From: Vibrio sp. JC009
GTDB taxonomy: Bacteria > Pseudomonadota > Gammaproteobacteria > Enterobacterales > Vibrionaceae
Direction: 5' to 3'
NCBI RefSeq assembly: GCF_029016485.1
Contig: NZ_CP092107.1
Span: forward strand, 1,736,001 to 1,800,000
DNA: 64,000 nucleotides
Part shown: positions 1 through 64,000 of the stretch, piece by piece
Numbering within the stretch: the stretch's first letter is position 1
Layout: each line of letters begins with the position of its first letter
The notes under the pieces: generated by a model
The model's input: only the letters and a program-made list of their open reading frames with translations
Database searches by the model: none
Told to the model about the DNA's origin: nothing
Translations under genes and position numbers: made by a program

Positions 1-57
1 CCTGAAAGCATACGTAAGGCTGTTGTGAAAATTCATAAGAGAGTTTTTCTTAAATAG
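1..57 (+). CDS. 3' end of an unidentified protein (partial)
   Basis: An open frame enters from the left edge and ends at a TAG at 55-57, giving an 18-residue basic tail that ends in RVFLK. Nothing upstream is visible, so no family can be named. The frame is too short to prove coding. It would converge with the sensor kinase that ends at 139. Confidence 0.3.
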   Translation, partial: PESIRKAVVKIHKRVFLK

Positions 58-138
58 TTAAAGGGCAAATCAGCAACATTGCCGATGATGCTAGCGGGTG
101 TTGCTTTGGTATTCGTGGCTGAATTCCTGAACGTCTTT

Positions 139-2028
139 TTATCGCTTATCCAGCGCTTTGTTCAGCGAAATCCAGTTGACCAACGTAGCAAACAGGGTAT
201 CAGGTAATATTGGTTTACCGATATGATCATTCATTCCCACCTCCAGGCATTTCTGTTTCTCCTGTTCCATTGCATGAGCTGTCATCGCAATAATCGGCAG
301 GTTTTTATGCCGGTCGTTCATTCTGATCTGCTTTGTGGTTGTGTAGCCATCCATTTCAGGCATCTGTATATCCATCAGAACCGCATCAAACTGGCTATCC
401 TCCTGAAGCAGGTCCAGAGCAATTTTACCATTGGCGGCAAGGGTTACCTCAACGCCCTGGCTTTTAAGCAGAGCCTTTGCGACCATCTGGTTCACTTCAT
501 TGTCTTCGACCAGCAGCACTTTAGTTCCCCTTAGCGCGGATTCTATGGATTCAAGGCTGTGCTTGGCATCAGTCTGATCGCCTTCTGCCGGTTGTTTCTC
601 TGCAAGTCTGGTAAAACCGGCAGTAAAACAAAAGCAGCTGCCTTTGCCCGGTTCGCTGGTGACCCATATGGTGCCACCCATCATCTGAACCAATTTTTTG
701 CTGATACTGAGCCCGAGGCCCGTACCACCATATTTACGGGTGGTTGAACTGTCCACCTGGTCAAATGCCTGAAATAGCTTCTCCTTACGATCGGTGGGAA
801 TGCCTATTCCGCTGTCAATAACCTCAAACCGTAGCTCAACCCGATCTTTACCGGGTAGCGCCATTGTCTTATCCTCTACAACTCTGACCAGAATCCGCCC
901 TGTTTCGGTAAACTTAACCGCATTAGCAACCAGGTTAGTCAGGATCTGACCCAATCGTAGCGGATCCCCGACAAAAGATCGGCCAATCCCAGGCTCTACC
1001 TCAATCTCAAAAATCAGCCCCTTGCTTTCCGTTTTAAGAGAAAACAGGTCGTACAGCTTCTTCATCACATCATCTAGCGAAAACGCTACCTGTTCCAGTT
1101 TCAGCTTATCGGCTTCTATCTTGGAGAAGTCCAGAACGTCATCAATAATACCCAGCAGAGAATTCGCCGCACCTTCGATTTTTTGCAGGTAATCATGTTG
1201 TACGGTATCTAATCCCGTTTTCAGCGTCAGACCGGACAAGCCTATGATGGCATTCATAGGCGTTCGGATCTCATGGCTCATATTGGCAAGGAACGCGCTC
1301 TTGGTTCTGACCGCCTCTTCCGCTTTCTGCCTGGCTTTTTCAAGCTGCAGGTTGCTTAGCTCCAGTTGCTGGTTGGTGATAGCCAGTTCTGAGGTGATAT
1401 TTTTTCTATATTTCACCTCATTTATAAGAGCTCTTTCATTATGTTCCAATAGTACCTTTGCTTCGAATTCATTATAACTGTTTTTTTCTGCGTTAATCGA
1501 AATAATCCATACGATTGTTATTATCAGTAGAGGGTTTAATAAATTTGAAATTATGAACAAATTACCACCTTTCATTATAAAAAGGAAAGGGAGGAAAATA
1601 ATTGTAGAGACGGTGAATAGCGAGATGTACCTGCGAATAGGAGCTGAGAAGACATGAGTAACCAACATTGTAGTGATTAAGCCTGCTATAAGAAAACTGT
1701 TAAACCTACCTTCCAACTCACCATAGTTCATGTAAAACAAGCCAAGCATCATTATAAGGATACTATAAACAAAAGCTAGATAGCTATATTTTATAACTCG
1801 CTTATTTTCTTTATTTTTTGATTTGCTCAATATTAGAAAGGTAATTCCAAATAATATTGGAATTGACCTCCATATCAGAGTGTTTTGACTATATTTAGTC
1901 ATATAAGTATCTTTGAGATAAAATAAAGGAAGAACCAAAACCACAATAATTGCTAGATAATGTCCAAGCTTTAGTGTCTTCTCATGTAATGATTTTTCAT
2001 ACATGTTTTTAAGTTCTTTATCGTTCAT
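139..2028 (-). CDS. Hybrid sensor histidine kinase / response regulator
   Basis: Membrane hybrid histidine kinase of about 629 residues. The first 200 residues hold about six hydrophobic segments with no periplasmic domain, so the signal is probably sensed in or near the membrane. A short coiled coil leads to the H-box (SHEIRTP, phospho-His near residue 252), then an HATPase domain with DSGIGIP and GGTGLGLSIS. A C-terminal receiver has VEDNEVN, the acceptor Asp in LMDIQMPEMDGY near residue 551, and the conserved Lys in IGKPI. The start at 2028 is preferred over an upstream start at 2091 because GGGGAA lies just before it and the longer form would run into the preceding gene. It lies 41 bases after the EAL protein on the same strand, so the two may be co-transcribed. 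No separate output domain is present; the phosphoryl group presumably passes to an HPt or regulator encoded elsewhere. Confidence 0.88.
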   Translation of the reverse strand: MNDKELKNMYEKSLHEKTLKLGHYLAIIVVLVLPLFYLKDTYMTKYSQNTLIWRSIPILFGITFLILSKSKNKENKRVIKYSYLAFVYSILIMMLGLFYMNYGELEGRFNSFLIAGLITTMLVTHVFSAPIRRYISLFTVSTIIFLPFLFIMKGGNLFIISNLLNPLLIITIVWIISINAEKNSYNEFEAKVLLEHNERALINEVKYRKNITSELAITNQQLELSNLQLEKARQKAEEAVRTKSAFLANMSHEIRTPMNAIIGLSGLTLKTGLDTVQHDYLQKIEGAANSLLGIIDDVLDFSKIEADKLKLEQVAFSLDDVMKKLYDLFSLKTESKGLIFEIEVEPGIGRSFVGDPLRLGQILTNLVANAVKFTETGRILVRVVEDKTMALPGKDRVELRFEVIDSGIGIPTDRKEKLFQAFDQVDSSTTRKYGGTGLGLSISKKLVQMMGGTIWVTSEPGKGSCFCFTAGFTRLAEKQPAEGDQTDAKHSLESIESALRGTKVLLVEDNEVNQMVAKALLKSQGVEVTLAANGKIALDLLQEDSQFDAVLMDIQMPEMDGYTTTKQIRMNDRHKNLPIIAMTAHAMEQEKQKCLEVGMNDHIGKPILPDTLFATLVNWISLNKALDKR

Positions 2029-2069
2029 TAAGTTCCCCAATAACTTAACCAATACTAGTACTGATATTT

Positions 2070-4565
2070 TTAATCCCGACACTCCAACCATTTATTAAAC
2101 TCACTATAAGGAATGGGTTTCGAATAATAGTACCCTTGCGCAACTGAACAGCCTAATGCCTTTAATAAGCTCTCTTGTTCAATACTCTCCACACCCTCCG
2201 CGACGATGTTGATATCGAAGCTTCTGGCAAGCATTATCATAGTGTTTACCATTTTTTCATCATCTTTATTTTTATCAAAATTTTGGATGAAGCTTCTGTC
2301 AATTTTAAGCTCTGACGCGGGTAGTGACCTCAACTGGTTTAACGTTGAGTAGCCAGTCCCAAAGTCATCCAGTGAAAACCTTACATCTAATTGATGACAT
2401 TTTCGCATGGATGTTTCCACACGAGCGTGGTCGGATATACTTGAAGTTTCGGTAAGTTCTATCTTGAGTCGCCCTGAAACAGTCGAAGAAAATGAAGACA
2501 GTATCTCTTCCAACCGCACATAGAAATCATCCTTCTGGAGGTGAAGAGGCGTAATGTTGACACTGATAGATAAGTTATCAGTACGAGTCGCTAACATCTT
2601 TAGTGCTGAAGAGATTACCCACTCTCCGAGTTGAATACCTAAAAGTTCATCATCCAGAACATGTATAAACTTATCTGGCGTTAAGAATCCCTTTTGGGGG
2701 TGATTCCATCTTAATAAGGCTTCTGCACCGCAAATATTACCTGAAGACAACTCAACTTGAGGTTGCAGATACAACTCTAGCTCTTCCCGTTTTAATGCAA
2801 GCCTAAATTCAGAGATGAGTTCCTTCCGCTGTAACTTCGCTTCATCTTGTTTCTTTTGATAAATGGCATAGTTTTCATCAGAGCCTCGGTCTACAGAATA
2901 AAGTGCACTGCTTACTTGGTGGAGCATGCCACTTACCGATGGTTTTCGTTCAGTATGCTTTAGGTAGGTTGCACCGACCTTACAATGAAACAGTAGTTCT
3001 CCCATTTTCACATTTCGCAGGTTTGCAGAAATTGGCTGTACAATGCTTTCTATATAACTGATATCAGCATCGAGATAAATAACCGAAAACTCCGAAGGAC
3101 TCGTTCTGGATAATATAAAGTGCTCTGATAATAAGCTTCCTATCAACTCTGACAGCTCTAAAATAGCGCTTTGTACGATCTCATAAACACTGTTTTCGGT
3201 TGTTATTTCATAATTTCCTATATGAACAGTAAATAAGAGTAAATCTTTTTTATCTTGGTAAACTGATTTTATGGAGTTAGCGAGAAGAACTTCGAAATAT
3301 GAGCGGGTTGGTAGCTTGGTTAAGCTGTCAAGTTTTAATTCTTCTTTTAGTTTGTCTTCTTCTTCTACTGTATTATGGTACTTTGCAAAGGCGTCTTTCC
3401 ACAGCATTAAGGAGCCGTTAGCATCTTCTGAGGTGCTTTTTACTGTTCCTTCTCCACTTTGTTTCTGCTGAAGTAAGTCTTGAATTTTATCAATGAACAT
3501 ATTGACACCCCGAGCAATCTGGCCCAGATCGTCTGATGACGTTACATTTACCCTTTGTGTGACATGTCCCGTTCCTTCAGCTAATCCAATAATGGTGTTT
3601 TTCAGTTCTAGAATAGGTCGATATAAAATATTAAACACAGATACAATAATAATGACACTAAAGAAAAGGCTGGTAATCATAAAAATAATAGCGTCTTTCT
3701 TAGAGGCTGATAGTCGGCTAAATACTATTTCTTTGTCCAGTCCAATTAATAAGTGCCAATGTCCTCCATCATACTTTATTTTTTCGGAGAACATTATCTT
3801 GTCAATACCTTGCAGATTGTATTCAAATACGGTTGCCCCTTTAGTTTTGGAGTCTTTTAGAGCGTCGATAATCGACTCATAACCTGCTACTGTTAACAAA
3901 GCATCATAGCTCGAAATGTTCTTTCCAACCTCCACAATACTTGAAGAGCTTGCCAATACAACGTTATCTTGCTCCACAATTACCGCTGAGAATCCTTCAA
4001 TATTTACTTTAGAAACGATTTTATTTAGAACCGTTAACGGAATATCCGCTATAACAACCCCATTCCCAATATTTTTACCAATACTTATCATTAACTCATG
4101 AGTGGTTGCATCATGGTAAAGTGACGTAAAAAAAACATTATCAGGAGTCTGCATCCCCTTTCTATACCAAGGCTTATCGCGAGGGTCATAGCTTGAGGGA
4201 TTTTTGTGTCCAACCCACCCCGGGTAGTCATAAGATGCGTAAGCATCTCCATTTTGAAAACCAATCATTAAGTTTGAAACATTAGCGGCTAATGCCCCAA
4301 GCCTCATCCGCTCGGCATGATTATCTTGGTACTGGTTTAGTTTGTAGTCATCAGCAATTCTTGATACCGCCATTGCTTTATCGGCTAGAAATTGCTCTAC
4401 CTTATTTCCCTCTAAGTGAATATGTTCTTTAGTCGCTTCATAAATAGTGTCAAAAAGCACGTCCTTCTCGTGCTTGTAGGATAAATAACTAGCCGAACCG
4501 ACACACAAAAGAGTGACTACAGACAACGTCAACAATAGTTGGGTTTTGAAACCTAGTTTTCTCAT
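2070..4565 (-). CDS. Cache-HAMP-degenerate GGDEF-EAL protein (probable c-di-GMP phosphodiesterase)
   Basis: Membrane c-di-GMP protein of 831 residues. There is an N-terminal TM helix, a periplasmic dCache sensor (PWYRKG and PLTVLN are typical Cache features), a second TM helix near residue 290, HAMP, GGDEF and EAL. The GGDEF signature is replaced by SPSEF, so cyclase activity is unlikely. The EAL domain keeps EALLRW, VNIT, ELTE, DDFGTGYS, LKIDRSFI, AEGVE and QGYYYSKP, the metal and catalytic residues expected of an active phosphodiesterase. Its sensor closely resembles that of the neighbouring broken chemoreceptor (both have GDAYAS and HKNP-SYDPR), so the pair probably arose by duplication and sense related ligands. 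A weak GAG ribosome site precedes the ATG. Confidence 0.9.
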   Translation of the reverse strand: MRKLGFKTQLLLTLSVVTLLCVGSASYLSYKHEKDVLFDTIYEATKEHIHLEGNKVEQFLADKAMAVSRIADDYKLNQYQDNHAERMRLGALAANVSNLMIGFQNGDAYASYDYPGWVGHKNPSSYDPRDKPWYRKGMQTPDNVFFTSLYHDATTHELMISIGKNIGNGVVIADIPLTVLNKIVSKVNIEGFSAVIVEQDNVVLASSSSIVEVGKNISSYDALLTVAGYESIIDALKDSKTKGATVFEYNLQGIDKIMFSEKIKYDGGHWHLLIGLDKEIVFSRLSASKKDAIIFMITSLFFSVIIIVSVFNILYRPILELKNTIIGLAEGTGHVTQRVNVTSSDDLGQIARGVNMFIDKIQDLLQQKQSGEGTVKSTSEDANGSLMLWKDAFAKYHNTVEEEDKLKEELKLDSLTKLPTRSYFEVLLANSIKSVYQDKKDLLLFTVHIGNYEITTENSVYEIVQSAILELSELIGSLLSEHFILSRTSPSEFSVIYLDADISYIESIVQPISANLRNVKMGELLFHCKVGATYLKHTERKPSVSGMLHQVSSALYSVDRGSDENYAIYQKKQDEAKLQRKELISEFRLALKREELELYLQPQVELSSGNICGAEALLRWNHPQKGFLTPDKFIHVLDDELLGIQLGEWVISSALKMLATRTDNLSISVNITPLHLQKDDFYVRLEEILSSFSSTVSGRLKIELTETSSISDHARVETSMRKCHQLDVRFSLDDFGTGYSTLNQLRSLPASELKIDRSFIQNFDKNKDDEKMVNTMIMLARSFDINIVAEGVESIEQESLLKALGCSVAQGYYYSKPIPYSEFNKWLECRD

Positions 4566-4708
4566 ATTATTTTACTCGTAACCTATAGTCATATTAGTTA
4601 TTTGCAAAACTCTCTTTTGATCTTGTAAAGCCTATATTAGGGGAAGCGTAACTAAGAAAATGCGATCTTATTTAAATAATGGGTCCGCATATATCTTGAG
4701 AAAGCTGA

Positions 4709-6613
4709 TCACCTCAGTTTAAACATACCTACCATTGACACTAACTGCTCGTTAATTTCAGAAATATTGTTGGTCTGAGCCAGGGTTTGCTCACCGTTGC
4801 AATTAAGTTCGCTAACTATATCGCTCAACGCACTCATATTCCGGCTGATTTCCTGAGTCACACTGCTTTGCTCTTCTGCTGCTGTGGCTATCTGAATACT
4901 GAGGTCGTTAATACCAGAAACATGAACGGTTAACTCATTCAGGCTATTTCCTACCTTCTCGGTATTCTTGAAGGTTTCATCACAAGTGCTTTTGGTTCTC
5001 TCCATGGACTGAACCACGTCCTTGTTTACTGATAGCAAACGAGTTAGTGCCTGCTCAATTTCTTCTGTACTGACCTGTGTCCGGCTTGCCAGTGCTCTTA
5101 CCTCATCTGCTACCACCGCGAACCCTCGCCCCTGATCACCAGCCCTTGCCGCTTCAATAGCTGCATTAAGTGCAAGCAAGTTGGTTTGTTCGGCTATTTC
5201 ACCTATCACCGTCAGAATTTCACTTATTCCCTTCGTCTCTTGACTCATGCTTTCTAAGTTCGATGATGTATTTTTTACTTCAGAAACTAACTCATTCACT
5301 TTCGACTGCGCGTCACCAACAGCGGCAAGAGATTGTCCACCAATATCGGAAGCTTCTTTTGTTGATTGTGCTGTCTCACCTGCATTTTGAGCTACTGTAT
5401 CTGCTGTTGAGCTCATTTCCTCAATAGCGGTAACTATTTGTTCGGTTTCCTGCACATGCTGAGTCAGCATATGTTTATTTTCATCAGACTTGTGCTCTAA
5501 CTGCTGCACATTATCCTTAAGTTCAGTAGATGCAGCTTCAATATTTAACATCAGACTTTGTATATGCTCTATAAATTGGTTCACACCAGCCGCAATTTGT
5601 CCCAAGTCATCGTTATTTTTGACTTCCAGTCTTTGGGTAAGGTCACCGTCGCCATCAGAAAGGCTAGTAATTGTCTCTTTCAGAGCAAGAATTGGTCTGT
5701 ATAGAATATTGAGGATAAACAGTGTAACTAACACACTGACTAACAGATAAATAGCCGTTAAAATGAAGGCCTGCCGTTGTGCTTCAGTTAGTGCTGCAAA
5801 TACAACACTTTTATCTAGGCCAACAAGCAAATACCATTTTTTGTCTCCATAACGTACGGCTTGAGTAAACATGACCTTGTCAACGCCGTTAAGCTCATAG
5901 TCAACGATGGTACTGACTGTGCCACGAGTGCTCTTTGCCACCTCTGTAAGAGACGCATAGTCGCTAAGCTTAGTTCCTACTTCAACGACTTTGGAAGTAC
6001 TTGCCAAAACAGTCATGTCATCCGTCATCATCATAGCAATTGCACCGGGCATATTGATGTCAGCAACCGTATCACTTAATACGTCCAGAGGGATATCTGC
6101 CAGCACTACGCCATCACCGAAACCTCTACCAATACTCACCATTAACTCTCCGGTCGTCGCGTCGTTGTACGGTGCAGTATAGATTAGGTTGTTTGAACGT
6201 TTACCTTCCTGATACCAAGATCGCTTCCGTGGATCGTAACTTGGTGGGTTTTTATGGTTATCCTAGCCGGGATAATCAAACGAAGCGTAAGCATCACCGT
6301 TTTCAAAACCTATCATTAGATTGACCACATCAGCACCTAATGAACCGACCCGCATCCGTTCTGCATGCCCGTCCTGATAATTGTATTGACGGTAATCGTC
6401 TGCCACTTTTGCCACGGCTTGTGCTTTTGCTTTTAGGTAAATTTCTACCTGACTTCCTTCAATGCGAATGTGATCTTGTGTGCCCTGATAAATGTTGTTT
6501 GTCAGGGCTTCTTTCTCACTCTGATACGAAAAATAGTTAGAAGAGCCGACACTTAGCGCTATGATCACAGTTACAGTGACTAACAGAGCCTGCTTAAACC
6601 CCAGTTGTTTCAT
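4709..6613 (-). pseudogene. dCache methyl-accepting chemotaxis protein, interrupted by an in-frame amber codon
   Basis: Chemoreceptor of about 634 codons: N-terminal TM, dCache sensor, second TM, HAMP, and a full signalling domain with the hairpin tip [19 protein letters not shown] followed by EVRALASRT. The frame is continuous except for TAG at 6263-6265, in DYPG-stop-DNHKNP. The paralogue next door has Trp at this position (DYPGWVGHKNP), so a single TGG-to-TAG change explains the break. No frameshift is present and the rest is well preserved, so the lesion is recent, suppressed, or a base-calling error. The start at 6613 is supported by GAGGA seven bases upstream. Reinitiation at the ATG at 6142 would give a receptor without its first TM and half its sensor. 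Confidence 0.85.
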
Positions 6614-6647
6614 ATGTGAATCCTCAAATTCGGAATATGTTAATTGT

Positions 6648-6866
6648 CTATCTCTTAGCAATACCAACCGCCATACCAGAGCCACCTGTTACCAACTTCA
6701 GGGGATTCGGCTGCTTTACCTAATGTATCTAAATGACTAGCATTGAAAGTATCGACTACGGTGTAACGTTTACCTGCTTTTTTTTGGTTTTCGAAAGCTT
6801 GAATTACGGATTCAGGCTCTTCTTCTATCTTCCATTCTGCTACACTCTGGAGCGAAATGTTGTTAA
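6648..6866 (-). pseudogene. Relic of a four-carbon acid-sugar kinase (OtnK/DtnK-type, DUF1537)
   Basis: On the minus strand about 70 codons read as kinase-like sequence: ESVIQAFENQKKAGKR, then YTVVDTFNASHLDTLGKAAE. Near 6695 the match moves by one base to another frame reading NPLKLVTGGSGMAVGIAKR and then stops at 6648. The pair 'VVD...LG.AA' and 'LVTGGSG-A' is a hallmark of the N-terminal domain of four-carbon acid-sugar kinases. Both ends of the gene are missing and a one-base frameshift is present. The divergent DeoR gene and the RraA-type aldolase nearby are typical companions of such kinases, which supports the call. Identification is from memory of the family motif. Confidence 0.5.
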
Positions 6867-7074
6867 TAAATGTTATAATATTATACTCTAGGCGGAATAT
6901 CCCGGATCTAGATCACATATTGATCGGCTGGGTGTGAAATAATGTTAACCTTGATTCGTTTGATAACTATTGTGATGATAACGTAGACAATGATGAGCTC
7001 GCATTTAACACAAATTCACATGTGACTATGAATTTGCTAAGCTTGAGCCACTTTAAGTTGTCGGAGAAATCACC

Positions 7075-7836
7075 ATGATTCCTGTTGAAAGGCACCGTTC
7101 TATTCTTGCTCTACTACGAGAGCAAGAAGTAATCAGTATCAGCGAACTGACAAAACGCCTACAAGTTTCACACATGACCATTCGTCGAGATATCAGCAAG
7201 CTAGAGGCAGAAGGAAGGGTCCTGTCTGTTACCGGTGGGGTTCAATTGTCAGAATCATTACAAAATGAAGAATCACATGACAGTAAAGCACTTCAAAATC
7301 CCAGTGAAAAGGAAAGCTTGAGCTTACTCGCTCTCAAACAAATAAAAGACAGCAAGGTTATCTACCTTGATGCCGGTACAACTATTCTGGAAATTGCGAA
7401 GCGCATAGTGAACCTTAACGATCTTACAGTAATCACAAATGATTTTGTGATTGCTAATTATCTAATCTCAAATTCACAATGCTCGATTTACCATACTGGC
7501 GGAAAAGTCGATCGTGCAAATAAATCTAGTGTTGGAAATAGAGCGGCACAAGCTATCCATGAGTTTAATATTGATTTGGCTTTTGTCTCTACGTCGTCGT
7601 GGAACCAACGTGGTATATCAACGCCTGTTGAAGACAAAGTAGTAGTCAAGAAAGCTATATGTGATGTGTCAAAAGCATGCTGCCTAATCTCTGATTCAAG
7701 CAAATATGGAAAAGTCGCCCCTTTCCATGCTATCGATCTAGAGAGATTTGATGTAATCATCACCGATAATAATCTATCGCAACATGCCCTTGAAGGTTTG
7801 ACGCAAAGAGGTATAGATGTATTAATTGCAGACTAA
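7075..7836 (+). CDS. DeoR/GlpR-family transcriptional regulator
   Basis: Sugar-responsive repressor of 253 residues. The N-terminal winged HTH (ISELTKRLQVSHMTIRRDISKLEAEG, then VTGGV) is the classic DeoR domain. The C-terminal half is a DeoRC sugar-phosphate-isomerase-like effector domain with the YLDAGTT loop and VITND. GGAGA precedes the ATG. It faces the kinase relic on one side and converges with the GltS-type carrier on the other. DeoR regulators commonly control four-carbon acid-sugar operons made of kinase, aldolase and transporter, so it may once have governed this locus. The effector cannot be read from sequence. Confidence 0.88.
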   Translation: MIPVERHRSILALLREQEVISISELTKRLQVSHMTIRRDISKLEAEGRVLSVTGGVQLSESLQNEESHDSKALQNPSEKESLSLLALKQIKDSKVIYLDAGTTILEIAKRIVNLNDLTVITNDFVIANYLISNSQCSIYHTGGKVDRANKSSVGNRAAQAIHEFNIDLAFVSTSSWNQRGISTPVEDKVVVKKAICDVSKACCLISDSSKYGKVAPFHAIDLERFDVIITDNNLSQHALEGLTQRGIDVLIAD

Positions 7837-7864
7837 CGGGTAACTTCTGGTTTAAGTATGAAAA

Positions 7865-7890
7865 ATCCGCCTTCTCGAAAGAAAGCGGAT
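7865..7890 (-). terminator. Rho-independent terminator after the GltS-type gene
   Basis: ATCCGC and GCGGAT arms, with TTCT/AGAA continuing the stem around one mismatch. On the minus strand the stem is followed by TTTTT. It lies between the convergent regulator and carrier genes and suits the carrier. Confidence 0.75.
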
Positions 7891-7905
7891 ATTGAAGTAG
7901 ATGCT

Positions 7906-9084
7906 TTATGAAAGGAAGTTCATGCAGAAAGTAATAAGTAGCGGGTTAACTAAGTTGATCACTATAACTGTTATCACTGGCAGCATTACCCATGCATTAG
8001 GTGCCGGACCGTATTTTTCGATCACTACCGACATGTTTGCGATTGCATTTGGTGTTTGACCTAGACCAACACCGCAATGACCTGCTGACATTACTGCTGC
8101 TTCGTAGTCTTTGCCCATCATTTTAAAGATAACGAAGTACGCAAAGCTCGCCATGAGAACAAGTTGACCAAGCAAGATGATCATCATTGGAACAGCCAAG
8201 TCGAACAGTTTCCATATCTTCAGGCCCATTAAAGAAAGAGCCAAGAACAGGTTAAGTGCAGAGTTACCAATAAGGTTAATGTGAGGCATTGCAATTTCGT
8301 AGCCTTTTGCATCAGCAACATTACGTACGATTGCTGCCGCGAAAACGCCACCAACGTAGTATGGGAATGTAATGCCAGTTTTATTAAGACCTGCAACCAA
8401 ATACGCACCGAACGCCATCGTAGCTAATACAACAATAACACTTGTCATAGGGGTAACGTTTGTTTTCTTACTGTCTACCTGAATACCACTCGTTGCGGCC
8501 TCATTAGTACCACCAGTTAAGCCGTGTCTTTCGACAAGTTTTTTTGCTACCGGACCACCAACAAGGCTACCCATGATAAGACCAAATGTTGCCGCCGCAA
8601 TACCGATAATAGTAGCCGAGTCCACTCCCAGCTCTTCAAAAGAAGGACCAAATGCAGCCGCAGAGCCCAGCCCACCGGACATTGAAACTGAGCCTATTGC
8701 TACTCCCATTAAAGGGTGCAGACCTAATGCTTGAGCCAGACCAGCGCCCACTGTGTCTTGCAAAATTAAGAGCACAACAGATAGCACCGCTAGAATTGCA
8801 CCTTGCTTACCACTGCTTTTAATAACCTTTACACTCGCCAAGAAACCAGTGCATGTGAAGAAAAGAACCATTAAAAATTTTGTTAGGCCATGATCAAGTT
8901 GAATCGAAAATGTATTTGTTTGGTGACCTATAAGCGTTAGAAGTGCGTAAAGCAGACCACCAATCACAGGTGTTGGAATAAAGTACTTTTGGAGGAAATT
9001 AACTCGTTCTTTTGTCTTCTGCCCGACAAACAGGATGACGGCTGCAAGGCCAATTGTTTGTACTAAATCTAAAGTGATGTTCAT
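7906..9084 (-). CDS. Sodium/glutamate symporter (GltS) family carrier
   Basis: Inner-membrane sodium-coupled carrier of 392 residues with about ten hydrophobic helices. Family marks are IPTPVIGGLLYALLTL near the N terminus and the re-entrant loop motif SMSGGLGSAAAFGP. A second matching loop (GHCGVGLGQTPNAIANM) occurs in the C-terminal half, as expected from the inverted-repeat fold of GltS proteins. True glutamate carriers have SGGHGTGAA in the first loop; the change here suggests a different anion. It sits 40 bases downstream of the RraA-type aldolase on the same strand, so import of the aldolase substrate is the simplest inference. Confidence 0.85.
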   Translation of the reverse strand: MNITLDLVQTIGLAAVILFVGQKTKERVNFLQKYFIPTPVIGGLLYALLTLIGHQTNTFSIQLDHGLTKFLMVLFFTCTGFLASVKVIKSSGKQGAILAVLSVVLLILQDTVGAGLAQALGLHPLMGVAIGSVSMSGGLGSAAAFGPSFEELGVDSATIIGIAAATFGLIMGSLVGGPVAKKLVERHGLTGGTNEAATSGIQVDSKKTNVTPMTSVIVVLATMAFGAYLVAGLNKTGITFPYYVGGVFAAAIVRNVADAKGYEIAMPHINLIGNSALNLFLALSLMGLKIWKLFDLAVPMMIILLGQLVLMASFAYFVIFKMMGKDYEAAVMSAGHCGVGLGQTPNAIANMSVVIEKYGPAPNAWVMLPVITVIVINLVNPLLITFCMNFLS

Positions 9085-9124
9085 AATAAACTCTTTTGTT
9101 ATCTGGATTTAAGTGTTGTATTAA

Positions 9125-9811
9125 CTAGTTACCTGTCTGAATAGAAAATAGCTTATCTTCTAAATTCAGTAGGTTAGCTGTGGTTGCGCCACTTTTTATT
9201 TGTTTTACAAATTCCGTTTCTTTTTCTTCACGCTTTAGACTCAATTCAATGACTTCGTCTAATCGGTGCCTTTTGACTACAACCACCCCGTCGCGGTCTC
9301 CAACAACAATGTCTCCAGAGTTTATTTCTACACCAGAAATATATACTGGAACTTCAACCTTCCCTATTTGGCTCTTCCCAGTGCTTTTAATGCTTAAGCC
9401 CTTTGAGAAGACAGGGAACCCCATATCAATAATTGCAGATGAATCTCGCACTGCGCCATTGATTAAAAGTCCACTTAGTCCCATATGCATCGCCTGAGAG
9501 GTCAATACATCGCCCCATGGCCCGGCTTCTACGAAACCTTTGGCATCAAGCACAAGAATGTCACCTTGATGCGCCCGTAGCATTGCGTAGTGTACCATCA
9601 AGTTATCGGCTGGCCTCATATCAACGGTATATGCTGGTCCAGCAAAGCGCATATCTCCATGCAATGGCTTGATATTGCTATCTAGTGCGCCTGTTGCCCC
9701 CTGAGCTTCGTAGATAGTCGCAGTACCTAATTGCTTTAAGCACTCCATCTTCTCATTGAAGCTACTCTGTAGGGTGTCATGACATAACGAAATATCGTTT
9801 CCACTCATCAT
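9125..9811 (-). CDS. RraA-like / HMG-CHA aldolase family protein
   Basis: Protein of 228 residues of the RraA-like fold. In this family members either act as class II aldolases on 4-hydroxy-4-methyl-2-oxoglutarate and related acids (with oxaloacetate decarboxylase activity) or bind RNase E. The central motif GPWGDVLTSQAMHMGLSG, then LINGAVRDS (metal-site Asp and substrate Arg), and VVGDRDGVVVV are all present, which favours an enzyme. Proximity to a carrier and a divergent LysR regulator also supports catabolism. Tandem ATGs at 9811 and 9808 follow AGGAG, so the start is uncertain by one codon. Confidence 0.85.
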   Translation of the reverse strand: MMSGNDISLCHDTLQSSFNEKMECLKQLGTATIYEAQGATGALDSNIKPLHGDMRFAGPAYTVDMRPADNLMVHYAMLRAHQGDILVLDAKGFVEAGPWGDVLTSQAMHMGLSGLLINGAVRDSSAIIDMGFPVFSKGLSIKSTGKSQIGKVEVPVYISGVEINSGDIVVGDRDGVVVVKRHRLDEVIELSLKREEKETEFVKQIKSGATTANLLNLEDKLFSIQTGN

Positions 9812-9898
9812 TTTTCTCCTATCTATATAACTGGAGTAATTATTAAGTTATATTTAAATGAACACAAACATCGTTTTTTGAACTTAAGATAAGAAATA

Positions 9899-10789
9899 AT
9901 GAATCTAAAACAGATAAGATACTTTTGTGAGATTGTTAGAGTAGGGAGCGCGGCACAAGCGGCAAAAAATTTATACGTCGCACCGACGGCAATCAGCATG
10001 CAGATTTCTCAATTGGAAAGCGAACTTGGTGGACAACTATTCGATCGTACTACGCGTCCGATGGAGCTTACTGAGTTAGGCAAGTTCTTCTATCCACGCG
10101 CAACAGATATTCTTGCCAACACAAATCAATTAGAGCGAGAAGCAAAAAAAATCGTATCTGGTCAACATGGTTGGCTAGGCCTTGGCTTCGTCCGTTCTGC
10201 GCTATTTTCCTTCATGCCATCGGCAATAAGAGCATTCAGGAAAGAATACCCTGAAGTTCAGCTCGATCTTGTTGAAGAGCTTTCCGACTATCAGCCAGAT
10301 AGCATTAGAAGTGGCAAGTTTCATGTAGGCATATCCAGATTTATTGGAAGTCCTGTGGTGCCAGAAGGATTCACCTACAAAGAGATAATGCAGGATTCGT
10401 TTGTTGCGGCGGTTCCGGTAAACCATCCCTTAGCGAGTAGAGCATCACTGAACCTAAGTGAATTGTGTCATGAGGATTTTATTGCTTACCCCAAAGATCC
10501 ACTGAGCGTATTTAGTGGGCAGTTACTGTCGTTGTTCCGGGAAAATGATCTTGAACCTCAAATAGCTTATGAGGCCGTAGAAATAAACACCGCAATAGCT
10601 TTAGTCTCTGCTGGTTTAGGCTGCACGTTAGTTGGGGAGTCAATATCGAGCTACCAGAGTAATGATGTAGTGTTTATTCCAGTTGATGATCTTAAGACAA
10701 AAAGCGTTGTGGGAGCGATTTTTCTAGCTGACGAAAAAAACTTACTTGTAGATAAATTTCTTGACTGTTTGAGTTTAGAGCACGAATAA
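9899..10789 (+). CDS. LysR-family transcriptional regulator
   Basis: LysR regulator of 296 residues. The N-terminal winged HTH reads GSAAQAAKNLYVAPTAISMQISQLE, and the C-terminal periplasmic-binding-like effector domain spans about residues 90-290. It is divergent from the aldolase-carrier pair with 87 bases between the starts, the usual arrangement for a LysR activator of the divergent operon. The inducer is unknown; an organic acid handled by the aldolase is the natural guess. Confidence 0.88.
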   Translation: MNLKQIRYFCEIVRVGSAAQAAKNLYVAPTAISMQISQLESELGGQLFDRTTRPMELTELGKFFYPRATDILANTNQLEREAKKIVSGQHGWLGLGFVRSALFSFMPSAIRAFRKEYPEVQLDLVEELSDYQPDSIRSGKFHVGISRFIGSPVVPEGFTYKEIMQDSFVAAVPVNHPLASRASLNLSELCHEDFIAYPKDPLSVFSGQLLSLFRENDLEPQIAYEAVEINTAIALVSAGLGCTLVGESISSYQSNDVVFIPVDDLKTKSVVGAIFLADEKNLLVDKFLDCLSLEHE

Positions 10790-10988
10790 GTATGCGTGCT
10801 TACGAAGCAGATCTAGATGTTAATAAATGAACGGAAATGGGAGATTTCGTTCACCACATAGCTAGTAGCAGCCATGAGCCGTTTTGATATTGCAAAAAGC
10901 AGAATGGCACTGATTGTGTCAATGGTACCGTCCGTGCTCGGATGGACATTATCGTTAGGAGAGAGGTGCTACCTTAGCGTCTTGGAAA

Positions 10989-11014
10989 AAGTGGCCATCA
11001 GAGATAAGCCACTT
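10989..11014 (-). terminator. Terminator after the thiolase gene
   Basis: AAGTGGC and GCCACTT arms around a 12-base loop. On the minus strand the stem runs into TTTTTCC. It lies 27 bases past the thiolase stop codon. Confidence 0.7.
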
Positions 11015-11040
11015 CTTGTGCTAAAATGCTAGAGTCACAA

Positions 11041-12252
11041 CTACTGTAATAGATTTCGAATCACAATCGCTGTACCCATTCCCCCGCCAATACATAGTGA
11101 AGCTAAACCATATTCAAGTTGGCGTTTTGACATCTCATAGATCAAGGTGGTCAGAATGCGCCCTCCAGATGCGCCAAGCGGATGACCTAGCGCAATTGCA
11201 CCGCCATTAACATTGGTTTTATCGTCAAACCACGTCATAGGTAGTTGGTACTTGTCACTCAATACATGCATCACACCAAGCGCTTGCGCGGCAAATGCCT
11301 CATTTAATTCTAGTAGCTGCATATCAGCTAGTGTCATCTGAGCGCGGTCAAGTGCTTGTTTTATCGCCGGAACAGGACCTAATCCCATATATGCAGGGTC
11401 AAGGCCACCCTGACCATAACTGACAATTTCAGCGAGTGGTTCAAGCTGATGAGTTGCCACTGCGTCAGCTGATGCCAAAATAAATGCCACACCACCATCA
11501 TTGATGCCAGAGGCATTACCGGCAGTTACGCTGCCTTCTTTTTTAAAGGCTGGCTTAAGTTTGGCTAAAGTCTCTAATGATGCATCATGCCTAGGATATT
11601 CATCTTGAGCAAAGCTCACTTTCTGACGGCGTTGCAGTACTTCAATTGGAACAATTTCATCGGTGAACTTACCTTGATTGATCGCAGCAACCGCGCGCTG
11701 CTGACTGCGCAATGCAAACGTATCTTGAGTTTGGCGATCAATTTGATATTTTTCCGCAACGTTTTCAGCAGTCATCCCCATGTGGTACTGGTTAAACGCA
11801 TCGGTTAACCCGTCATTAATCATGGTATCCACCAGTTGTTGGTGGCCCATTTTGCAGCCAAATCGGTTTTTTGCATCCAAAACATAAGGTGCACTCGACA
11901 TGTTTTCCATGCCAGCGGCAACAATAAGATCAGCATCACCCGCTTTGATTTTACTTGCTGCTTCCATGACCGTTTTCATACCACTACCACAAATCATGTT
12001 AAGCGTAAAAGCGGGAACGGAATCAGGTACCCCGGCAAGTTTGGCTGCTTGGCGGCCTGGTCCCATGCCTTGCCCTGCACTCAGTACGTTACCGACAATC
12101 ACTTCATCAAGTAAAGCGGGATCAATGTTGGCCTGCGCTAAAGCTGCATTAATCACATACCCTCCCAGTTCAGCCGCGGGTATAGAAGCGAGGCTGCCAC
12201 CAAAACTGCCGAGCGCAGTACGCTTAGCTGCAACGATATAGGTTTTTCTCAT
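11041..12252 (-). CDS. Acetyl-CoA C-acetyltransferase (thiolase)
   Basis: Biosynthetic-type thiolase of 403 residues that condenses two acetyl-CoA to acetoacetyl-CoA, or the reverse. The nucleophile Cys88 is in NMICGSGMKT, the catalytic His in ALGHPLGASGGR, and the second Cys in SLCIGGGMGTA. Length and motifs match PhaA/AtoB proteins. It follows the SDR reductase by 15 bases in a two-gene operon. With the reductase, the PhaJ-type hydratase, the FabV-type reductase and the CoA-transferase across the divergent promoter it completes a C2-to-C4 route. No polyhydroxyalkanoate synthase or phasin lies nearby, so storage polymer synthesis is not indicated. Confidence 0.93.
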   Translation of the reverse strand: MRKTYIVAAKRTALGSFGGSLASIPAAELGGYVINAALAQANIDPALLDEVIVGNVLSAGQGMGPGRQAAKLAGVPDSVPAFTLNMICGSGMKTVMEAASKIKAGDADLIVAAGMENMSSAPYVLDAKNRFGCKMGHQQLVDTMINDGLTDAFNQYHMGMTAENVAEKYQIDRQTQDTFALRSQQRAVAAINQGKFTDEIVPIEVLQRRQKVSFAQDEYPRHDASLETLAKLKPAFKKEGSVTAGNASGINDGGVAFILASADAVATHQLEPLAEIVSYGQGGLDPAYMGLGPVPAIKQALDRAQMTLADMQLLELNEAFAAQALGVMHVLSDKYQLPMTWFDDKTNVNGGAIALGHPLGASGGRILTTLIYEMSKRQLEYGLASLCIGGGMGTAIVIRNLLQ

Positions 12253-12267
12253 CTTACTGCCTCCCTC

Positions 12268-13002
12268 TTAAATGACTAATCCGCCGTCGATTTTAAGTGT
12301 CTGTCCTGTGATAAAGCTGGAATTGTCACTGGCTAAGAATACAACACCATTAGTAATGTCTTCTGGCTTACCCATACGACCTAATGGTGTTTTTGATTTC
12401 ATGTAGTTGAGGACTTTTTCAGGTAAGTCGACGGTCATCGGAGTCTCGATAAAGCCAGGGGCTACGCAATTAGCACGCACTTGCGCCCCTTTACGTGAAA
12501 ACTCTTTTGCCCATCCTTTTGTCATTGAAATTACACCACCTTTCGTGGCGCCATAGTTACTTTGCCCAACATTGCCATCGGTACCAACCACTGAGGACAT
12601 CGTAATGATTGAGCCGACACCATTTTCGATCATCAGAGGTGCAACCGCTTGTGTCATATTAAACACCCCTTTTAAATTTACATTGATCACTAGATCCCAG
12701 TCATCTTCGCTCATTCGGTCAAGTAGATTGTCACGGGTGATGCCCGCATTATTTACCAGTACATCCACTTTGTTATGCCGTGTTTGTATCTCTTCAATTA
12801 GACTGCGAATCGCAGTTCGATCACAGACATTTAACTGTGTCACCCGGACATTCGAGTACTGTGTTTCAAGCTCTTTAGCTACTTCTGTGTTCAGGTCACA
12901 TGCATAGACCATAGCTGCATTTTGTTTAGCAAATGTTTCGACGATACAGCGACCAATACCTTGGGCGCCTCCAGTTACGATACAGATTTTATTAGTAAGC
13001 AT
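12268..13002 (-). CDS. Acetoacetyl-CoA / 3-oxoacyl reductase (SDR, PhaB/FabG-like)
   Basis: Short-chain dehydrogenase of 244 residues. The nucleotide loop GGAQGIG is at residues 11-17, then NNAGITRDN, the catalytic Ser in MSSVVG, and Tyr/Lys in SNYGATKGG. The C terminus ITGQTLKIDGGL is typical of FabG/PhaB enzymes. By family these use NADPH and give the (R)-3-hydroxyacyl product, which fits the (R)-specific PhaJ-type hydratase in the same locus. It is the first gene of the thiolase operon, read away from the LysR gene. A candidate operator lies about 120 bases upstream. Confidence 0.88.
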   Translation of the reverse strand: MLTNKICIVTGGAQGIGRCIVETFAKQNAAMVYACDLNTEVAKELETQYSNVRVTQLNVCDRTAIRSLIEEIQTRHNKVDVLVNNAGITRDNLLDRMSEDDWDLVINVNLKGVFNMTQAVAPLMIENGVGSIITMSSVVGTDGNVGQSNYGATKGGVISMTKGWAKEFSRKGAQVRANCVAPGFIETPMTVDLPEKVLNYMKSKTPLGRMGKPEDITNGVVFLASDNSSFITGQTLKIDGGLVI

Positions 13003-13303
13003 AGTTTCACCTTATTTAGAAAGGATGCGAGGCTATGTCTTTGCATAGTGTTCTCGCAATAGATGGAATTATTTTATGAAGTGATTGTGCTTTTGTTTAC
13101 TGATTCCAAATCAAAACACTATTGCAAATAAGGGATAATAAAGTATTGAATATATCGACGGACTTTGATTCGTCATGTTGTCTAACGGTAATAAATAAGA
13201 ATCTATGACTTATATTGCTAAACTAGACTAAAACTATTTCTTCTTATTCATTAGTAAGCTATAAGGTTATTGTCCTGTAAATGCAATAGTTAGGGTCTGC
13301 ACT
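13003..13303. promoter_or_regulatory. Divergent control region between the reductase-thiolase operon and its LysR gene
   Basis: A 301-base AT-rich gap with no credible gene. It contains the repeated 19-bp motif at 13121-13139 (listed separately). Divergent promoters for the reductase operon and the LysR gene are expected here; no -35/-10 pair was convincing enough to place. Confidence 0.5.
13121..13141 (+). promoter_or_regulatory. Candidate LysR operator, copy 1
   Basis: ATTGCAAATAAGGGATAAT followed by AA. The same pattern recurs at 14271-14289 (inverted) and 17835-17855. With the flanking bases it has a loose dyad of the TTATT-N13-AATAA type, compatible with a LysR-type site, about 120 bases before the reductase start. 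Confidence 0.55.
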
Positions 13304-14212
13304 ATGCTCGATAAAATCGTTTATTTTCTTCATGTGGTACGTTCCGGTTCATTTAGCCTGGCGGCTAAACAGTATGGCATTTCTGCTTCGGCGGGTAGTC
13401 GCTGGATCATTGAGCTTGAAGAAAGTTTAGGGGTTAGTTTGCTCAAACGTTCAACGCGAAAAGTAGTGCCGACTCAGGCCGGTGTACGTTTATACGAGCG
13501 TTTTAACCGCATTAACGGTGAGATTGATGAAATCTTCACAGAGATACAGAATCTGGGTAACGATGACCGCGGTATAATCCGCATAGCTTCAACCCCACTT
13601 TTTGCTCGCGATTTTCTTGGTGCTATAGTAGGTGAGTATTTACAACAATACCCTAATGTTACTTTCCGTATCTTAGAAACAGCTCTCGATATGGACCATA
13701 TTGATGAGATCGACTTCGCGATACGAGCCAGTGCGAATTACCTGGGTTTTCAAGAGAAAGATAGCCTTTTGGTCAAGCGGTCGCTCTTAAAATACCCGCT
13801 CATGGCTTGTTGTTCGCCACAATACATCGAAAGATATGGCAAGCCGGATCAGCCTGAAGATTTACGTAGCCATAATTGTTTGTACGCATCTACCCTTGTC
13901 GGAGGAAGCAAATGGGTCTTTGAACGGGACGGTGAGATAACTACGGTCAATATCGCTCAAACAGTAGAAGTGGAAAATAGTCAATTTATCAAAACGGTAG
14001 CTCTCAATGGTGGTGGAGTAGGCTACCTGCCGGTGCACTTGATCGAAGGTGAACTCAAAGATGGTTCATTGGTACCTATTCTGAGTGAATACACCAATAG
14101 CGAATTTGAATTTAGCCTCTATTATCGCCCAAGGAAACAGATGCCGGCTCGTTGTGTCAACTTTAAGGACTATCTAATTAAACGTGTTCGAGAAATTTCT
14201 GAGGCAGAATAA
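13304..14212 (+). CDS. LysR-family regulator of the C4 acyl-CoA cluster
   Basis: LysR regulator of 302 residues. The N-terminal HTH reads GSFSLAAKQYGISASAGSRWIIELE. The effector domain ends in FEFSLYYRPRKQMPARCVNF, similar to the CrgA/AaeR branch of LysR proteins. It sits between the divergent reductase-thiolase operon and the CoA-transferase operon. All three surrounding transcription units carry the same upstream motif, so this protein is the likely common regulator. The link is an inference. Confidence 0.88.
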   Translation: MLDKIVYFLHVVRSGSFSLAAKQYGISASAGSRWIIELEESLGVSLLKRSTRKVVPTQAGVRLYERFNRINGEIDEIFTEIQNLGNDDRGIIRIASTPLFARDFLGAIVGEYLQQYPNVTFRILETALDMDHIDEIDFAIRASANYLGFQEKDSLLVKRSLLKYPLMACCSPQYIERYGKPDQPEDLRSHNCLYASTLVGGSKWVFERDGEITTVNIAQTVEVENSQFIKTVALNGGGVGYLPVHLIEGELKDGSLVPILSEYTNSEFEFSLYYRPRKQMPARCVNFKDYLIKRVREISEAE

Positions 14213-14220
14213 ACAGCAAA

Positions 14221-14256
14221 AAGAAGAGTGGTTCACGTTGCTCTTCTTATTTTTTC
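14221..14256 (+). terminator. Rho-independent terminator after the LysR gene
   Basis: AAGAAGAG and CTCTTCTT arms separated by 12 bases, followed by ATTTTTT. It begins nine bases after the LysR stop codon. Confidence 0.85.
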
Positions 14257-14270
14257 AGCTTCATATATAG

Positions 14271-14289
14271 ATTATCCCTTATACGCAAT
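14271..14289 (-). promoter_or_regulatory. Candidate LysR operator, copy 2
   Basis: On the minus strand ATTGCGTATAAGGGATAAT, differing from copy 1 at two positions. It lies about 112 bases before the CoA-transferase start, just after the LysR terminator, so it belongs to the CoA-transferase promoter. Confidence 0.55.
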
Positions 14290-14401
14290 TATCTTTCCTT
14301 TTATTGTCTATTTTTTCATTAATCATAAGCCAATACACTTTTTCTATCAGCTACACAGCATGTGTTCTAAGCATTAATACTTTCCACAAGGAAAACTGAT
14401 A

Positions 14402-16006
14402 ATGAAAATAAAAGTGTTAACAACGCTACAAGCTTCAAACTTAATTAATGATGGTGACAGGGTTATTCTTGGCGGTTTTATCGGTGCAGTTGTCCCTGAA
14501 GCAATAGAAAAAGTTATTGGTGAGCGTTACTTGAATACAGGTCATCCGAAAAATCTGGAGCTGTATTTTACCGCAGGTCAAGGCAACGGTCTCGATAAGG
14601 CGGTCAATCACCTATCTTACCCAGGAATGGTCAGTTTGGCTTGTGGTGGTCATTGGGGACTAATTCCAAGGCTACAAAAGTTAGCTAATGAAAATAAGAT
14701 CCAAGGTTACAACTTCCCGCAAGGCGTCATCGCTCAATTGCTACGAGATTCAGCAGCCGGTAAGCCTGGTACTCTATCGCATGTTGGCTTGGGCACATTT
14801 GTTGATCCTCGATTTGGTGGTGGCAAAATTAATGAAGTGACTACTGATGAAAGGGTCTCCGTTATGAATATCAATGGTGAGGAGTTTTTATTTTTTAAGC
14901 GTCTCAACCCTAATGTTGCACTACTACGTGGTACTACAGCAGACGAAAACGGCAATATTACGATGGAAGACGAGTGCTTGTTTCTTGAAAACCTTGCAGC
15001 AGCGCAATTAGTGTCAAACCTTGGCGGCACAGTGATCGTGCAAGTAAAGCAGATGGTGAAGACTGGAACCCTTGACCCACAACAAGTACGTATTCCTGGC
15101 ATTTTTGTTGACGCTGTTGTTATTGCAGAACCAGAAGAGCACATGCAAACCTTTGCTGAAACTATGAACCCGGCTTATTGCGGTCGTGGTGAATTAACTG
15201 AAACTTCAGCATCAGTTCGTCCTCTGGATGCAAAAAAAATCATCGCCCGCCGCGCTGCAATGGAGCTTAAACGAGGTGCTATTCTCAACTATGGAATAGG
15301 TGCTCCTGAGGTAATTGCTGAAGTTACCGATGAAGAAGGAATTACTGATCAAATGATCGCTACTGTCGAACCAGGGGCGATCGGAGGGACACCTGCAGGC
15401 GGCTTAAGCTTCGGTGCATCGGCATTTCCTGAAGCGGTAATAACTCAAGATCAGATGTTTGATTTCTATGATGGTGGTGGCATTGATCAAGCCTTTTTGG
15501 GCTTAGCGGAATGTGACCAGTCCGGCAACTTAAACGTCTCCAAATTTGGTAGCAAAATCGCAGGCTGTGGTGGCTTTATCAACATCACCCAAAATGCCAA
15601 GCAAGTGTTTTTCTGCGGTACTTTCACTGCTGGGAAACTGGAAATTAAAACTGGTAATGGCGAACTAAAAATTGTTAAAGATGGACATATTCAAAAGCTT
15701 ATCAACCAGGTTCAGCAAATTACTTTCGCAGCAGATATTGCTAGACGCAATAAAAAGCCAGTGCTTTATATCACTGAACGTGCAGTATTCAAACTAGGTA
15801 AAAAAACGCTTGAGCTTATTGAAATTGCGCCAGGCGTTGACCTTGAAAAAGATATTCTAAATCAAATGGAATTTAAGCCTGTCATTAGCTCTGAACTTAA
15901 GTTAATGGACAAACGAATTTTTTGTCACCAACCAATGGGATTGATGCTCACGTCAATACAAAAAAGTGAGCAAAGCCAAGTCAACCCCGAGAATGTAGCC
16001 GCTTAA
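14402..16006 (+). CDS. Acetate/propionate (acyl-CoA:acetate) CoA-transferase
   Basis: Fused-subunit CoA-transferase of 534 residues of the YdiF/Pct type, moving CoA between short acyl-CoAs and acetate. The N-terminal half has GGFIGAVVPEAIE and the C-terminal half carries the catalytic Glu near residue 323 in VEPGAIGGTPAGG, then SFGASAFPEAV. Followed by the PhaJ-type and FabV-type genes, it could release butyrate from butyryl-CoA using acetate, or activate a short acid for entry in the other direction. AAGGA lies ten bases before the ATG. Candidate operator copy 2 lies upstream. Confidence 0.9.
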   Translation: MKIKVLTTLQASNLINDGDRVILGGFIGAVVPEAIEKVIGERYLNTGHPKNLELYFTAGQGNGLDKAVNHLSYPGMVSLACGGHWGLIPRLQKLANENKIQGYNFPQGVIAQLLRDSAAGKPGTLSHVGLGTFVDPRFGGGKINEVTTDERVSVMNINGEEFLFFKRLNPNVALLRGTTADENGNITMEDECLFLENLAAAQLVSNLGGTVIVQVKQMVKTGTLDPQQVRIPGIFVDAVVIAEPEEHMQTFAETMNPAYCGRGELTETSASVRPLDAKKIIARRAAMELKRGAILNYGIGAPEVIAEVTDEEGITDQMIATVEPGAIGGTPAGGLSFGASAFPEAVITQDQMFDFYDGGGIDQAFLGLAECDQSGNLNVSKFGSKIAGCGGFINITQNAKQVFFCGTFTAGKLEIKTGNGELKIVKDGHIQKLINQVQQITFAADIARRNKKPVLYITERAVFKLGKKTLELIEIAPGVDLEKDILNQMEFKPVISSELKLMDKRIFCHQPMGLMLTSIQKSEQSQVNPENVAA

Positions 16007-16040
16007 ACCGAGTCTCCCTCTCACTAAAAGGGAGATAGTC

Positions 16041-16070
16041 TTGCGATAAAAATCGATGTTTTTATCGCAA
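16041..16070. other. Perfect intercistronic hairpin between the CoA-transferase and hydratase genes
   Basis: A 12-base arm TTGCGATAAAAA pairs exactly with TTTTTATCGCAA around a 6-base loop. A second weaker stem (CTCCCT / AGGGAG) lies just before it at about 16014-16034. The 89-base gap separates genes that otherwise appear to form one operon. The stem could set 3' stability of the upstream message or attenuate the downstream genes. Confidence 0.6.
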
Positions 16071-16095
16071 AACTCTTTCTAAGAGAAACACCATT

Positions 16096-16512
16096 ATGAG
16101 TTATTCCATTGACCAGCTTGAGCTGGGACAAAGTGCGTACTTTGAAAAGACTATTAGCGAATCAGATATTCAGATGTTTTGTGGCATCAGCGGTGATATT
16201 AACCCGGTTCATGTTAGCCAAATTGCGGGAAAGAAGAGTATTTTCGGCAATCGTGTAGCACACGGGATTATGGTTTCCGGCTTAACTTCCGCTGTTCTCG
16301 GTATGCAACTTCCTGGGCCGGGGACTATTTATTTAGGTCAAGAGCTGAAGTTTACGGCACCAGTTTACATTGGTGACACCATTCGCGCCGAAGTGGTTGT
16401 TGCTGAAATTATTCGCGACAAAAATATCGTTAAACTCGCAACACGCAGCATTAATCAAAATAGCAAAATCGTTATTGAGGGCATGGCAACGGTTATGCCA
16501 CCAAAGCAATAA
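16096..16512 (+). CDS. (R)-specific enoyl-CoA hydratase (MaoC-like, PhaJ type)
   Basis: Single hot-dog-fold hydratase of 138 residues interconverting (R)-3-hydroxyacyl-CoA and trans-2-enoyl-CoA. The MaoC hydratase motif is intact, with Asp34 and His39 in DINPVHV matching the catalytic pair of PhaJ enzymes, followed by RVAHGIMVSG. The short length fits C4-C6 specific PhaJ proteins. In this operon it would dehydrate the (R)-3-hydroxybutyryl-CoA made by the reductase to crotonyl-CoA for the FabV-type enzyme 18 bases downstream. Confidence 0.9.
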   Translation: MSYSIDQLELGQSAYFEKTISESDIQMFCGISGDINPVHVSQIAGKKSIFGNRVAHGIMVSGLTSAVLGMQLPGPGTIYLGQELKFTAPVYIGDTIRAEVVVAEIIRDKNIVKLATRSINQNSKIVIEGMATVMPPKQ

Positions 16513-16530
16513 AATATTTAAGGATCTACC

Positions 16531-17727
16531 ATGATTATTAAACCTATCATCCAAGGTGTGGTTGCCCGTTCTGCACATCCTATGGGCTGTCAACAATCAG
16601 TACTTAACCAAATAGAGTATGTAAAAAAAGCATCGCAAATATCTCAAGGGCCGAAGAAGGTGCTAGTGCTTGGTGCGTCTTCTGGTTTTGGGTTAGCCTC
16701 TCGTATTAGTTTAGCCTTCGGTGGCGCCGAGTCGGATACTATTGGCGTGTCTTTCGAACGCGGACCAAGCGAAAAAGGCATTGGAACCGCTGGTTGGTAC
16801 AATAATATCTATTTCCGTCAAGAAGCAGAAAAAGAAGGACTCATTGCTAAAAACTTTGTCGGTGATGCTTTCTCGGCAGATATGCGAGAAAAAGTTATTG
16901 ACTACATAAAGCATGAGTTTGGAGGGAAAGTTGACTTGGTAGTCTACAGTCTGGCAACTGGCGTCAGACCAAACCCAAACACAGGGGAGCTATGGCGTTC
17001 AGCAATTAAAACTTCAGGAGAGCCAATTGTTGGGGCAACCATCAACATAGAGAAAGACTGCCTAGAGTCTATGGAAGTAGGTACAGCCACACCAGAAGAG
17101 ATGGATGCGACAGTAAAAGTGATGGGTGGTGAAGACTGGCAAAGCTGGATAGACATGTTGAGCAATTCTGATGTTCTTGCCCATGGTTGCAAGACGATTG
17201 CCTATTCGTATGTTGGCCCAGAAATTACGTACCCAATTTATCACAAGGGTACCCTTGGCAAGGCGAAGGCACATTTACACTGCACCGCGGATGAACTAAA
17301 TAAAACGCTTAGTGAACTTGGGGGAGAGGCATATGTTTCTGTATGTAAAGCCCTGGTGACTAAAGCAAGTGTATTTATCCCTGCATTCTCTCCTTACATT
17401 CTTTCTTTGTTTAAGGTAATGAAGGAAAAAGGAACACATGAAGGCTGTATAGAACAAATGCAGCGTTTATTCTCCCAGTGCTTGTACGTAAATCAAGTAC
17501 CAGTAGATGAAGCTCGCCTAATTCGAATTGATGACCGAGAACTCGAAGCAGAAACACAGCAACAGGTAAAAAAACTAATGAGTCAAATGACTGCTGAGAA
17601 CTTTCGTCAGATTGGTGACTACAGTGGCTATAAATTAGACTTCATGCGACTCAATGGGTTTGACTTTTCTGAAGTTGATTACGATGCCTCAATTGATATG
17701 AATGAACTGGCACTATTACAGCCTTAA
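16531..17727 (+). CDS. trans-2-enoyl-CoA / enoyl-ACP reductase (FabV/Ter family)
   Basis: NAD(P)H-dependent enoyl reductase of 398 residues. The family start IIKPIIQGVVARSAHP, the nucleotide loop GASSGFGLASR, and the active-site Tyr-X8-Lys region (ITYPIYHKGTLGKAK) are all present. FabV acts in fatty acid synthesis and its Ter relatives reduce crotonyl-CoA to butyryl-CoA essentially irreversibly. Context (thiolase, acetoacetyl-CoA reductase, (R)-hydratase, CoA-transferase; no fatty acid genes) favours the Ter role and sets the direction of the pathway toward a saturated C4 product. Vibrio normally has a separate housekeeping fabV, so this is probably a second, dedicated copy. Confidence 0.9.
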   Translation: MIIKPIIQGVVARSAHPMGCQQSVLNQIEYVKKASQISQGPKKVLVLGASSGFGLASRISLAFGGAESDTIGVSFERGPSEKGIGTAGWYNNIYFRQEAEKEGLIAKNFVGDAFSADMREKVIDYIKHEFGGKVDLVVYSLATGVRPNPNTGELWRSAIKTSGEPIVGATINIEKDCLESMEVGTATPEEMDATVKVMGGEDWQSWIDMLSNSDVLAHGCKTIAYSYVGPEITYPIYHKGTLGKAKAHLHCTADELNKTLSELGGEAYVSVCKALVTKASVFIPAFSPYILSLFKVMKEKGTHEGCIEQMQRLFSQCLYVNQVPVDEARLIRIDDRELEAETQQQVKKLMSQMTAENFRQIGDYSGYKLDFMRLNGFDFSEVDYDASIDMNELALLQP

Positions 17728-17757
17728 GCAGTATATTCCTTCCAGAATAAAAATCCC

Positions 17758-17785
17758 CCACCAATATGTGTGGTGGTATTTTATT
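17758..17785 (+). terminator. Terminator after the enoyl reductase gene
   Basis: CCACCA and TGGTGG arms around a 7-base loop followed by TATTTTATT. It ends the CoA-transferase operon, so the MFS gene has its own promoter. Confidence 0.7.
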
Positions 17786-17834
17786 GAATAATAAGGTTAA
17801 TTTATTTTTCTGGCTCAAGTTCACACAATTCATT

Positions 17835-17855
17835 ATTGCAAATTAAGGATAATAA
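17835..17855 (+). promoter_or_regulatory. Candidate LysR operator, copy 3
   Basis: ATTGCAAATTAAGGATAAT followed by AA, two changes from copy 1, 68 bases upstream of the MFS start. TTATT on its left and AATAA on its right form the best dyad of the three copies. Confidence 0.55.
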
Positions 17856-17922
17856 GGCGCTGTTATTAGAGTATTATGATTCATAGAAAATAAAACTAAT
17901 ATCACCCTATAAGGTACACATT

Positions 17923-19122
17923 ATGAACAAGAAACATCTTATCGAGATTACGATATTCCTCACCTATGCATTGTTTGCCATGTCTTGGGTAGCGGGTTCA
18001 ATGATGACAAAAGACATCATGTCCTACTACAACATTGATGGCATGGCAGCCGCTACCTGGATGACTAACGCAATTACCATAGCCAAGATTATTGGTAATT
18101 TGGCTGCAGCTTGGCTATTAATAAAAATGGGACCGAAGAAGGCTTTTTTAATCGCCTCGGTGTTAATTGTAGCTGGTGCGATTGGTGCATTCGCTTCAAA
18201 TTATCCACTTTACGTTTTTTCACGATTAGTAATGGGGTTTGGTGGAGCATTTGCGATCGTTTACTTCAACCCGATAGTTATTAATTATTTCTCAGCTGAA
18301 GAACGTCCATTAATTAATGGTATCAATGCTGCCGCATTTAACATGGGTAACCTGTTGGCACTATTATTCACCGGTTCTCTGCTTTCTAGTCTCGGAAGCT
18401 GGCAAAATGTAATTTTGGCTATTTCTGCAATCAGCTTAGCTATCTTAGTTGTTTGGTGGCTGATTAGTGATGACTTCTCGCTATCAAGCTCCTCAGATAA
18501 CAAAGAGCAAGCAGAATACACTTTAAAAGATGGCATGAAAGAGTCGGTAAATTGGTGGTTACCAATTGCTTATTCTGGTCTGCTTTTCTGCTACATTTCT
18601 GTTTTTGTACTATTCCCGTTAGTACCTACATTTGCTGCTGAAGCGAAATATCTTTCTTCAATTATGATAGGAGCAGGAATGGTAGGAACCGTCGTAGGTA
18701 TTATTGTAGCGAAGCGCTATTCTTTGCGCGTACCTGTTATCCGCTACTGTGGTTTAGCAATGACAGCGTTTGCTGCATTGATGATTACTACAGGGAATGC
18801 AACTATTGCTTACGCGGCAGCATTCATGGCGGGTTTCTTTATGTTTGTGCCAATGACGTCATTAGTAACCCTTCCTCAAGAACTACCAAACATGACGCCA
18901 GGTCGTATTACCGTTATCTTCGGTATGTTTTGGTCCATTTCTTATATGATAGAAACAGTGCTCATGTACTTGGCTGGTGTGCTCGCGGATACGACAGGCA
19001 ACATTGCGTATGCAGCGACGTTTGCGGTGATTTGTTCATCAACATTTTTCCTTGCAAGCTTCTTTTTGCCTGAAACAGGTAAGAAACCTGAACTCATCAA
19101 TGCTACAGCAAAAAGTGCTTAA
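17923..19122 (+). CDS. Major facilitator superfamily transporter
   Basis: Inner-membrane MFS carrier of 399 residues with about twelve helices in two halves joined by a polar loop near residues 185-205. The loop after helix 2 (MGPKKAFLIASV) is the usual MFS signature position, and FSRLVMGFGGAFAI follows. Substrate cannot be read. Position downstream of a shared operator motif suggests export or import of the short-chain acid handled by the cluster. The esterase start lies nine bases after the stop, so the two formed an operon before the IS insertion. Confidence 0.88.
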   Translation: MNKKHLIEITIFLTYALFAMSWVAGSMMTKDIMSYYNIDGMAAATWMTNAITIAKIIGNLAAAWLLIKMGPKKAFLIASVLIVAGAIGAFASNYPLYVFSRLVMGFGGAFAIVYFNPIVINYFSAEERPLINGINAAAFNMGNLLALLFTGSLLSSLGSWQNVILAISAISLAILVVWWLISDDFSLSSSSDNKEQAEYTLKDGMKESVNWWLPIAYSGLLFCYISVFVLFPLVPTFAAEAKYLSSIMIGAGMVGTVVGIIVAKRYSLRVPVIRYCGLAMTAFAALMITTGNATIAYAAAFMAGFFMFVPMTSLVTLPQELPNMTPGRITVIFGMFWSISYMIETVLMYLAGVLADTTGNIAYAATFAVICSSTFFLASFFLPETGKKPELINATAKSA

Positions 19123-19249
19123 GGAGGCCATATGCGTCAAATTAGTTCTAAGTTAGAAGCTTGGTTAGCAGACTTTAATGTCCTGGTTGATCCGCACCAA
19201 CAGTTTTGGACACTGAGTTAAGTGAGTACAATCACTAACGAGGTGAACC

Positions 19250-19534
19250 ATGACAAACAAAAAGAAACGTATTTTCCATTCTCCTGAATTTAAAGCTGAA
19301 GCTCTGAAGTTGGCAGAGAAAGTAGGAGTTGCTGCGGCAGCAAGACAACTCGGGCTACATGAATCACAGATCTATGGTTGGCGTAAAGCAGCCAAAAAAG
19401 ATACCACTACAACGCAACGGGAAAAGGATCTGGCTACTGAGGTCGCAAAGCTTAAGAGGCAATTGGCAGAGCAAGCTGAGGAGCTAGAGATCGTAAAAAA
19501 GGCCGCCACCTACTTCGCGAAGAATCAAAAGTAG
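19250..19534 (+). CDS. IS3-family transposase OrfA
   Basis: DNA-binding subunit of 94 residues. The helix-turn-helix region (FHSPEFKAEALKLAEKVGVAAAARQLGLHESQIYGW) is typical of HTH_Tnp_1 proteins, followed by a leucine-zipper-like coiled coil (VAKLKRQLAEQAEELEIVKK). A -1 frameshift near its end would join it to OrfB. GAGGTG precedes the ATG. Confidence 0.92.
   Translation: MTNKKKRIFHSPEFKAEALKLAEKVGVAAAARQLGLHESQIYGWRKAAKKDTTTTQREKDLATEVAKLKRQLAEQAEELEIVKKAATYFAKNQK
19495..19501 (+). other. Slippery heptamer for -1 programmed frameshifting
   Basis: A_AAA_AAG in the orfA frame, eleven codons before the orfA stop. A -1 slip enters the frame that is open through to orfB and would make the OrfAB transposase, as known for IS3 elements. 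Confidence 0.75.
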
Positions 19535-19548
19535 ATTGCTATGAATTT

Positions 19549-20400
19549 ATGCTCGAACACCTACTGTATTTCAGTGTCGTCCGTATGGCTAAGGTGTTCG
19601 GAGTATCTCGAAGTGGGTTTTATTACTGGGTTGAGCATCGCCACAAGGCCATTCAGCGCGAAGATAGCCGTAAGGTGCTCGATACCAAGGTCAAAGAGGC
19701 TTTTGACAGCAGTAAAGGCCGTGATGGCGCGAGACGTATCCAAAAAGAACTGGCAGAGAACGGTGATAGTCGCAACGTCAAAACCATTGCCGCCAGTATG
19801 AAACGTCAGGATTTGACCCCAAAAGCTGCACGCAAGTTTAAGTGTACAACGGACAGCAAGCATAAAATGCCTGTTGCTCCGAACCTGTTGGCTCAAGATT
19901 TTAACGCAACGGCTCCGAACCAAAAGTGGGCTGGCGATATTACCTATCTTGCCACTAGCGAAGGCTGGTTATATTTGGCGGTCATTATTGATCTTTACTC
20001 TCGTCAGGTGATCGGCTGGTCTATGGATACAAGAATGACGGCAACTCTGGTCTGCGATGCACTATCGATGGCTCTGTTCCGTCGAGGATTTCCTGAGCAG
20101 GTTATTGTTCATAGTGATCGAGGTAGCCAGTACTGTTCAAAAGACTATCGAGATCTCATAACTGCTTATAATCTAAAACAAAGTATGAGTAGAAAAGGAA
20201 ATTGCTGGGATAACGCTTGTGTTGAGAGCTTCTTCCATTCAATGAAAGTTGAAGCGATCCAATATGAGCCTATCATGACGAGAGGCGAGATGCGCCAAAC
20301 GATCTTTGAGTATATAGAGGTTGATTATAATCGGACAAGAAGGCACAGTGCTCTTGGGTATCTGAGCCCAGTTAACTTTGAAAATCAAAATGTCGCTTAA
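19549..20400 (+). CDS. IS3-family transposase OrfB (DDE integrase domain)
   Basis: Catalytic domain of 283 residues. After an HTH_21 segment (VSRSGFYYW) comes the rve integrase core with the DDE triad: Asp in WAGDITY, Asp in HSDRGSQY, and Glu in NACVESFF with the usual Lys seven residues later. The C terminus YNRTRRHSALGYLSPVNFE is the family ending. It probably acts as the OrfAB fusion. The gene looks intact, so the element may be active. Confidence 0.92.
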   Translation: MLEHLLYFSVVRMAKVFGVSRSGFYYWVEHRHKAIQREDSRKVLDTKVKEAFDSSKGRDGARRIQKELAENGDSRNVKTIAASMKRQDLTPKAARKFKCTTDSKHKMPVAPNLLAQDFNATAPNQKWAGDITYLATSEGWLYLAVIIDLYSRQVIGWSMDTRMTATLVCDALSMALFRRGFPEQVIVHSDRGSQYCSKDYRDLITAYNLKQSMSRKGNCWDNACVESFFHSMKVEAIQYEPIMTRGEMRQTIFEYIEVDYNRTRRHSALGYLSPVNFENQNVA

Positions 20401-21337
20401 TGAAGTGTCCAGTCTGGCTGGAGCAGATCAGGTTACCCAGCTAGTAGAAAATGGCTTTAAAGCAAATGCGACCAACGCTCGCGAGGGTTTGGCAAATCTA
20501 ACTAAAGGTTTGGTTACAGATATCCCTGAGGTGGCATCTATTCAAGATGATGTGGTTATCGGAGGTGAATATGCAGTACCTGTGCGTATCTATAATCCTG
20601 AGCCAACCAAAGCACTACCAGTATTGGTTTATTATCATGGTGGTGGCCATATGGCTGGCAGCGTAACGGTTTATGACCCGATTTGTCGTAAGCTTGCATT
20701 AGCCACCAATCATATTGTAGTGGCTGCGGAATATCGTCTCGCTCCAGAGTGTCCGTACCCTGCAGGTATTAATGATGCTTACTCAGTGGTTCAACATATT
20801 TGGACTGTACTTGATGAAAGGAAAGTCAATTATCTGCCTAAGCTTTCGATTGCAGGTGATTCTGGTGGCGGAGCACTAGTAGCAACCGTTAGCGCAAGAG
20901 CACAGTTCGACGATGTGGTCTCAATTGAAAAGCAGGTGATGATTTACCCAAGCCTCGATTACACAATGGACAGTGCTTCGATGGAAGAGAATGCGACTGG
21001 CTATTTACTGCAAAAAGGAAAGATTGCATGGTACTTCGACAACTACTTCCAAAATGGAGAAGATCGTAAGCAAGCTTCACCACTGTACCAACCAATGACA
21101 GCACAGTTACCTGAAACTCTCTTGTTTACCGCAGAGTTCTGTCCGTTAAGAGACGAAGGTATCGCGTACTGTGAAATGGCCCAGGCCGCTGGCGCAAGCG
21201 TCGAGCACTATCACTTCAACGACATGATCCACACCTTCGTTAACATGGAAGATCTTGTTAAAGAAGAGTGTCAACTGACCTATCAAAAAATCAGCGAGTT
21301 TTTAAACCGCTAGATCTTTCTGTATGGTGCCCAAACT

Positions 21338-21416
21338 CTAGTACCTAAACACAGAAGTTATGATCGATTGAATTTAGTACACCAAGGTGGTGTCTCACCT
21401 CTTTGGTGTACTAAAG
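21338..21416 (+). repeat. Solo end of the IS630-type element, containing a terminator-like hairpin
   Basis: These 79 bases match 61774-61852, the left end of the complete IS630 element, with a single mismatch. The copy starts at CTAG, includes the terminal repeat GTACCTAAACACAG and an inner hairpin (TTTAGTACACCAA paired with TTGGTGTACTAAA). Here the stem is followed by TTTTTT, so it could terminate transcription from the esterase side. No transposase or right end follows. Confidence 0.8.
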
Positions 21417-22171
21417 TTTTTTAACGGGTATAAAGGCATATCAACAACCAAAATGAACTAACTAGCAATATTGCATGAGAAACTCTGTTCCATATTCCAT
21501 CAGGGGATTTCGGAGAGCAACTACGGATTTACTACCTCTACGTTTCCGGCTTGGTGATCACACATACGATTCCGGGCATGGGCTGTTCCGGGTGTTGTCG
21601 AACTCCCTGATTGTCGAACTCCCTGATTCAGGCTCACTTCGGGACAAAAGCTCGTTGGAGTATATGCCTAAAATGGTTCTGCTTTTCGGGACTATTCTTC
21701 TATTATTTAATAGTCTCACAAACAGATAGACACCCAGAAGGAGCTTACTTTGGCAAAATTTTTGAGTGCCCTCATCCTACGAAGATACGGTAAGTATCTA
21801 TGAGCTGTTGTGTGACAATACAAAAGAGGATTTAGTGATAATTCAGTGGCCGATGTTTGTGATATAAAGTATTGATCGAAAAATAGGCGCTGAATATGCT
21901 GTGAAGCTTAACTGAAGGCACTTTAGAGCAAATATTGTCCATCGATGCTTATTTTCGCTGGGAAGAATTTGGTGACGCTTATTTGTGGATAAACTCGTAG
22001 GCTAAAGTGCCATTCCTCATTTGTCTGAATTGATGTAGTAAATACGTCTGGCTTTAGAACTATTCTATCCATGCATGTCTTAGAATTGACACTCTAGCAT
22101 TTCCTTTCGATATCATCCTGCCCTTTTGCTCTTACACCACCTAAGCTGAATTCTATATTGAATACCACAGG
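21417..22171. other. Non-coding accessory stretch
   Basis: 755 bases with no convincing gene. It contains a direct duplication of TTGTCGAACTCCCTGA near 21595-21625, and a patch (GTTCCGGGTGTT followed by GGGACAAAAGC) also found near 24600. A 10-base inverted pair, GGCACTTTAG near 21917 and CTAAAGTGCC near 22002, brackets the stretch before the HEPN gene. Confidence 0.4.
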
Positions 22172-23197
22172 ATGAAACGAAATATGGAAATGGCTATGAC
22201 CTTTAAAGAGCTAAACTGGATAGGTGCGGAGTTTTCGTTATTTGTTCCTTTTGATGTGAAGAATAGCTTTGGAACTGGAAATTTTGGGAATAAGTGTGAA
22301 TACAAGGTTATTGGCTCAAGGGGGCCCGGACATATATACTTTCTACGCTCTTATAAGCAAGTACCACATTATTTTCCATTAGCAGTGGCTGAAGGGGCTA
22401 AAGTTGATGTTGATAGGTATGGCCAGCTTTCGAGAAGCATAGTTTTGGTTGCTTTGCCAAAATGCACACTCATTGATTTAGGTATAACATCTGATGAGTT
22501 CGAAGATAAAACGTTTGAGAATGAAATCGACGGCAAAGTACTAGCGTATTCCTTGGAGTTGCTTAATAAATTTGCTGCGAAGTATGCCCAAGTTACAAAC
22601 GACTTTTGGGTATCTATTCCAACAAAAGAAGAAATTTTATCTCATAAAATTATAAGAGCAGACCGCGGTTCGAAGAGAATCCCGACACTTAAAATGTTTC
22701 CAGAAAAAACGTATTTTAGTGGAGGTAAGGGGCACTTTATATCAACAACCAAAGATTGCTTATTGAGGGAAATGTTACGAGAGGAAAGCCCAGATACTGT
22801 TGATCTCTTGCTTTTATCAGCCAAAGATTTTATCAGCCGTGAACAATTTGCATTAGCTATCGTTCAGTGTGCTGTTGCCTTCGAGTACTATATATACAAC
22901 GACCTAATCGAGTTTCCCAGTAAAACTAAGAGAAAACAGTTCATGGATAAGCATACAAAAAAACCTGACTGTGGCTGTCATATTGGTATCAACGAGTTTT
23001 GTCGAACAGGAATTAGTGAGTTTCTGGGCATAGAATTTTCCTCTACAGGTGAATTTGAAAACATAGTCAGCAATGTCACATCTGTTCGAAATAAAATTGT
23101 GCACGGCACTCCAGTCAAGGTTGATAAGGAGCAAGCGGATTTAGCGATCAGTTCAACAATCAATGCTATAGGCTACCTTGAAAAACGCCGCCTTTGA
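22172..23197 (+). CDS. Hypothetical protein with a C-terminal HEPN-like domain
   Basis: Protein of up to 341 residues not recognised as a named family. The C-terminal third, about residues 205-340, is helical (DLLLLSAKDFISREQFALAIVQCAVAFEYYI) and ends with RNKIVHG, an R-X4-H motif placed as in HEPN domains of the ApeA/DUF4145 kind, many of which are RNases. The N-terminal 200 residues look like a beta-rich sensor domain without known motifs. Several in-frame ATGs (22172, 22184, 22190, 22196) precede the conserved part and none has a strong ribosome site. It lies in accessory DNA with toxin-antitoxin genes, so a defence role is possible but unproven. Confidence 0.55.
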   Translation: MKRNMEMAMTFKELNWIGAEFSLFVPFDVKNSFGTGNFGNKCEYKVIGSRGPGHIYFLRSYKQVPHYFPLAVAEGAKVDVDRYGQLSRSIVLVALPKCTLIDLGITSDEFEDKTFENEIDGKVLAYSLELLNKFAAKYAQVTNDFWVSIPTKEEILSHKIIRADRGSKRIPTLKMFPEKTYFSGGKGHFISTTKDCLLREMLREESPDTVDLLLLSAKDFISREQFALAIVQCAVAFEYYIYNDLIEFPSKTKRKQFMDKHTKKPDCGCHIGINEFCRTGISEFLGIEFSSTGEFENIVSNVTSVRNKIVHGTPVKVDKEQADLAISSTINAIGYLEKRRL

Positions 23198-23592
23198 GAG
23201 TTAGAAATAGAAAATAATTATGAAGGCATATCAAAGTTTGTTGAAAAATGATGTGTGTGGCATTACTCAAGTTAAATGGGCCTGTCAAGTTAAATGGGCC
23301 GGTACCTCGTTCCGGGACATTATCGAGTTACGGTATAGGGACGATTTATATCCGTCAGCAACTTTTAAGCAGCAAAATAGCATCACTTTGCTTGATGTCG
23401 TCGATGGAAGTTTCTGGACAGAACTGAGCATGCTATAGCTCTGTTATTTCATGTGGTATTTGCATTACTATGTTGTAAATATGCATCTCAACTCTGTCGA
23501 CACAACGAAAGCCTTAAGTTTTCCCATACCATGACAGTTTGTCCCTTCTAATGTACAATTAACTTCGTGAGCCCCCTTAAGGAACTACTTAT
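23198..23592. other. Intergenic stretch with a short tandem repeat
   Basis: 395 bases without a credible gene. A 16-base unit, TCAAGTTAAATGGGCC, is directly repeated at about 23267-23299 with two bases between copies. The last 70 bases hold the promoter region of the Fic pair. Confidence 0.4.
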
Positions 23593-23745
23593 ATGCCATC
23601 AGTCTCAAATCCATCCCCACGGAAAGGCAAGTTCATTCCAAACCTTGAAAACTACAAAACAAGCCTTAGTTATGAAGGTATAACGCAAAAAGACAAAAAC
23701 AAAGCTCGTTCTATTTCTGAATTGAAACGTAAATATGCGCGATAA
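23593..23745 (+). CDS. Small antitoxin of a Fic toxin (class I, SxxxEG motif)
   Basis: A 50-residue frame begins after AAGGAA and overlaps the start of the Fic gene by 11 bases. It carries SLSYEG, matching the (S/T)xxxE(G/N) inhibitory helix motif by which class I antitoxins (VbhA, FicA/YhfG) place a Glu in the Fic active site and block ATP. The basic C terminus KRKYAR is also typical. Overlap and motif together make this an antitoxin with fair confidence although the protein is very short. Confidence 0.75.
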   Translation: MPSVSNPSPRKGKFIPNLENYKTSLSYEGITQKDKNKARSISELKRKYAR

Positions 23746-24328
23746 GTACGGTGCGAATAACGATAAGTACTGCTATCAGGATACTGACGTTTTAATCAAT
23801 ATTCTAAATATACGTGACGCTGAAGAATTAGAAGAGGCAGAAGTCGCTTTTACCACAGAAAGATACCGTACCTACCAAAGCGACATCAACGAGCTTAACC
23901 AGCTAGACTTTTCTCACTTAAAACACTTACATTTATATCTATTTCAGGATCTCTATTCGTGGGCAGGAAAAGTACGAGAAATCGATATCTCAAAGGGTAA
24001 TACTCGCTTTTGTACCTTTTCCAGAATTGAACCAGAAGCAGAGAAACTGTTTAAGATCATCCCAACATTAAGCAGTGTCGCTTCTACAACAGAACTAATA
24101 GAAAACTTAGCAAGCCTATTTTGTGAACTCAATTTACTTCACCCGTTCAGAGAGGGCAATGGCCGAACATTACGATTCTTTTTTGAGGAATTACTCTTCG
24201 TTTTGGGGTATGAAGTAAGGTGGCCGCAACTAACTCAGCAAGACTGGATAAATGCAAATGTTGCCGGAGTATATCTCGATCTTAAGCCTCTAATCGCTAT
24301 TTTTAAAGAGGCAATACTTCCTCAATGA
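23735..24328 (+). CDS. Fic/Doc-family protein AMPylating toxin
   Basis: Fic protein of 197 residues. The catalytic motif HPFREGNGRTLR is complete (catalytic His, Glu/Asp position for metal, and both Arg). The flap region LFQDLYSWAGKVREIDISKGNTRFC matches FicT/VbhT proteins. It would transfer AMP from ATP to a target protein; in this class DNA gyrase and topoisomerase IV are known targets. No internal SxxxEG helix is evident, which agrees with control by the separate upstream antitoxin. It is translated with overlap from that antitoxin. Confidence 0.9.
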   Translation: MRDKYGANNDKYCYQDTDVLINILNIRDAEELEEAEVAFTTERYRTYQSDINELNQLDFSHLKHLHLYLFQDLYSWAGKVREIDISKGNTRFCTFSRIEPEAEKLFKIIPTLSSVASTTELIENLASLFCELNLLHPFREGNGRTLRFFFEELLFVLGYEVRWPQLTQQDWINANVAGVYLDLKPLIAIFKEAILPQ

Positions 24329-24800
24329 AATCTTGTTTTAATGCATACGTATGCAAATGGTAATCTGAGTCTTTCCTGATGTGGGATGAAAAGAAATGGG
24401 AGTTATCGTGCTCCCCTTCCCGGAGAGGTGTTATTAGAAAAATTATCGCCCCGTAGAGGATAACCTAGACACCGTCCTCTGAGATTCTCTACTTCTCCAG
24501 AAAAGGTCCTTTGATAGCCCGGAATCATTCTGCAAAATCGCGAGATCTTTCGGTTTCGACTCCGGTTTGATCGTGACCTCCTCTCGACACCCCGAACAGG
24601 ACAGTTCCGGGTGTTCTGACTCCATTAGGGACAAAAGCGAGCCAGCTACCATGAACACAATCTACCTATCGAGCGAGATCTGATTTATCAAATCAAAAAA
24701 TCACTGTTTTCTAGCGGCAGCTAACCAACAGTGATACCTTGCCTGAAAACAATAAATGAACTATTGTGTGTACATAGTTTTGTACAATTAAGAGTCTGAT
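24329..24800. other. Non-coding stretch before the Phd/ParE pair
   Basis: 472 bases without a supported gene. It includes a GGGAG...CTCCC hairpin near 24396-24416 and, near 24605-24645, the patch GTTCCGGGTGTT ... GGGACAAAAGC that resembles 21580-21655. The final 60 bases presumably hold the promoter and operator of the toxin-antitoxin pair. Confidence 0.35.
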
Positions 24801-25082
24801 ATGAGCCGTATACATTTCGATAAAGACATACAACCGTTGTCAGAATTTCGCGCTGGCGTAACCTCATTTATAAAGCAAATAAACGAAACTCGACGTCCAT
24901 TGGTAATCACTCAACGTGGTAAAGGTGTTGCAGTGGTACTTGATGTCGCTGAATATGAAGCCATGCAAGAGAAAATCGAGCTATTGGAAGAAATGCGTAC
25001 CGCTGAAGCTCAATTAGCATCTGGCCTGAGTGTTTCTAATGAAGATGCACGAGCTCAAGTATTAGGACGTATTAAAGAATGA
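24801..25082 (+). CDS. Phd/YefM-family antitoxin
   Basis: Antitoxin of 93 residues. The N-terminal DNA-binding domain (PLSEFRAGVTSFIKQINETRRPLVITQRGKGVAVVLDVAEYEAM) is characteristic of Phd/YefM. The C-terminal tail would wrap and neutralise the toxin. Its last bases overlap the toxin start by four (ATGA), the usual coupling. Such proteins repress their own operon, increasingly so when bound to the toxin. Confidence 0.92.
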   Translation: MSRIHFDKDIQPLSEFRAGVTSFIKQINETRRPLVITQRGKGVAVVLDVAEYEAMQEKIELLEEMRTAEAQLASGLSVSNEDARAQVLGRIKE

Positions 25083-25366
25083 AGGTAGTTTGGTCCCCTT
25101 TGGCATTACAAAAATTAGGCGATGCAGCCGAATTTATCTCATTGGACAATCCATCAGCAGCCAGGAAGTGGGTGGATGAAGTCTTTGATAAAGCTGAATT
25201 ACTTGCTTCGATGCCAGAGATGGGGCGTATGGTTCCTGAAATGCCGAATACAAACTATCGGGAAGTTATATTCGGTCATTACAGGATCATTTACAGCATA
25301 AGCCATGAGATTCGGGTATTAACTGTTCGTAATTGTCGCCAAATTCTTACGGATGATGCTCTTTAG
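25079..25366 (+). CDS. RelE/ParE-family toxin
   Basis: Toxin of 95 residues with the family start VVWSPLALQKLGDAAEFI and the C-terminal strand YREVIFGHYRIIYSI followed by IRVLTVRNCRQ. The spacing (SLDNPSAARKWVDEVFDKAELL) is closer to ParE gyrase poisons than to ribosome-dependent RelE, but that cannot be settled by reading. It pairs with the overlapping upstream antitoxin. Confidence 0.9.
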   Translation: MKVVWSPLALQKLGDAAEFISLDNPSAARKWVDEVFDKAELLASMPEMGRMVPEMPNTNYREVIFGHYRIIYSISHEIRVLTVRNCRQILTDDAL

Positions 25367-25439
25367 CTCCATCCATATCGCTTACTCACTTATTTAAGAC
25401 CGATAAGTACAAGGCAATATTTATCAGCCGTAAATTTTT

Positions 25440-25469
25440 CTAACTCGCTTTCCGGCGAAAGCGAGTTAG
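25440..25469. other. Perfect 13-bp-arm hairpin between convergent genes
   Basis: CTAACTCGCTTTC pairs exactly with GAAAGCGAGTTAG around CGGC. It sits between the toxin and the minus-strand RHH gene. It lacks a T-run on either strand at the right place but is otherwise terminator-like, and may act on both. Confidence 0.55.
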
Positions 25470-25493
25470 AAAGACCTGATTGTTGCAGGCTAG

Positions 25494-25913
25494 TTATCTT
25501 TGGTTAACTATCTGCCGAACTAACAAACGCGTCCATGGCTTTCCATCCGGAGTAAACTTTTCCATCTGATTTAACCTATCAGCAATCTGCTGGTGGAACA
25601 TGCCTTGTGAATGCCATTGCTTTGCCAGAATTACTGCAGAATCTTCTATCTCTTGGACCTCTGTGAGTACAGAAACATCGGCTACTGTACTCACATCAGG
25701 AACTGCTGTGCTTCTGGTCAGTGCGCACATTTCAGATATTTGGTGTGTGTTTGCTATCTTTTCCCTACATGCATTTTTTACCCACTGAGAAAAGCTTATG
25801 TCATCAGGCTTAACTTCATGAATATCAGCCAATAACTCATGCTCAAACCGTATGTTTTTTTTCGCTGATTGGCGGTTAGTATTGCTGTTCAGTACAACGA
25901 CTATTTTCTTCAT
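25494..25913 (-). CDS. Ribbon-helix-helix-like small protein of the integrative element
   Basis: Protein of 139 residues of no named family. Residues 15-55 (KKNIRFEHELLADIHEV ... SFSQWVKNACREKI) look like a ribbon-helix-helix DNA-binding unit. The C-terminal 45 residues (GMFHQQIADRLNQMEKFTPDGKPWTRLLVRQIV) resemble a small helix-turn-helix of the kind found in site-specific recombinases. Three copies of a TGTGCGCACA-like palindrome lie at and upstream of its start, so autoregulation is likely. It is the distal gene of the leftward integrase module. Confidence 0.6.
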   Translation of the reverse strand: MKKIVVVLNSNTNRQSAKKNIRFEHELLADIHEVKPDDISFSQWVKNACREKIANTHQISEMCALTRSTAVPDVSTVADVSVLTEVQEIEDSAVILAKQWHSQGMFHQQIADRLNQMEKFTPDGKPWTRLLVRQIVNQR

Positions 25914-25980
25914 GGGCGCACATCAATTTAAGATAACAAGAAAGAGTGTGCGCACGATTCGGACTTGAACTGTGCGCACA
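25913..25980. promoter_or_regulatory. Three TGTGCGCACA-type sites before the RHH gene
   Basis: TGTGCGCACA at 25971-25980, TGTGCGCAC at 25947-25955 and TGGGCGCACA at 25913-25922 overlapping the start codon. The core GTGCGCAC is self-complementary. Clustered palindromes over a promoter are typical of RHH repressors, which makes this a candidate autoregulatory operator. Confidence 0.55.
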
Positions 25981-25997
25981 GCTTGGATGGTTCACCT

Positions 25998-26309
25998 TTA
26001 GTGAAGGATGGTTTTAATCGAAATATCGATTCGTGATTCAAGCGCAGCCAAAATCCATACAGAATCTCGTGCTTCAGGGTTGTTTAAGCACTGGTGCAGT
26101 ACGCGAATTACGCCATCAGTTACGTAACACAAAAACTGATGTTCACGCTTGTGCTTCTTCGGGAAAAGAGATGTTCTTTCACGTATCAGCATATAGATAT
26201 CTTCACGAAAACCATCAATATCATCGTGGTCCATTGTCTTAAATGATGCCTGTTGGATTACATCAAAACAGAGGCTGGTGCAGTGAATCGCTAGAGGTGA
26301 ATATTTCAT
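25998..26309 (-). CDS. Hypothetical protein coupled to the integrase
   Basis: A 103-residue mostly helical protein, not recognised. Its start overlaps the integrase stop by four bases (ATGA), so it is translated with it. It has no signal or membrane segment. Polar residues dominate in the middle (RERTSLFPKKHKREHQ). It may be a small accessory gene of the element. Confidence 0.6.
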   Translation of the reverse strand: MKYSPLAIHCTSLCFDVIQQASFKTMDHDDIDGFREDIYMLIRERTSLFPKKHKREHQFLCYVTDGVIRVLHQCLNNPEARDSVWILAALESRIDISIKTILH

Positions 26310-27484
26310 GCTTCACCTCCTGTTTCCAAAAAGCGTTCGAACGCACTACCGTCACGTCTGGTCAGGTTAGGCACATAACGAGAGTAAACCCGGAACAACA
26401 TAGTCGTTGTAGTATGTCCCATCTGATTAGCAATCCATTCGGGAGCCTCTCCGGACGCAAGCAGTAATGTCGCATAAGTATGTCGTGTCTGGTACGGGTT
26501 GCGAGGCCTCAATTTAGCTCTGCGTAGGGTAGGGTACCAAATGGACTTAGACACAGTCTGATAGTTCAACGGAAGCCGCTTATCGTTGGTAAAGACGTAC
26601 TTATCTTTAAGGTAAGCTGTCTTTTTATGTTCCCTGAGCGCTTCAGCGACTCTGTCTGTCAGCATAACCACCCGGTAAGAGCCTTCTGTTTTTACGTCGG
26701 AAAGCTCACCGCGAACAAGGCTTTGGTTAACCGTAATTGTTTTGTTGTCCAGATTAACGTCTTTCCACATTAGTCCGTCGATCTCACCGGTTCTAAGACC
26801 GGTGAAGAAACGAGTTATGTAGTACGGCTTGTACTTTTCCGGTGCATGGGCAATAACCTGTTCAACTTCTTGTAAGTTAAACGGGTCAACTTCTGTGCGA
26901 CCTACTTTTAATGCCTTGATATTCTTCCATGGAGAAGTAAAATCGTATCGATCAGCGGCTTCATTCAACATCACTCTTAGTGGTGTCATGATATGATTGA
27001 TGCGTGAAGGGCTTAACTCTTTACCTTTTCGACCTGGGACTTTGGCGAGTGTAGATCGAAAGCTTAAGATTTGTTGTTTAGTGATGGCGCTGATCTTCTT
27101 ATTACCAAACATCGGAATGATGTACTTGTTTAGGATGCCTTCCACATCTTGGTAATGGCCTTTACGCCATTCGATTTTCTTTTCAGATAGCCAGATTTCA
27201 GCAAATTCATGAAGTTTTGGAGAATCTGTCGCTTCGAAATATGCTTTTGCCTGACGTTTACGCTCATCAACTTGTGCAAATTTAGCTACAAGTTTGCTTT
27301 CCGGAAAGTATTTTGCGTAGTCAAAGCTTCCTACCATAATTTCCGCTTCAATAACCTTCAGCAGGCGATTAACGCGATTACGGTTTGCCTTTGTATCTGA
27401 AAGTTTGGTGTACTCTCGGCAGCGGTGCCCTTTATATCTGAAGTCGAGAAAGAGGCGACCTCCACGTGAATTAATACTACCCAT
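26306..27484 (-). CDS. Tyrosine recombinase (phage-type integrase)
   Basis: Site-specific integrase of 392 residues. The N terminus (SINSRGGRLFLDFRYKGHRCREYT) is an arm-binding DUF3596-type domain, followed by a SAM-like core-binding domain near residues 85-190. The catalytic domain has TGLRTGEIDGLMW (Arg I), PYQTRHTYATLLL (box II Arg-His), GHTTTTMLFRVYSRYVP (His and the nucleophilic Tyr). It lies about 0.8 kb from the 3' end of tRNA-Gly(UCC), the usual attachment site type. Together with the small gene after 27496 and the XRE regulator it forms an integration module. Confidence 0.93.
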   Translation of the reverse strand: MGSINSRGGRLFLDFRYKGHRCREYTKLSDTKANRNRVNRLLKVIEAEIMVGSFDYAKYFPESKLVAKFAQVDERKRQAKAYFEATDSPKLHEFAEIWLSEKKIEWRKGHYQDVEGILNKYIIPMFGNKKISAITKQQILSFRSTLAKVPGRKGKELSPSRINHIMTPLRVMLNEAADRYDFTSPWKNIKALKVGRTEVDPFNLQEVEQVIAHAPEKYKPYYITRFFTGLRTGEIDGLMWKDVNLDNKTITVNQSLVRGELSDVKTEGSYRVVMLTDRVAEALREHKKTAYLKDKYVFTNDKRLPLNYQTVSKSIWYPTLRRAKLRPRNPYQTRHTYATLLLASGEAPEWIANQMGHTTTTMLFRVYSRYVPNLTRRDGSAFERFLETGGEA

Positions 27485-27495
27485 GATATTGCTCC

Positions 27496-27708
27496 TTAGT
27501 GCCCTAATAAAATGGAATCGGTTGAGACGCCATTAAGCATTTCTTCTTCAACACGTTCCCAGATAAATAGAATCTTGCGACCACCAAACGGACGAATGTA
27601 GTGAATCCCTTCGAACAGAACAGAATCTTTAAGTTGCTCACGAATAACACGCTTGTCGTACTTAATTACCGAAGATAGTTCTTCAGTAGTGAGGTATGTA
27701 TATGCCAT
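27496..27708 (-). CDS. Putative excisionase / small DNA-binding protein
   Basis: About 70 residues: AYTYLTTEELSSVIKYDKRVIREQLKDSVLFEGIHYIRPFGGRKILFIWERVEEEML. The pattern of a short winged-helix with a 'GRKILF' wing matches excisionase-like proteins next to integrases. The ATG at 27708 is preferred over 27714 because AGGAA lies at the right distance. Twelve bases separate it from the integrase start, so one operon. Confidence 0.7.
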   Translation of the reverse strand: MAYTYLTTEELSSVIKYDKRVIREQLKDSVLFEGIHYIRPFGGRKILFIWERVEEEMLNGVSTDSILLGH

Positions 27709-27825
27709 AATCATTTCCTGTCTTATACGCTACAGTTTGTAGCTCTAGAGATACAATATGCCGTTCAAAGAAGCTTGTCAACACCATTTTGTGTCTTTAG
27801 CGAAACATTTAGGGTCTTATAAGAA

Positions 27826-28041
27826 ATGATTAAGTGTCATCTATCAACTTTACTTGGAGCTAAAAAGCTGAAAATTGCAGATGTAGTAAGAGATACTGGA
27901 GTCAACAGAAGTACAGTAAATCGACTATTTCATGAAACGAACAATCGGATTGATTTCGATACGCTGGAAAAAATCTGCCTTTACCTTGATTGCAGTGTTG
28001 GTGATCTGCTTGAAGTGCAAAAAGACGAAACATCGGATTAA
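27826..28041 (+). CDS. XRE-family small regulator
   Basis: A 71-residue single-domain Cro/CI-type HTH (KLKIADVVRDTGVNRSTVNRLFHETNNRIDFDTLEKICLYLDCSVGDLLE), similar to YozG-like proteins. It is divergent from the excisionase-integrase operon with about 117 bases between starts and is likely its repressor. Confidence 0.85.
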   Translation: MIKCHLSTLLGAKKLKIADVVRDTGVNRSTVNRLFHETNNRIDFDTLEKICLYLDCSVGDLLEVQKDETSD

Positions 28042-28113
28042 TTTTTCTAATATTGAGCTGATGAAGTCATAACAAATTGTGATCATGATGAAATTGGACG
28101 TAAAAAATCAGTT

Positions 28114-28144
28114 TGGTCTCAACATGGTCTCAATTTGGTCTCAA
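28114..28144 (+). repeat. Three direct repeats of TGGTCTCAA at 11-bp spacing near the attachment site
   Basis: TGGTCTCAA occurs at 28114-28122, 28125-28133 and 28136-28144, exactly one helical turn apart, 115 bases from the tRNA 3' end on the element side. Arm-type integrase or excisionase sites have this layout. Confidence 0.6.
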
Positions 28145-28258
28145 TCGGATTGGGTAACGATGATCTTGAAGTTGTAGGTAATCTTCAGACACACAAAAAC
28201 ACGCAATAAAGCGTTTAATTTTCAAAGGGTTGGGAGTTTTAAAACTAGGAAGAAAACT

Positions 28259-28333
<75 letters not shown>

Positions 28334-28501
28334 ATCTCGTTGTTGGGATTTATAATGCCACAGGTTTTTGAAAATGGAACCCCGGAGTGCTCACAAATTC
28401 GAATAAACTCAACCGTTTGAACGTAATTCATACAAATTGATGAGTTCTTAGTCTTAATGCGCTGGCTGTCAATTACAGCCAGCGATATGTTGCTCCCGGG
28501 T

Positions 28502-29419
28502 TTAAAGCTTGCTGTACTCGATAGCGATTTGGGCACCTAATCGGGCATTGTTCAGAACAAGCTGGATGTTCGAGTCCAGGCTGTCACCGCCGGTGAGTTC
28601 GCATACACGTGCTAATAGGAAGGGGGTCGATTCCTTACCGAAAATTCCTTGTTCGTCCGCTTCTCTTAGTGCCGTTTCTATAGCGCTGTTTATTGCTTCT
28701 GGTGGCATTGCGTACTCTTCAGGAATCGGGTTGGCAATAACAGCGCCGCCTTTCAAATCCATTCCCCATTTTGCTTTTAATGCCAGAGCAATGGCGTCAG
28801 CGGAGTCCAGTCGATAGTCGATGCTATGTTCGCTTTCTCGGGTGTAGAATGCCGGCAGACTGTCTGTCTGGTAGCCGATCACCGGTACGCCCTGAGTTTC
28901 CAGATACTCACGGGTAAGGGCAAGGTCAAGAATGGACTTGGCACCGGCGCAGACTACGGCCACATTGGTGTTTGCCAGTTCCTGAAGGTCTGCTGAGATA
29001 TCCATGGTCTCCTGAGCACCACGGTGTACGCCGCCAATACCGCCTGTGGCGAAGACTTTAATGCCCGCCATCGCAGCCAGAATCATGGTAGCCGCTACTG
29101 TGGTTGCCCCGTCTTTTTTGCCTGCAACGATAAACGGAATATCGCGGCGGCTTACTTTAGTGACTTCAGTGCCGGCTTTACCCAGATAAGTGATCTCTTC
29201 CTCAGACAGACCCACTTTCAGGCGGCCTTTGATGATGGCGATGGTAGCCGGAACCGCGCCCTGTTCACGAATTGTCTTCTCTACCAGCAATGCTGTTTCA
29301 ACATTGCGCGGGAAAGGCATGCCGTGAGAGATGATGGTTGACTCAAGTGCCACAACGGGTTTGTTTTCTGCCAGTGCTTGTGCGACTTCAGGTTGGATAT
29401 CCAGATAGTTCTCTAACAT
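28502..29419 (-). CDS. psuG: Pseudouridine-5'-phosphate glycosidase
   Basis: Enzyme of 305 residues that splits pseudouridine 5'-phosphate into uracil and ribose 5-phosphate. Family features are ESTIISHGMPFPRNVETA, KVSRRDIPFIVAGKKDGATTV, ATGGIGGVHRGA and VVCAGAKSILDL. It overlaps the end of the kinase gene by seven bases, and the kinase supplies its substrate. It is cytoplasmic and manganese-dependent by family. Confidence 0.95.
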   Translation of the reverse strand: MLENYLDIQPEVAQALAENKPVVALESTIISHGMPFPRNVETALLVEKTIREQGAVPATIAIIKGRLKVGLSEEEITYLGKAGTEVTKVSRRDIPFIVAGKKDGATTVAATMILAAMAGIKVFATGGIGGVHRGAQETMDISADLQELANTNVAVVCAGAKSILDLALTREYLETQGVPVIGYQTDSLPAFYTRESEHSIDYRLDSADAIALALKAKWGMDLKGGAVIANPIPEEYAMPPEAINSAIETALREADEQGIFGKESTPFLLARVCELTGGDSLDSNIQLVLNNARLGAQIAIEYSKL

Positions 29420-30507
29420 GTGATGCTTTCCTCTAATAAACGTTTTACTGCGTTTTCAGACATAGTTGAATTGATGGTGTCGGAGGCAATTAACGCCAGA
29501 CGTGCCGCCCCCAGTGCAAATTCGACGCTGCGATTCCACGGCCAGTTTTGGACATGTCCGTGGGCAAGTCCCGCAAGCAGGGCGTCACCCGCTCCGGTAA
29601 CATTGTTAACCTGTGTTGCTGATGGCGGGATAAAGGCAGCGCCATCTTCTGAGCTTGAGTAAGCTCCTTTGCTGCCAAGGCTGATCAACAGCCGTTTTAT
29701 ACCTGCTCCATGCAGCTTCTCGCCGATTCGGGGCAGATCATCGTTGCTCTGAAACGTTATACCAGACAGAAGTTCAGCTTCCATCAGGTTTGGCTTCAGG
29801 GTATGGATACTGTTTAGGAATGGCTTAAGCTTGGGCGCCTTAACCGAAGATACGGGATCAACCAGGATAGGCTGTTCGCCATGATTGTTGAAGATATATT
29901 CAAGGGCATCCTGGCTTAGGTTCGCATCCAGCACAATCGCTGTGGCCCGGGCTATCACGCCTTCTCTTCGGGAAAGTTGTTCTGCATTGAGCTTTTTTAT
30001 CAGCCCCATATCGTTCAGAGCGAGCTGCATTTCACCATCCGGCCCATGGATGGAGAGGTAAGTGCTGGATGTTGCTCCCGGAACAGTATGGCAGTGATCC
30101 ACATTGACACCGGCTTCTCTGCACGCTGCCTTTAGCTGGTCACCCCAGGCATCATCTCCCAGCGCTCCAATAAACTGGACCGAAGATCCAAGGCGGCTAA
30201 GGTTGTCGGCAATATTGCGGCCAACACCGCCAGCGCTGCAGGTGAGCTTACCCGGATTGGAGTCCCCGCTGATTAGGGACGAATCGGAGCGGCCGCATAA
30301 GTCCATATTCGCGCCGCCAATGACCACAAGGTACTTGTCCGGGGCGATGATATAGCCCTTCCCCTGTATAAAGCCTTTTTTTGTCAGCTTCATGATATGC
30401 CCGGCGACGGCGCTTCGGCTCAGGCCAAGTATATCGGCCAGTGCCTGCTGAGCGATCATCGGCTCTTTGCGCAGTATGCTGAGGATTTGTTGCTCTCTTT
30501 CTGTCAT
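29413..30507 (-). CDS. psuK: Pseudouridine kinase (PfkB family) with N-terminal HTH
   Basis: PfkB-family kinase of about 364 residues preceded by a winged HTH of about 55 residues (REQQILSILRKEPMIAQQALADILGLSRSAVAGHIMKLTKKGFI). The kinase domain starts with VVIGGANMDLCG, has the substrate loop CSAGGVGRNIADNLSRLG and the catalytic GAGDALLAGL. It phosphorylates pseudouridine for PsuG. The ATG at 30507 is chosen over a TTG at 30528. The HTH-kinase fusion and palindromes just upstream suggest that the enzyme also controls its own operon; this is inference. Confidence 0.92.
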   Translation of the reverse strand: MTEREQQILSILRKEPMIAQQALADILGLSRSAVAGHIMKLTKKGFIQGKGYIIAPDKYLVVIGGANMDLCGRSDSSLISGDSNPGKLTCSAGGVGRNIADNLSRLGSSVQFIGALGDDAWGDQLKAACREAGVNVDHCHTVPGATSSTYLSIHGPDGEMQLALNDMGLIKKLNAEQLSRREGVIARATAIVLDANLSQDALEYIFNNHGEQPILVDPVSSVKAPKLKPFLNSIHTLKPNLMEAELLSGITFQSNDDLPRIGEKLHGAGIKRLLISLGSKGAYSSSEDGAAFIPPSATQVNNVTGAGDALLAGLAHGHVQNWPWNRSVEFALGAARLALIASDTINSTMSENAVKRLLEESITC

Positions 30508-30854
30508 AAACAAAAGTCCGCTTAACAAACAATTGTTTGCATGTTAGAACAAAAAACAGACAAAATCAGGCGCATATCCCAAACGTTTGCGCGAAATCAC
30601 AACTCACCCGTTGAAAGGCTTTTACTTTGTGATTCAGTATTAAGAATCGACTTAAAAATATTAAAGAATGTCAAAAGCTTGATGAATGTCCTGATTACAT
30701 TTTTCATAAAGATGTAATTGCAAAGCAATACGGGCTTATTGTTTGCTAAAGTCTCAAAACTTAAGTTAAAAATTCACCTGCTTACAGGCTTTTTGTAGAA
30801 TAAAACTTATCCATAAAGGGATTATGGATAATTTTGTTTCAAAAAGGATGTAAG
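30508..30854. promoter_or_regulatory. Divergent region between psuKG and the diguanylate cyclase gene
   Basis: 347 bases without a gene. It contains a perfect 14-bp palindrome CAAACAATTGTTTG at 30526-30539 and a PurR/LacI-type palindrome CAAACGTTTG at 30580-30589 (CCCAAACGTTTGCGCG agrees with the PurR box ACGCAAACGTTTGCGT at 13 of 16 positions). Both lie upstream of psuK. The rest is AT-rich. Confidence 0.55.
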
Positions 30855-32609
30855 ATGTTTACGACTGAAACATATAATAAAAAGATACTGCTAACTATCT
30901 TCCTGATTATAATCGGGTTTCTCTCTTCTTCTGTTTGGGCCAGGACGCAAAAAGTACTGGTGCTTCACTCTTATCATCAGGGCCTTGAGTGGACTGATAA
31001 CATTAGCGCCGGTATTAAATCTGTACTGGGTGACAGAAAAAACGATGTGGAGATTTACTACGACTACCTTGATACCAAGCGCAATGCCGGTAATCACTAC
31101 ACCAGCAAGCTGGCTGAACTGTTTCTGGCTAAAAGCCATCATATTCCCTTCGAACTTATTATTGCTGCAGATAATAACGCTCTGAAATTGTTAAATGATC
31201 ACGGTGAAGAATTATTTCCTGATACTCCGGTGGTATTTTGTGGGATTAATAATTTCTCTCCTGGCCTGATATCGGGAATAAAAAATGTCACCGGTGTTGT
31301 AGAGGAGGCTGATGCCAAAGCGACCATGGACCTTATGCTGAAGGTTCACCCGCAAGCAAAGAAAATAATGGTGGTTTTAGATAAAACCATCACAGGTCTG
31401 GCTATCCGGAAAAGCATAGAAAAGGTTCAGGATCAGTTTGCTAACCGTGCTGAAATTGAATTCCTTACAGACTTTACCTGGGACTCACTGCAAAAGAAGT
31501 TAGCGGGCCTTGGACCTGAGTACCTTGTCTATCTGCTTACCATTAACAGAGACAGAAACAATGAATTTGTTTCGTATATCGATGGCATTGAGTTGGTGAA
31601 TAAGGCCTCCAGTGTTCCGGTATATGGCTCCTGGGACTTTTACCTGGGCAAGGGGATTGTTGGCGGTGTTATCACATCGGGTTTTGAGCAGGGAAGGCTG
31701 GCGGCTGATTATGCCTTAAGAGTGCTATCCGGAGAGTTAATACAGGATTTACCGATTATCACTTCTGTATTTAACAAGGAAACGCTGGACTTTAACCTGA
31801 TGGAAAAATTCGGTATAGACAATAAAAATCTTTCCCCGGATGCGGTAATTATCAATAAGCCTTTGGATTTTACGGACCAGATCCGTGCTCTGCCGTCCTG
31901 GTTATCTCTTTCGGTGGGATCAGTGGTTATCATTATTTCTTTGATTTCTTTGCTTATGTATCAAAGGCTGGCGTTTAAAAACAGATATATGCAGGAGATT
32001 AACACCACATTAGATAATAAAGTAAAAGAGAAAACGCTTGAGATAAATGCCAGCAATTACAAGATGAAGCTACTTATCGATGAGCTTGAGACAGCGAATC
32101 AGGAGTTGGAAGTCACTAACTCTATGTTAAATGAGATGTCTATCAGAGACTCGGTTACCAGCATTTACAACCGAAGATATATTTCTGAAAAGTTATCCGA
32201 GGAATATAAGTTAGCCAAAGAAAACAAAACGGCGCTAACCATTCTGATGCTTGATATTGATTATTTTAAAGTTATTAATGACAGCTTCGGGCATCAGTAC
32301 GGCGATCATGTTTTGAGGGTTATCAGCCATACTGTTTCAGAAGCGATTCGGGATGGCGATGTTTTAGGCCGCTACGGTGGCGAGGAATTTTTGCTGATAT
32401 TGCCAGACACCGGGCGTGCTGAGGCGCTTGATATAGCAGAATCTATTCGCTCTGGTGTTGAAAAAATAGACTGGAAGCGGGACAACTTCACAGTAACGAT
32501 AAGCGGAGGTGTTGCAGAGTACGCCGGCCAGCCGGAACTGCTTATGTTAAGGCAGGCTGATATTGCTTTGTATAAGGCGAAATCCCACGGAAGAAATAGG
32601 ATAGCCTGA
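30855..32609 (+). CDS. Membrane diguanylate cyclase with ABC-type substrate-binding sensor
   Basis: Sensor cyclase of about 584 residues. A signal anchor (ILLTIFLIIIGFLSSSVWA) precedes a periplasmic domain of the ABC_sub_bind kind (VLVLHSYHQGLEWTDNI, FCGINNF, VYGSWDF) reaching to about residue 340. Then come a TM helix (LSLSVGSVVIIISLISLLMY), a coiled coil and a GGDEF domain. The active site is GGEEF at about residues 508-512 and the product-inhibition I-site RDGD sits five residues before it. It should make c-di-GMP in response to a small periplasmic ligand. The ATG at 30855 is chosen for AAGGA at the right distance. Confidence 0.92.
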   Translation: MFTTETYNKKILLTIFLIIIGFLSSSVWARTQKVLVLHSYHQGLEWTDNISAGIKSVLGDRKNDVEIYYDYLDTKRNAGNHYTSKLAELFLAKSHHIPFELIIAADNNALKLLNDHGEELFPDTPVVFCGINNFSPGLISGIKNVTGVVEEADAKATMDLMLKVHPQAKKIMVVLDKTITGLAIRKSIEKVQDQFANRAEIEFLTDFTWDSLQKKLAGLGPEYLVYLLTINRDRNNEFVSYIDGIELVNKASSVPVYGSWDFYLGKGIVGGVITSGFEQGRLAADYALRVLSGELIQDLPIITSVFNKETLDFNLMEKFGIDNKNLSPDAVIINKPLDFTDQIRALPSWLSLSVGSVVIIISLISLLMYQRLAFKNRYMQEINTTLDNKVKEKTLEINASNYKMKLLIDELETANQELEVTNSMLNEMSIRDSVTSIYNRRYISEKLSEEYKLAKENKTALTILMLDIDYFKVINDSFGHQYGDHVLRVISHTVSEAIRDGDVLGRYGGEEFLLILPDTGRAEALDIAESIRSGVEKIDWKRDNFTVTISGGVAEYAGQPELLMLRQADIALYKAKSHGRNRIA

Positions 32610-32621
32610 TTTCCCTGACTC

Positions 32622-32678
32622 AAAAAAAGAGCCCTATTCAAACCCAGCTTATTATGCTGCTTTTGAATAGGGCTCTTT
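32622..32678. terminator. Strong bidirectional hairpin overlapping the arfA 3' end
   Basis: A 17-base arm AAAGAGCCCTATTCAAA pairs perfectly with its complement at 32662-32678. On the minus strand the stem is followed by T7. The second arm as listed, 32662-32678, is the last coding part of arfA, whose stop codon lies in the loop. It also ends the cyclase gene from the other side. Confidence 0.9.
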
Positions 32679-32870
32679 GCCTCTGTGCTTTGCTTTTCTG
32701 CTAAAGCTTCCTTTGCCTTTCTTCGCTTTTTCTACTTTTGCTGTATAGAGTTTGCTGGTTACTAATGCTTTCAGTGCATTGTCTTTGATAGTGCCTCGGC
32801 CTGTTTCAACATCCTGATTTGCAGGAGTTGTCTGTTCAACAGGAACCAGATGGCGTTTTCTCTTGCCCAT
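32652..32870 (-). CDS. arfA: Alternative ribosome-rescue factor A
   Basis: A 72-residue basic protein. The C-terminal block RGTIKDNALKALVTSKLYTAKVEKAKKGKGSFSRKAKH is the ArfA signature (compare IKDNA and KKGKGS in E. coli ArfA). ArfA recruits RF2 to ribosomes stalled on messages without a stop codon. In E. coli the arfA message is itself cut within a hairpin before its stop codon, so ArfA is made only when tmRNA fails. Here the first arm of a 17-bp stem is inside the last codons and the stop is in the loop, the same arrangement. AGGAG precedes the ATG at 32870. Confidence 0.9.
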   Translation of the reverse strand: MGKRKRHLVPVEQTTPANQDVETGRGTIKDNALKALVTSKLYTAKVEKAKKGKGSFSRKAKHRGKEPYSKAA

Positions 32871-32991
32871 AATGGTCTCCTTTTTAAAAACAGGTGGATT
32901 ATTCATCAGTTTGTATTCCGGATCAATGCTTTTGTCATAAAGCACCTACGACATTTAACCAACCAAAACAGTGTCACTCAGGCAGACAAAT

Positions 32992-33007
32992 TGTTTTGAA
33001 CCTTACA
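32992..33007 (+). promoter_or_regulatory. NifA upstream activator site before nifH
   Basis: TGT-N10-ACA (TGTTTTGAACCTTACA), about 90 bases upstream of the -24 element. A weaker TGT-N11-ACA lies at 32972-32988. Confidence 0.75.
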
Positions 33008-33093
33008 AACAATAGGGTTTTGTTTACCCTGCTCACTATAGTTTGTTCTTATCTAAGTTCTTAAAAAACAGTGCGATAGGTTTGTTTGTGTGA

Positions 33094-34035
<942 letters not shown>

Positions 34036-34091
34036 CCAATTCATTTGGTTGAAATATTTCATATAAGCTTTAAACCAGTTTGGAGGCAGAG

Positions 34092-35561
34092 ATGTCGATG
34101 AATAAACAAGAAACTCAGGCGCTGATTGATGAGGTGCTGGAGGTCTATCCGGAGGTTGCACGTGAAGACCGTGCAAAACACCTGGGTGTTAGTGATCAGA
34201 GTAACGAAGGTAGCTGCATTACCTCAAACCGGAAATCGCTTCCGGGTGTCATGACCATCCGTGGTTGTGCGTATGCAGGTTCTAAAGGTGTGGTTTGGGG
34301 ACCGGTGAAAGATATGATTCATATCTCTCATGGTCCTATCGGTTGCGGACAGTACTCACGTGCCGGTCGTCGTAACTACTACACAGGTACAACAGGTGTC
34401 GATACATTCGGTACGTTGAACGTAACGACGGATTTCCAGGAACGTGACATCGTATTTGGTGGTGACAAAAAACTTTCAGCGGCAATCGACGAGCTGGAAA
34501 CCCTGTTCCCGCTATCTAAAGGTATTACCGTACAGTCAGAATGTCCGGTTGGCCTGATTGGTGATGATATTGAAGCGGTGGCTAAAATAAAAGGCGAAGA
34601 AATTGGTAAGACCATTGTGCCGGTTCGCTGTGAAGGTTTCCGTGGTGTATCTCAGTCACTGGGTCACCATATCGCGAACGATACGCTTCGTGACCACGTA
34701 CTGTCTAAGTCAGACGAGCGTGAATTTGAAGCCGGTCCTTATGATGTCGCTATTATCGGTGACTACAACATCGGTGGTGATGCCTGGACATCTCGTATCA
34801 TTTTAGAAGATATGGGGCTGAACGTTGTTGCTCAGTGGTCTGGTGACGGTACGCTTCCAGAAATGGAAAATACACCTAAGGTGAAACTGAACCTGGTGCA
34901 CTGTTACCGTTCCATGAACTACATCGTTCGTCATATGGAAGAGAAGCATGGCGTGCCTTGGGTTGAATACAACCTGTTTGGTCCGACTAAGATTGAAGAG
35001 TCCATGCGCAAGATTGCCGCTTACTTTGATGAGAAAATTCAGGCTCAGACTGAAGAAGTTATCAAACGTTACCGCGAAGAGTGGCAGGCAGTGATCGATA
35101 AGTACCGTCCACGTCTGGAAGGCAAGAGCGTGATGCTTTATGTCGGTGGTCTGCGCCCTCGTCACATCATAGGTGCTTATGAAGACCTTGGTATGGAAAT
35201 CGTTGGTGCAGGTTATGAATTTGCGCATAACGACGACTACGTGAAGACAACGCCGGAAGTGAAAGACGCAACACTGCTGTTTGATGACGTGACAGGCTAT
35301 GAACTGGAAGAGTTTGTTAAGAAACTGAATCCGGATCTGGTTGGCTCTGGTATCAAAGAGAAGTATGTGTTCCAGAAGATGGGCTATCCGTTCCGTCAGA
35401 TGCACAGCTGGGATTACTCAGGCCCTTACCACGGTGTTGATGGCTTTGCGATCTTTGCCCGCGATATGGATCTGACCATCAACAACCCTTGCTGGAGTAG
35501 TCTGAAAGCGCCTTGGCTTAAAGATGAATCATCGGAAGAAGTGCTGGCTAAAACAGCCTAG
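34092..35561 (+). CDS. nifD: Nitrogenase MoFe protein alpha chain
   Basis: Alpha subunit of about 489 residues. P-cluster Cys residues are in [20 protein letters not shown] and SECPVG. The FeMo-cofactor ligands are Cys in [11 protein letters not shown] and His in [14 protein letters not shown]. The ATG at 34092 follows GGAGG and gives the usual N terminus. Fifty-six bases separate it from nifH. It assembles with NifK as an alpha2-beta2 tetramer in the cytoplasm. Confidence 0.98.
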
Positions 35562-35641
35562 CTAATCAGGGTGGAAAGGATTTCCATCAGTAGTTAACCG
35601 AACCGTAGTTCACGGATTAGTGGCGCGGTAGGAGTAAAAAT

Positions 35642-37213
35642 ATGAGCCAGAAAATTGAAGATATCAAAACTGGTTACGACTTGTTCAAACAGCCGGAATA
35701 CACGGAAATGTTTGCCAACAAGCGAAATACCCATGAGGACGCTGTTGATGCTGCAAAGGTAAAAGAGACCTTTGAGTGGACAACAACAGAAGAATACAAA
35801 GAACTTAACTTTGCGCGTAAGCACATTACGATTGACCCGGCAAAAGCGTGTCAGCCATTAGGAGCAGTACTATGCTCAATCGGCTTTGAAAAGACACTGC
35901 CTTATGTACACGGCTCTCAGGGATGTGTTGCTTACTTCAGATCGTACTTTAACCGTCACTTTAAAGAGCCTGTTGCCTGTGTATCAGACTCAATGACGGA
36001 AGATGCAGCGGTATTCGGTGGTCAGGACAACATGTTCTATGGCCTGCAGAACTCCTACGCACTGTATAAGCCTGAAGTTATCGCAATCTCAACCACTTGT
36101 ATGGCAGAAGTTATCGGTGATGACCTTAACGCCTTCACCGGCAACGCAAAAGCAGGTGGGTATATCCCTGAAGATGTTCCTACACCTTATGCGAACACAC
36201 CAAGTTTCGTAGGTAGCCATCTGACTGGCTGGGATAACATGTTTGAAGGCTTCATGGGCTATTTCACCCGTAAGGAGATGGAAGGAAAAGAAGTCGGCAG
36301 TAACGGCAAGATCAACATTGTTCCGGGTTTCGAAACTTACCTTGGTAACTACCGTGTGATTCGTCGTATGCTGGATGAGATGGACGTTGACTATTCATTC
36401 CTGTGTGATCCTTCGGAAGTATTAGATACTCCGGCTGATGGTGAGTACCGCATGTATGCAGGCGGCACACCAATCGATGAAGTTAAAGATGCGCCAAATG
36501 CGAAAACAACGCTGCTTCTTCAGCCAGAACATCTGGTTAAGACTAAGAAGTTTGTTACTAACACATGGAAGCATGACGTTCCTGCGCTAAATATCCCGAT
36601 GGGCCTTGAGTGGACAGATGACCTGGTAATGAAGGTTGCAGAAATCTCAGGTAAAGAGATCCCTGAATCTATCACCAAAGAGCGTGGCCGCTTAGTGGAT
36701 ATGATGACGGACTCACACTCCTGGCTGCACGGCGTGAGCATTTCACTTTACGGTGACCCTGATTATCTGCTGGGTATGTGTAAGTTCCTGATGGAGCTGG
36801 GTTGTGAAATCAAGCATGTACTGTGTAATAACGGTAACAAGCGCTGGCGTAAGAAGATGGAAGCTCTGCTTGCTGAAAGTCCATATGGTGAGAATGCCGA
36901 GGTTCATGCAGGTAAAGACCTGTGGCACTTCCGCTCTCTTGTTCTGACGGACAAGCCTGACCTGATGATTGGTAACTCCTACGGTAAATTTATCGAACGC
37001 GATACCAAAGCAAAAGGTGAAGAGTTTGAGGTTCCGCTAATTCGTATTGGCTTCCCTATTACCGACCGTCACCATCTGCATCGCAGTACGACTCTTGGTT
37101 ATGAAGGTGCAATGTACATTTTGACTACCTTGGTCAATGAAGTACTGGCTAAACGAGATCGTGAGTCTAGCGCTCTGGGTAAAACGGACTTTGGTTTCGA
37201 CCTGGTGCGTTAA
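35642..37213 (+). CDS. nifK: Nitrogenase MoFe protein beta chain
   Basis: Beta subunit of 523 residues. P-cluster ligands occur in KACQPLGAVLCSIGF, VHGSQGCVAYFRS and STTCMAEVIGDD. The C-terminal FGFDLVR is the family ending. GTAGGAG precedes the ATG. An 80-base gap follows nifD. A terminator-like hairpin after the stop separates the structural genes from nifT and nifY. Confidence 0.98.
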   Translation: MSQKIEDIKTGYDLFKQPEYTEMFANKRNTHEDAVDAAKVKETFEWTTTEEYKELNFARKHITIDPAKACQPLGAVLCSIGFEKTLPYVHGSQGCVAYFRSYFNRHFKEPVACVSDSMTEDAAVFGGQDNMFYGLQNSYALYKPEVIAISTTCMAEVIGDDLNAFTGNAKAGGYIPEDVPTPYANTPSFVGSHLTGWDNMFEGFMGYFTRKEMEGKEVGSNGKINIVPGFETYLGNYRVIRRMLDEMDVDYSFLCDPSEVLDTPADGEYRMYAGGTPIDEVKDAPNAKTTLLLQPEHLVKTKKFVTNTWKHDVPALNIPMGLEWTDDLVMKVAEISGKEIPESITKERGRLVDMMTDSHSWLHGVSISLYGDPDYLLGMCKFLMELGCEIKHVLCNNGNKRWRKKMEALLAESPYGENAEVHAGKDLWHFRSLVLTDKPDLMIGNSYGKFIERDTKAKGEEFEVPLIRIGFPITDRHHLHRSTTLGYEGAMYILTTLVNEVLAKRDRESSALGKTDFGFDLVR

Positions 37214-37217
37214 TGGT

Positions 37218-37254
37218 AAAGGGAGGCCGCAAGCGATGCTGTCTCCCTTTTTTC
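37218..37254 (+). terminator. Hairpin with T-run between nifK and nifT
   Basis: AAAGGGAG pairs with CTCCCTTT, followed by TTTC, five bases after the nifK stop. Since nifT and nifY have no obvious promoter of their own, partial read-through would lower their expression relative to nifHDK. Confidence 0.7.
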
Positions 37255-37280
37255 TAGATACGAATTTATAAGGAAACCAT

Positions 37281-37499
37281 ATGGCTAACGTAATGATTCA
37301 GTATACCGAAGAGGGCAAGCTCTCTTTGTACCTGCCCAAGAAAGATCTGGAAGAGTTAATTACCCACTTTCAGTTTGACGAAGACGACAAATGGGGCGGT
37401 GAAGTGCACTTGTCCGGAGGTGCCGTTTATTTTATTGATCCGGTTCCCAAACCCAAGTTGCCGATTACGGTTAGAGCAAAACGCCTGGTAGCGGCTTAA
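37281..37499 (+). CDS. nifT: NifT/FixU family protein
   Basis: A 72-residue protein of the NifT family with the start MANVMIQYTEEGKLSLYLPKKDLEE and the central GGEVHLSGGAVYFIDP. Its biochemical role is unclear in all diazotrophs; it is normally found just after nifK, as here. AAGGA precedes the start. Confidence 0.93.
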   Translation: MANVMIQYTEEGKLSLYLPKKDLEELITHFQFDEDDKWGGEVHLSGGAVYFIDPVPKPKLPITVRAKRLVAA

Positions 37500-37514
37500 T
37501 ATTGGAGGTGATGC

Positions 37515-38168
37515 ATGGATGCAAGAATTTCAGATGAGGCAGCTTTAAGAGTATCAATGGCCTCACGCTCATTACCCAATGTGGATATCAAATCCTTTCT
37601 GGGCCTTCTTATTCAACATCTTGGAGAACCCTTGTCTGAGCAGAAGCTTATGGGAATCTCTCCAAAATCATTTCGTATTCTGGTGTCATCTCTGGACGAT
37701 AGCCTGTCGAAAAAAGAGGTGACACAGGCTCTGGCAATATTAACCAATCAGGAGCTGACTTCAGTGGAAGCACCTCAGGTTATTGATGCTCTGCCTCTCA
37801 GTGGCCCTAAAGCGCGTGTCGCTGTTGCTTCTAACCAGGGAGAGATGCTTAACGGGCACTATGGCTCCTGTTTGCGCGTACTGATTTATGAAGTAAATGG
37901 TAAAAACCATCAGTTAGTGGACGTCCGGGAAGTAGACTCCAGCCTGAAAGGCGAATCCAGAACCGACAATATGCTTAAGCTAATCAGGGACTGCCACATT
38001 GTATTTAGTCTTTCTATTGGTGGACCGGCCGCAGCAAAAGTGACCCGAGCGTATATCCATCCGGTGAAAAAGAAAGAAGCCATGGAGGCTGCAAAAGTGC
38101 TTACAGAGTTAAGTCAGGTCATTGCCACCAACCCACCGCCGTGGCTGCAAAAACTATTGATCGAATAA
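37515..38168 (+). CDS. nifY: Dinitrogenase-binding protein NifY
   Basis: A 217-residue protein: about 95 N-terminal residues of an alpha-helical NifY/NafY-like domain, then a NifX-type cofactor-binding domain (ARVAVASNQGEMLNGHYGSCLRVLIYEV, and FSLSIGGPAAAKVTRAYIHPV). By family it holds apo-dinitrogenase open for FeMo-cofactor insertion. GGAGG precedes the ATG and nifT ends 15 bases upstream. Confidence 0.9.
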   Translation: MDARISDEAALRVSMASRSLPNVDIKSFLGLLIQHLGEPLSEQKLMGISPKSFRILVSSLDDSLSKKEVTQALAILTNQELTSVEAPQVIDALPLSGPKARVAVASNQGEMLNGHYGSCLRVLIYEVNGKNHQLVDVREVDSSLKGESRTDNMLKLIRDCHIVFSLSIGGPAAAKVTRAYIHPVKKKEAMEAAKVLTELSQVIATNPPPWLQKLLIE

Positions 38169-38186
38169 GTTAAGGGGTGAATATTT

Positions 38187-38477
38187 ATGGATACAGCGAC
38201 GAAACCCGTTACCGGTGATTCTGAAATCAGACATATCAGTCAGGTGCTTGAGCCACTTGAAGTGATTGACGAAGAGGTAATGACAAAGATGCGAAGTGCT
38301 TATCCTCATCTGAGATTTACGCTTTGCTTTGAAGATGAGCTAGGAGTGAGGGAACCGTATTCCGAACATAGTTCATTTGACCTGCATCTCGTCTCTGCCC
38401 CAAGAGGCAGTTGCAGTCATTTAACTTTTGATGTCCAGCAGTGTACCGGCCTTGTTATTGCGCTTCACGAAGAGTGA
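38187..38477 (+). CDS. Small nif-associated protein of unknown function
   Basis: A 96-residue acidic protein (HISQVLEPLEVIDEEVMTKMRSAYPHLRFTLCFEDELG...), 18 bases after nifY and before the nifE promoter. I associate it with a conserved small family seen between nifY and nifE in other diazotrophs, but its role is unknown. Cysteines are few and no cofactor motif is evident. Its last codons lie inside the terminator stem that ends the nifH operon. Confidence 0.75.
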   Translation: MDTATKPVTGDSEIRHISQVLEPLEVIDEEVMTKMRSAYPHLRFTLCFEDELGVREPYSEHSSFDLHLVSAPRGSCSHLTFDVQQCTGLVIALHEE

Positions 38478-38486
38478 AGCGTTTTT
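38461..38486 (+). terminator. Terminator of the nifHDKTY operon
   Basis: CGCTTCAC and GTGAAGCG arms with a 5-base loop, then TTTTTC. The left arm overlaps the final codons of the small gene. Confidence 0.88.
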
Positions 38487-38501
38487 CTTTGTCCGTTTTA
38501 T

Positions 38502-38517
38502 TGTCGGCTTTGCGACA
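38502..38517 (+). promoter_or_regulatory. NifA site before nifE
   Basis: TGTCGGCTTTGCGACA (TGT-N10-ACA). The same 16 bases occur before nifU at 44608-44623. Confidence 0.85.
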
Positions 38518-38578
38518 ATTGTGACCCGACAAAATACCTTTCAATATAAAAATCAAATAAAACCAGCAAGTTAGGCTT

Positions 38579-38594
38579 TGGCTCTGTTATTGCA
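38579..38594 (+). promoter_or_regulatory. Sigma-54 promoter of nifE
   Basis: TTGGCTCTGTTATTGCA: GG at 38580-38581, ten bases, GC at 38592-38593. Confidence 0.85.
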
Positions 38595-38630
38595 ATATAA
38601 CAAACAAGAGATTAAGTCGCAGGAGGCGCA

Positions 38631-40061
38631 ATGAAACAATCAGAGATCAGGCTACTTCAGGATGAGCCTGCTTGTGAGCATAACAAGGGTGACAAATCGG
38701 GCTGTGCAAGAGCGACTCCGGGAGCAACAGCCGGGGGCTGTACTTTTGATGGTGCGCAGATAAGCCTGCTGCCCATTGCCGATGTGGGACATATTGTGCA
38801 CGGCCCGATAGGCTGTGCGGGTAACAGCTGGAATAACCGGGGCACAAGAGCAACAGGGAAGAACCTGTTCCGCCTTGGTTTTACAACCGACCTTAATGAG
38901 CAGGACGTGATTATGGGGCGCGCGGAAAAGCGTCTGCTTCATGCTATTAAACAGCTTATTGAAGAGCATCAGCCGCCGGCGGTGTTTGTTTATATGACCT
39001 GTGTTCCTGCCCTTGAAGGCAACGATGTTGATGCTATTTGTGAGCTGGCTCAGGAGCGGTACGGCGTACCTGTCGTTCATGTGGATGCGGCCGGATTCTA
39101 TGGCAATAAAAACTTAGGTAACCGGATTGCCGGTGAAGTGATGGTGAACAAGGTTGTGGGCACGGCAGAGCCGCCGCCTAAACCGGTTATGAAACATGAC
39201 CCGACCAGAAAGGTCAGGGATATTGTGCTTATCGGCGAATACAACATAGCCGGTGAATTTTGGAACGTGTCTCCACTGTTTGAAGAACTTGGATTAAGAG
39301 TGCTTTGTTGTATGTCCGGTGATACCCAGTTCCACCAGATTCAGACCATGCACCGCGCTGAAGCGTCCATGGTGGTCTGCTCAAGGGCCCAGATCAATGT
39401 GGCAAGAAAGCTGGAAGAAAACTGGGGAATTCCCTGGTTTGAAGGCAGTTTCTACGGCATTGACGACACTTCAAGCGCGCTAAGGCAATTTGCTGCGCTG
39501 CTCAACGATGACAAGCTGACTGAGCATACCGAGCAGGTGATCGCTCGTGAAGAGAAACGGGTGAGAGACGCATTAAAACCCTATGCAGAAAAACTCAGTG
39601 GCAAAAAGGCCCTGCTGTATACGGGCGGGGTTAAATCCTGGTCGGTGATCACAGCACTGGCAGAGTTAGGTATAGAAACCGTCGCAACCGGAACCCGTAA
39701 ATCTACGCAGGCAGATAAAAACCGCATTACCGAAATTATGGGAGAAAGCGCCATCATGCTGGATGAGGGCGGAGCAAGGCTGCTTCTGGACACCTATTAC
39801 GAGCACGACGCCGATGTGATGGTGGCTGGTGGCCGGAATATGTACACCGCGCTAAAGGCTCCGGTTCCTTTCCTGCACATTAACCAGGAAAGAGAGCTGC
39901 CCTATGCCGGGTATGACGGCATGATAACGCTGGCAAAAGAGCTTTACAGAACGATTGAAAGCCCGGTCTGGACTGCAGCGCGTAGCAGCGCACCATGGGA
40001 AAAAGCCGTGAACACAACAGAAAAAGACGACGTAACAGTGACGTCTTTTCTGAAAGCATAA
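38631..40061 (+). CDS. nifE: Nitrogenase FeMo-cofactor scaffold NifE
   Basis: A 476-residue NifD-like subunit of the NifEN scaffold on which the NifB product matures to FeMo-cofactor. Conserved cluster-binding Cys are in [11 protein letters not shown] and [15 protein letters not shown], with [10 protein letters not shown] and [24 protein letters not shown] later. CAGGAGG precedes the ATG. It leads the nifENX-ferredoxin-draG-draT-usp unit. Confidence 0.97.
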
Positions 40062-40071
40062 GGAGTAGAAT

Positions 40072-41439
40072 ATGACGAAGGTTACCAAGAACAACTCACC
40101 GCTTTCTACTCAGCCGCTGAAAACCAGTGCCGCTACCGGCGCTACTGTGGCCAGCCTTGGCTTTCGAAATGCAGTGCCATTAAACCACGGCGCTCAGGGG
40201 TGTGCTGCATTTACCAAGATTTACCTTATTTCTCACTTTCGTGAGGCGATTCCAATTCAGAATACGGCCATTGACCATATCTCAGCAGTAATGGGTGGCG
40301 ATGAAAGTCTGTTTCAGGCTATTGAGCTCTTATGTGAGCGTTATTCACCGGATCTTATCGCGGTAAGTACCACGGGCTTAACAGAGCTGCAGGGAACCGA
40401 CCTTTCTCGGATCATTCTCGATTTCAGAAAGGAAAAGCCGCAGTACAACGCCACCCGTATTGTCAGTATGAACACACCGGATTTTACCGGTTCCATGCAG
40501 TCGGGCTTTGCTCATGCCACTGACAGGGTAGTACGCCAACTGGTTCTTCCTCCGGCAGAGAAAAAGCGTCAGAGAAAGCAGGTCAATGTGCTTTGCTCTG
40601 TCGGTATGACAGCGGCGGATATAGAAACATTAAAACGCTATCTGGATGCCTTTGATCTGGACAGCGTCATCACGCCGGATATCTCTCTGTCTCTGGATGG
40701 TCATATGGGTGATGAGGATTACTCGCCGGTCAGCATGGGGGGAACCTCAGTCTATGAAGTGGAGATGATGTCGGAAAGTGCCATGACCATTGCTATTGGT
40801 GAGTCAATGCTTCCAACAGCTAAGTGGCTGAAAAAGCGCTTTGGCATTCCGTACATCTGCAGCCATATGGGAATGGGCATTGAAAGCTGCGATCAACTGA
40901 TAATGACGCTGGCAGAATTGAGCGGTGCTCCGGTTCCGGGCTGGATTACCCGGGCCAGAAAACGTCTTCAGGACGCAATGGTAGATACACACTTTTTCCT
41001 GACTAATGCAGTGGTATCTTTGGGGCTGGAGCCTGATCTGGCAGTTGGCTATGCAAACCTGCTTAAAAGTACCGGAACGCGGGTTGCCCGTGTTGTTACA
41101 ACCTTGGATACGCCTGAACTCACTAATATAGAAGCAGACGAAATCTTTGTCGGAGACCTTTCTATGCTGACTCCGGCAGGAGAGCATTTATCTGCCGTGA
41201 TCAGCAATACCCATGCTGCTCATATTTGCGAACCGGAAATCCCGGTAGTGCGCGCCGGTTACCCTTGCCATGACCAGTTCGGCAATATGGATGTGTGTCA
41301 GTTTGGCTATGAAGGTAGCAGAGAGCGTTTGTTTGCTCTGGCGAATACGATTTTGCAAAACCATGAGGACGAAGTATTGCCTCATGTGAGCGCCTACCGC
41401 TTTGAAGCGTCAGATGTGACTCAGAAGGAAAGCCTATGA
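40072..41439 (+). CDS. nifN: Nitrogenase FeMo-cofactor scaffold NifN
   Basis: A 455-residue NifK-like partner of NifE. NHGAQGCAAFTKIYLISHFREAIPIQ carries a cluster Cys, followed by STTGLTELQGTD. MNTPDFTGSMQSGFAHA and RAGYPCHDQFG are typical of NifN. It starts ten bases after nifE behind AAGGAG and overlaps nifX by four bases (ATGA). Confidence 0.97.
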   Translation: MTKVTKNNSPLSTQPLKTSAATGATVASLGFRNAVPLNHGAQGCAAFTKIYLISHFREAIPIQNTAIDHISAVMGGDESLFQAIELLCERYSPDLIAVSTTGLTELQGTDLSRIILDFRKEKPQYNATRIVSMNTPDFTGSMQSGFAHATDRVVRQLVLPPAEKKRQRKQVNVLCSVGMTAADIETLKRYLDAFDLDSVITPDISLSLDGHMGDEDYSPVSMGGTSVYEVEMMSESAMTIAIGESMLPTAKWLKKRFGIPYICSHMGMGIESCDQLIMTLAELSGAPVPGWITRARKRLQDAMVDTHFFLTNAVVSLGLEPDLAVGYANLLKSTGTRVARVVTTLDTPELTNIEADEIFVGDLSMLTPAGEHLSAVISNTHAAHICEPEIPVVRAGYPCHDQFGNMDVCQFGYEGSRERLFALANTILQNHEDEVLPHVSAYRFEASDVTQKESL

Positions 41440-41930
41440 TCAGAAGCGAGCGCAAGCTGCATATTGAGCCGGCTCCGGATGAGGAGCAGTTTCAGCTGAA
41501 AGTGGCTTTTGCAACACAGGACAGGCATCACGTTGACCAGCATTTTGGTACCGCAAAAGGCGTGCTTATTTATGGTGTCGGCCTGGAAAAATGGTCTTTG
41601 CTGGAAGCGATAGAGTACCCGGCTATTACTGAGCAGACACACGACAAGCTGCCAGGCCGGATTAGCGATCTGAAAGAGTGCCAGTGCTCAGCTATTTTCT
41701 GCAACGCCTGCGGGGCATCAGCGATACGTCAGTTACTTGGAGAGGATATTAATCCGGTCAAGGTAAGCCAGGGCACGGATATCCATATGCTTCTGGCGGA
41801 AATTCAGTGCGAGATGCGCGGAAAGCCAATGGGCTGGTTGGGAAGAGCGCTGAAATCGGCAGAGAAAAAGTCAAAGGATAAAGATACCACTCAGCAGCGT
41901 CTGAGTGGTCTGATGGATGAAGATTGGTAA
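41436..41930 (+). CDS. nifX: Nitrogenase cofactor carrier NifX
   Basis: A 164-residue NifX protein (KVAFATQDRHHVDQHFGTAKGVLIYGV, then SAIFCNACGASAIRQLLGEDINPVKV). NifX binds NifB-cofactor and the VK-cluster and shuttles them between NifB and NifEN. The Lys-rich C-terminal tail (SAEKKSKDKDTTQQR) is not part of the core fold. It is coupled to nifN by a four-base overlap. Confidence 0.95.
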   Translation: MIRSERKLHIEPAPDEEQFQLKVAFATQDRHHVDQHFGTAKGVLIYGVGLEKWSLLEAIEYPAITEQTHDKLPGRISDLKECQCSAIFCNACGASAIRQLLGEDINPVKVSQGTDIHMLLAEIQCEMRGKPMGWLGRALKSAEKKSKDKDTTQQRLSGLMDEDW

Positions 41931-41948
41931 ATATCAAGGAAAGAAGTA

Positions 41949-42254
41949 ATGAGTAATATTATTGGTTATACAAGAGGCGGTACGCCCTGGGAGCCGAAGT
42001 TTATCAGTGAGCTGGAACAGGAAAACTGTATCGGTTGTGGCCGCTGCTACAAAGTCTGTTCAAGGGACGTGTTTAACCTGGTTGAACGCCAGGCCGTTGA
42101 TGATGACGATGATGATCTGTACGACGACTACGATGATGATGAAGTAATGATGGTGATGGCGGTGGAAAATGAGGCTGACTGCGTGGGTTGCGGTGCCTGC
42201 GCCAAAGTCTGTCCGAAAAACTGCCACAGCTTTGAACCGGCTACGATGCCTTAG
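41949..42254 (+). CDS. fdxB: Nif-specific ferredoxin III (2[4Fe-4S]) with acidic insert
   Basis: A 101-residue ferredoxin with two cluster motifs, CIGCGRCYKVCSRDV and CVGCGACAKVCPKNC, in a NifX-adjacent position, matching nif-specific ferredoxin III. The segment between the motifs holds a run of aspartates at about residues 51-65 (DDDDDDLYDDYDDDE), far more acidic than usual. It may donate electrons to cofactor assembly or nitrogenase. AAGGAAAG precedes the ATG. Confidence 0.92.
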   Translation: MSNIIGYTRGGTPWEPKFISELEQENCIGCGRCYKVCSRDVFNLVERQAVDDDDDDLYDDYDDDEVMMVMAVENEADCVGCGACAKVCPKNCHSFEPATMP

Positions 42255-42274
42255 TCTAGTTTACCGGCTCTGTA

Positions 42275-43174
42275 ATGTCTGATCTGGACAGATCTCTGGG
42301 CGCTCTGGTGGGGTTAGCGGTAGGTGATGCTATCGGTACCACACTGGAGTTTCGCCCGAAAGGCACCTTTAAGCCTCTTACCGATATGGTGGGAGGCGGA
42401 CATTTTTGTCTGAAAAAAGGTTACTGGACAGACGATACCTCAATGGCCCTGTGCCTTGGTCACAGTCTGGCCGAGCTTGGCAGTTTTGATGCCAGAGATC
42501 AGATGGAACGCTACTGCGACTGGCTGGATAATGGCTATATGAGCAGTATTGGTACCTGCTTTGATGTGGGAATTACCGTTTCTTCTGCATTAAGGCGTTT
42601 TCAGAAAACCGGAGAGCCTTTTTCCGGTTCTAAAGCCAGAATGAGTTCCGGAAACGGCTCCATAATGCGACTGGCTCCGGTTCCTATTTTTTACCAGCAG
42701 CAAGTATCTGAGGCTATTCACTATGGGGGTGAAAGCTCCCGGACTACTCATGGTGCCGAATTATGCATTGATGCATGCCGTTACCTTTCAGTGCTGCTTG
42801 TCTCCCTGATAAAGGGAGGAGATAAGCAAGCCTTCAGCCACGCAGGCTACTCGCCACAGACTGAGGAAATAAGCAGCATCAGATATGGCTCTTTCCTGAA
42901 TAAGTCCTATGACGAGTTGACCGGCAGTGGCTATGTTGTGGAAAGCCTTGAGTCTGCTCTCTGGTGTTTTGTAAACACGGATTCTTTTGAAACCTGTGTA
43001 CTGGCTGCTGCAAATCTGGGAAATGATGCAGATACAACCGCAGCGATAGCAGGCCAGTTGGCTGGCGCCTATTACGGACACAGCGGTATCCGCTCTGACT
43101 GGCTGGGTGCGCTGCATAAACACAAAGAGATAGTTGCTCTGGCAAACAGGCTTTATATTCTTTCTCAGGGCTGA
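42275..43174 (+). CDS. draG: ADP-ribosyl-[dinitrogenase reductase] glycohydrolase
   Basis: A 299-residue dinuclear-manganese ADP-ribosylglycohydrolase that removes ADP-ribose from Arg101 of NifH and reactivates it. Metal-binding motifs are GYWTDDTSMALCLG near residue 50 and NLGNDADTTAAIAGQLAGAYYG near residue 250. LEFRPKGTFKPLTDM and the N-terminal GLAVGDAIG are also typical. It lies between the ferredoxin gene and draT within the nifE operon, so it is made together with its target system. Confidence 0.95.
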   Translation: MSDLDRSLGALVGLAVGDAIGTTLEFRPKGTFKPLTDMVGGGHFCLKKGYWTDDTSMALCLGHSLAELGSFDARDQMERYCDWLDNGYMSSIGTCFDVGITVSSALRRFQKTGEPFSGSKARMSSGNGSIMRLAPVPIFYQQQVSEAIHYGGESSRTTHGAELCIDACRYLSVLLVSLIKGGDKQAFSHAGYSPQTEEISSIRYGSFLNKSYDELTGSGYVVESLESALWCFVNTDSFETCVLAAANLGNDADTTAAIAGQLAGAYYGHSGIRSDWLGALHKHKEIVALANRLYILSQG

Positions 43175-43176
43175 AT

Positions 43177-44007
43177 ATGGATAAGCAGTTTTATTCTTTA
43201 AGTGCGGATGAATCCAGATTGCTTCAGGAGATAACACTTCCTCTTAATCACTGCAATGTTCCTTCTCAGGTGCTGGCAAGCCTTGCTTATCAGTGTCAGC
43301 CTATTCCACTAGAAATTGACAGTGTTAATAATTGGCATCCGGCTTTCTTGCATGAACTAAAAGATATTGATAACCCTATAAGCCGGGCGAGGTGCTTTAA
43401 GGAGTTTATGACGGCTCGTTTCTGTTTATCCAGACAAAGTGGCGATTACAGAAACAGTGACGATCCTCCGCCGCGTCCTAAAGTTAACTACCGTCGCCTG
43501 CTGCTTGGCTGGCTATTTGACTCAGACAATGAACAGGGTGCGGCATGGCGAAGCTGGGTGGAATCCCGTTTTGGCCTTTTAACCCGCTTTCATGCTGAAT
43601 CACTGTCAGGCCCTGATAGTCCCGAATACCTCCGTTTCCGTGAGAAGTGCACGCGAGCTACATACAACACTAACGAGCTCTATGATCAGCTGGATCTGCT
43701 GTATTGCTTTTGTCAGCAGGAACTCAGACTGCGGCATCCCGGGGCACTGCATTTAACGCTTTACCGGGGATGTACTGAGATGCCGGGGCATATTATCAAT
43801 GAGCAACCGGTTAAGTTGTTTAATAACCTCAGCTCCTTTACATCAGATGAAGAATCCGCTTTGCGGTTTGGTTCAAAAGTGTTTGCAGTACAGGTTCCTT
43901 TAACAAAAATCGCCTGCTTTGATTCATTACTACCCGGAAGCCTTGAGGGTGAACAGGAGTATATGGTGTTAGGCGGACTTTATTTGGTTAAACAGGTAAA
44001 GATTTGA
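43177..44007 (+). CDS. draT: NAD(+)-dinitrogenase-reductase ADP-D-ribosyltransferase
   Basis: A 276-residue DraT that attaches ADP-ribose from NAD to Arg101 of NifH in response to ammonium or energy loss. The R-S-E type active site is seen as LTLYRGCTEMPGH (Arg), LFNNLSSFTSDEESALRFG (Ser-Thr) and LEGEQEYMVLGGLY (catalytic Glu). PRPKVNYRRLLLGWLFDSDNEQG is a DraT hallmark. It starts two bases after draG; the order draG-draT is the reverse of the draTG order in Rhodospirillum and Azospirillum. Confidence 0.95.
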   Translation: MDKQFYSLSADESRLLQEITLPLNHCNVPSQVLASLAYQCQPIPLEIDSVNNWHPAFLHELKDIDNPISRARCFKEFMTARFCLSRQSGDYRNSDDPPPRPKVNYRRLLLGWLFDSDNEQGAAWRSWVESRFGLLTRFHAESLSGPDSPEYLRFREKCTRATYNTNELYDQLDLLYCFCQQELRLRHPGALHLTLYRGCTEMPGHIINEQPVKLFNNLSSFTSDEESALRFGSKVFAVQVPLTKIACFDSLLPGSLEGEQEYMVLGGLYLVKQVKI

Positions 44008-44106
44008 AATCAATAATGGATATTTGCAACTATACTCATAGTGGGAGCGCATATTATTCATCTGATTTTAGGGCTATATCGGTACCGGAATGTTAAGGAG
44101 GATATT

Positions 44107-44526
44107 ATGAGCTACAAGCACGTATTAGTTGCTATCGACTTATCGGAGCCCAGTGATAAATTAATAGCCAGAGCCGTATCTTTGGCTAAAAACATGGACG
44201 CCAAACTGTCATTTATTACCGTTGACATCATCCATCCGGATGGTGAAATGCGTGATTATGATCAGGCTGAAAACCGGATAATCAGTCGTGAACATGATGA
44301 AATGATGGCTAAACTAACTGAGCTGACAGAGCTTGTTGGCTACCCAGTTGAGAGTAAACTGGTTGTTGACGGCGATGTTGAAGATAAGTTGCTGGAAAAC
44401 GTAGAAAAAATAGGTGCGGACGTATTAATCAGCGGACATCACCATGGCTTCTGGAGCCAGTGGTGGTCTTCCGCCCACAAACTGGTTAGCAAAGCAACAG
44501 TGGATCTATTGTTGATTAGCATCTAG
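44107..44526 (+). CDS. Universal stress protein (UspA family)
   Basis: A 139-residue Usp domain: YKHVLVAIDLSEPSDKLIARAVSLAKNMDAKLSFITVD, and a C-terminal GADVLISGHHHGFWSQWWSSAHKLVSKATVDLLLI. It resembles UspA/UspC rather than the ATP-binding UspFG branch because the Gly-rich loop is altered. The ATG at 44107 follows AAGGAGG. It is 99 bases after draT and ends with a terminator, so it is the last gene of the nifE unit or has its own promoter. A role in nitrogen fixation is not shown. Confidence 0.88.
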   Translation: MSYKHVLVAIDLSEPSDKLIARAVSLAKNMDAKLSFITVDIIHPDGEMRDYDQAENRIISREHDEMMAKLTELTELVGYPVESKLVVDGDVEDKLLENVEKIGADVLISGHHHGFWSQWWSSAHKLVSKATVDLLLISI

Positions 44527-44555
44527 TTATGTTTTACCCGCACGCCAACTAAATA

Positions 44556-44592
44556 TGCCGCCTGATATTAAATATTCAGGCGGTATTTTTTA
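44556..44592 (+). terminator. Terminator after usp
   Basis: CCGCCTGA and TCAGGCGG arms around ten bases, followed by TATTTTTTATT. Confidence 0.88.
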
Positions 44593-44607
44593 TTCCGACA
44601 GTGACAA

Positions 44608-44623
44608 TGTCGGCTTTGCGACA
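44608..44623 (+). promoter_or_regulatory. NifA site before nifU
   Basis: TGTCGGCTTTGCGACA, identical to the site before nifE. Confidence 0.85.
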
Positions 44624-44737
44624 AACATTATTCGCTTTCCGACAAAATCCAAAAATTTGTAGTAGATCACAAAATCAAATCTGAAGTCAAATTTTCAATT
44701 TTCATAAAAATCATAATGTTACATCGGATTATTACAT

Positions 44738-44753
44738 TGGTGTGATGCTTGCA
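44738..44753 (+). promoter_or_regulatory. Sigma-54 promoter of nifU
   Basis: TTGGTGTGATGCTTGCA: GG at 44739-44740, ten bases, GC at 44751-44752, about 130 bases after the NifA site. Confidence 0.85.
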
Positions 44754-44827
44754 ACATAGGAGATATTCAAAGAGAAGAGCAGTGGATAGCTTTTTTCAGA
44801 CAAAAATCAGGCAAGCAAGGAGAGCGT

Positions 44828-45745
44828 ATGTGGGACTATTCCGAAAAGGTGAAGGAACATTTCTTTCAGCCAAGAAACGCGAAAACATTAAGTGATGCAA
44901 ATGCGAAGGGAGATGTTGGTTCTTTAAGTTGTGGTGATGCGCTGAGCTTAAGCCTGAAAATCAACACGGAGTCAGAAGTCATTGAAGACGCAGGTTTTCA
45001 GACATTCGGTTGTGGCAGTGCAATTGCATCTTCTTCTGCTCTGACAGAGATGATTATTGGTAAAACCATCGACGAAGCTCTTAAAGTCACTAACAAGGAA
45101 ATAGCAGAGTATCTGGACGGGCTGCCTCCGGAAAAAATGCACTGCTCTGTGATGGGGATGGAAGCCCTGCACGCTGCTGTGGCTGATTACCGCGGTGAAG
45201 AGATTGAAGATGATCACGAAGAGGGTGAACTTATCTGTAAGTGTTTTGCCATTGATGATCTGATGATCAAAAGAGTGGTCGCTGCAAACCAGTTAACGAC
45301 ACTTGAAGAGGTGATTAACTACACCAAAGCCGGTGGTGCCTGTGCATCTTGCCATGAAAAAATCGAATGGGTATTAGAAGAGTGCCTGGAAGAGGCTGCG
45401 CAGAATCCTCAGCCACTGGCTGCCGTTGCAGAGAGTAAGCACATTGCAAAACCGGATCTGCAGGAAGCCGAGCAAAAAGCGCTTGAAAGACGAACTGAAA
45501 TTATCGAATCCGTTATAGCAGAAGTAAGACCCGCAATATTGCAGGACGGCGGTGACATTTCATTGGTGGATATTGAAGACGATATGGTTTTCATCAGCCT
45601 GACCGGTGCCTGCAGTGGCTGTGGCCTGTCCGGACTCACCATTGCCAGTGTAGAGACCAAGATTTCAGCCGCGCTAGGTGAAAGCATCACAGTGTTCCCG
45701 GTACAACCAAGCCTGAGCAAAAAGGAGGCGACTTATGACGCATAA
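44828..45745 (+). CDS. nifU: Nif-specific Fe-S scaffold NifU
   Basis: A 305-residue three-domain scaffold: IscU-like N terminus ([36 protein letters not shown]), a central Bfd-like [2Fe-2S] domain (ICKCFAIDD ... [12 protein letters not shown]) and a C-terminal NifU domain ([12 protein letters not shown]). It receives sulfur from NifS and passes [4Fe-4S] clusters to NifH and NifB. AAGGAG precedes the ATG. It overlaps nifS by 11 bases. Confidence 0.97.
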
Positions 45746-46958
45746 CTCAACTCCGGAGGTTGTCTATCTGGACAACAACGCGACCACATGTATTGATCCG
45801 GCAGTTCTGGAAGTGATGCTGCCTTATCTGACCGATTACTACGGTAATCCATCTTCCATTCATGAGCTCGGTGCTAAGGTGGGCAAGGCGATGGAAGTGG
45901 CCAGAGAGCAGGTTCAGACTTTGGTTGGTGCGCAACACAGCTCTGAAATTATTTTCACTTCTTCAGCGACCGAAGCCACATCAACCGCCATTACGTCTGC
46001 TCTGGAAGCAATGCCGGAGAGAAAAGAGATTATCACTTCGGTGATTGAGCACCCGGCGACGCTGGAGTTATGCCAGAACATGGAACGAAAGGGTTACAAA
46101 GTTCACTGGATTGGTGTTGATAACAAAGGCCGCCTTGATATTGATGCTTATAAGTCAGCGCTGAGTGAAAATGTTGCTGTTGTTTCCATTATGTGGGCGA
46201 ACAACGAAACCGGCACTTTATTCCCGGTTGCTCAGTTGGCAACACTGGCAAAACCCTTTGGCATACAAGTTCATGTGGATGCTGTGCAGATAATGGGTAA
46301 ATACCCAATTGATGTCAGCTTAACGGATATTGATATGCTTTCTCTTTCAGGACATAAATTTCACGCTCCTAAGGGAGTGGGCGCGCTTTATCTTAAACGC
46401 GGTACAAGATACCGTCCGCTTTTGCGGGGTGGTCATCAGGAGCGTGGCCGTCGAGCAGGAACGGAAAATGCGGCATCCATTATCGCACTGGGTAAAGCGG
46501 CAGAGCTTGCAGAACTGGCAATGGAAAATGATATGAGTCGCATCGCGGTCATGCGTGACAGGCTGGAGCAGGGAATTCTGGCGCGCATTCCTAATACCTT
46601 TGTAACCGGAAACAAGCGTGAACGAGTACCTAATACCACCAATATCGCCATTGAGTACGTGGAAGGTGAAGCGCTGCTTCTGATGATGAACCATATCGGC
46701 ATAGCGGCGTCATCCGGCTCTGCCTGTACCTCGGGTTCTCTTGAGCCATCGCATGTAATGAAAGCAATGGACATTCCTTTTACGGCAGCACACGGAACAC
46801 TACGTTTTTCACTGTCCCGCTTTACTAAAGACTCAGATATAGATCATGTTCTGGAGCATCTTCCGGCAATCGTACAAAGGCTGCGCGGTATGTCTCCTTA
46901 CTGGGACAATGAAAATAACTGCGCGGCAGAGTCCAGTTTTACTCCGGCGTACGCCTGA
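45735..46958 (+). CDS. nifS: Nif-specific cysteine desulfurase NifS
   Basis: A 407-residue PLP enzyme that supplies persulfide sulfur to NifU. The PLP lysine is in [13 protein letters not shown], substrate contacts in [11 protein letters not shown] and [12 protein letters not shown], and the active Cys in [17 protein letters not shown]. Translation is coupled to nifU by overlap. It is cytoplasmic and dedicated to nitrogenase cluster assembly. Confidence 0.97.
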
Positions 46959-46987
46959 TTAGCAAAACGAAATACAGGGAGAGGCAT

Positions 46988-48130
46988 ATGGCGGTTGAAA
47001 GGATTCAATTTTCAGATGTGATCTTTAATGACACAACACTTCGCGACGGAGAGCAGAGCCCCGGTGTGGCTTTCAGCCTTGAAGAAAAGGTGAGTATTGC
47101 ACTGGCTCTGGAAGGAGCTGGCGTGCCTGAGCTGGAAATAGGCATTCCAGCCATGGGCCCTGAAGAACAGGAGACCATCCATGCGATAACCGGGGCTCTG
47201 AGAAAGAGTAAAACCATGGCCTGGTGCCGGATGAGTGAGCTGGACATCCTGAGTGCTGAAGACTTAGGTCTGGACTGGGTGGACATCTCCACCCCGGTCT
47301 CTTCGCAGCAGGTTAAAAGTAAGCTGGGTTTTCGCTCTGAATCTCAGTTATTCAGCCATTGTGAATATCATATTAAGCAGGCACTGGATATCGGCGTGGA
47401 AGTTTGTGTGGGGATGGAAGATGCGTCGCGCGCAGATCCCAATCTGATGTACCGTCTCGCGGAGCTTGCCCAAAACGCCGGAGCCAGCCGGATAAGATTC
47501 GCCGATACTCTCGGCATTTTAGACCCGGTCAGTACCCGGGATGTTATTTCCGGTTTACGCCGAAATACCGATCTGCAGATTGAGATGCACGCCCATAACG
47601 ACCTTGGTCTGGCGACAGCCAATACGCTGGCAGCCATTGATGCGGGCGCAGTTTCAGTTAATACCACGGTTAACGGTCTGGGCGAAAGGGCTGGAAATGC
47701 AGCTCTGGAAGAGGTTGCGGTGGCATTATCCGTTCTGGATAAAGGTCGTTCCGGAATTGATTTAAAAGCCCTGCCCAAACTGTGCCAGAACGTGCTTGTC
47801 GCCGCCGGCCGTGAAAGATGGCCACAGAAAGCGATTGTGGGTGATACGGTTTTTACTCATGAATCCGGGGTTCATGTGGATGGTCTGCTTAAGGACATCA
47901 ATAATTATCAGGGTTTTGCTCCTTCTCTTGTGGGACGTGAGCACAGATTTGTACTCGGTAAACACTCGGGTAACCGGGCGATTAATTCCGTTTACCACGA
48001 GCTGGGTATTGAACTGACCACTGCTCAGTGCGAAACACTCAGAAACAGACTTCGCGTCTGGTCAGAAACTCACAAATGCATGCCTACAGCGGAGGATCTC
48101 TATTCTCTCGCTCAGGGATGTGCGGCCTAA
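46988..48130 (+). CDS. nifV: Homocitrate synthase NifV
   Basis: A 380-residue DRE-TIM enzyme that condenses acetyl-CoA with 2-oxoglutarate to give (R)-homocitrate, the organic part of FeMo-cofactor. [16 protein letters not shown] is the catalytic start, [17 protein letters not shown] the metal site, and [13 protein letters not shown] and [10 protein letters not shown] lie in the C-terminal part. GGGAGAGG precedes the ATG. Confidence 0.96.
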
Positions 48131-48139
48131 GGAGCGACG

Positions 48140-48412
48140 ATGGAAACGGATTTTGAAATGGAAATTGACTCCCTAAGCAGCGCTGAAGACTTTCTTGGCT
48201 ATTTTCAGCTTGATTATGACCCTCAGCTTATCAGGACAAAGCGTATTCAGCTGATGCGAATGTTTCACCATGTGCTTAATACTTTTTCTGAGCCCTTGCA
48301 GCATGCAGACTACCGTAAAGCTCTGAAGGTGGCGTACCGGCAACTGGAGAACGGAAACGAACTTGCATTTTCGGCATCCGGCTGTCAGGGCTGTACCGAG
48401 TGTGATGATTAG
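48140..48412 (+). CDS. nifW: Nitrogenase-stabilising protein NifW
   Basis: A 90-residue NifW-type protein (SLSSAEDFLGYFQLDYDPQLIRTKRIQLMRMFHHVL). NifW associates with the MoFe protein and helps protect it from oxygen. The C terminus here has an extra cysteine cluster, GCQGCTECDD, not typical of the short NifW proteins I know. It lies nine bases after nifV, between nifV and nifZ as in Klebsiella nifVWZM. Confidence 0.85.
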   Translation: METDFEMEIDSLSSAEDFLGYFQLDYDPQLIRTKRIQLMRMFHHVLNTFSEPLQHADYRKALKVAYRQLENGNELAFSASGCQGCTECDD

Positions 48413-48424
48413 GGAGAAATGCGA

Positions 48425-48901
48425 ATGGACTGTTTAGGTGCAAGATTTATCAGCGGCAGCGATGTGCGGGTTGTCAGAAATATTCGCAGTGACGGCAGTT
48501 TTGCCGGAATGGAAAAGGGCGATCTTCTGGTAACGCAGGGTGAAGTGGGGAATGTAAGAAGTTCAGGTTACTTTTTGCAGGATCAGGTTATTTATCAGGT
48601 TTTTTTCCCGGAGAGTAACCGTGTAGTTGGTATCAGGGATACAGAGGTTATTGATGCTTCACTGGAATGGGTCCCTTGCCTGTTCCGCTCGCTTGATATG
48701 GCTGAACTCAGGGTTTCTTTAAAGATGCATGGAGAAATTGTTGCTGTAAAAGGTGAGCTGGTTGAAGTTCAGCGAGTGTACCGTGACCTGGAAACCGGCC
48801 GTCTTGAGTATGAAATTTCAGTCGCAGGAGAGCTGGTTCGGCTTGATGCAAGAATGCTGCAGGAACCGACCTACACAGAGAAGGAGGAAGCTTATGGATG
48901 A
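48425..48901 (+). CDS. nifZ: NifZ
   Basis: A protein of about 158 residues. The first 90 residues form the NifZ SH3-like domain (ISGSDVRVVRNIRSDGSFAGMEKGDLLVTQGEVGNVRSSGYFLQDQVIYQVFF). NifZ helps form the second P-cluster of the MoFe protein. A start at 48425 fits GGGAG better than 48419. It overlaps nifM by eight bases. Confidence 0.9.
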   Translation: MDCLGARFISGSDVRVVRNIRSDGSFAGMEKGDLLVTQGEVGNVRSSGYFLQDQVIYQVFFPESNRVVGIRDTEVIDASLEWVPCLFRSLDMAELRVSLKMHGEIVAVKGELVEVQRVYRDLETGRLEYEISVAGELVRLDARMLQEPTYTEKEEAYG

Positions 48902-49739
48902 GCAGAAAAGACGCTATTTACTGGTAAAACTTTCAACAGAAAAATACAAGCTGAATCCTGAATATTTGTCAGGAGTGCAACGGGCACAAATCGAAGAAGA
49001 AGTAGAAAAACTATACAGAATGCAAAGCAGCATTATGAGCTCCAAAGAGGCTCAGGCAGTTCGTATTTCGGGCGATCAGGTAATGAAAACTTATCAGGAG
49101 TGCGTAGGACAGTTTGAGTCTGAAGAAGAGCTTTACTTCACTCTGAAAAAACAGGGAATCACCCTTGAAGGCTACAAAAGCGCCCTAAAAGATGAGCTTT
49201 ATTGCGAAAAGATTCTGGATTATATAGCCAGAGAGATACCGGACTTAGACCGGCAGCAGGCTCTGGACTACTACAATAAAAACTTGCTGGAGTTTTCCCG
49301 GGCAAGAACCTGGAAGGTAAGTCAGATACTTATCACTATCAATGACGAGTTTAATGAAAATACCCGGGAAAATGCATTAAGCCGGATAAATGAAGTTAGG
49401 GAAGAGTTAAAGACTAAACCGTTTTCTGAGCTGGCAATGAAGTACTCCGAATGCCCGAGTGCACTGGAAGAGGGGAGCCTGGGGTGGTGTGAAGAAGGGA
49501 AGCTTTATCCTCAAATTACCACTGCGCTCTATAAGCTGACTAAAGAAGAAGTGAGTCAGGTAGTGGAAACAGAAGTCGGGTTTCATCTGGTTAAGTTTCA
49601 TGAGGAAAAAACACCTTATGTGGCTACTTTTGAAGAGGCGTGGCCATTTCTTAAAGAGAAGCACTCAAGCAGGGCTAAGACTTATATTCAGCGTCAATGG
49701 ATGGCACAACTGACAGGGAGTCAAAATGAAACCATTTAA
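48894..49739 (+). CDS. nifM: NifM, PpiC-type peptidyl-prolyl isomerase
   Basis: A 281-residue protein required to fold active NifH in Klebsiella-type systems. The N-terminal half is a helical SurA-like domain. The C-terminal parvulin domain reads RTWKVSQILITINDE ... FSELAMKYSECPSALEEGSLGWCEEGKL and EVGFHLVKFHE. GGAGG six bases before the ATG at 48894 fixes the start, within the end of nifZ. It overlaps modA by 14 bases. Confidence 0.93.
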   Translation: MDEQKRRYLLVKLSTEKYKLNPEYLSGVQRAQIEEEVEKLYRMQSSIMSSKEAQAVRISGDQVMKTYQECVGQFESEEELYFTLKKQGITLEGYKSALKDELYCEKILDYIAREIPDLDRQQALDYYNKNLLEFSRARTWKVSQILITINDEFNENTRENALSRINEVREELKTKPFSELAMKYSECPSALEEGSLGWCEEGKLYPQITTALYKLTKEEVSQVVETEVGFHLVKFHEEKTPYVATFEEAWPFLKEKHSSRAKTYIQRQWMAQLTGSQNETI

Positions 49740-50463
49740 ATTGCTAATAATCATTCTTGCTGCTTTCTCTGACTTTGCTTATGCCGGTGACGTGTCCGTT
49801 GCTGTGGCAAATAACTTCTACAAACCTTTACAGGTTCTGGCGAAAGATTTCGAAAAAGAGTCGGGAGAGTCGGTCAGCATAAGCACCGGCTCAACGGGGC
49901 AGCTCTATGCGCAGATCGTAAATGGTGCGCCATTTGATGTATTTCTTGCCGCTGACAAAAAACGTCCGGGGAAACTGGTTGATGCAGGCATTGCTAAGGA
50001 AGCTTTTACCTATGCTAAAGGCCGTCTTGTTTTATGGTCTCCGGACAGTGCAAGAGTTAAGCAGGCTGCAACTGTGCTGCAACAGCCGAAGATCAAACAT
50101 ATCGCTTTACCCAATCCCAAACTGGCCCCTTACGGCTGGGCAGCGGTTCAGGTAATGAAAAATACCGGCGTATATCAGGCCGCTGAACCTAAACTGGTAT
50201 CGGCAAAAGGTCTGAACGCGGTATTTCAGTTTGTTTCGACCGGTAATGCTGAGGTGGGCTTTCTTGCCATGTCTCAGATATACAGAGATGGCAAATTTAT
50301 CGATGGTTCGTACTGGTTGATTCCTGATGAGCTGTATGAGCCAATTAAGCAGGATGCGGTACTGATGACATCAAGTTTCGATAAACCAACCGCCAGAGCC
50401 TTTATCGCTTACCTGAAAAGCGACAGAGCGAAAAAGCTGATCACTCAGTTCGGCTATCTGTGA
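49726..50463 (+). CDS. modA: Molybdate ABC transporter substrate-binding protein
   Basis: A 245-residue periplasmic molybdate-binding protein with signal peptide (LLIIILAAFSDFAYA). Oxyanion contacts are in VANNFYKPLQ, STGSTGQLYAQI and GAPFDVFLAADKKRP. Its gene overlaps the end of nifM, so molybdenum uptake is produced with the nitrogenase maturation genes under NifA control. Confidence 0.94.
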   Translation: MKPFKLLIIILAAFSDFAYAGDVSVAVANNFYKPLQVLAKDFEKESGESVSISTGSTGQLYAQIVNGAPFDVFLAADKKRPGKLVDAGIAKEAFTYAKGRLVLWSPDSARVKQAATVLQQPKIKHIALPNPKLAPYGWAAVQVMKNTGVYQAAEPKLVSAKGLNAVFQFVSTGNAEVGFLAMSQIYRDGKFIDGSYWLIPDELYEPIKQDAVLMTSSFDKPTARAFIAYLKSDRAKKLITQFGYL

Positions 50464-50479
50464 GTGGGCGGATGCGTTT

Positions 50480-51157
50480 ATGCTTGAAGTGGATTTTGGT
50501 GTTGTTACCACTACGCTAAAGCTGGCGCTGGTGGTGACAACCTGGTTGCTGATTATCGGCATTCCGGTTTCCTGGTGGCTGGCAAACAGTGAATTCAGGT
50601 TTAAGGGCGTTGTCGTGGCTTTGCTCACATTGCCTATGGTTCTGCCTCCAACGGTATTGGGCTTTTATCTTCTGCTCTTAATGGGACCTAATGGTCCCGT
50701 AGGCAGACTGGTTAATCAGCTCGGGATGGATCAACTGCCATTTTCTTTCGCAGGTATTGCGATAGCCTGTATTGTTCACTCGATTCCATTTGTTATTCAG
50801 CCCCTGCAAAATGCCTTTGAAGCTATAGGCAAAAGGCCGATGGAAATTGCAGCTACTTTAAGAGCCTCCCCGAGAGATACCTTCTTTTCAGTCACTCTTC
50901 CACTGGCATGGCCGGGCGTGTTTTCGGCGGCGGTAATGGGCTTTTGTCACACATTGGGGGAGTTTGGTGTTGTGCTGATGATAGGTGGCAATATTCCCGG
51001 AAAAACCAGAGTGGTTTCAGTGGAGATATATAACTATGCCGAAGCGCTTGAGTACGGCAAAGCGCACATATTAGCTGGTGGTATGGTTCTGTTTTCTTTT
51101 ATTGCACTTGTTGCTATGTACTGGCTTAACAGTCACTACAAGTCACGTCTTGTTTGA
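50480..51157 (+). CDS. modB: Molybdate ABC transporter permease
   Basis: A 225-residue inner-membrane permease with about five helices and the coupling motif EAIGKRPMEIAATLRASPRDTFFSVTLPLAWPG. PPTVLGFYLLLL is typical of ModB. It starts 16 bases after modA and precedes the ATPase gene modC. Confidence 0.94.
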   Translation: MLEVDFGVVTTTLKLALVVTTWLLIIGIPVSWWLANSEFRFKGVVVALLTLPMVLPPTVLGFYLLLLMGPNGPVGRLVNQLGMDQLPFSFAGIAIACIVHSIPFVIQPLQNAFEAIGKRPMEIAATLRASPRDTFFSVTLPLAWPGVFSAAVMGFCHTLGEFGVVLMIGGNIPGKTRVVSVEIYNYAEALEYGKAHILAGGMVLFSFIALVAMYWLNSHYKSRLV

Positions 51158-51165
51158 GGTAATTA

Positions 51166-52254
51166 ATGGAAAAGTCAGAAGCCATCCGTGCCCGGTTCAA
51201 TATTGACTACGAAAACTTTGCCCTTAAGCTCGATCTTACTTTACCTGGTAAGGGAGTTACTGTTTTATTTGGTCATTCAGGATCAGGTAAAACCACCTGT
51301 TTGCGTGCAATGGCGGGACTGGAGAAGCTCAAACAGGGTTATTTCTCTGTTGATGGGGAAATCTGGCAAAACACCATTGACGATATATTTGTTCCCACCC
51401 ATAAACGTGAAATCGGCTATGTGTTTCAGGAGGCCGGTCTGTTTCCTCACCTTTCTGTCCGGGGCAACCTGGAGTTTGGCCTGAAGCGTATTCCGGAGTC
51501 GGATAGAAAAATCGGATTAGACCCGGTGAGCCGGTTACTGGGGATCAGTCATCTGCTTGACCGAGCTCCCGAGCGGTTATCCGGAGGTGAAAAACAGCGG
51601 GTGGCTATTGCCCGCGCTTTGCTGACATCACCCAAAATGCTGCTGATGGATGAGCCGCTTTCCGCCCTGGATAACGGACTGAAGTCTGAAATCCTCCCTT
51701 ATCTGGAAAGATTGCAACATGAGCTGTCCATGCCAATCGTTTATGTCACGCATTCTGTTGAAGAGCTGGCCAGGCTTGCTGATCATATTGTGCTTTTCCA
51801 TCAGGGAAGCATTTTGGCATCTGACAGTGCGACAAGCATTATGTCCGATCCAAACTACCAGAATATGTTTGGCGAAGGAGCCGGAAGTATCTTTGATACT
51901 CAGGTTCAGGAGGTCTACTCGGATCATATTACCCGTCTGGATGCAGGTGGGGACCTGAGCTTCTATATCCCCGAAAAGCAGGAGCACTTTGGCAAACAAT
52001 TACGTTGCCGGATTCTGGCTAACGATGTCAGTGTTTGTCTGGATAAGCCAGCCGGTACTTCGGTTCTTAATGTTGTCAGCGCCAGTATCGTGAATATCAC
52101 TTCAACCAACAGGCTGGGGGAGCTGATGTTAACCTTAAGACTCAGCAATGGCTCTCATCTTTTGTCTCTGGTGACGGAACGTTCGGTTTATCATATGGGA
52201 TTAAAAGCGGGGAAGTCGATTTGGGCGCAAATTAAGGCTGTTGCTATCTGTTGA
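51166..52254 (+). CDS. modC: Molybdate ABC transporter ATPase
   Basis: A 362-residue ATPase: Walker A FGHSGSGKTT, Q-loop VFQEAGLFPHLS, signature LSGGEKQRVAIARALL, Walker B LLMDEPLSALD, switch His in YVTHSVEE. A C-terminal TOBE/Mop domain (about residues 290-355) may bind molybdate and regulate transport. It is the last gene of the nifU operon. Confidence 0.95.
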   Translation: MEKSEAIRARFNIDYENFALKLDLTLPGKGVTVLFGHSGSGKTTCLRAMAGLEKLKQGYFSVDGEIWQNTIDDIFVPTHKREIGYVFQEAGLFPHLSVRGNLEFGLKRIPESDRKIGLDPVSRLLGISHLLDRAPERLSGGEKQRVAIARALLTSPKMLLMDEPLSALDNGLKSEILPYLERLQHELSMPIVYVTHSVEELARLADHIVLFHQGSILASDSATSIMSDPNYQNMFGEGAGSIFDTQVQEVYSDHITRLDAGGDLSFYIPEKQEHFGKQLRCRILANDVSVCLDKPAGTSVLNVVSASIVNITSTNRLGELMLTLRLSNGSHLLSLVTERSVYHMGLKAGKSIWAQIKAVAIC

Positions 52255-52316
52255 GCCAATACTTAGGTATCTGGCTGGCTCTTGTGAGCAAATGTTGAAG
52301 TGTTCAGAGAATGGTT

Positions 52317-52498
52317 CTCCCCCTTGAGTGAAATAGCCTAAGTGGTTGATAAAATTAATAGAAGGGGGAGTTAGAGGGGGTTGATTATGCCATGCATGAT
52401 TAAACCACCAAAACTTAAACTCATGAGAAACAACCCCTCCCTGCCTCCCCTTCGATGTTACTTCTTCGAAAATCCGGCCTTTCGAGGCTAAGGGGAGG
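52317..52498. repeat. Three-stem structured non-coding element between modC and the nifB-linked ferredoxin
   Basis: Three consecutive G/C stems: CTCCCCCTT (52317-52325) with AAGGGGGAG (52362-52370); GGGGTTG (52377-52383) with CAACCCC (52431-52437); CCTCCCCTT (52444-52452) with AAGGGGAGG (52490-52498). It lies between convergent genes, where a terminator is expected. The modular arms look like a small mobile palindromic repeat rather than a simple terminator. Confidence 0.55.
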
Positions 52499-52514
52499 AG
52501 CATTCTTTGGCTCC

Positions 52515-52790
52515 TTAAACTTGTGTATAAGAGCCAGGGCTTTGAGCAGGAATACCCGTCAGGCTGCCTTTCGGATTCACAGGAAGGCCGGTTTCAAAAA
52601 CGATGGCCTCTTCAATCGGGCAGATGCTGGCACATTGCGGTTCGTCATAGATGCCTTCACAGCCGTTACAGCGTTTTTCATGAATAAGAAAGAACTTCTC
52701 CGCTTCCGGATTTTTATACACAGCATTGTTCGGACAAACCGTCTGACAGGCATGGCAGCCTGTGCACTTGTCAGTAATGGCATACTTCAT
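52515..52790 (-). CDS. Ferredoxin 2[4Fe-4S] linked to nifB
   Basis: A 91-residue ferredoxin with CTGCHACQTVCP and an expanded second motif, CNGCEGIYDEPQCASICP, typical of nif-linked FdxN-type ferredoxins. The family is known to supply electrons for the NifB reaction. It starts three bases after nifB ends and is co-transcribed with it. Confidence 0.92.
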   Translation of the reverse strand: MKYAITDKCTGCHACQTVCPNNAVYKNPEAEKFFLIHEKRCNGCEGIYDEPQCASICPIEEAIVFETGLPVNPKGSLTGIPAQSPGSYTQV

Positions 52791-52793
52791 ACA

Positions 52794-54119
52794 TCATGCT
52801 CCTTTTAACATCTGATAAGTTTGAGACTTGGCTTTTAGATTTGATACTGTTTTCTGCAAGGCGGTATCCAGGCTTTCATAGGCAAAATCAACATTTGGTT
52901 TAACGCCTGCGTTCTCAAGTTGCTGCCAGGGTGAAATACCGATTCTGGAGCAGAAGAGCTCATTTACATCGGAAATGGCATCAATAAGCTGCTGTTTATG
53001 CTCTTCTTCAGAGATACACTCATCGGCTCCGGTGCAGTATTGGGACACAATCCGGGTTTCCGAGTGAACAAAGGCCTGCTCCGCTTCAGAATACTCATAA
53101 ATATCAAACTGCTCTGCGTGGCCAAAATGGGTCTGAATAAAGGTATCATCCTGTTTTTTTGTCCCCGCAACGGCAACTTTATACGCTTTGTTCGCCGAAG
53201 AGTTATCTTCACCTGAAGAGCAGCTCTGCCCGAGAGTACCAACCGCATCTGCCCGGCACTGCTGACAGTGAGTCATTTGAGGCATATGATCGCCGGAGCG
53301 TGACCGGGCCTGTTGCAGCTCTTCGTCTGTTGGTCCCCTTTGATGCGTCAGCCCGAAATAGGTGCCGTGAGCCGGGTCAGATATCAGCGGCATGATGTTA
53401 TGCAGCATAGCGCCGAGACCACGTACCTTTTCTGAGACCGCCTGAATATGGTGGTCGTTTATTCCTGGAATCAGCACGGTATTGACCTTAATTAACATTC
53501 CCGCCTGAGATGCTGCTTCAAGCCCGGCAAGCTGACGTTCTATCAGTATACTTGCTGCTTCTACACCGCGAATTCGTCTGTTGTCATAATAAATCCACGG
53601 ATATATTTCTTTGCCGATCTCAGGATCAATACAGTTGATAGTGATGGTCAGGTGATTAACGCCTACTTCTACCAGACTATCAATATGCTCTGCCAGAGCC
53701 AGGCCATTAGTAGAAATACATAACTGAGCTTCCGGGCTCTCTTCCCGAATAAGTTTGAGTGCAGTAAAGGTCGCTTTTGGGTTTGCCAGTGCATCTCCCG
53801 GTCCGGCGATTCCCACAACAGATAGGTTGGGGGAGCGCTTGGAAACGGCCCTGAATTGCTTTAGTGCTCCATACGGGTCGGTAAGGTTAGAGACCACGCC
53901 GGGGCGGGACTCATTACTGCAGTCATATTTTCTGTTGCAGTAGTTGCACTGAATATTGCACGCAGGTGCTACCGGAAGGTGCATTCTCGCGTATTTGTGA
54001 GCATTTTTTGAATAGCATGGATGTGAAGCGATCTTGTCTCTTACTTCCTTGCGAAAAAAGTGGCTGACTTTGTTTATGTCAGAATGACTTTTTGTTGAGT
54101 GATTAGAACTCTTGTCCAT
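52794..54119 (-). CDS. nifB: Nitrogenase cofactor biosynthesis radical SAM protein NifB
   Basis: A 441-residue radical SAM enzyme that fuses two [4Fe-4S] clusters with a carbide to make NifB-cofactor. The radical SAM site is CNIQCNYCNRKYDC near residue 50. Extra cluster Cys/His residues lie in TITINCIDPEIG and THCQQCRADAVG. The C-terminal 110 residues are a NifX-like domain (VAVAGTKKQDDTFIQTHFGHAEQFDIYEY). GAGG precedes the ATG, and a sigma-54 promoter and NifA site lie upstream. Confidence 0.97.
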   Translation of the reverse strand: MDKSSNHSTKSHSDINKVSHFFRKEVRDKIASHPCYSKNAHKYARMHLPVAPACNIQCNYCNRKYDCSNESRPGVVSNLTDPYGALKQFRAVSKRSPNLSVVGIAGPGDALANPKATFTALKLIREESPEAQLCISTNGLALAEHIDSLVEVGVNHLTITINCIDPEIGKEIYPWIYYDNRRIRGVEAASILIERQLAGLEAASQAGMLIKVNTVLIPGINDHHIQAVSEKVRGLGAMLHNIMPLISDPAHGTYFGLTHQRGPTDEELQQARSRSGDHMPQMTHCQQCRADAVGTLGQSCSSGEDNSSANKAYKVAVAGTKKQDDTFIQTHFGHAEQFDIYEYSEAEQAFVHSETRIVSQYCTGADECISEEEHKQQLIDAISDVNELFCSRIGISPWQQLENAGVKPNVDFAYESLDTALQKTVSNLKAKSQTYQMLKGA

Positions 54120-54154
54120 TGATTACCTCATCCATAAGGGCTTTGGTAGTCTTC

Positions 54155-54171
54155 TGCAATACTTGTACCCT
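54155..54171 (-). promoter_or_regulatory. Sigma-54 promoter of nifB
   Basis: On the minus strand GGGTACAAGTATTGCA with GG-N10-GC spacing, ending about 37 bases before the nifB start. Confidence 0.75.
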
Positions 54172-54230
54172 ATCTAAGGTATTGAAAATATTTGAGTTAG
54201 GGCTGGTTTTGTCTGGTTTGAAGTTACAAT

Positions 54231-54246
54231 TGTCGTAAAGAAGACA
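54231..54246 (-). promoter_or_regulatory. NifA site before nifB
   Basis: TGTCGTAAAGAAGACA on the plus strand, a TGT-N10-ACA site (symmetric in its conserved bases), about 60 bases beyond the -24 element. Confidence 0.75.
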
Positions 54247-54366
54247 ATATCTGTAATCAGGCTTTGTCGTGTTGTTATCAAAAACAGATCTGTTTGCAGG
54301 CAGAAAATTCCGAATGCCATTCAGATTTGAAAAGTGTACACTATTCAAAAATTCACTGGTTCGGAT

Positions 54367-54591
54367 ATGAGTTTGAAAGATTTTCCTGATAAAAAACACC
54401 GCGGCTGTGGAAGAGGCGGCTCCAGACCGGGTTGTGGCCGGAAACCCGGGGTAAAAACCCGTCCGGTACGTTTACCCGAATGGCTTCTTGATGAATTAGA
54501 AAAGCTCGGAGAGCCCCGGCAATGCATTGTGAGGGCTTGTATTGAGCAGTACGGTATAGAACATCCACGGAAAAAAGAATCAAATGACTAA
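54367..54591 (+). CDS. Small basic protein preceding an ABC exporter
   Basis: About 74 residues. A Gly/Arg-rich N terminus (HRGCGRGGSRPGCGRKPGVKTRPVRLPEWLLDELEKLG) is followed by a ribbon-helix-helix-like segment. The GSRPGCGRKPG start resembles those of small phage and plasmid DNA-binding proteins. Its stop overlaps the first ABC gene by eight bases, so it may be an operon regulator. I do not recognise the family. The start at 54367 is chosen over 54334 on protein pattern; neither has a strong ribosome site. Confidence 0.6.
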   Translation: MSLKDFPDKKHRGCGRGGSRPGCGRKPGVKTRPVRLPEWLLDELEKLGEPRQCIVRACIEQYGIEHPRKKESND

Positions 54592-56347
54592 AAAAGAGTT
54601 TGTCGCCCATTTTCTGAATATGAACCGCAAGTCGTATATTCTTGCGATTATTTTCATATTCCTTGTTAACTGGCTTCAGGTAGAAATTCCCCGCTATATT
54701 CAACTGGCGATAGATCTGATTGACGATGCGTCGGTAGCGGGTCATGAGCAGCTGACAACCTATGTCGAAATCGTTGTACTGATGGCGGTGGCAATGATCG
54801 GTATCCGTATTTTGTCGCGAATTTATGCGCTTAATCCCGGCCGTATTACGGAAGCAGCATTAAAAAACGATCTTCTGCAGAAGCTGAACCGTCTGCCAAA
54901 CAGTTTTCATGAGAAGTTTGCTTCGGGCAGGCTTATCTCCATTATAAACAATGACCTGATTGGTGTGCGCTTGCTGTTCGGGGCAGGGTTTTTGCAGTTC
55001 TTTAATGCCTTACTGGCACTCTCGTTAACCCCTTTATGGATGTGGCGTATTTCACCTGAGCTGACGCTTTACTCTGTTATCCCCATTGCCGTGGCATTTG
55101 TGATTTTCCGTATGGGTTTTACCCGGATGAAAAGCCTGAACATAGAACATATGCAAAGGCTGCAAAATCTTTCGGCTCAGCTGATGAATTTTCTGTCGGG
55201 TATCGATCTGATCAAAAATCAGCAGATGTCGCCCTGGGTAAAAGCGGAAGCTGAAAAGCTTAACCAGCAGTTGCTTCGCTGCCGGATGAAGATCACCCGT
55301 ATTCAGGTCTTTATCATGCCGGTTCTGGATTATGCCAATAACCTGATGAAAATCCTGATCCTCGGGCTTGGTGGTTACATGCTGATGAGCCAGCAACTGA
55401 CACTGGGTGAAATCACGGCCTTTCTGACCTATTCAGTGCTGCTGGCCATGCCGCTTATGCAACTGGGACGAATTGCTACTTTATATCAGCGTGGTATGGC
55501 AAGTATTGAAAGTGTTCAGACGATATTAAATGCTGAGATCCCGCAGCGGGATATTATTCCGCTTTCTCAAACTGATGTAGAAAGCCTTAAAGGTAAAACG
55601 CTGTCGGTCCGAAACTTGAGCTTCCGTTATCCGGGTGATGAGCGGTTAATTCTGGACGATATCAGCTTTGATATCCCGCCGGGTAAAAAAGTGGGTGTGC
55701 TGGGCAGTATAGGCTCAGGTAAAACTACACTGGTGAACTGCCTGAATCACCATCTTGATATCCCTTCTGAAACAGTATTTCTTGATGGCAAAGACGTGAC
55801 GACCTTTGCTCGCAACGATTTACGCCGTTATGTAAAAACAGTGACGCAGGACCCTTACCTGTTTTCGGCCACAGTTGAGGACAATATCCGATTTGGCAGC
55901 GCAAATGCCGGTATCGCAAAAGAGCAGGTTGATGAGGTATTAGCATTGAGTCAGCTTGCCGGTGATGTTTCCCGCTTTGAAAAGGGGGATCAGACTCTTG
56001 TTGGTGAGAAGGGCATTATGCTCTCCGGAGGTCAGAAGCAGCGGCTGAGTATTGCCCGCTCACTGCTTAAGCCGGGTGATCTCATCATTATGGATAACGT
56101 ACTTTCCGCTGTTGATTACGAAACCGAACGTAAGATTCTGGAAGGGCTGTTTGACCGACTGAAAAAACAGTCGGTTCTGGTGGTTTCTCACCGTGTTAAT
56201 GCTCTTGAATATATGGATGAAATTATTGTGCTGAATGAAGGCAAGATTATCGCTAAAGGTAATCACTCTGATCTGCTGAAAACCTGCCCTTATTACTACG
56301 AAACCTGGCAGCTGCAGCAGAACGAAACGGAGGCCAGAGCATGTTAA
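54584..56347 (+). CDS. ABC exporter half-transporter A (MdlA/YheI-like)
   Basis: A 587-residue fused membrane-ATPase exporter subunit: six TM helices to about residue 310, then Walker A LGSIGSGKTT, Q-loop TQDPYLFS, signature LSGGQKQRLSIARSLL and Walker B LIIMDNVLSAVD. The usual catalytic Glu after Walker B is Asn, so this ATP site should be inactive or slow, as in one half of heterodimeric exporters such as LmrCD, TM287/288 and MdlAB. It overlaps the next gene by seven bases. Substrate unknown; multidrug or lipid efflux is typical of the family. Confidence 0.9.
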   Translation: MTKKEFVAHFLNMNRKSYILAIIFIFLVNWLQVEIPRYIQLAIDLIDDASVAGHEQLTTYVEIVVLMAVAMIGIRILSRIYALNPGRITEAALKNDLLQKLNRLPNSFHEKFASGRLISIINNDLIGVRLLFGAGFLQFFNALLALSLTPLWMWRISPELTLYSVIPIAVAFVIFRMGFTRMKSLNIEHMQRLQNLSAQLMNFLSGIDLIKNQQMSPWVKAEAEKLNQQLLRCRMKITRIQVFIMPVLDYANNLMKILILGLGGYMLMSQQLTLGEITAFLTYSVLLAMPLMQLGRIATLYQRGMASIESVQTILNAEIPQRDIIPLSQTDVESLKGKTLSVRNLSFRYPGDERLILDDISFDIPPGKKVGVLGSIGSGKTTLVNCLNHHLDIPSETVFLDGKDVTTFARNDLRRYVKTVTQDPYLFSATVEDNIRFGSANAGIAKEQVDEVLALSQLAGDVSRFEKGDQTLVGEKGIMLSGGQKQRLSIARSLLKPGDLIIMDNVLSAVDYETERKILEGLFDRLKKQSVLVVSHRVNALEYMDEIIVLNEGKIIAKGNHSDLLKTCPYYYETWQLQQNETEARAC

Positions 56348-58125
56348 AGACAGTTGATATTCAGTATATAAAGCTCTTTGCCCGTTTTGCTAAAAAGTAT
56401 AAGCGTTCCGGGCTGCTTGGCATTGCTATGCTGCCGTTTTCGGTAATCACCAGCCTGCTTTTCCCGTGGCTGATTATTCAGGTGATTGACGTTCATCTGG
56501 CACAGGGAAATATGGAAGGACTTTGGTTACATGTTGTTTATCTGCTGCTTGTGCTGATAGCCAACTATGTTGTCGATACCACTTATTCATATAACCTGCG
56601 TAAAACCGGGCAGTACACGGTTACCGATATGCGCTCGGTACTTTTTGACCGTGTTCTTAAGCTGCCGCGTGGTTATTTTGATAATACGCCAACCGGAGTC
56701 ACGCTTTCCCGCTTAACCAGTGATCTGGAAACCATTGGTGACTCTTTTGTCCAGTCGATGGTTGGCCTGGTAAAAGACTCCATCAATACCGTAGCTCTGC
56801 TGGTGATGATGCTGTTTATCGACTGGAAGCTGACTCTGGTTGTTCTGGTTGTTATGCCGCCGGTGATGTATCTCACTATGAATATCCGTAACCGTCTGCG
56901 TGAAAAACATCTGGCTGCACGCTCGGCTCTGGCCCGTGGTATCGGTTTTTTGCAGGAAGCTCTGCTTGGCGTGAAAACGGTTCAGTTATACCGCGCCGAA
57001 GAAGAGGTAGAAACCAAATACAAAGGTTATACCGAAGAGTTTCTGAAAGCCCAGATGAAAGCCAACAAATATGATGCGGTGCTGTTTGCCTTTATCTCCG
57101 GTGTCACCTCCATCACCATGGCGCTGATGATCTGGTACGGCTCCGGTCAGGTGATTCAGGATACTCTGACGCTTGGTGTATTGATCGCCTTTATCAACAC
57201 GCTGGAAAAAGTCTTTGTGCCAATCCGGGACTTCACTTCGCAGATCGCTTCTATTCAGACCTCCCTTGCGGCCTTTGATCATATTGAAGAGCTCTTTATC
57301 GAACCGACGGAAGAAGAGGGGCGGGATTTACATCCGGCGCATAAAGTGAAAGATGCGCTCAATGAGTTTGTCAGTCTTGAGTTTAAAAATGTCAGCTTCC
57401 GTTACAATGAGGATTCACCTTATGTGCTGAATAACGTGTCATTTATACTGGAAAAAGGTCATCAGATCGCACTGGTTGGCTCAACCGGTTCTGGCAAATC
57501 AACGATTCTTCGCTTGATCTCTAAAACCTATCAGGATTACGAAGGCAGCATTTTATTAAATGGAATCGAGCTTTCAGAGGTGTCGATTGAAGACTCCATG
57601 CATCTGTTTTCACTGATGATGCAGGATGTTTTCCTGTTTGAAGAGAGCGTTCAGTTTAATATCGCTTTGGGCAAAGAGACTATTTCACGTGAGCATGTTG
57701 AGCAGGCCGCCCAATATGTCTATGCCGATAGTTTTATCGAACAATTACCGGAGAGTTATGATTTCCACTTGGATAAAAACGGCTCGAACCTTTCAGTGGG
57801 TCAGACTCAGCTTATCTCTTTTGCCCGTGCGGTAGCCCAGGGCGGACAGGTAATGATGCTGGATGAGGCCACCAGTTCTGTCGACTCCATTACCGAAGAT
57901 TTGATCCAGAAGGCAATGCAGCGCCTGTTTAAGGAAAAAACCGTTATTGCCATTGCTCACCGCCTGAGCACGGTGCGCCACTCAGATATGATTCTGGTGC
58001 TGGAGAAAGGAGAGGTTGTTGAACGGGGAAACCATCATGAACTGGTTACCCACAATGGTGTTTACGCCGGTTTGCTGAATGAATCCCTCGCGCAGGAGCC
58101 AGAGCCGCAGATGGTGACTGCGTAA
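56341..58125 (+). CDS. ABC exporter half-transporter B (MdlB/YheH-like)
   Basis: A 594-residue partner of the preceding subunit. Six TM helices, PRGYFDNTPTGVTLSRLTSD coupling region, Walker A VGSTGSGKST, signature NLSVGQTQLISFARAV and an intact Walker B with Glu (VMMLDEATSSVD), then the switch His in IAIAHRLST. The pair therefore has one consensus and one degenerate catalytic Glu. A terminator follows about 20 bases later. Confidence 0.9.
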   Translation: MLKTVDIQYIKLFARFAKKYKRSGLLGIAMLPFSVITSLLFPWLIIQVIDVHLAQGNMEGLWLHVVYLLLVLIANYVVDTTYSYNLRKTGQYTVTDMRSVLFDRVLKLPRGYFDNTPTGVTLSRLTSDLETIGDSFVQSMVGLVKDSINTVALLVMMLFIDWKLTLVVLVVMPPVMYLTMNIRNRLREKHLAARSALARGIGFLQEALLGVKTVQLYRAEEEVETKYKGYTEEFLKAQMKANKYDAVLFAFISGVTSITMALMIWYGSGQVIQDTLTLGVLIAFINTLEKVFVPIRDFTSQIASIQTSLAAFDHIEELFIEPTEEEGRDLHPAHKVKDALNEFVSLEFKNVSFRYNEDSPYVLNNVSFILEKGHQIALVGSTGSGKSTILRLISKTYQDYEGSILLNGIELSEVSIEDSMHLFSLMMQDVFLFEESVQFNIALGKETISREHVEQAAQYVYADSFIEQLPESYDFHLDKNGSNLSVGQTQLISFARAVAQGGQVMMLDEATSSVDSITEDLIQKAMQRLFKEKTVIAIAHRLSTVRHSDMILVLEKGEVVERGNHHELVTHNGVYAGLLNESLAQEPEPQMVTA

Positions 58126-58145
58126 TAAAATTTGCTTTCTGAATT

Positions 58146-58183
58146 TGCTGAGCAGTTCGTTGATGGACGCTCAGCATTTTTGT
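58146..58183 (+). terminator. Terminator after the ABC exporter operon
   Basis: TGCTGAGC and GCTCAGCA arms around 15 bases, followed by TTTTTGTTT. Confidence 0.85.
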
Positions 58184-58522
58184 TTAGCGGCAATCGTCCC
58201 CCTAATTGCTTGGATTGGTATCATATAAGGGGCGGTACAGAGTTCTCACCTGATAACCACCACCATTTTAGTGGCCCCTTCCGACAAATTTTTTCAATTA
58301 ATGAAACGCAATGACGACAACGATCACACTATTTATTGCTCGCCCTTTTATTGTGTCGGAACCAATGTCACATTTGCCATCTATGCATCTGGGTTGCTAT
58401 TGAATTATCGGCAGAAGTGAACTATGCGCTTGAGGCAAGTGATTGTGAAAACTTATACCAATACATAATAGTTCTGTAGCCAATATTGTTTTAATCGGTC
58501 AGTTACTCTTTTTGAGGTTGTA
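58184..58522. other. Intergenic region before the chemoreceptor gene
   Basis: 339 bases without a supported gene or known riboswitch motif. It presumably holds the chemoreceptor promoter near its right end, which is AT-rich. Confidence 0.4.
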
Positions 58523-60268
58523 ATGAGTATAAAAAAACTATTAATAACAGGCATCATGCTGTCCCTGGCGGCGCTAATGTTGCTGGTGGGCATGTTGTAT
58601 ATCACAACACAAAAGCACGATGAGCTTTATCAGAGCCAGGTAGAGCGATATCACTCTTATCTGCTTGCAGATGAGTTACGCCAGAGTTCTGATGACTTAA
58701 CTCGCTTAGCGCGAACCTATGTTATGACAGGAGATGACAAGTACGAGAAAATGTACTGGGATATTCTGGCTATCCGCAATGGCGATAAAGCTCGCCCTCA
58801 GCATATGGAACGGATTTACTGGGATTTAGTGCTGAACTATGGCGAAAAGCCGAGCCCGGATGGTAACAGAGAATCTCTTCAGTCTCTGATGCAAAAGGCG
58901 GGCTTTACTCAGCAGGAGTTTGACCGTCTGACTCAAGCGCAAAATAATTCAGATGGTTTAGTCACGACCGAGACCATTGCAATGAATGCCGTAAAAGGGC
59001 TTTACGATAACGGTAACGGAAACTACACAAAACGCGCTGAGCCGGATTTGGAAATGGCCAGACGCATTATGCACGATAGCCAATATCATAAAGATAAAGC
59101 CAACATTATGGCTCCGGTTAACGAGTTCTTGCGCCTGCTTGATGAAAGAACATCTAATAAAGTAGAAACAAACAAAGCGGAAGTGACTCAATACGAAAAT
59201 ATTCTTCTGATTTGTTTTGCAATTGCTATTGCTACTATCCTTGTCTCATTCCGTATTATCTATCGCAAAATTATGATTCAGATTGGTGGTGAACCGGCTC
59301 ATGTTCTCAGTTCAATGAATCAAATTGCCGACGGAACACTTAATTACTCTGAAAGCTCAAATAAGTACTCTCGCTACGGGTTATCAGAGGGGCTTTCGGC
59401 AATGTCCGTTACACTGAACGACACCATTGCTAATGTGAAGTATTCTGCGAATGATGTTGCAAAAGCAGCGGAAGATATGTCGGTAATCAGTAATCAGGCG
59501 AATAGCAATGCTTCACAGCAGCTTACCGATATTGAACAGGTAGCCACGGCAATGAATCAGATGTCCTCAACTGTTGGAGAGGTAGCTCAGAGCGCAGAAC
59601 AGACTTCTCAGTCAGTGGACACGGCTAATACTCAGGTGGAAAAAGTAAATGAAGTCGTTATCAGTGTTATCGATAACGTTCGTATCCTGTCTGAAGAAGT
59701 CAATTCCATCTCAGAGGTAATTAAAGAACTGAATCATGAAACGGATAATATCGATTCCGTGCTGAATGTGATTGGTGATATTGCCGACCAGACGAACCTT
59801 CTTGCATTAAACGCTGCAATTGAAGCTGCCCGTGCCGGTGAACAAGGAAGAGGGTTTGCCGTTGTAGCTGACGAAGTCAGGAGCCTTGCAAGCAGAACTC
59901 AGACTTCTACTGCTGAAATTCAGGAAATTATCACTAGCTTGCAAGCTGGTGCGGGCAGGGCAACAGAAGCCATGCAAAAGGGACTTGATCGCGTTGCTGT
60001 AACTGTCTCTGATGTAGAAACCGTAGGTGTTAACCTTGAAGAAGTTGCGTCATCTGTTGCGGATATTAATGAGAAGACACTGTTGATTGCCAGCGCTTCA
60101 AGCGAACAGCAGTCTGTTGCGGAAGAAGTTAACCGCAATCTTCAGCGAATTAACCAGGTTGCGAACGAATCCGTTAGTGGCTCAAATCAAATTGCACAAT
60201 CGAGTGGTCAATTAACAGAACTGGCATTTAACCTTCAGAGCTTAGTTGCGAAGTTTAATACCAAATAG
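58523..60268 (+). CDS. Methyl-accepting chemotaxis protein
   Basis: A 581-residue chemoreceptor. TM1 is at residues 8-28 and TM2 near 228-250. The periplasmic part between them, about 200 residues, has no Cache signature and is mostly helical ([40 protein letters not shown]), a four-helix-bundle-type sensor. A HAMP-like linker leads to a full signalling domain with [19 protein letters not shown] and [10 protein letters not shown]. No C-terminal pentapeptide for CheR is evident. The ligand is unknown. Confidence 0.92.
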
Positions 60269-60282
60269 ACCTTATCAGACGT

Positions 60283-60313
60283 AGTAAGGAGCACTTCTCA
60301 GGTGCTCCTTACT
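60283..60313 (+). terminator. Probable terminator after the chemoreceptor gene
   Basis: AGTAAGGAGCAC and GTGCTCCTTACT, a 12-bp perfect stem with a 7-base loop. The T-run is poor, so termination efficiency is uncertain. Confidence 0.65.
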
Positions 60314-60444
60314 GGTCAATTTACCTGGCTTTACACAACTTGACTCTCCTTTACATACCAACGCATAAACTTCAATCAGGACATTACTCACGTTTAACCC
60401 CGTATTAACCTCCTTCTTGCTAGTTTTGTATAGGAGATTTCCTT

Positions 60445-61281
60445 ATGAGGCTTAGTCAAATGAAGTATAAGCTTGCTGAAAATTATGTGTTTTATCCGGA
60501 AAAGAATAGTCTGGTTGATTGTCTGGATGAAAACGAGTTCCTGATCGGGAACAACGAAAGTCGGTTGTTATTACTGCTTTTACAGAACCACGGGCAGGTT
60601 GTTACCAGAGCTCATATTCAGAAATTCGTATGGGAAGACCTGGGATTTCGGGTTGACAGCTCAAGTCTGACTCAGGCGGTTTCTAATCTAAGAAAAACTT
60701 TGGGGGATTCACCTCAATCCCCCCGGTTTATTACAACCGTCCCTAAAATTGGATATAAATTTATATCCCCCGTAGATAAACTCATACCTGATAGCGCAAT
60801 TGCCGAGGAGATATTGCCAGTAGGTATCAAAGCCACTTCAGAAGTAAGTGACTCAAGGTTTCAAGTAAAGCCATTCACCGAAAAACTGAAAAACTGGCGT
60901 CCGGGGATGTATATGCTGTTAGCATTACTTTTTCCTTTTGCTACTTTTGGGTTGATGTCACCAGCAAAGCCGAACTATGTTGCCATTGATACTGTTAATG
61001 GAATTTCTGTAAAGTCCCTTGAAGGAAATATCATTGGGGAGCACTGGGTTAAGCCATTAAAGCAGTGTGTTTCATGGTATTTTGAACATCAAATCGATGG
61101 GCGTCTTCCTGATGAAATTATTGCAGTGGCAGGCATGGAGAACAAACTGATACTTAATTACGTTTATAGCCAAGAGTTATCGCATTATAACTTCACTATG
61201 CACCTTCTAGCTGATAAAGGAGACCGCTACAGCCTATGCAGTAAGGAAGACAACTATGTGGGTAAAGGGGATATGCTGTGA
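60445..61281 (+). CDS. ToxR-like transmembrane transcriptional activator
   Basis: A 278-residue membrane-anchored regulator. The N-terminal OmpR-type winged helix reads FLIGNNESRLLLLLLQNHGQVVTRAHIQKFVW, SSSLTQAVSNLRKTLGDS and FITTVPKIGYKFI, very close to ToxR. A TM helix near residues 151-172 precedes a periplasmic domain with two cysteines, as in ToxR. It overlaps the downstream toxS-like gene by four bases. A paralogue of the core ToxR is likely. AGGAG precedes the ATG. Confidence 0.9.
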   Translation: MRLSQMKYKLAENYVFYPEKNSLVDCLDENEFLIGNNESRLLLLLLQNHGQVVTRAHIQKFVWEDLGFRVDSSSLTQAVSNLRKTLGDSPQSPRFITTVPKIGYKFISPVDKLIPDSAIAEEILPVGIKATSEVSDSRFQVKPFTEKLKNWRPGMYMLLALLFPFATFGLMSPAKPNYVAIDTVNGISVKSLEGNIIGEHWVKPLKQCVSWYFEHQIDGRLPDEIIAVAGMENKLILNYVYSQELSHYNFTMHLLADKGDRYSLCSKEDNYVGKGDML

Positions 61282-61784
61282 GAAGAAACATCACACTGTG
61301 CATACTCTTTATATCAGTTGCTGTTAGCCTTTTTCTGTATTTCCTGTCTTGGAACAGACTGGAAGCAGTGCTTACGTCCAAAGAGTGGAAGCATAGCGCT
61401 GTAATAATGTTTCCATCAAATATGAACACAGAACCTGATAATACGTACCTGCCAATTGGGCAGATACATATCCATTCAACAGCCCGCTACTTATCCAACG
61501 GTACTTATGTAAAAAGTTCCGCTCTGGATCTTTACCTGCATCAAGAGCGCGAGATAGGAAGACCTGATTCGATAATCAGAATATCAGAATCCGGAACCTG
61601 GCAACTGATAGACAATTATTTGTTCATTCATCAGACTGAAATTCAGGAATTACCTGTTATGAAGGACTCTGTTCTTTCTACAATTCAGACTCAGGAAATT
61701 AAAGAACGTTATGTTATTGAAGGGCAGCAGAGCAAACGAATAGATATTCTTAGTGAAAACTCTTTACTGATCACTAGTACCTAA
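61278..61784 (+). CDS. ToxS-like chaperone, C terminus cut by an IS630 element
   Basis: A 168-residue inner-membrane protein with an N-terminal TM helix (ITLCILFISVAVSLFLYFL) and a periplasmic domain, in the position and size of ToxS, which stabilises ToxR. The start is GTG inside the toxR-like stop codon. The last codons ACT-AGT-ACC-TAA come from the IS630 left end. Removing the element restores ITSLNQNSQILYAD and a stop at 63604-63606, so eleven native residues are replaced by one. The shortened protein may still fold. Confidence 0.82.
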   Translation: MRRNITLCILFISVAVSLFLYFLSWNRLEAVLTSKEWKHSAVIMFPSNMNTEPDNTYLPIGQIHIHSTARYLSNGTYVKSSALDLYLHQEREIGRPDSIIRISESGTWQLIDNYLFIHQTEIQELPVMKDSVLSTIQTQEIKERYVIEGQQSKRIDILSENSLLITST

Positions 61785-61860
61785 ACACAGAAGTTATGAT
61801 CGATTGAATTTAGTACACCAAGGTGGTGTCTCACCTCTTTGGTGCACTAAAGCTGCATAA

Positions 61861-62394
61861 TTAAATAACCGGTATCTGGGAGTCAGGCAAAGTCACCCGA
61901 ATACTTCGCGGTTTACGCGGCTGTTTTTCAATAAGCCCTTTTTTCTCCAGGTTTTTAATCATCTGATTAACAGTGGGAGCGGTTACTTTAAAGTAGTGCT
62001 CCATTTCGGCATAAGCCGGAGGAAAGCCACGAATCTTGGTGTATTGATGAATAAAAGCCAGATATTGACCTTGTTTCTCCGTGTACGGAATATCCGGCGG
62101 CTCCGGTAGCGATAATAATAGTTCAGCCGGAACATTAACAAAAAGACTTCGGGCAACACCGGGGGACTTAATTATCCACTTTTTCTTTTCCAGATTTTTT
62201 ATCATTTGATTCACTGTAGGAGCTGTGACTTTGAAGTAAGCCTGGATATCAGCGAAGGCTGGCGGGATCCCTCTCAATCGTGTGTACTCGAGAATATAAG
62301 TCAGATATTTTCGTTCTTTTTCCGTAAATGAGTAATTTTCAGGGTCAGGGATCGACACAGCAAGCCTTTTGTGATCAAGTATGGTGGTTATCAA
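61861..62394 (-). CDS. Passenger protein with two tandem LexA-type winged helices
   Basis: A 177-residue protein made of an internal duplication. Residues 20-85 (FTEKERKYLTYILEYTRLRGIPPAFADIQAYFKVTAPTVNQMIKNLEKKKWI) repeat at about 100-165 (YTEKQGQYLAFIHQYTKIRGFPPAYAEMEHYFKVTAPTVNQMIKNLEKKGLI). The pattern is that of the LexA N-terminal DNA-binding domain, but no LexA protease domain follows. It is divergent from the transposase with only 15 bases between starts, so it probably represses transposase expression. A stem-loop at 61811-61851 follows its stop. Confidence 0.75.
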   Translation of the reverse strand: MITTILDHKRLAVSIPDPENYSFTEKERKYLTYILEYTRLRGIPPAFADIQAYFKVTAPTVNQMIKNLEKKKWIIKSPGVARSLFVNVPAELLLSLPEPPDIPYTEKQGQYLAFIHQYTKIRGFPPAYAEMEHYFKVTAPTVNQMIKNLEKKGLIEKQPRKPRSIRVTLPDSQIPVI

Positions 62395-62409
62395 TACCGA
62401 GATTGTGCC

Positions 62410-63528
62410 ATGAATGTCAAATACGTTGTAGAGCTGAGTAATGAAGAACGAGATACGTTAATAAAACTCACGTCAAAAGGTAAGGAAAGCGCCAGAAAAC
62501 TCAAAAGAGCCCAACTGTTATTACTTGCCGATGACGGCAAGCAAGACAAAGACATTGTCGAACTGCTTCATATCAGTACATCAACCATTTACCGGACCAA
62601 GAAACGATTTGTCGAAGAGGGTTTGCCTGAAGCTTTGAATGAAGGAAGAAGAACAGGTTGCCCGCGCAAGCTCGATGCTGTCAGTGATGCATTGTTGACG
62701 GCCATTGCCTGTAGTGAGCCACCAGAAGGTTGTGGCCGGTGGACATTAAACCTAATCGCCGATGAATTTATGGCCTTGGTGGAAGGAGAATCGATATCAG
62801 TTGAGACGATTCGAAGGCAGCTCAAGAGCAACGATTTGAAACCCTGGCAGAAAAAGATGTGGTGCGTTGGTGATATGAATGCCGAATATATTGCCCGCAT
62901 GGAGCATGTGCTTGACTTGTACAGTCGTCCAGCTATTCCCGATGAACCACTAATCAACTTTGATGAGGCGATGAAACAATTGGTGGCAGATATTAAGCCA
63001 TCAACTCAGGCTAAGTCAGGGCAACCTCCGAGAGAAGACTATGAATACAAGCGAGTGGCGGTGGCTAATCTGTTCATGTTTTATGACTGTCACCGAGGGT
63101 GGAGAAAAGTCAAAGAAACAGAAAATAAAAAGGCTGAGGACTTTGCACAATGTATGAAGGAGTTGGTGGATATCCACTACCCTGAAGCTAAGAAAATTCA
63201 TGTCGTGATGGACAACTTTGGCACGCATACAGAGGCTTCACTCTATAAGGCATTTGAACCAGCAGAGGCCCGGAGGCTTCTGAGCCAATTGGAATTTCAC
63301 TATACCCCTAAGCATGCCAGTTGGCTGAATAAAGTGGAAATTGAAATAGGGGTCATGAACAGACAATGTCTGAATCAAAGGATCCCGACATGGGAGAAAT
63401 TACGCAATGAACTGGATGCGTGGGAAACGCGAAGGAATCAGGAAAAAGCTTCTATCAACTGGCAGTTTGACATAGAAGCAGCACGAGAAAAGTTCACCAA
63501 AGCCTACGCCAAACTACGAAAGAAATAG
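62410..63528 (+). CDS. IS630-family transposase
   Basis: A 372-residue Tc1/mariner-like transposase. The N-terminal HTH (KQDKDIVELLHISTSTIYRTKKRFVEEGL) is followed by a DDE_3 domain: Asp in INFDEAM, Asp in VVMDNFGTHT and Glu in HASWLNKVEIEIGVMNRQCL. The start at 62410 is chosen because the frame upstream lies in the passenger gene. The gene appears intact. Confidence 0.9.
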   Translation: MNVKYVVELSNEERDTLIKLTSKGKESARKLKRAQLLLLADDGKQDKDIVELLHISTSTIYRTKKRFVEEGLPEALNEGRRTGCPRKLDAVSDALLTAIACSEPPEGCGRWTLNLIADEFMALVEGESISVETIRRQLKSNDLKPWQKKMWCVGDMNAEYIARMEHVLDLYSRPAIPDEPLINFDEAMKQLVADIKPSTQAKSGQPPREDYEYKRVAVANLFMFYDCHRGWRKVKETENKKAEDFAQCMKELVDIHYPEAKKIHVVMDNFGTHTEASLYKAFEPAEARRLLSQLEFHYTPKHASWLNKVEIEIGVMNRQCLNQRIPTWEKLRNELDAWETRRNQEKASINWQFDIEAAREKFTKAYAKLRKK

Positions 63529-63567
63529 CGTAGGCTCAATATGTCAGAACTTATGTGTCGGAGTACT

Positions 63568-63606
63568 AGTCTGAATCAGAATTCTCAGATTCTATACGCA
63601 GATTAA
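63568..63606 (+). pseudogene. Detached 3' end of the toxS-like gene
   Basis: AGT-CTG-AAT... to TAA at 63604-63606 encodes SLNQNSQILYAD, the natural C terminus of the interrupted gene, now separated by the IS630 element. Confidence 0.75.
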
Positions 63607-63741
63607 ACCACTCTGATTCAATTGGTTGTAACTATTGCCAACAGCTAATATCTGAGCTGCAATTCTATCCGTTGGCCAAAGTTTTTCACCGGCTCACAGT
63701 GCTATACTACTTCTAGTATATAGCTTATATAGGCTCCTTGT

Positions 63742-64000
63742 ATGAAGCAGGCACTTTTCATCTTATTAATATTGAGTAGTTTTGGCCTTCAGGCGGCAAG
63801 AGATATCACAATCTCTTCAATACCTACGACAATAAAAGGAAAAACGTTGGCATTAGAAATTGAGCAGGTGCTGCTTGTAGCGTACAGCAAGCTCGATATT
63901 AATGTGAACTTTGAACATTATCCGGTAGGCAGGACACTTTTATATTCTAATTCGGGTAAAACCGATGGTGAGTTGTTTGGTACTCATGAAATAGAATCTG
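63742..64000 (+). CDS. Periplasmic solute-binding protein, partial
   Basis: An open frame from ATG at 63742 to the window edge, 86 codons. The signal peptide (QALFILLILSSFGLQAA) is followed by ITISSIPTTIKGKTLALEIEQVLLVAYSKLDINVNFEHYPVGRTLLYSNSGKTDGELF, the pattern of amino-acid-type (SBP_bac_3) binding proteins often used in Vibrio as stand-alone sensors. No strong ribosome site is seen. The rest lies outside the window. Confidence 0.7.
   Translation, partial: MKQALFILLILSSFGLQAARDITISSIPTTIKGKTLALEIEQVLLVAYSKLDINVNFEHYPVGRTLLYSNSGKTDGELFGTHEIES

Follow-up and report, generated by a model that had tools for sequence, protein, structure and literature searches.

The 64,000-nucleotide stretch of the Vibrio sp. 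JC009 genome analysed here (the window) contains a gene cluster that probably ferments (R)-3-hydroxybutyrate to acetate and butyrate in a dismutation; this compound is the monomer of PHB, a widespread bacterial storage polymer and commercial bioplastic. Genes for CoA activation (a CoA-transferase), an oxidative arm (an SDR and a thiolase) and a reductive arm (MaoC and Ter) are all present, and we predict the activity, substrate and direction of each step from their sequences. The YdiF-type CoA-transferase would take CoA from acetyl-CoA or butyryl-CoA as donor and place it on 3-hydroxybutyrate as acceptor. One half of the substrate would then pass through the left arm to acetoacetyl-CoA and on to two acetyl-CoA with formation of NADH, and the other half would be dehydrated and reduced to butyryl-CoA by the right arm at the expense of that NADH, with the CoA-transferase setting butyrate free from butyryl-CoA. 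The net conversion of two 3-hydroxybutyrate to butyrate, two acetate and H+ would, by our own balance, yield about one ATP via Pta-AckA. The monomers of PHB are (R)-configured, which would explain why the enzyme set is (R)-specific.

The left arm, on the reverse strand, comprises a thiolase of the acetyl-CoA C-acetyltransferase type (11041..12252; Pfam Thiolase_N/C; NCBIfam TIGR01930, score 472.6, cut-off 240.55), whose NMICGSGMK and CIGGGMG motifs are identical in all 18 aligned relatives and whose predicted role is the cleavage of acetoacetyl-CoA, and a FabG-like SDR reductase/dehydrogenase (12268..13002; Pfam adh_short_C2). In an alignment of 23 SDRs, one of which (from L018) is plainly another SDR, strand β2 of the window protein, placed by eye, ends in Asp (VYACD), which by the usual SDR rule favours NAD(H) and hence matches the protein to the NADH-using Ter. 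The closest solved structures, 4nbu and 4nbt, are ones that we take to be NADH-dependent, and we predict that the SDR is an NAD(H)-linked (R)-3-hydroxybutyryl-CoA dehydrogenase. The PhaB-type label given to it in an earlier note on this DNA was too strong, and an identity as PhaB was rejected, since it scores 194.4 bits against the NCBIfam PhaB equivalog with a cut-off of 436. Between the two divergent arms lies a LysR-type regulator (13304..14212, forward strand; Pfam HTH_1 and LysR_substrate) that is retained in most relatives bearing the cluster.

The right arm, on the forward strand, begins with the CoA-transferase (14402..16006; Pfam CoA_trans), whose best solved relative is YdiF (2ahu, 474 bits) and whose VEPGA motif occurs in 26 of 26 aligned relatives; against the FadX equivalog NF052271 of NCBIfam it scores 403.9, the cut-off being 750. 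It is followed by a MaoC/PhaJ-like (R)-specific enoyl-CoA hydratase (16096..16512; Pfam MaoC_dehydratas), which counts 5cpg and 1iq6, both named (R)-specific enoyl-CoA hydratase, among its three best solved relatives and shares with all 17 aligned relatives the signature [S/T]GDxNPxH, containing the Asp-x4-His pair that is catalytic in the MaoC family. Next come the enoyl reductase of the FabV/Ter type (16531..17727) and an MFS transporter (17923..19122; Pfam MFS_1), which shares 94% identity with an MFS protein of V. fluminensis and is predicted to import 3-hydroxybutyrate or its oligomers. Coordinates and profiles thus agree with the earlier note, which had placed these seven genes together. 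Its view of an (R)-configured set with a flavin-independent reductase and butyrate as the likely product is likewise supported; by Pfam and NCBIfam profiles, none of the genes in the cluster encodes Hbd, crotonase, Bcd or Etf. The lack of a PHA synthase that it remarked on extends to the whole Vibrio sp. JC009 genome, which has no match to PhaC_N (PF07167), and polymer synthesis was rejected as a role of the cluster on this ground. Where dS is computable, the dN/dS of the cluster genes is 0.02-0.06, several dS values exceeding 1, indicating strong purifying selection.

The suggestion that the reductase is Ter-like is borne out by its relationships. Its best solved relative is C. acetobutylicum CA_C0462 (4eue, 419 bits), presumably Ter, as against 389 bits for V. 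fischeri FabV (5xi0, which we take to be the V. fischeri protein). In a tree of 86 sequences rooted on FabV, 80 of them chosen by similarity to the window protein, it groups with CA_C0462 at a node support of 0.976, and a second reductase copy in the genome takes its position with V. fischeri FabV; an identity as the housekeeping FabV was rejected because the genome encodes this separate FabV. The alignment places Y237-x8-K246 in the window protein. It scores 514.6 against the NCBIfam FabV equivalog (cut-off 400), a model that may not exclude Ter enzymes. We predict that it is a trans-2-enoyl-CoA reductase converting crotonyl-CoA to butyryl-CoA. A preference for crotonyl-CoA over crotonyl-ACP would on its own be a weak discriminator, because true FabV enzymes are reported to reduce crotonyl-CoA too (PMC3198815).

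The last gene of the cluster, coding for an HSL-type esterase, is interrupted by an IS3-family element. Just past the stop codon of the MFS gene, an AGGAGG resembling a ribosome-binding site and an ATG at 19132 mark the start of its 5' piece (19132..19187, forward strand), which encodes MRQISSKLEAWLADFNVL, resembling the N-termini of intact relatives. The inserted element spans 1,243 bp (19188..20430, forward strand) and has the features of the IS3 family: two transposase ORFs (19250-19534 and 19549-20400), terminal inverted repeats read from the sequence as the similar TGATCCGCACCA / TGATCTGCTCCA, and a short target duplication, GGT, at 19185-19187 and 20431-20433. ISVpa2-like copies occur in Vibrio plasmids, at up to 88% among the matches listed. 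The 3' remainder of the esterase gene (20431..21313, forward strand; Pfam Abhydrolase_3) keeps the HGGG, GDSGGG, CPLRDEG and MIHTF motifs and has a dN/dS of about 0.04 versus two intact relatives. An esterase thus belongs to the cluster, as the earlier note held, but the ORF at 20378-21313 that it took for the gene fuses a TTG start and first residues of IS sequence to the remainder; likewise, its range of 11041..21313 does hold the cluster genes but also the two transposase ORFs, which went unmentioned. The insertion looks recent, since the remaining seven genes are undamaged, and strong purifying selection acts on them and on the esterase remainder alike.

The earlier note had proposed looking for the same gene set in other genomes. 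Among the best 80 of 577 confirmed Ter-relative loci, the CoA-transferase gene adjoins ter in 10, and five of these ten carry all eight genes, identically ordered and oriented and without any IS protein match in between, a recurrence that argues against a chance assembly. Partial versions exist: in the stretches read, L006 is without thiolase, SDR and LysR, L009 without MaoC, thiolase and SDR, L114 without MaoC, Ter and thiolase, and L115 without MaoC and Ter.

The connection to the polymer is most apparent in Shewanella, where the CoA-transferase, a PhaZ7-type depolymerase and the gene for a likely outer-membrane channel each occur in 6 of 129 genomes, and in the same six. If the three were independent, the chance of this overlap would be 1.8e-10, relatedness not being corrected for. 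Depolymerase and channel lie within about 15 kb of the cluster in all six, and two further hydrolases are found at these loci; the added genes are placed between lysR and coaT in L167 and L168 and at one or other cluster end in the remaining four. The S. marina depolymerase is a clear PhaZ7 relative (residues 10-287 align with an E of 4.6e-85 to 4bvk), and the enzyme is likely secreted; five of the six have a signal-peptide-like N-terminus, recognized by eye, as well as an AHSLG box. In the S. marina copy, CoA-transferase and LysR are fragmented and the depolymerase ORF lacks its N-terminus, perhaps through draft errors. The channel protein has no Pfam match; structure prediction (mean pLDDT 79.4) gives a β-barrel, and among solved structures AlgE, chitoporin and MOMP resemble it most, with moderate TM-scores (0.6), a result that speaks for a channel and not for any particular cargo. 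Because depolymerase, channel and two hydrolases share the locus, the Shewanella island would cover the whole way from PHB to butyrate. In four of the six, ackA-pta lies inside the cluster (it is absent at the locus in the other two), which fits an ATP-yielding acetate branch and points to fermentation.

In Vibrionaceae the channel gene occurs in 6 of 296 genomes, all of them cluster carriers. Two of the 296 encode nearly full-length relatives of the PHA-depolymerase model i_nPHAscl, which score 311 and 297 bits against a cut-off of 300; cluster and channel are present in each of the two genomes, the relative sitting away from the cluster in one. These are the two scores near 300 bits (the next is 82.7) used from an NF050089 search at E 0.001, which matched 296 of 296 genomes because the model hits any alpha/beta hydrolase. 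None of the 12 Vibrionaceae genomes with a close CoA-transferase has a PhaZ7-type enzyme, and the two weak partial PhaZ7 relatives (36%) in the family are both in genomes without the cluster; PF10503 finds no PHB depolymerase in the Vibrio carriers, with one sub-cut-off fragment in G126. Hence, the PHB link in Vibrio rests on the channel, the i_nPHAscl relatives in two genomes and homology with Shewanella. The Vibrio sp. JC009 genome itself yielded no PhaZ7 relative, no channel, no Esterase_PHB match and no i_nPHAscl match above 77 bits, its locus is without the depolymerase that marks a PHB degradation locus, and a search to the right of the esterase found no channel remnants. With depolymerase and channel not found and the esterase split, this strain probably uses the free monomer.

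The main competing explanation, that of the earlier note, has sugar-derived acetyl-CoA condensed, reduced and released as butyrate for NADH disposal. The route from acetyl-CoA to butyrate is equally within reach of the cluster enzymes, a point against the 3-hydroxybutyrate reading: the full set is present, the Ter family is established to work in the reducing direction, acetate can serve the CoA-transferase in butyrate release, and ackA-pta is linked in most of the Shewanella carriers. We consider it unlikely, as it leaves unexplained why relatives have a PHB depolymerase, a channel and hydrolases attached to the cluster, why a carrier and an esterase go with it, and why there are related CoA-transferase loci without ter (none in the ten read), among them one with TRAP uptake genes. 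The direction argued in that note is thus probably wrong. Nor does the reducing bias of Ter, on which it had judged use of a C4 acid less likely, speak against such use, since reduction of one 3-hydroxybutyryl-CoA removes the NADH from oxidizing another and balances the dismutation.

A purely oxidative use of 3-hydroxybutyrate, perhaps also of 3-hydroxyvalerate or crotonate, would run via CoA-transferase, SDR and thiolase to acetyl-CoA, with MaoC and Ter merely broadening the substrates or sending C4 units elsewhere. This would suit those ter-less loci, which belong to a more distant CoA-transferase clade of other Vibrio accompanied by an SDR and partly by a thiolase, but MaoC and Ter stand mid-operon in each of the five complete sets and likewise in every one of the five Shewanella regions L165-L169, and the ackA-pta genes indicate fermentation; we hold it to be quite improbable. 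We are just as sceptical that the JC009 island is a decaying relic with a split esterase and its channel and depolymerase gone: the IS insertion and the partner genes missing from the genome would agree with decay, against which stand the seven intact genes and the purifying selection acting on them and the esterase remainder in comparisons with V. fluminensis and a second relative.

Dismutation of 3-hydroxybutyrate being our preferred reading of the cluster, a broader one, for and against which we see about equal grounds, is that facultative marine Shewanella and Vibrio share a mobile, self-contained plastic-to-butyrate island with a secreted depolymerase, a dedicated outer-membrane channel, a carrier and an (R)-only, flavin-free dismutation giving butyrate, acetate and ATP, of which the window would hold a monomer-only derivative. 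An island delimited at the gene level in Shewanella and Vibrio that can be cultured would open this physiology to direct testing, could mark PHB fermentation in metagenomes and would offer a natural butyrate route without Bcd-Etf. The physiology is known from Ilyobacter, but in our judgement no genes for PHB fermentation are known from marine facultative bacteria, and searches of the open-access literature on the subject yielded no description of this gene set.

The classical butyrate cluster is Thl-Hbd-Crt-Bcd-EtfAB. It shares acetoacetyl-CoA, C4-CoA intermediates and the butyrate end product with the window cluster, but proceeds through (S)-intermediates with Hbd, crotonase, Bcd and Etf, whereas the window cluster is (R)-configured and without flavin-based bifurcation. 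Ter-based butyryl-CoA formation, as with C. acetobutylicum CA_C0462 and T. denticola TDE_0597, has the Ter-clade reductase in common, CA_C0462 being the closest solved relative; unlike those systems, the cluster is an operon found in nature in which CoA-transferase, (R)-hydratase and SDR accompany Ter, and in relatives a PHB depolymerase is linked to it. That depolymerase, as found in S. marina, is a homologue of PhaZ7 of Paucimonas lemoignei. Proteins of S. sediminis and S. halifaxensis have already been listed as PhaZ7 relatives, without experimental data in that listing (PMC7830162); the present comparison adds the co-location with a predicted 3-hydroxybutyrate fermentation set, seen in Shewanella and not found in Vibrio sp. 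JC009.

Fermentation of 3-hydroxybutyrate or PHB by Ilyobacter polytropus and I. delafieldii was reportedly described by Stieb and Schink in 1984, Janssen and Harfoot in 1990 and Janssen and Schink in 1993. I. polytropus belongs to the Fusobacteriaceae and is strictly anaerobic; its fermentation of 3-hydroxybutyrate gives acetate and butyrate and is limited to the monomer, and its genome paper, citing a 1978 study, describes polymer metabolism as apparently confined to aerobic communities (PMC3035301). I. delafieldii appears as a PHB fermenter in a title cited in a paper that gives -59.34 kJ for the conversion of two 3-hydroxybutyrate to two acetate, butyrate and H+ (PMC10096456). The predicted net reaction of the cluster is the same; the comparison is one of net reactions, and the carriers are facultative, unlike the strictly anaerobic I. 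polytropus.

The cluster at 11041..21313, in a host genome of 5.2 Mb, is built of two divergent arms flanking a LysR gene. By gene and family calls, the left arm, on the minus strand, codes for a thiolase and an SDR reductase, and the right arm, on the plus strand, for a CoA-transferase, a MaoC hydratase, a Ter/FabV reductase, an MFS carrier and an esterase. Among solved structures, the closest relative of the Ter/FabV reductase is CA_C0462, the Ter of Clostridium acetobutylicum (419 bits, versus 389 for Vibrio fischeri FabV). A separate second reductase copy in the genome is a plain FabV, matching 5xi0, the V. fischeri protein, at 803 bits. In a tree of 86 sequences, 80 of them chosen by similarity to the window protein and the whole rooted on FabV, the window reductase clusters with C. 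acetobutylicum Ter (node support 0.976), the second copy clustering with FabV. The MaoC hydratase keeps its Asp-x4-His pair, and two of its best solved relatives are named as (R)-specific enoyl-CoA hydratases; the search of solved relatives likewise places the CoA-transferase in the YdiF type. The SDR is FabG-like and misses the NCBIfam cut-off for PhaB. An Asp at the end of β-2 favors NAD(H) under the usual SDR rule; hence, we predict that this enzyme is NAD(H)-linked.

Comparison with two relatives points to strong purifying selection on the seven intact genes and on the remainder of the esterase (dN/dS 0.02-0.06 where dS was computable, several dS values exceeding 1; otherwise pN/pS 0.05-0.12). 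The esterase begins with AGGAGG and an ATG at 19132, directly after the MFS stop, and its start reads MRQ..SKL..WL..FN as in intact relatives until the reading is broken off at 19187. The gene is split by an IS3-family element of 1,243 bp whose ends are similar inverted sequences, and continues at 20431 with a repeated GGT; several plasmid copies of the element align from and to these same end bases. The ORF that the earlier note took for the esterase has a TTG start that lies inside the element. Of the best 80 of 577 Ter-clade loci, the ten that carry the CoA-transferase gave no IS-protein match. The same ten loci have no match adjoining the cluster for the trio to its left at 7906-10789, identified by family scan as a GltS-type symporter, an RraA-like protein and a LysR gene. 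Further along the window, a putative nitrogenase (nif) region was picked out by eye at 33121-54119, with nifH, D, K, E, N, X, draG, nifU, S, V, modABC and nifB-like ORFs.

Neighborhoods were read for the 80 best of the 577 confirmed Ter-clade loci. All eight genes occur in the same order in five (V. thalassae, V. renipiscarius, Enterovibrio and two Pseudovibrio), and all except the MFS gene in two (Shewanella marina and S. canadensis). Three loci have partial sets with the CoA-transferase (L006, L009, L018), four have ter and the esterase alone, and 66 have no other cluster gene by ter, two with a single weak match (an SDR in L012, the left-hand LysR in L063). Many Vibrio and Aeromonas loci (L021-L077) lack the cluster but carry a different Ter-clade relative, which is 53-63% identical to that of the window; near it, ABC transporter ORFs were seen by eye in the three Vibrio loci read, with a lysophospholipase-like ORF in two. 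In Photobacterium lipolyticum (L012:2044-9816) the ter relative follows acyl-ACP synthase, dehydratase and reductase ORFs in what looks by eye like an aryl polyene-like locus.

Of 296 Vibrionaceae genomes, sampled from a larger group, 58 gave a CoA-transferase hit with an E-value of 1e-100 or better, 12 of them at 73-100% identity. The ter gene adjoins this close form in 10 of the 12, and is not beside it in G021 or in G172, whose CoA-transferase has an internal stop. A more distant CoA-transferase clade has ter in none of the 10 places read; LysR, CoA-transferase and SDR stand together in six of them, three with the thiolase too, and a Pfam-confirmed TRAP uptake system occurs at one place. 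At L119:2614-12604 a distant CoA-transferase lies with TRAP parts, an MctS-like sensor kinase (below the model cut-off), LysR, SDR and thiolase genes, and without ter; this is likely an oxidative short-chain hydroxy-acid locus.

Predicted genes for PHB breakdown accompany the cluster in relatives. In S. marina, whose cluster copy is broken in places, a protein matching the PHB depolymerase PhaZ7 (E 4.6e-85) is encoded past the esterase, together with an outer-membrane-channel-like protein and a pair of α/β hydrolases, of which one has a lipoprotein-like signal; the same depolymerase, channel and hydrolases adjoin the S. canadensis cluster. Across 129 Shewanella genomes, the CoA-transferase, depolymerase and channel share one distribution: six genomes have all three, and the others have none of them. 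In two of the six, the depolymerase, channel and hydrolase genes are placed within the cluster, flanked by lysR and coaT; in four they stand at one or other cluster end. Further, ackA and pta stand between ter and the esterase in four of six, and the MFS gene is missing at the locus in four. PhaZ7 relatives of S. sediminis and S. halifaxensis are already listed in the literature, with no experimental data (PMC7830162).

The channel family also comes after the esterase in V. renipiscarius, Enterovibrio and V. sinensis. It occurs in six of the 296 Vibrionaceae, every one a cluster carrier, five having it beside the cluster and one elsewhere. If the genes were independent, these overlaps would have probabilities of 1.8e-10 (three genes, Shewanella) and 1.0e-9 (channel and cluster, Vibrionaceae), values that overstate the case because related genomes are non-independent draws. 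The differing positions across the six Shewanella indicate that the linkage survived rearrangement, which argues that co-location of the PHB genes with the cluster is kept. The channel has no Pfam match in family scans; source annotations call its relatives 'porin', 'DUF1302' or 'alginate export domain', and its predicted model is a β-barrel that matches AlgE, chitoporin and MOMP moderately well. A second channel copy in G251 (L148:9127-19322) has beside it ORFs that, by eye, resemble an enoate reductase, an enoyl-CoA hydratase, a thiolase, FadB and a further CoA-transferase; this may be another locus for fermenting short-chain acids. On the NCBIfam model for intracellular PHA depolymerases (cut-off 300), a V. 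thalassae hydrolase away from the cluster scores 311.7, and one beside the cluster in a second Vibrionaceae genome scores 297, just below the cut-off, the next-best of the 296 being 82.7. No PhaZ7-type enzyme was found in the 12 close Vibrionaceae CoA-transferase carriers. Genome-wide profile and homology searches found no depolymerase, channel or full esterase in the window's genome, nor did the search of the 296 Vibrionaceae find the channel there.

Taken as a whole, the predicted activities suggest that the cluster probably ferments PHB-derived (R)-3-hydroxybutyrate by dismutation: 2 3-hydroxybutyrate -> butyrate + 2 acetate + H+. Each step of this redox-neutral scheme can be assigned a predicted enzyme from the cluster, and the divergent gene layout would match its two arms. 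PHB is (R)-configured, which would account for the (R)-specificity of the enzyme set. The same enzymes could run from acetyl-CoA instead, the direction favored by the earlier note, and one or more steps are absent from the stretch read in several relatives. Because partner genes and steps are missing and the acetyl-CoA direction is possible, 3-hydroxybutyrate is assigned as substrate more confidently to the cluster family than to the window's copy, and the dismutation reading overall is probable rather than firm.

Among the open-access matches listed, none describes an island joining PhaZ7 relatives to an (R)-only, Ter-based fermentation. The physiology of 3-hydroxybutyrate fermentation is already known: one source gives -59.34 kJ for the same dismutation (PMC10096456), and another reports acetate and butyrate as the products when Ilyobacter polytropus ferments this monomer (PMC3035301).
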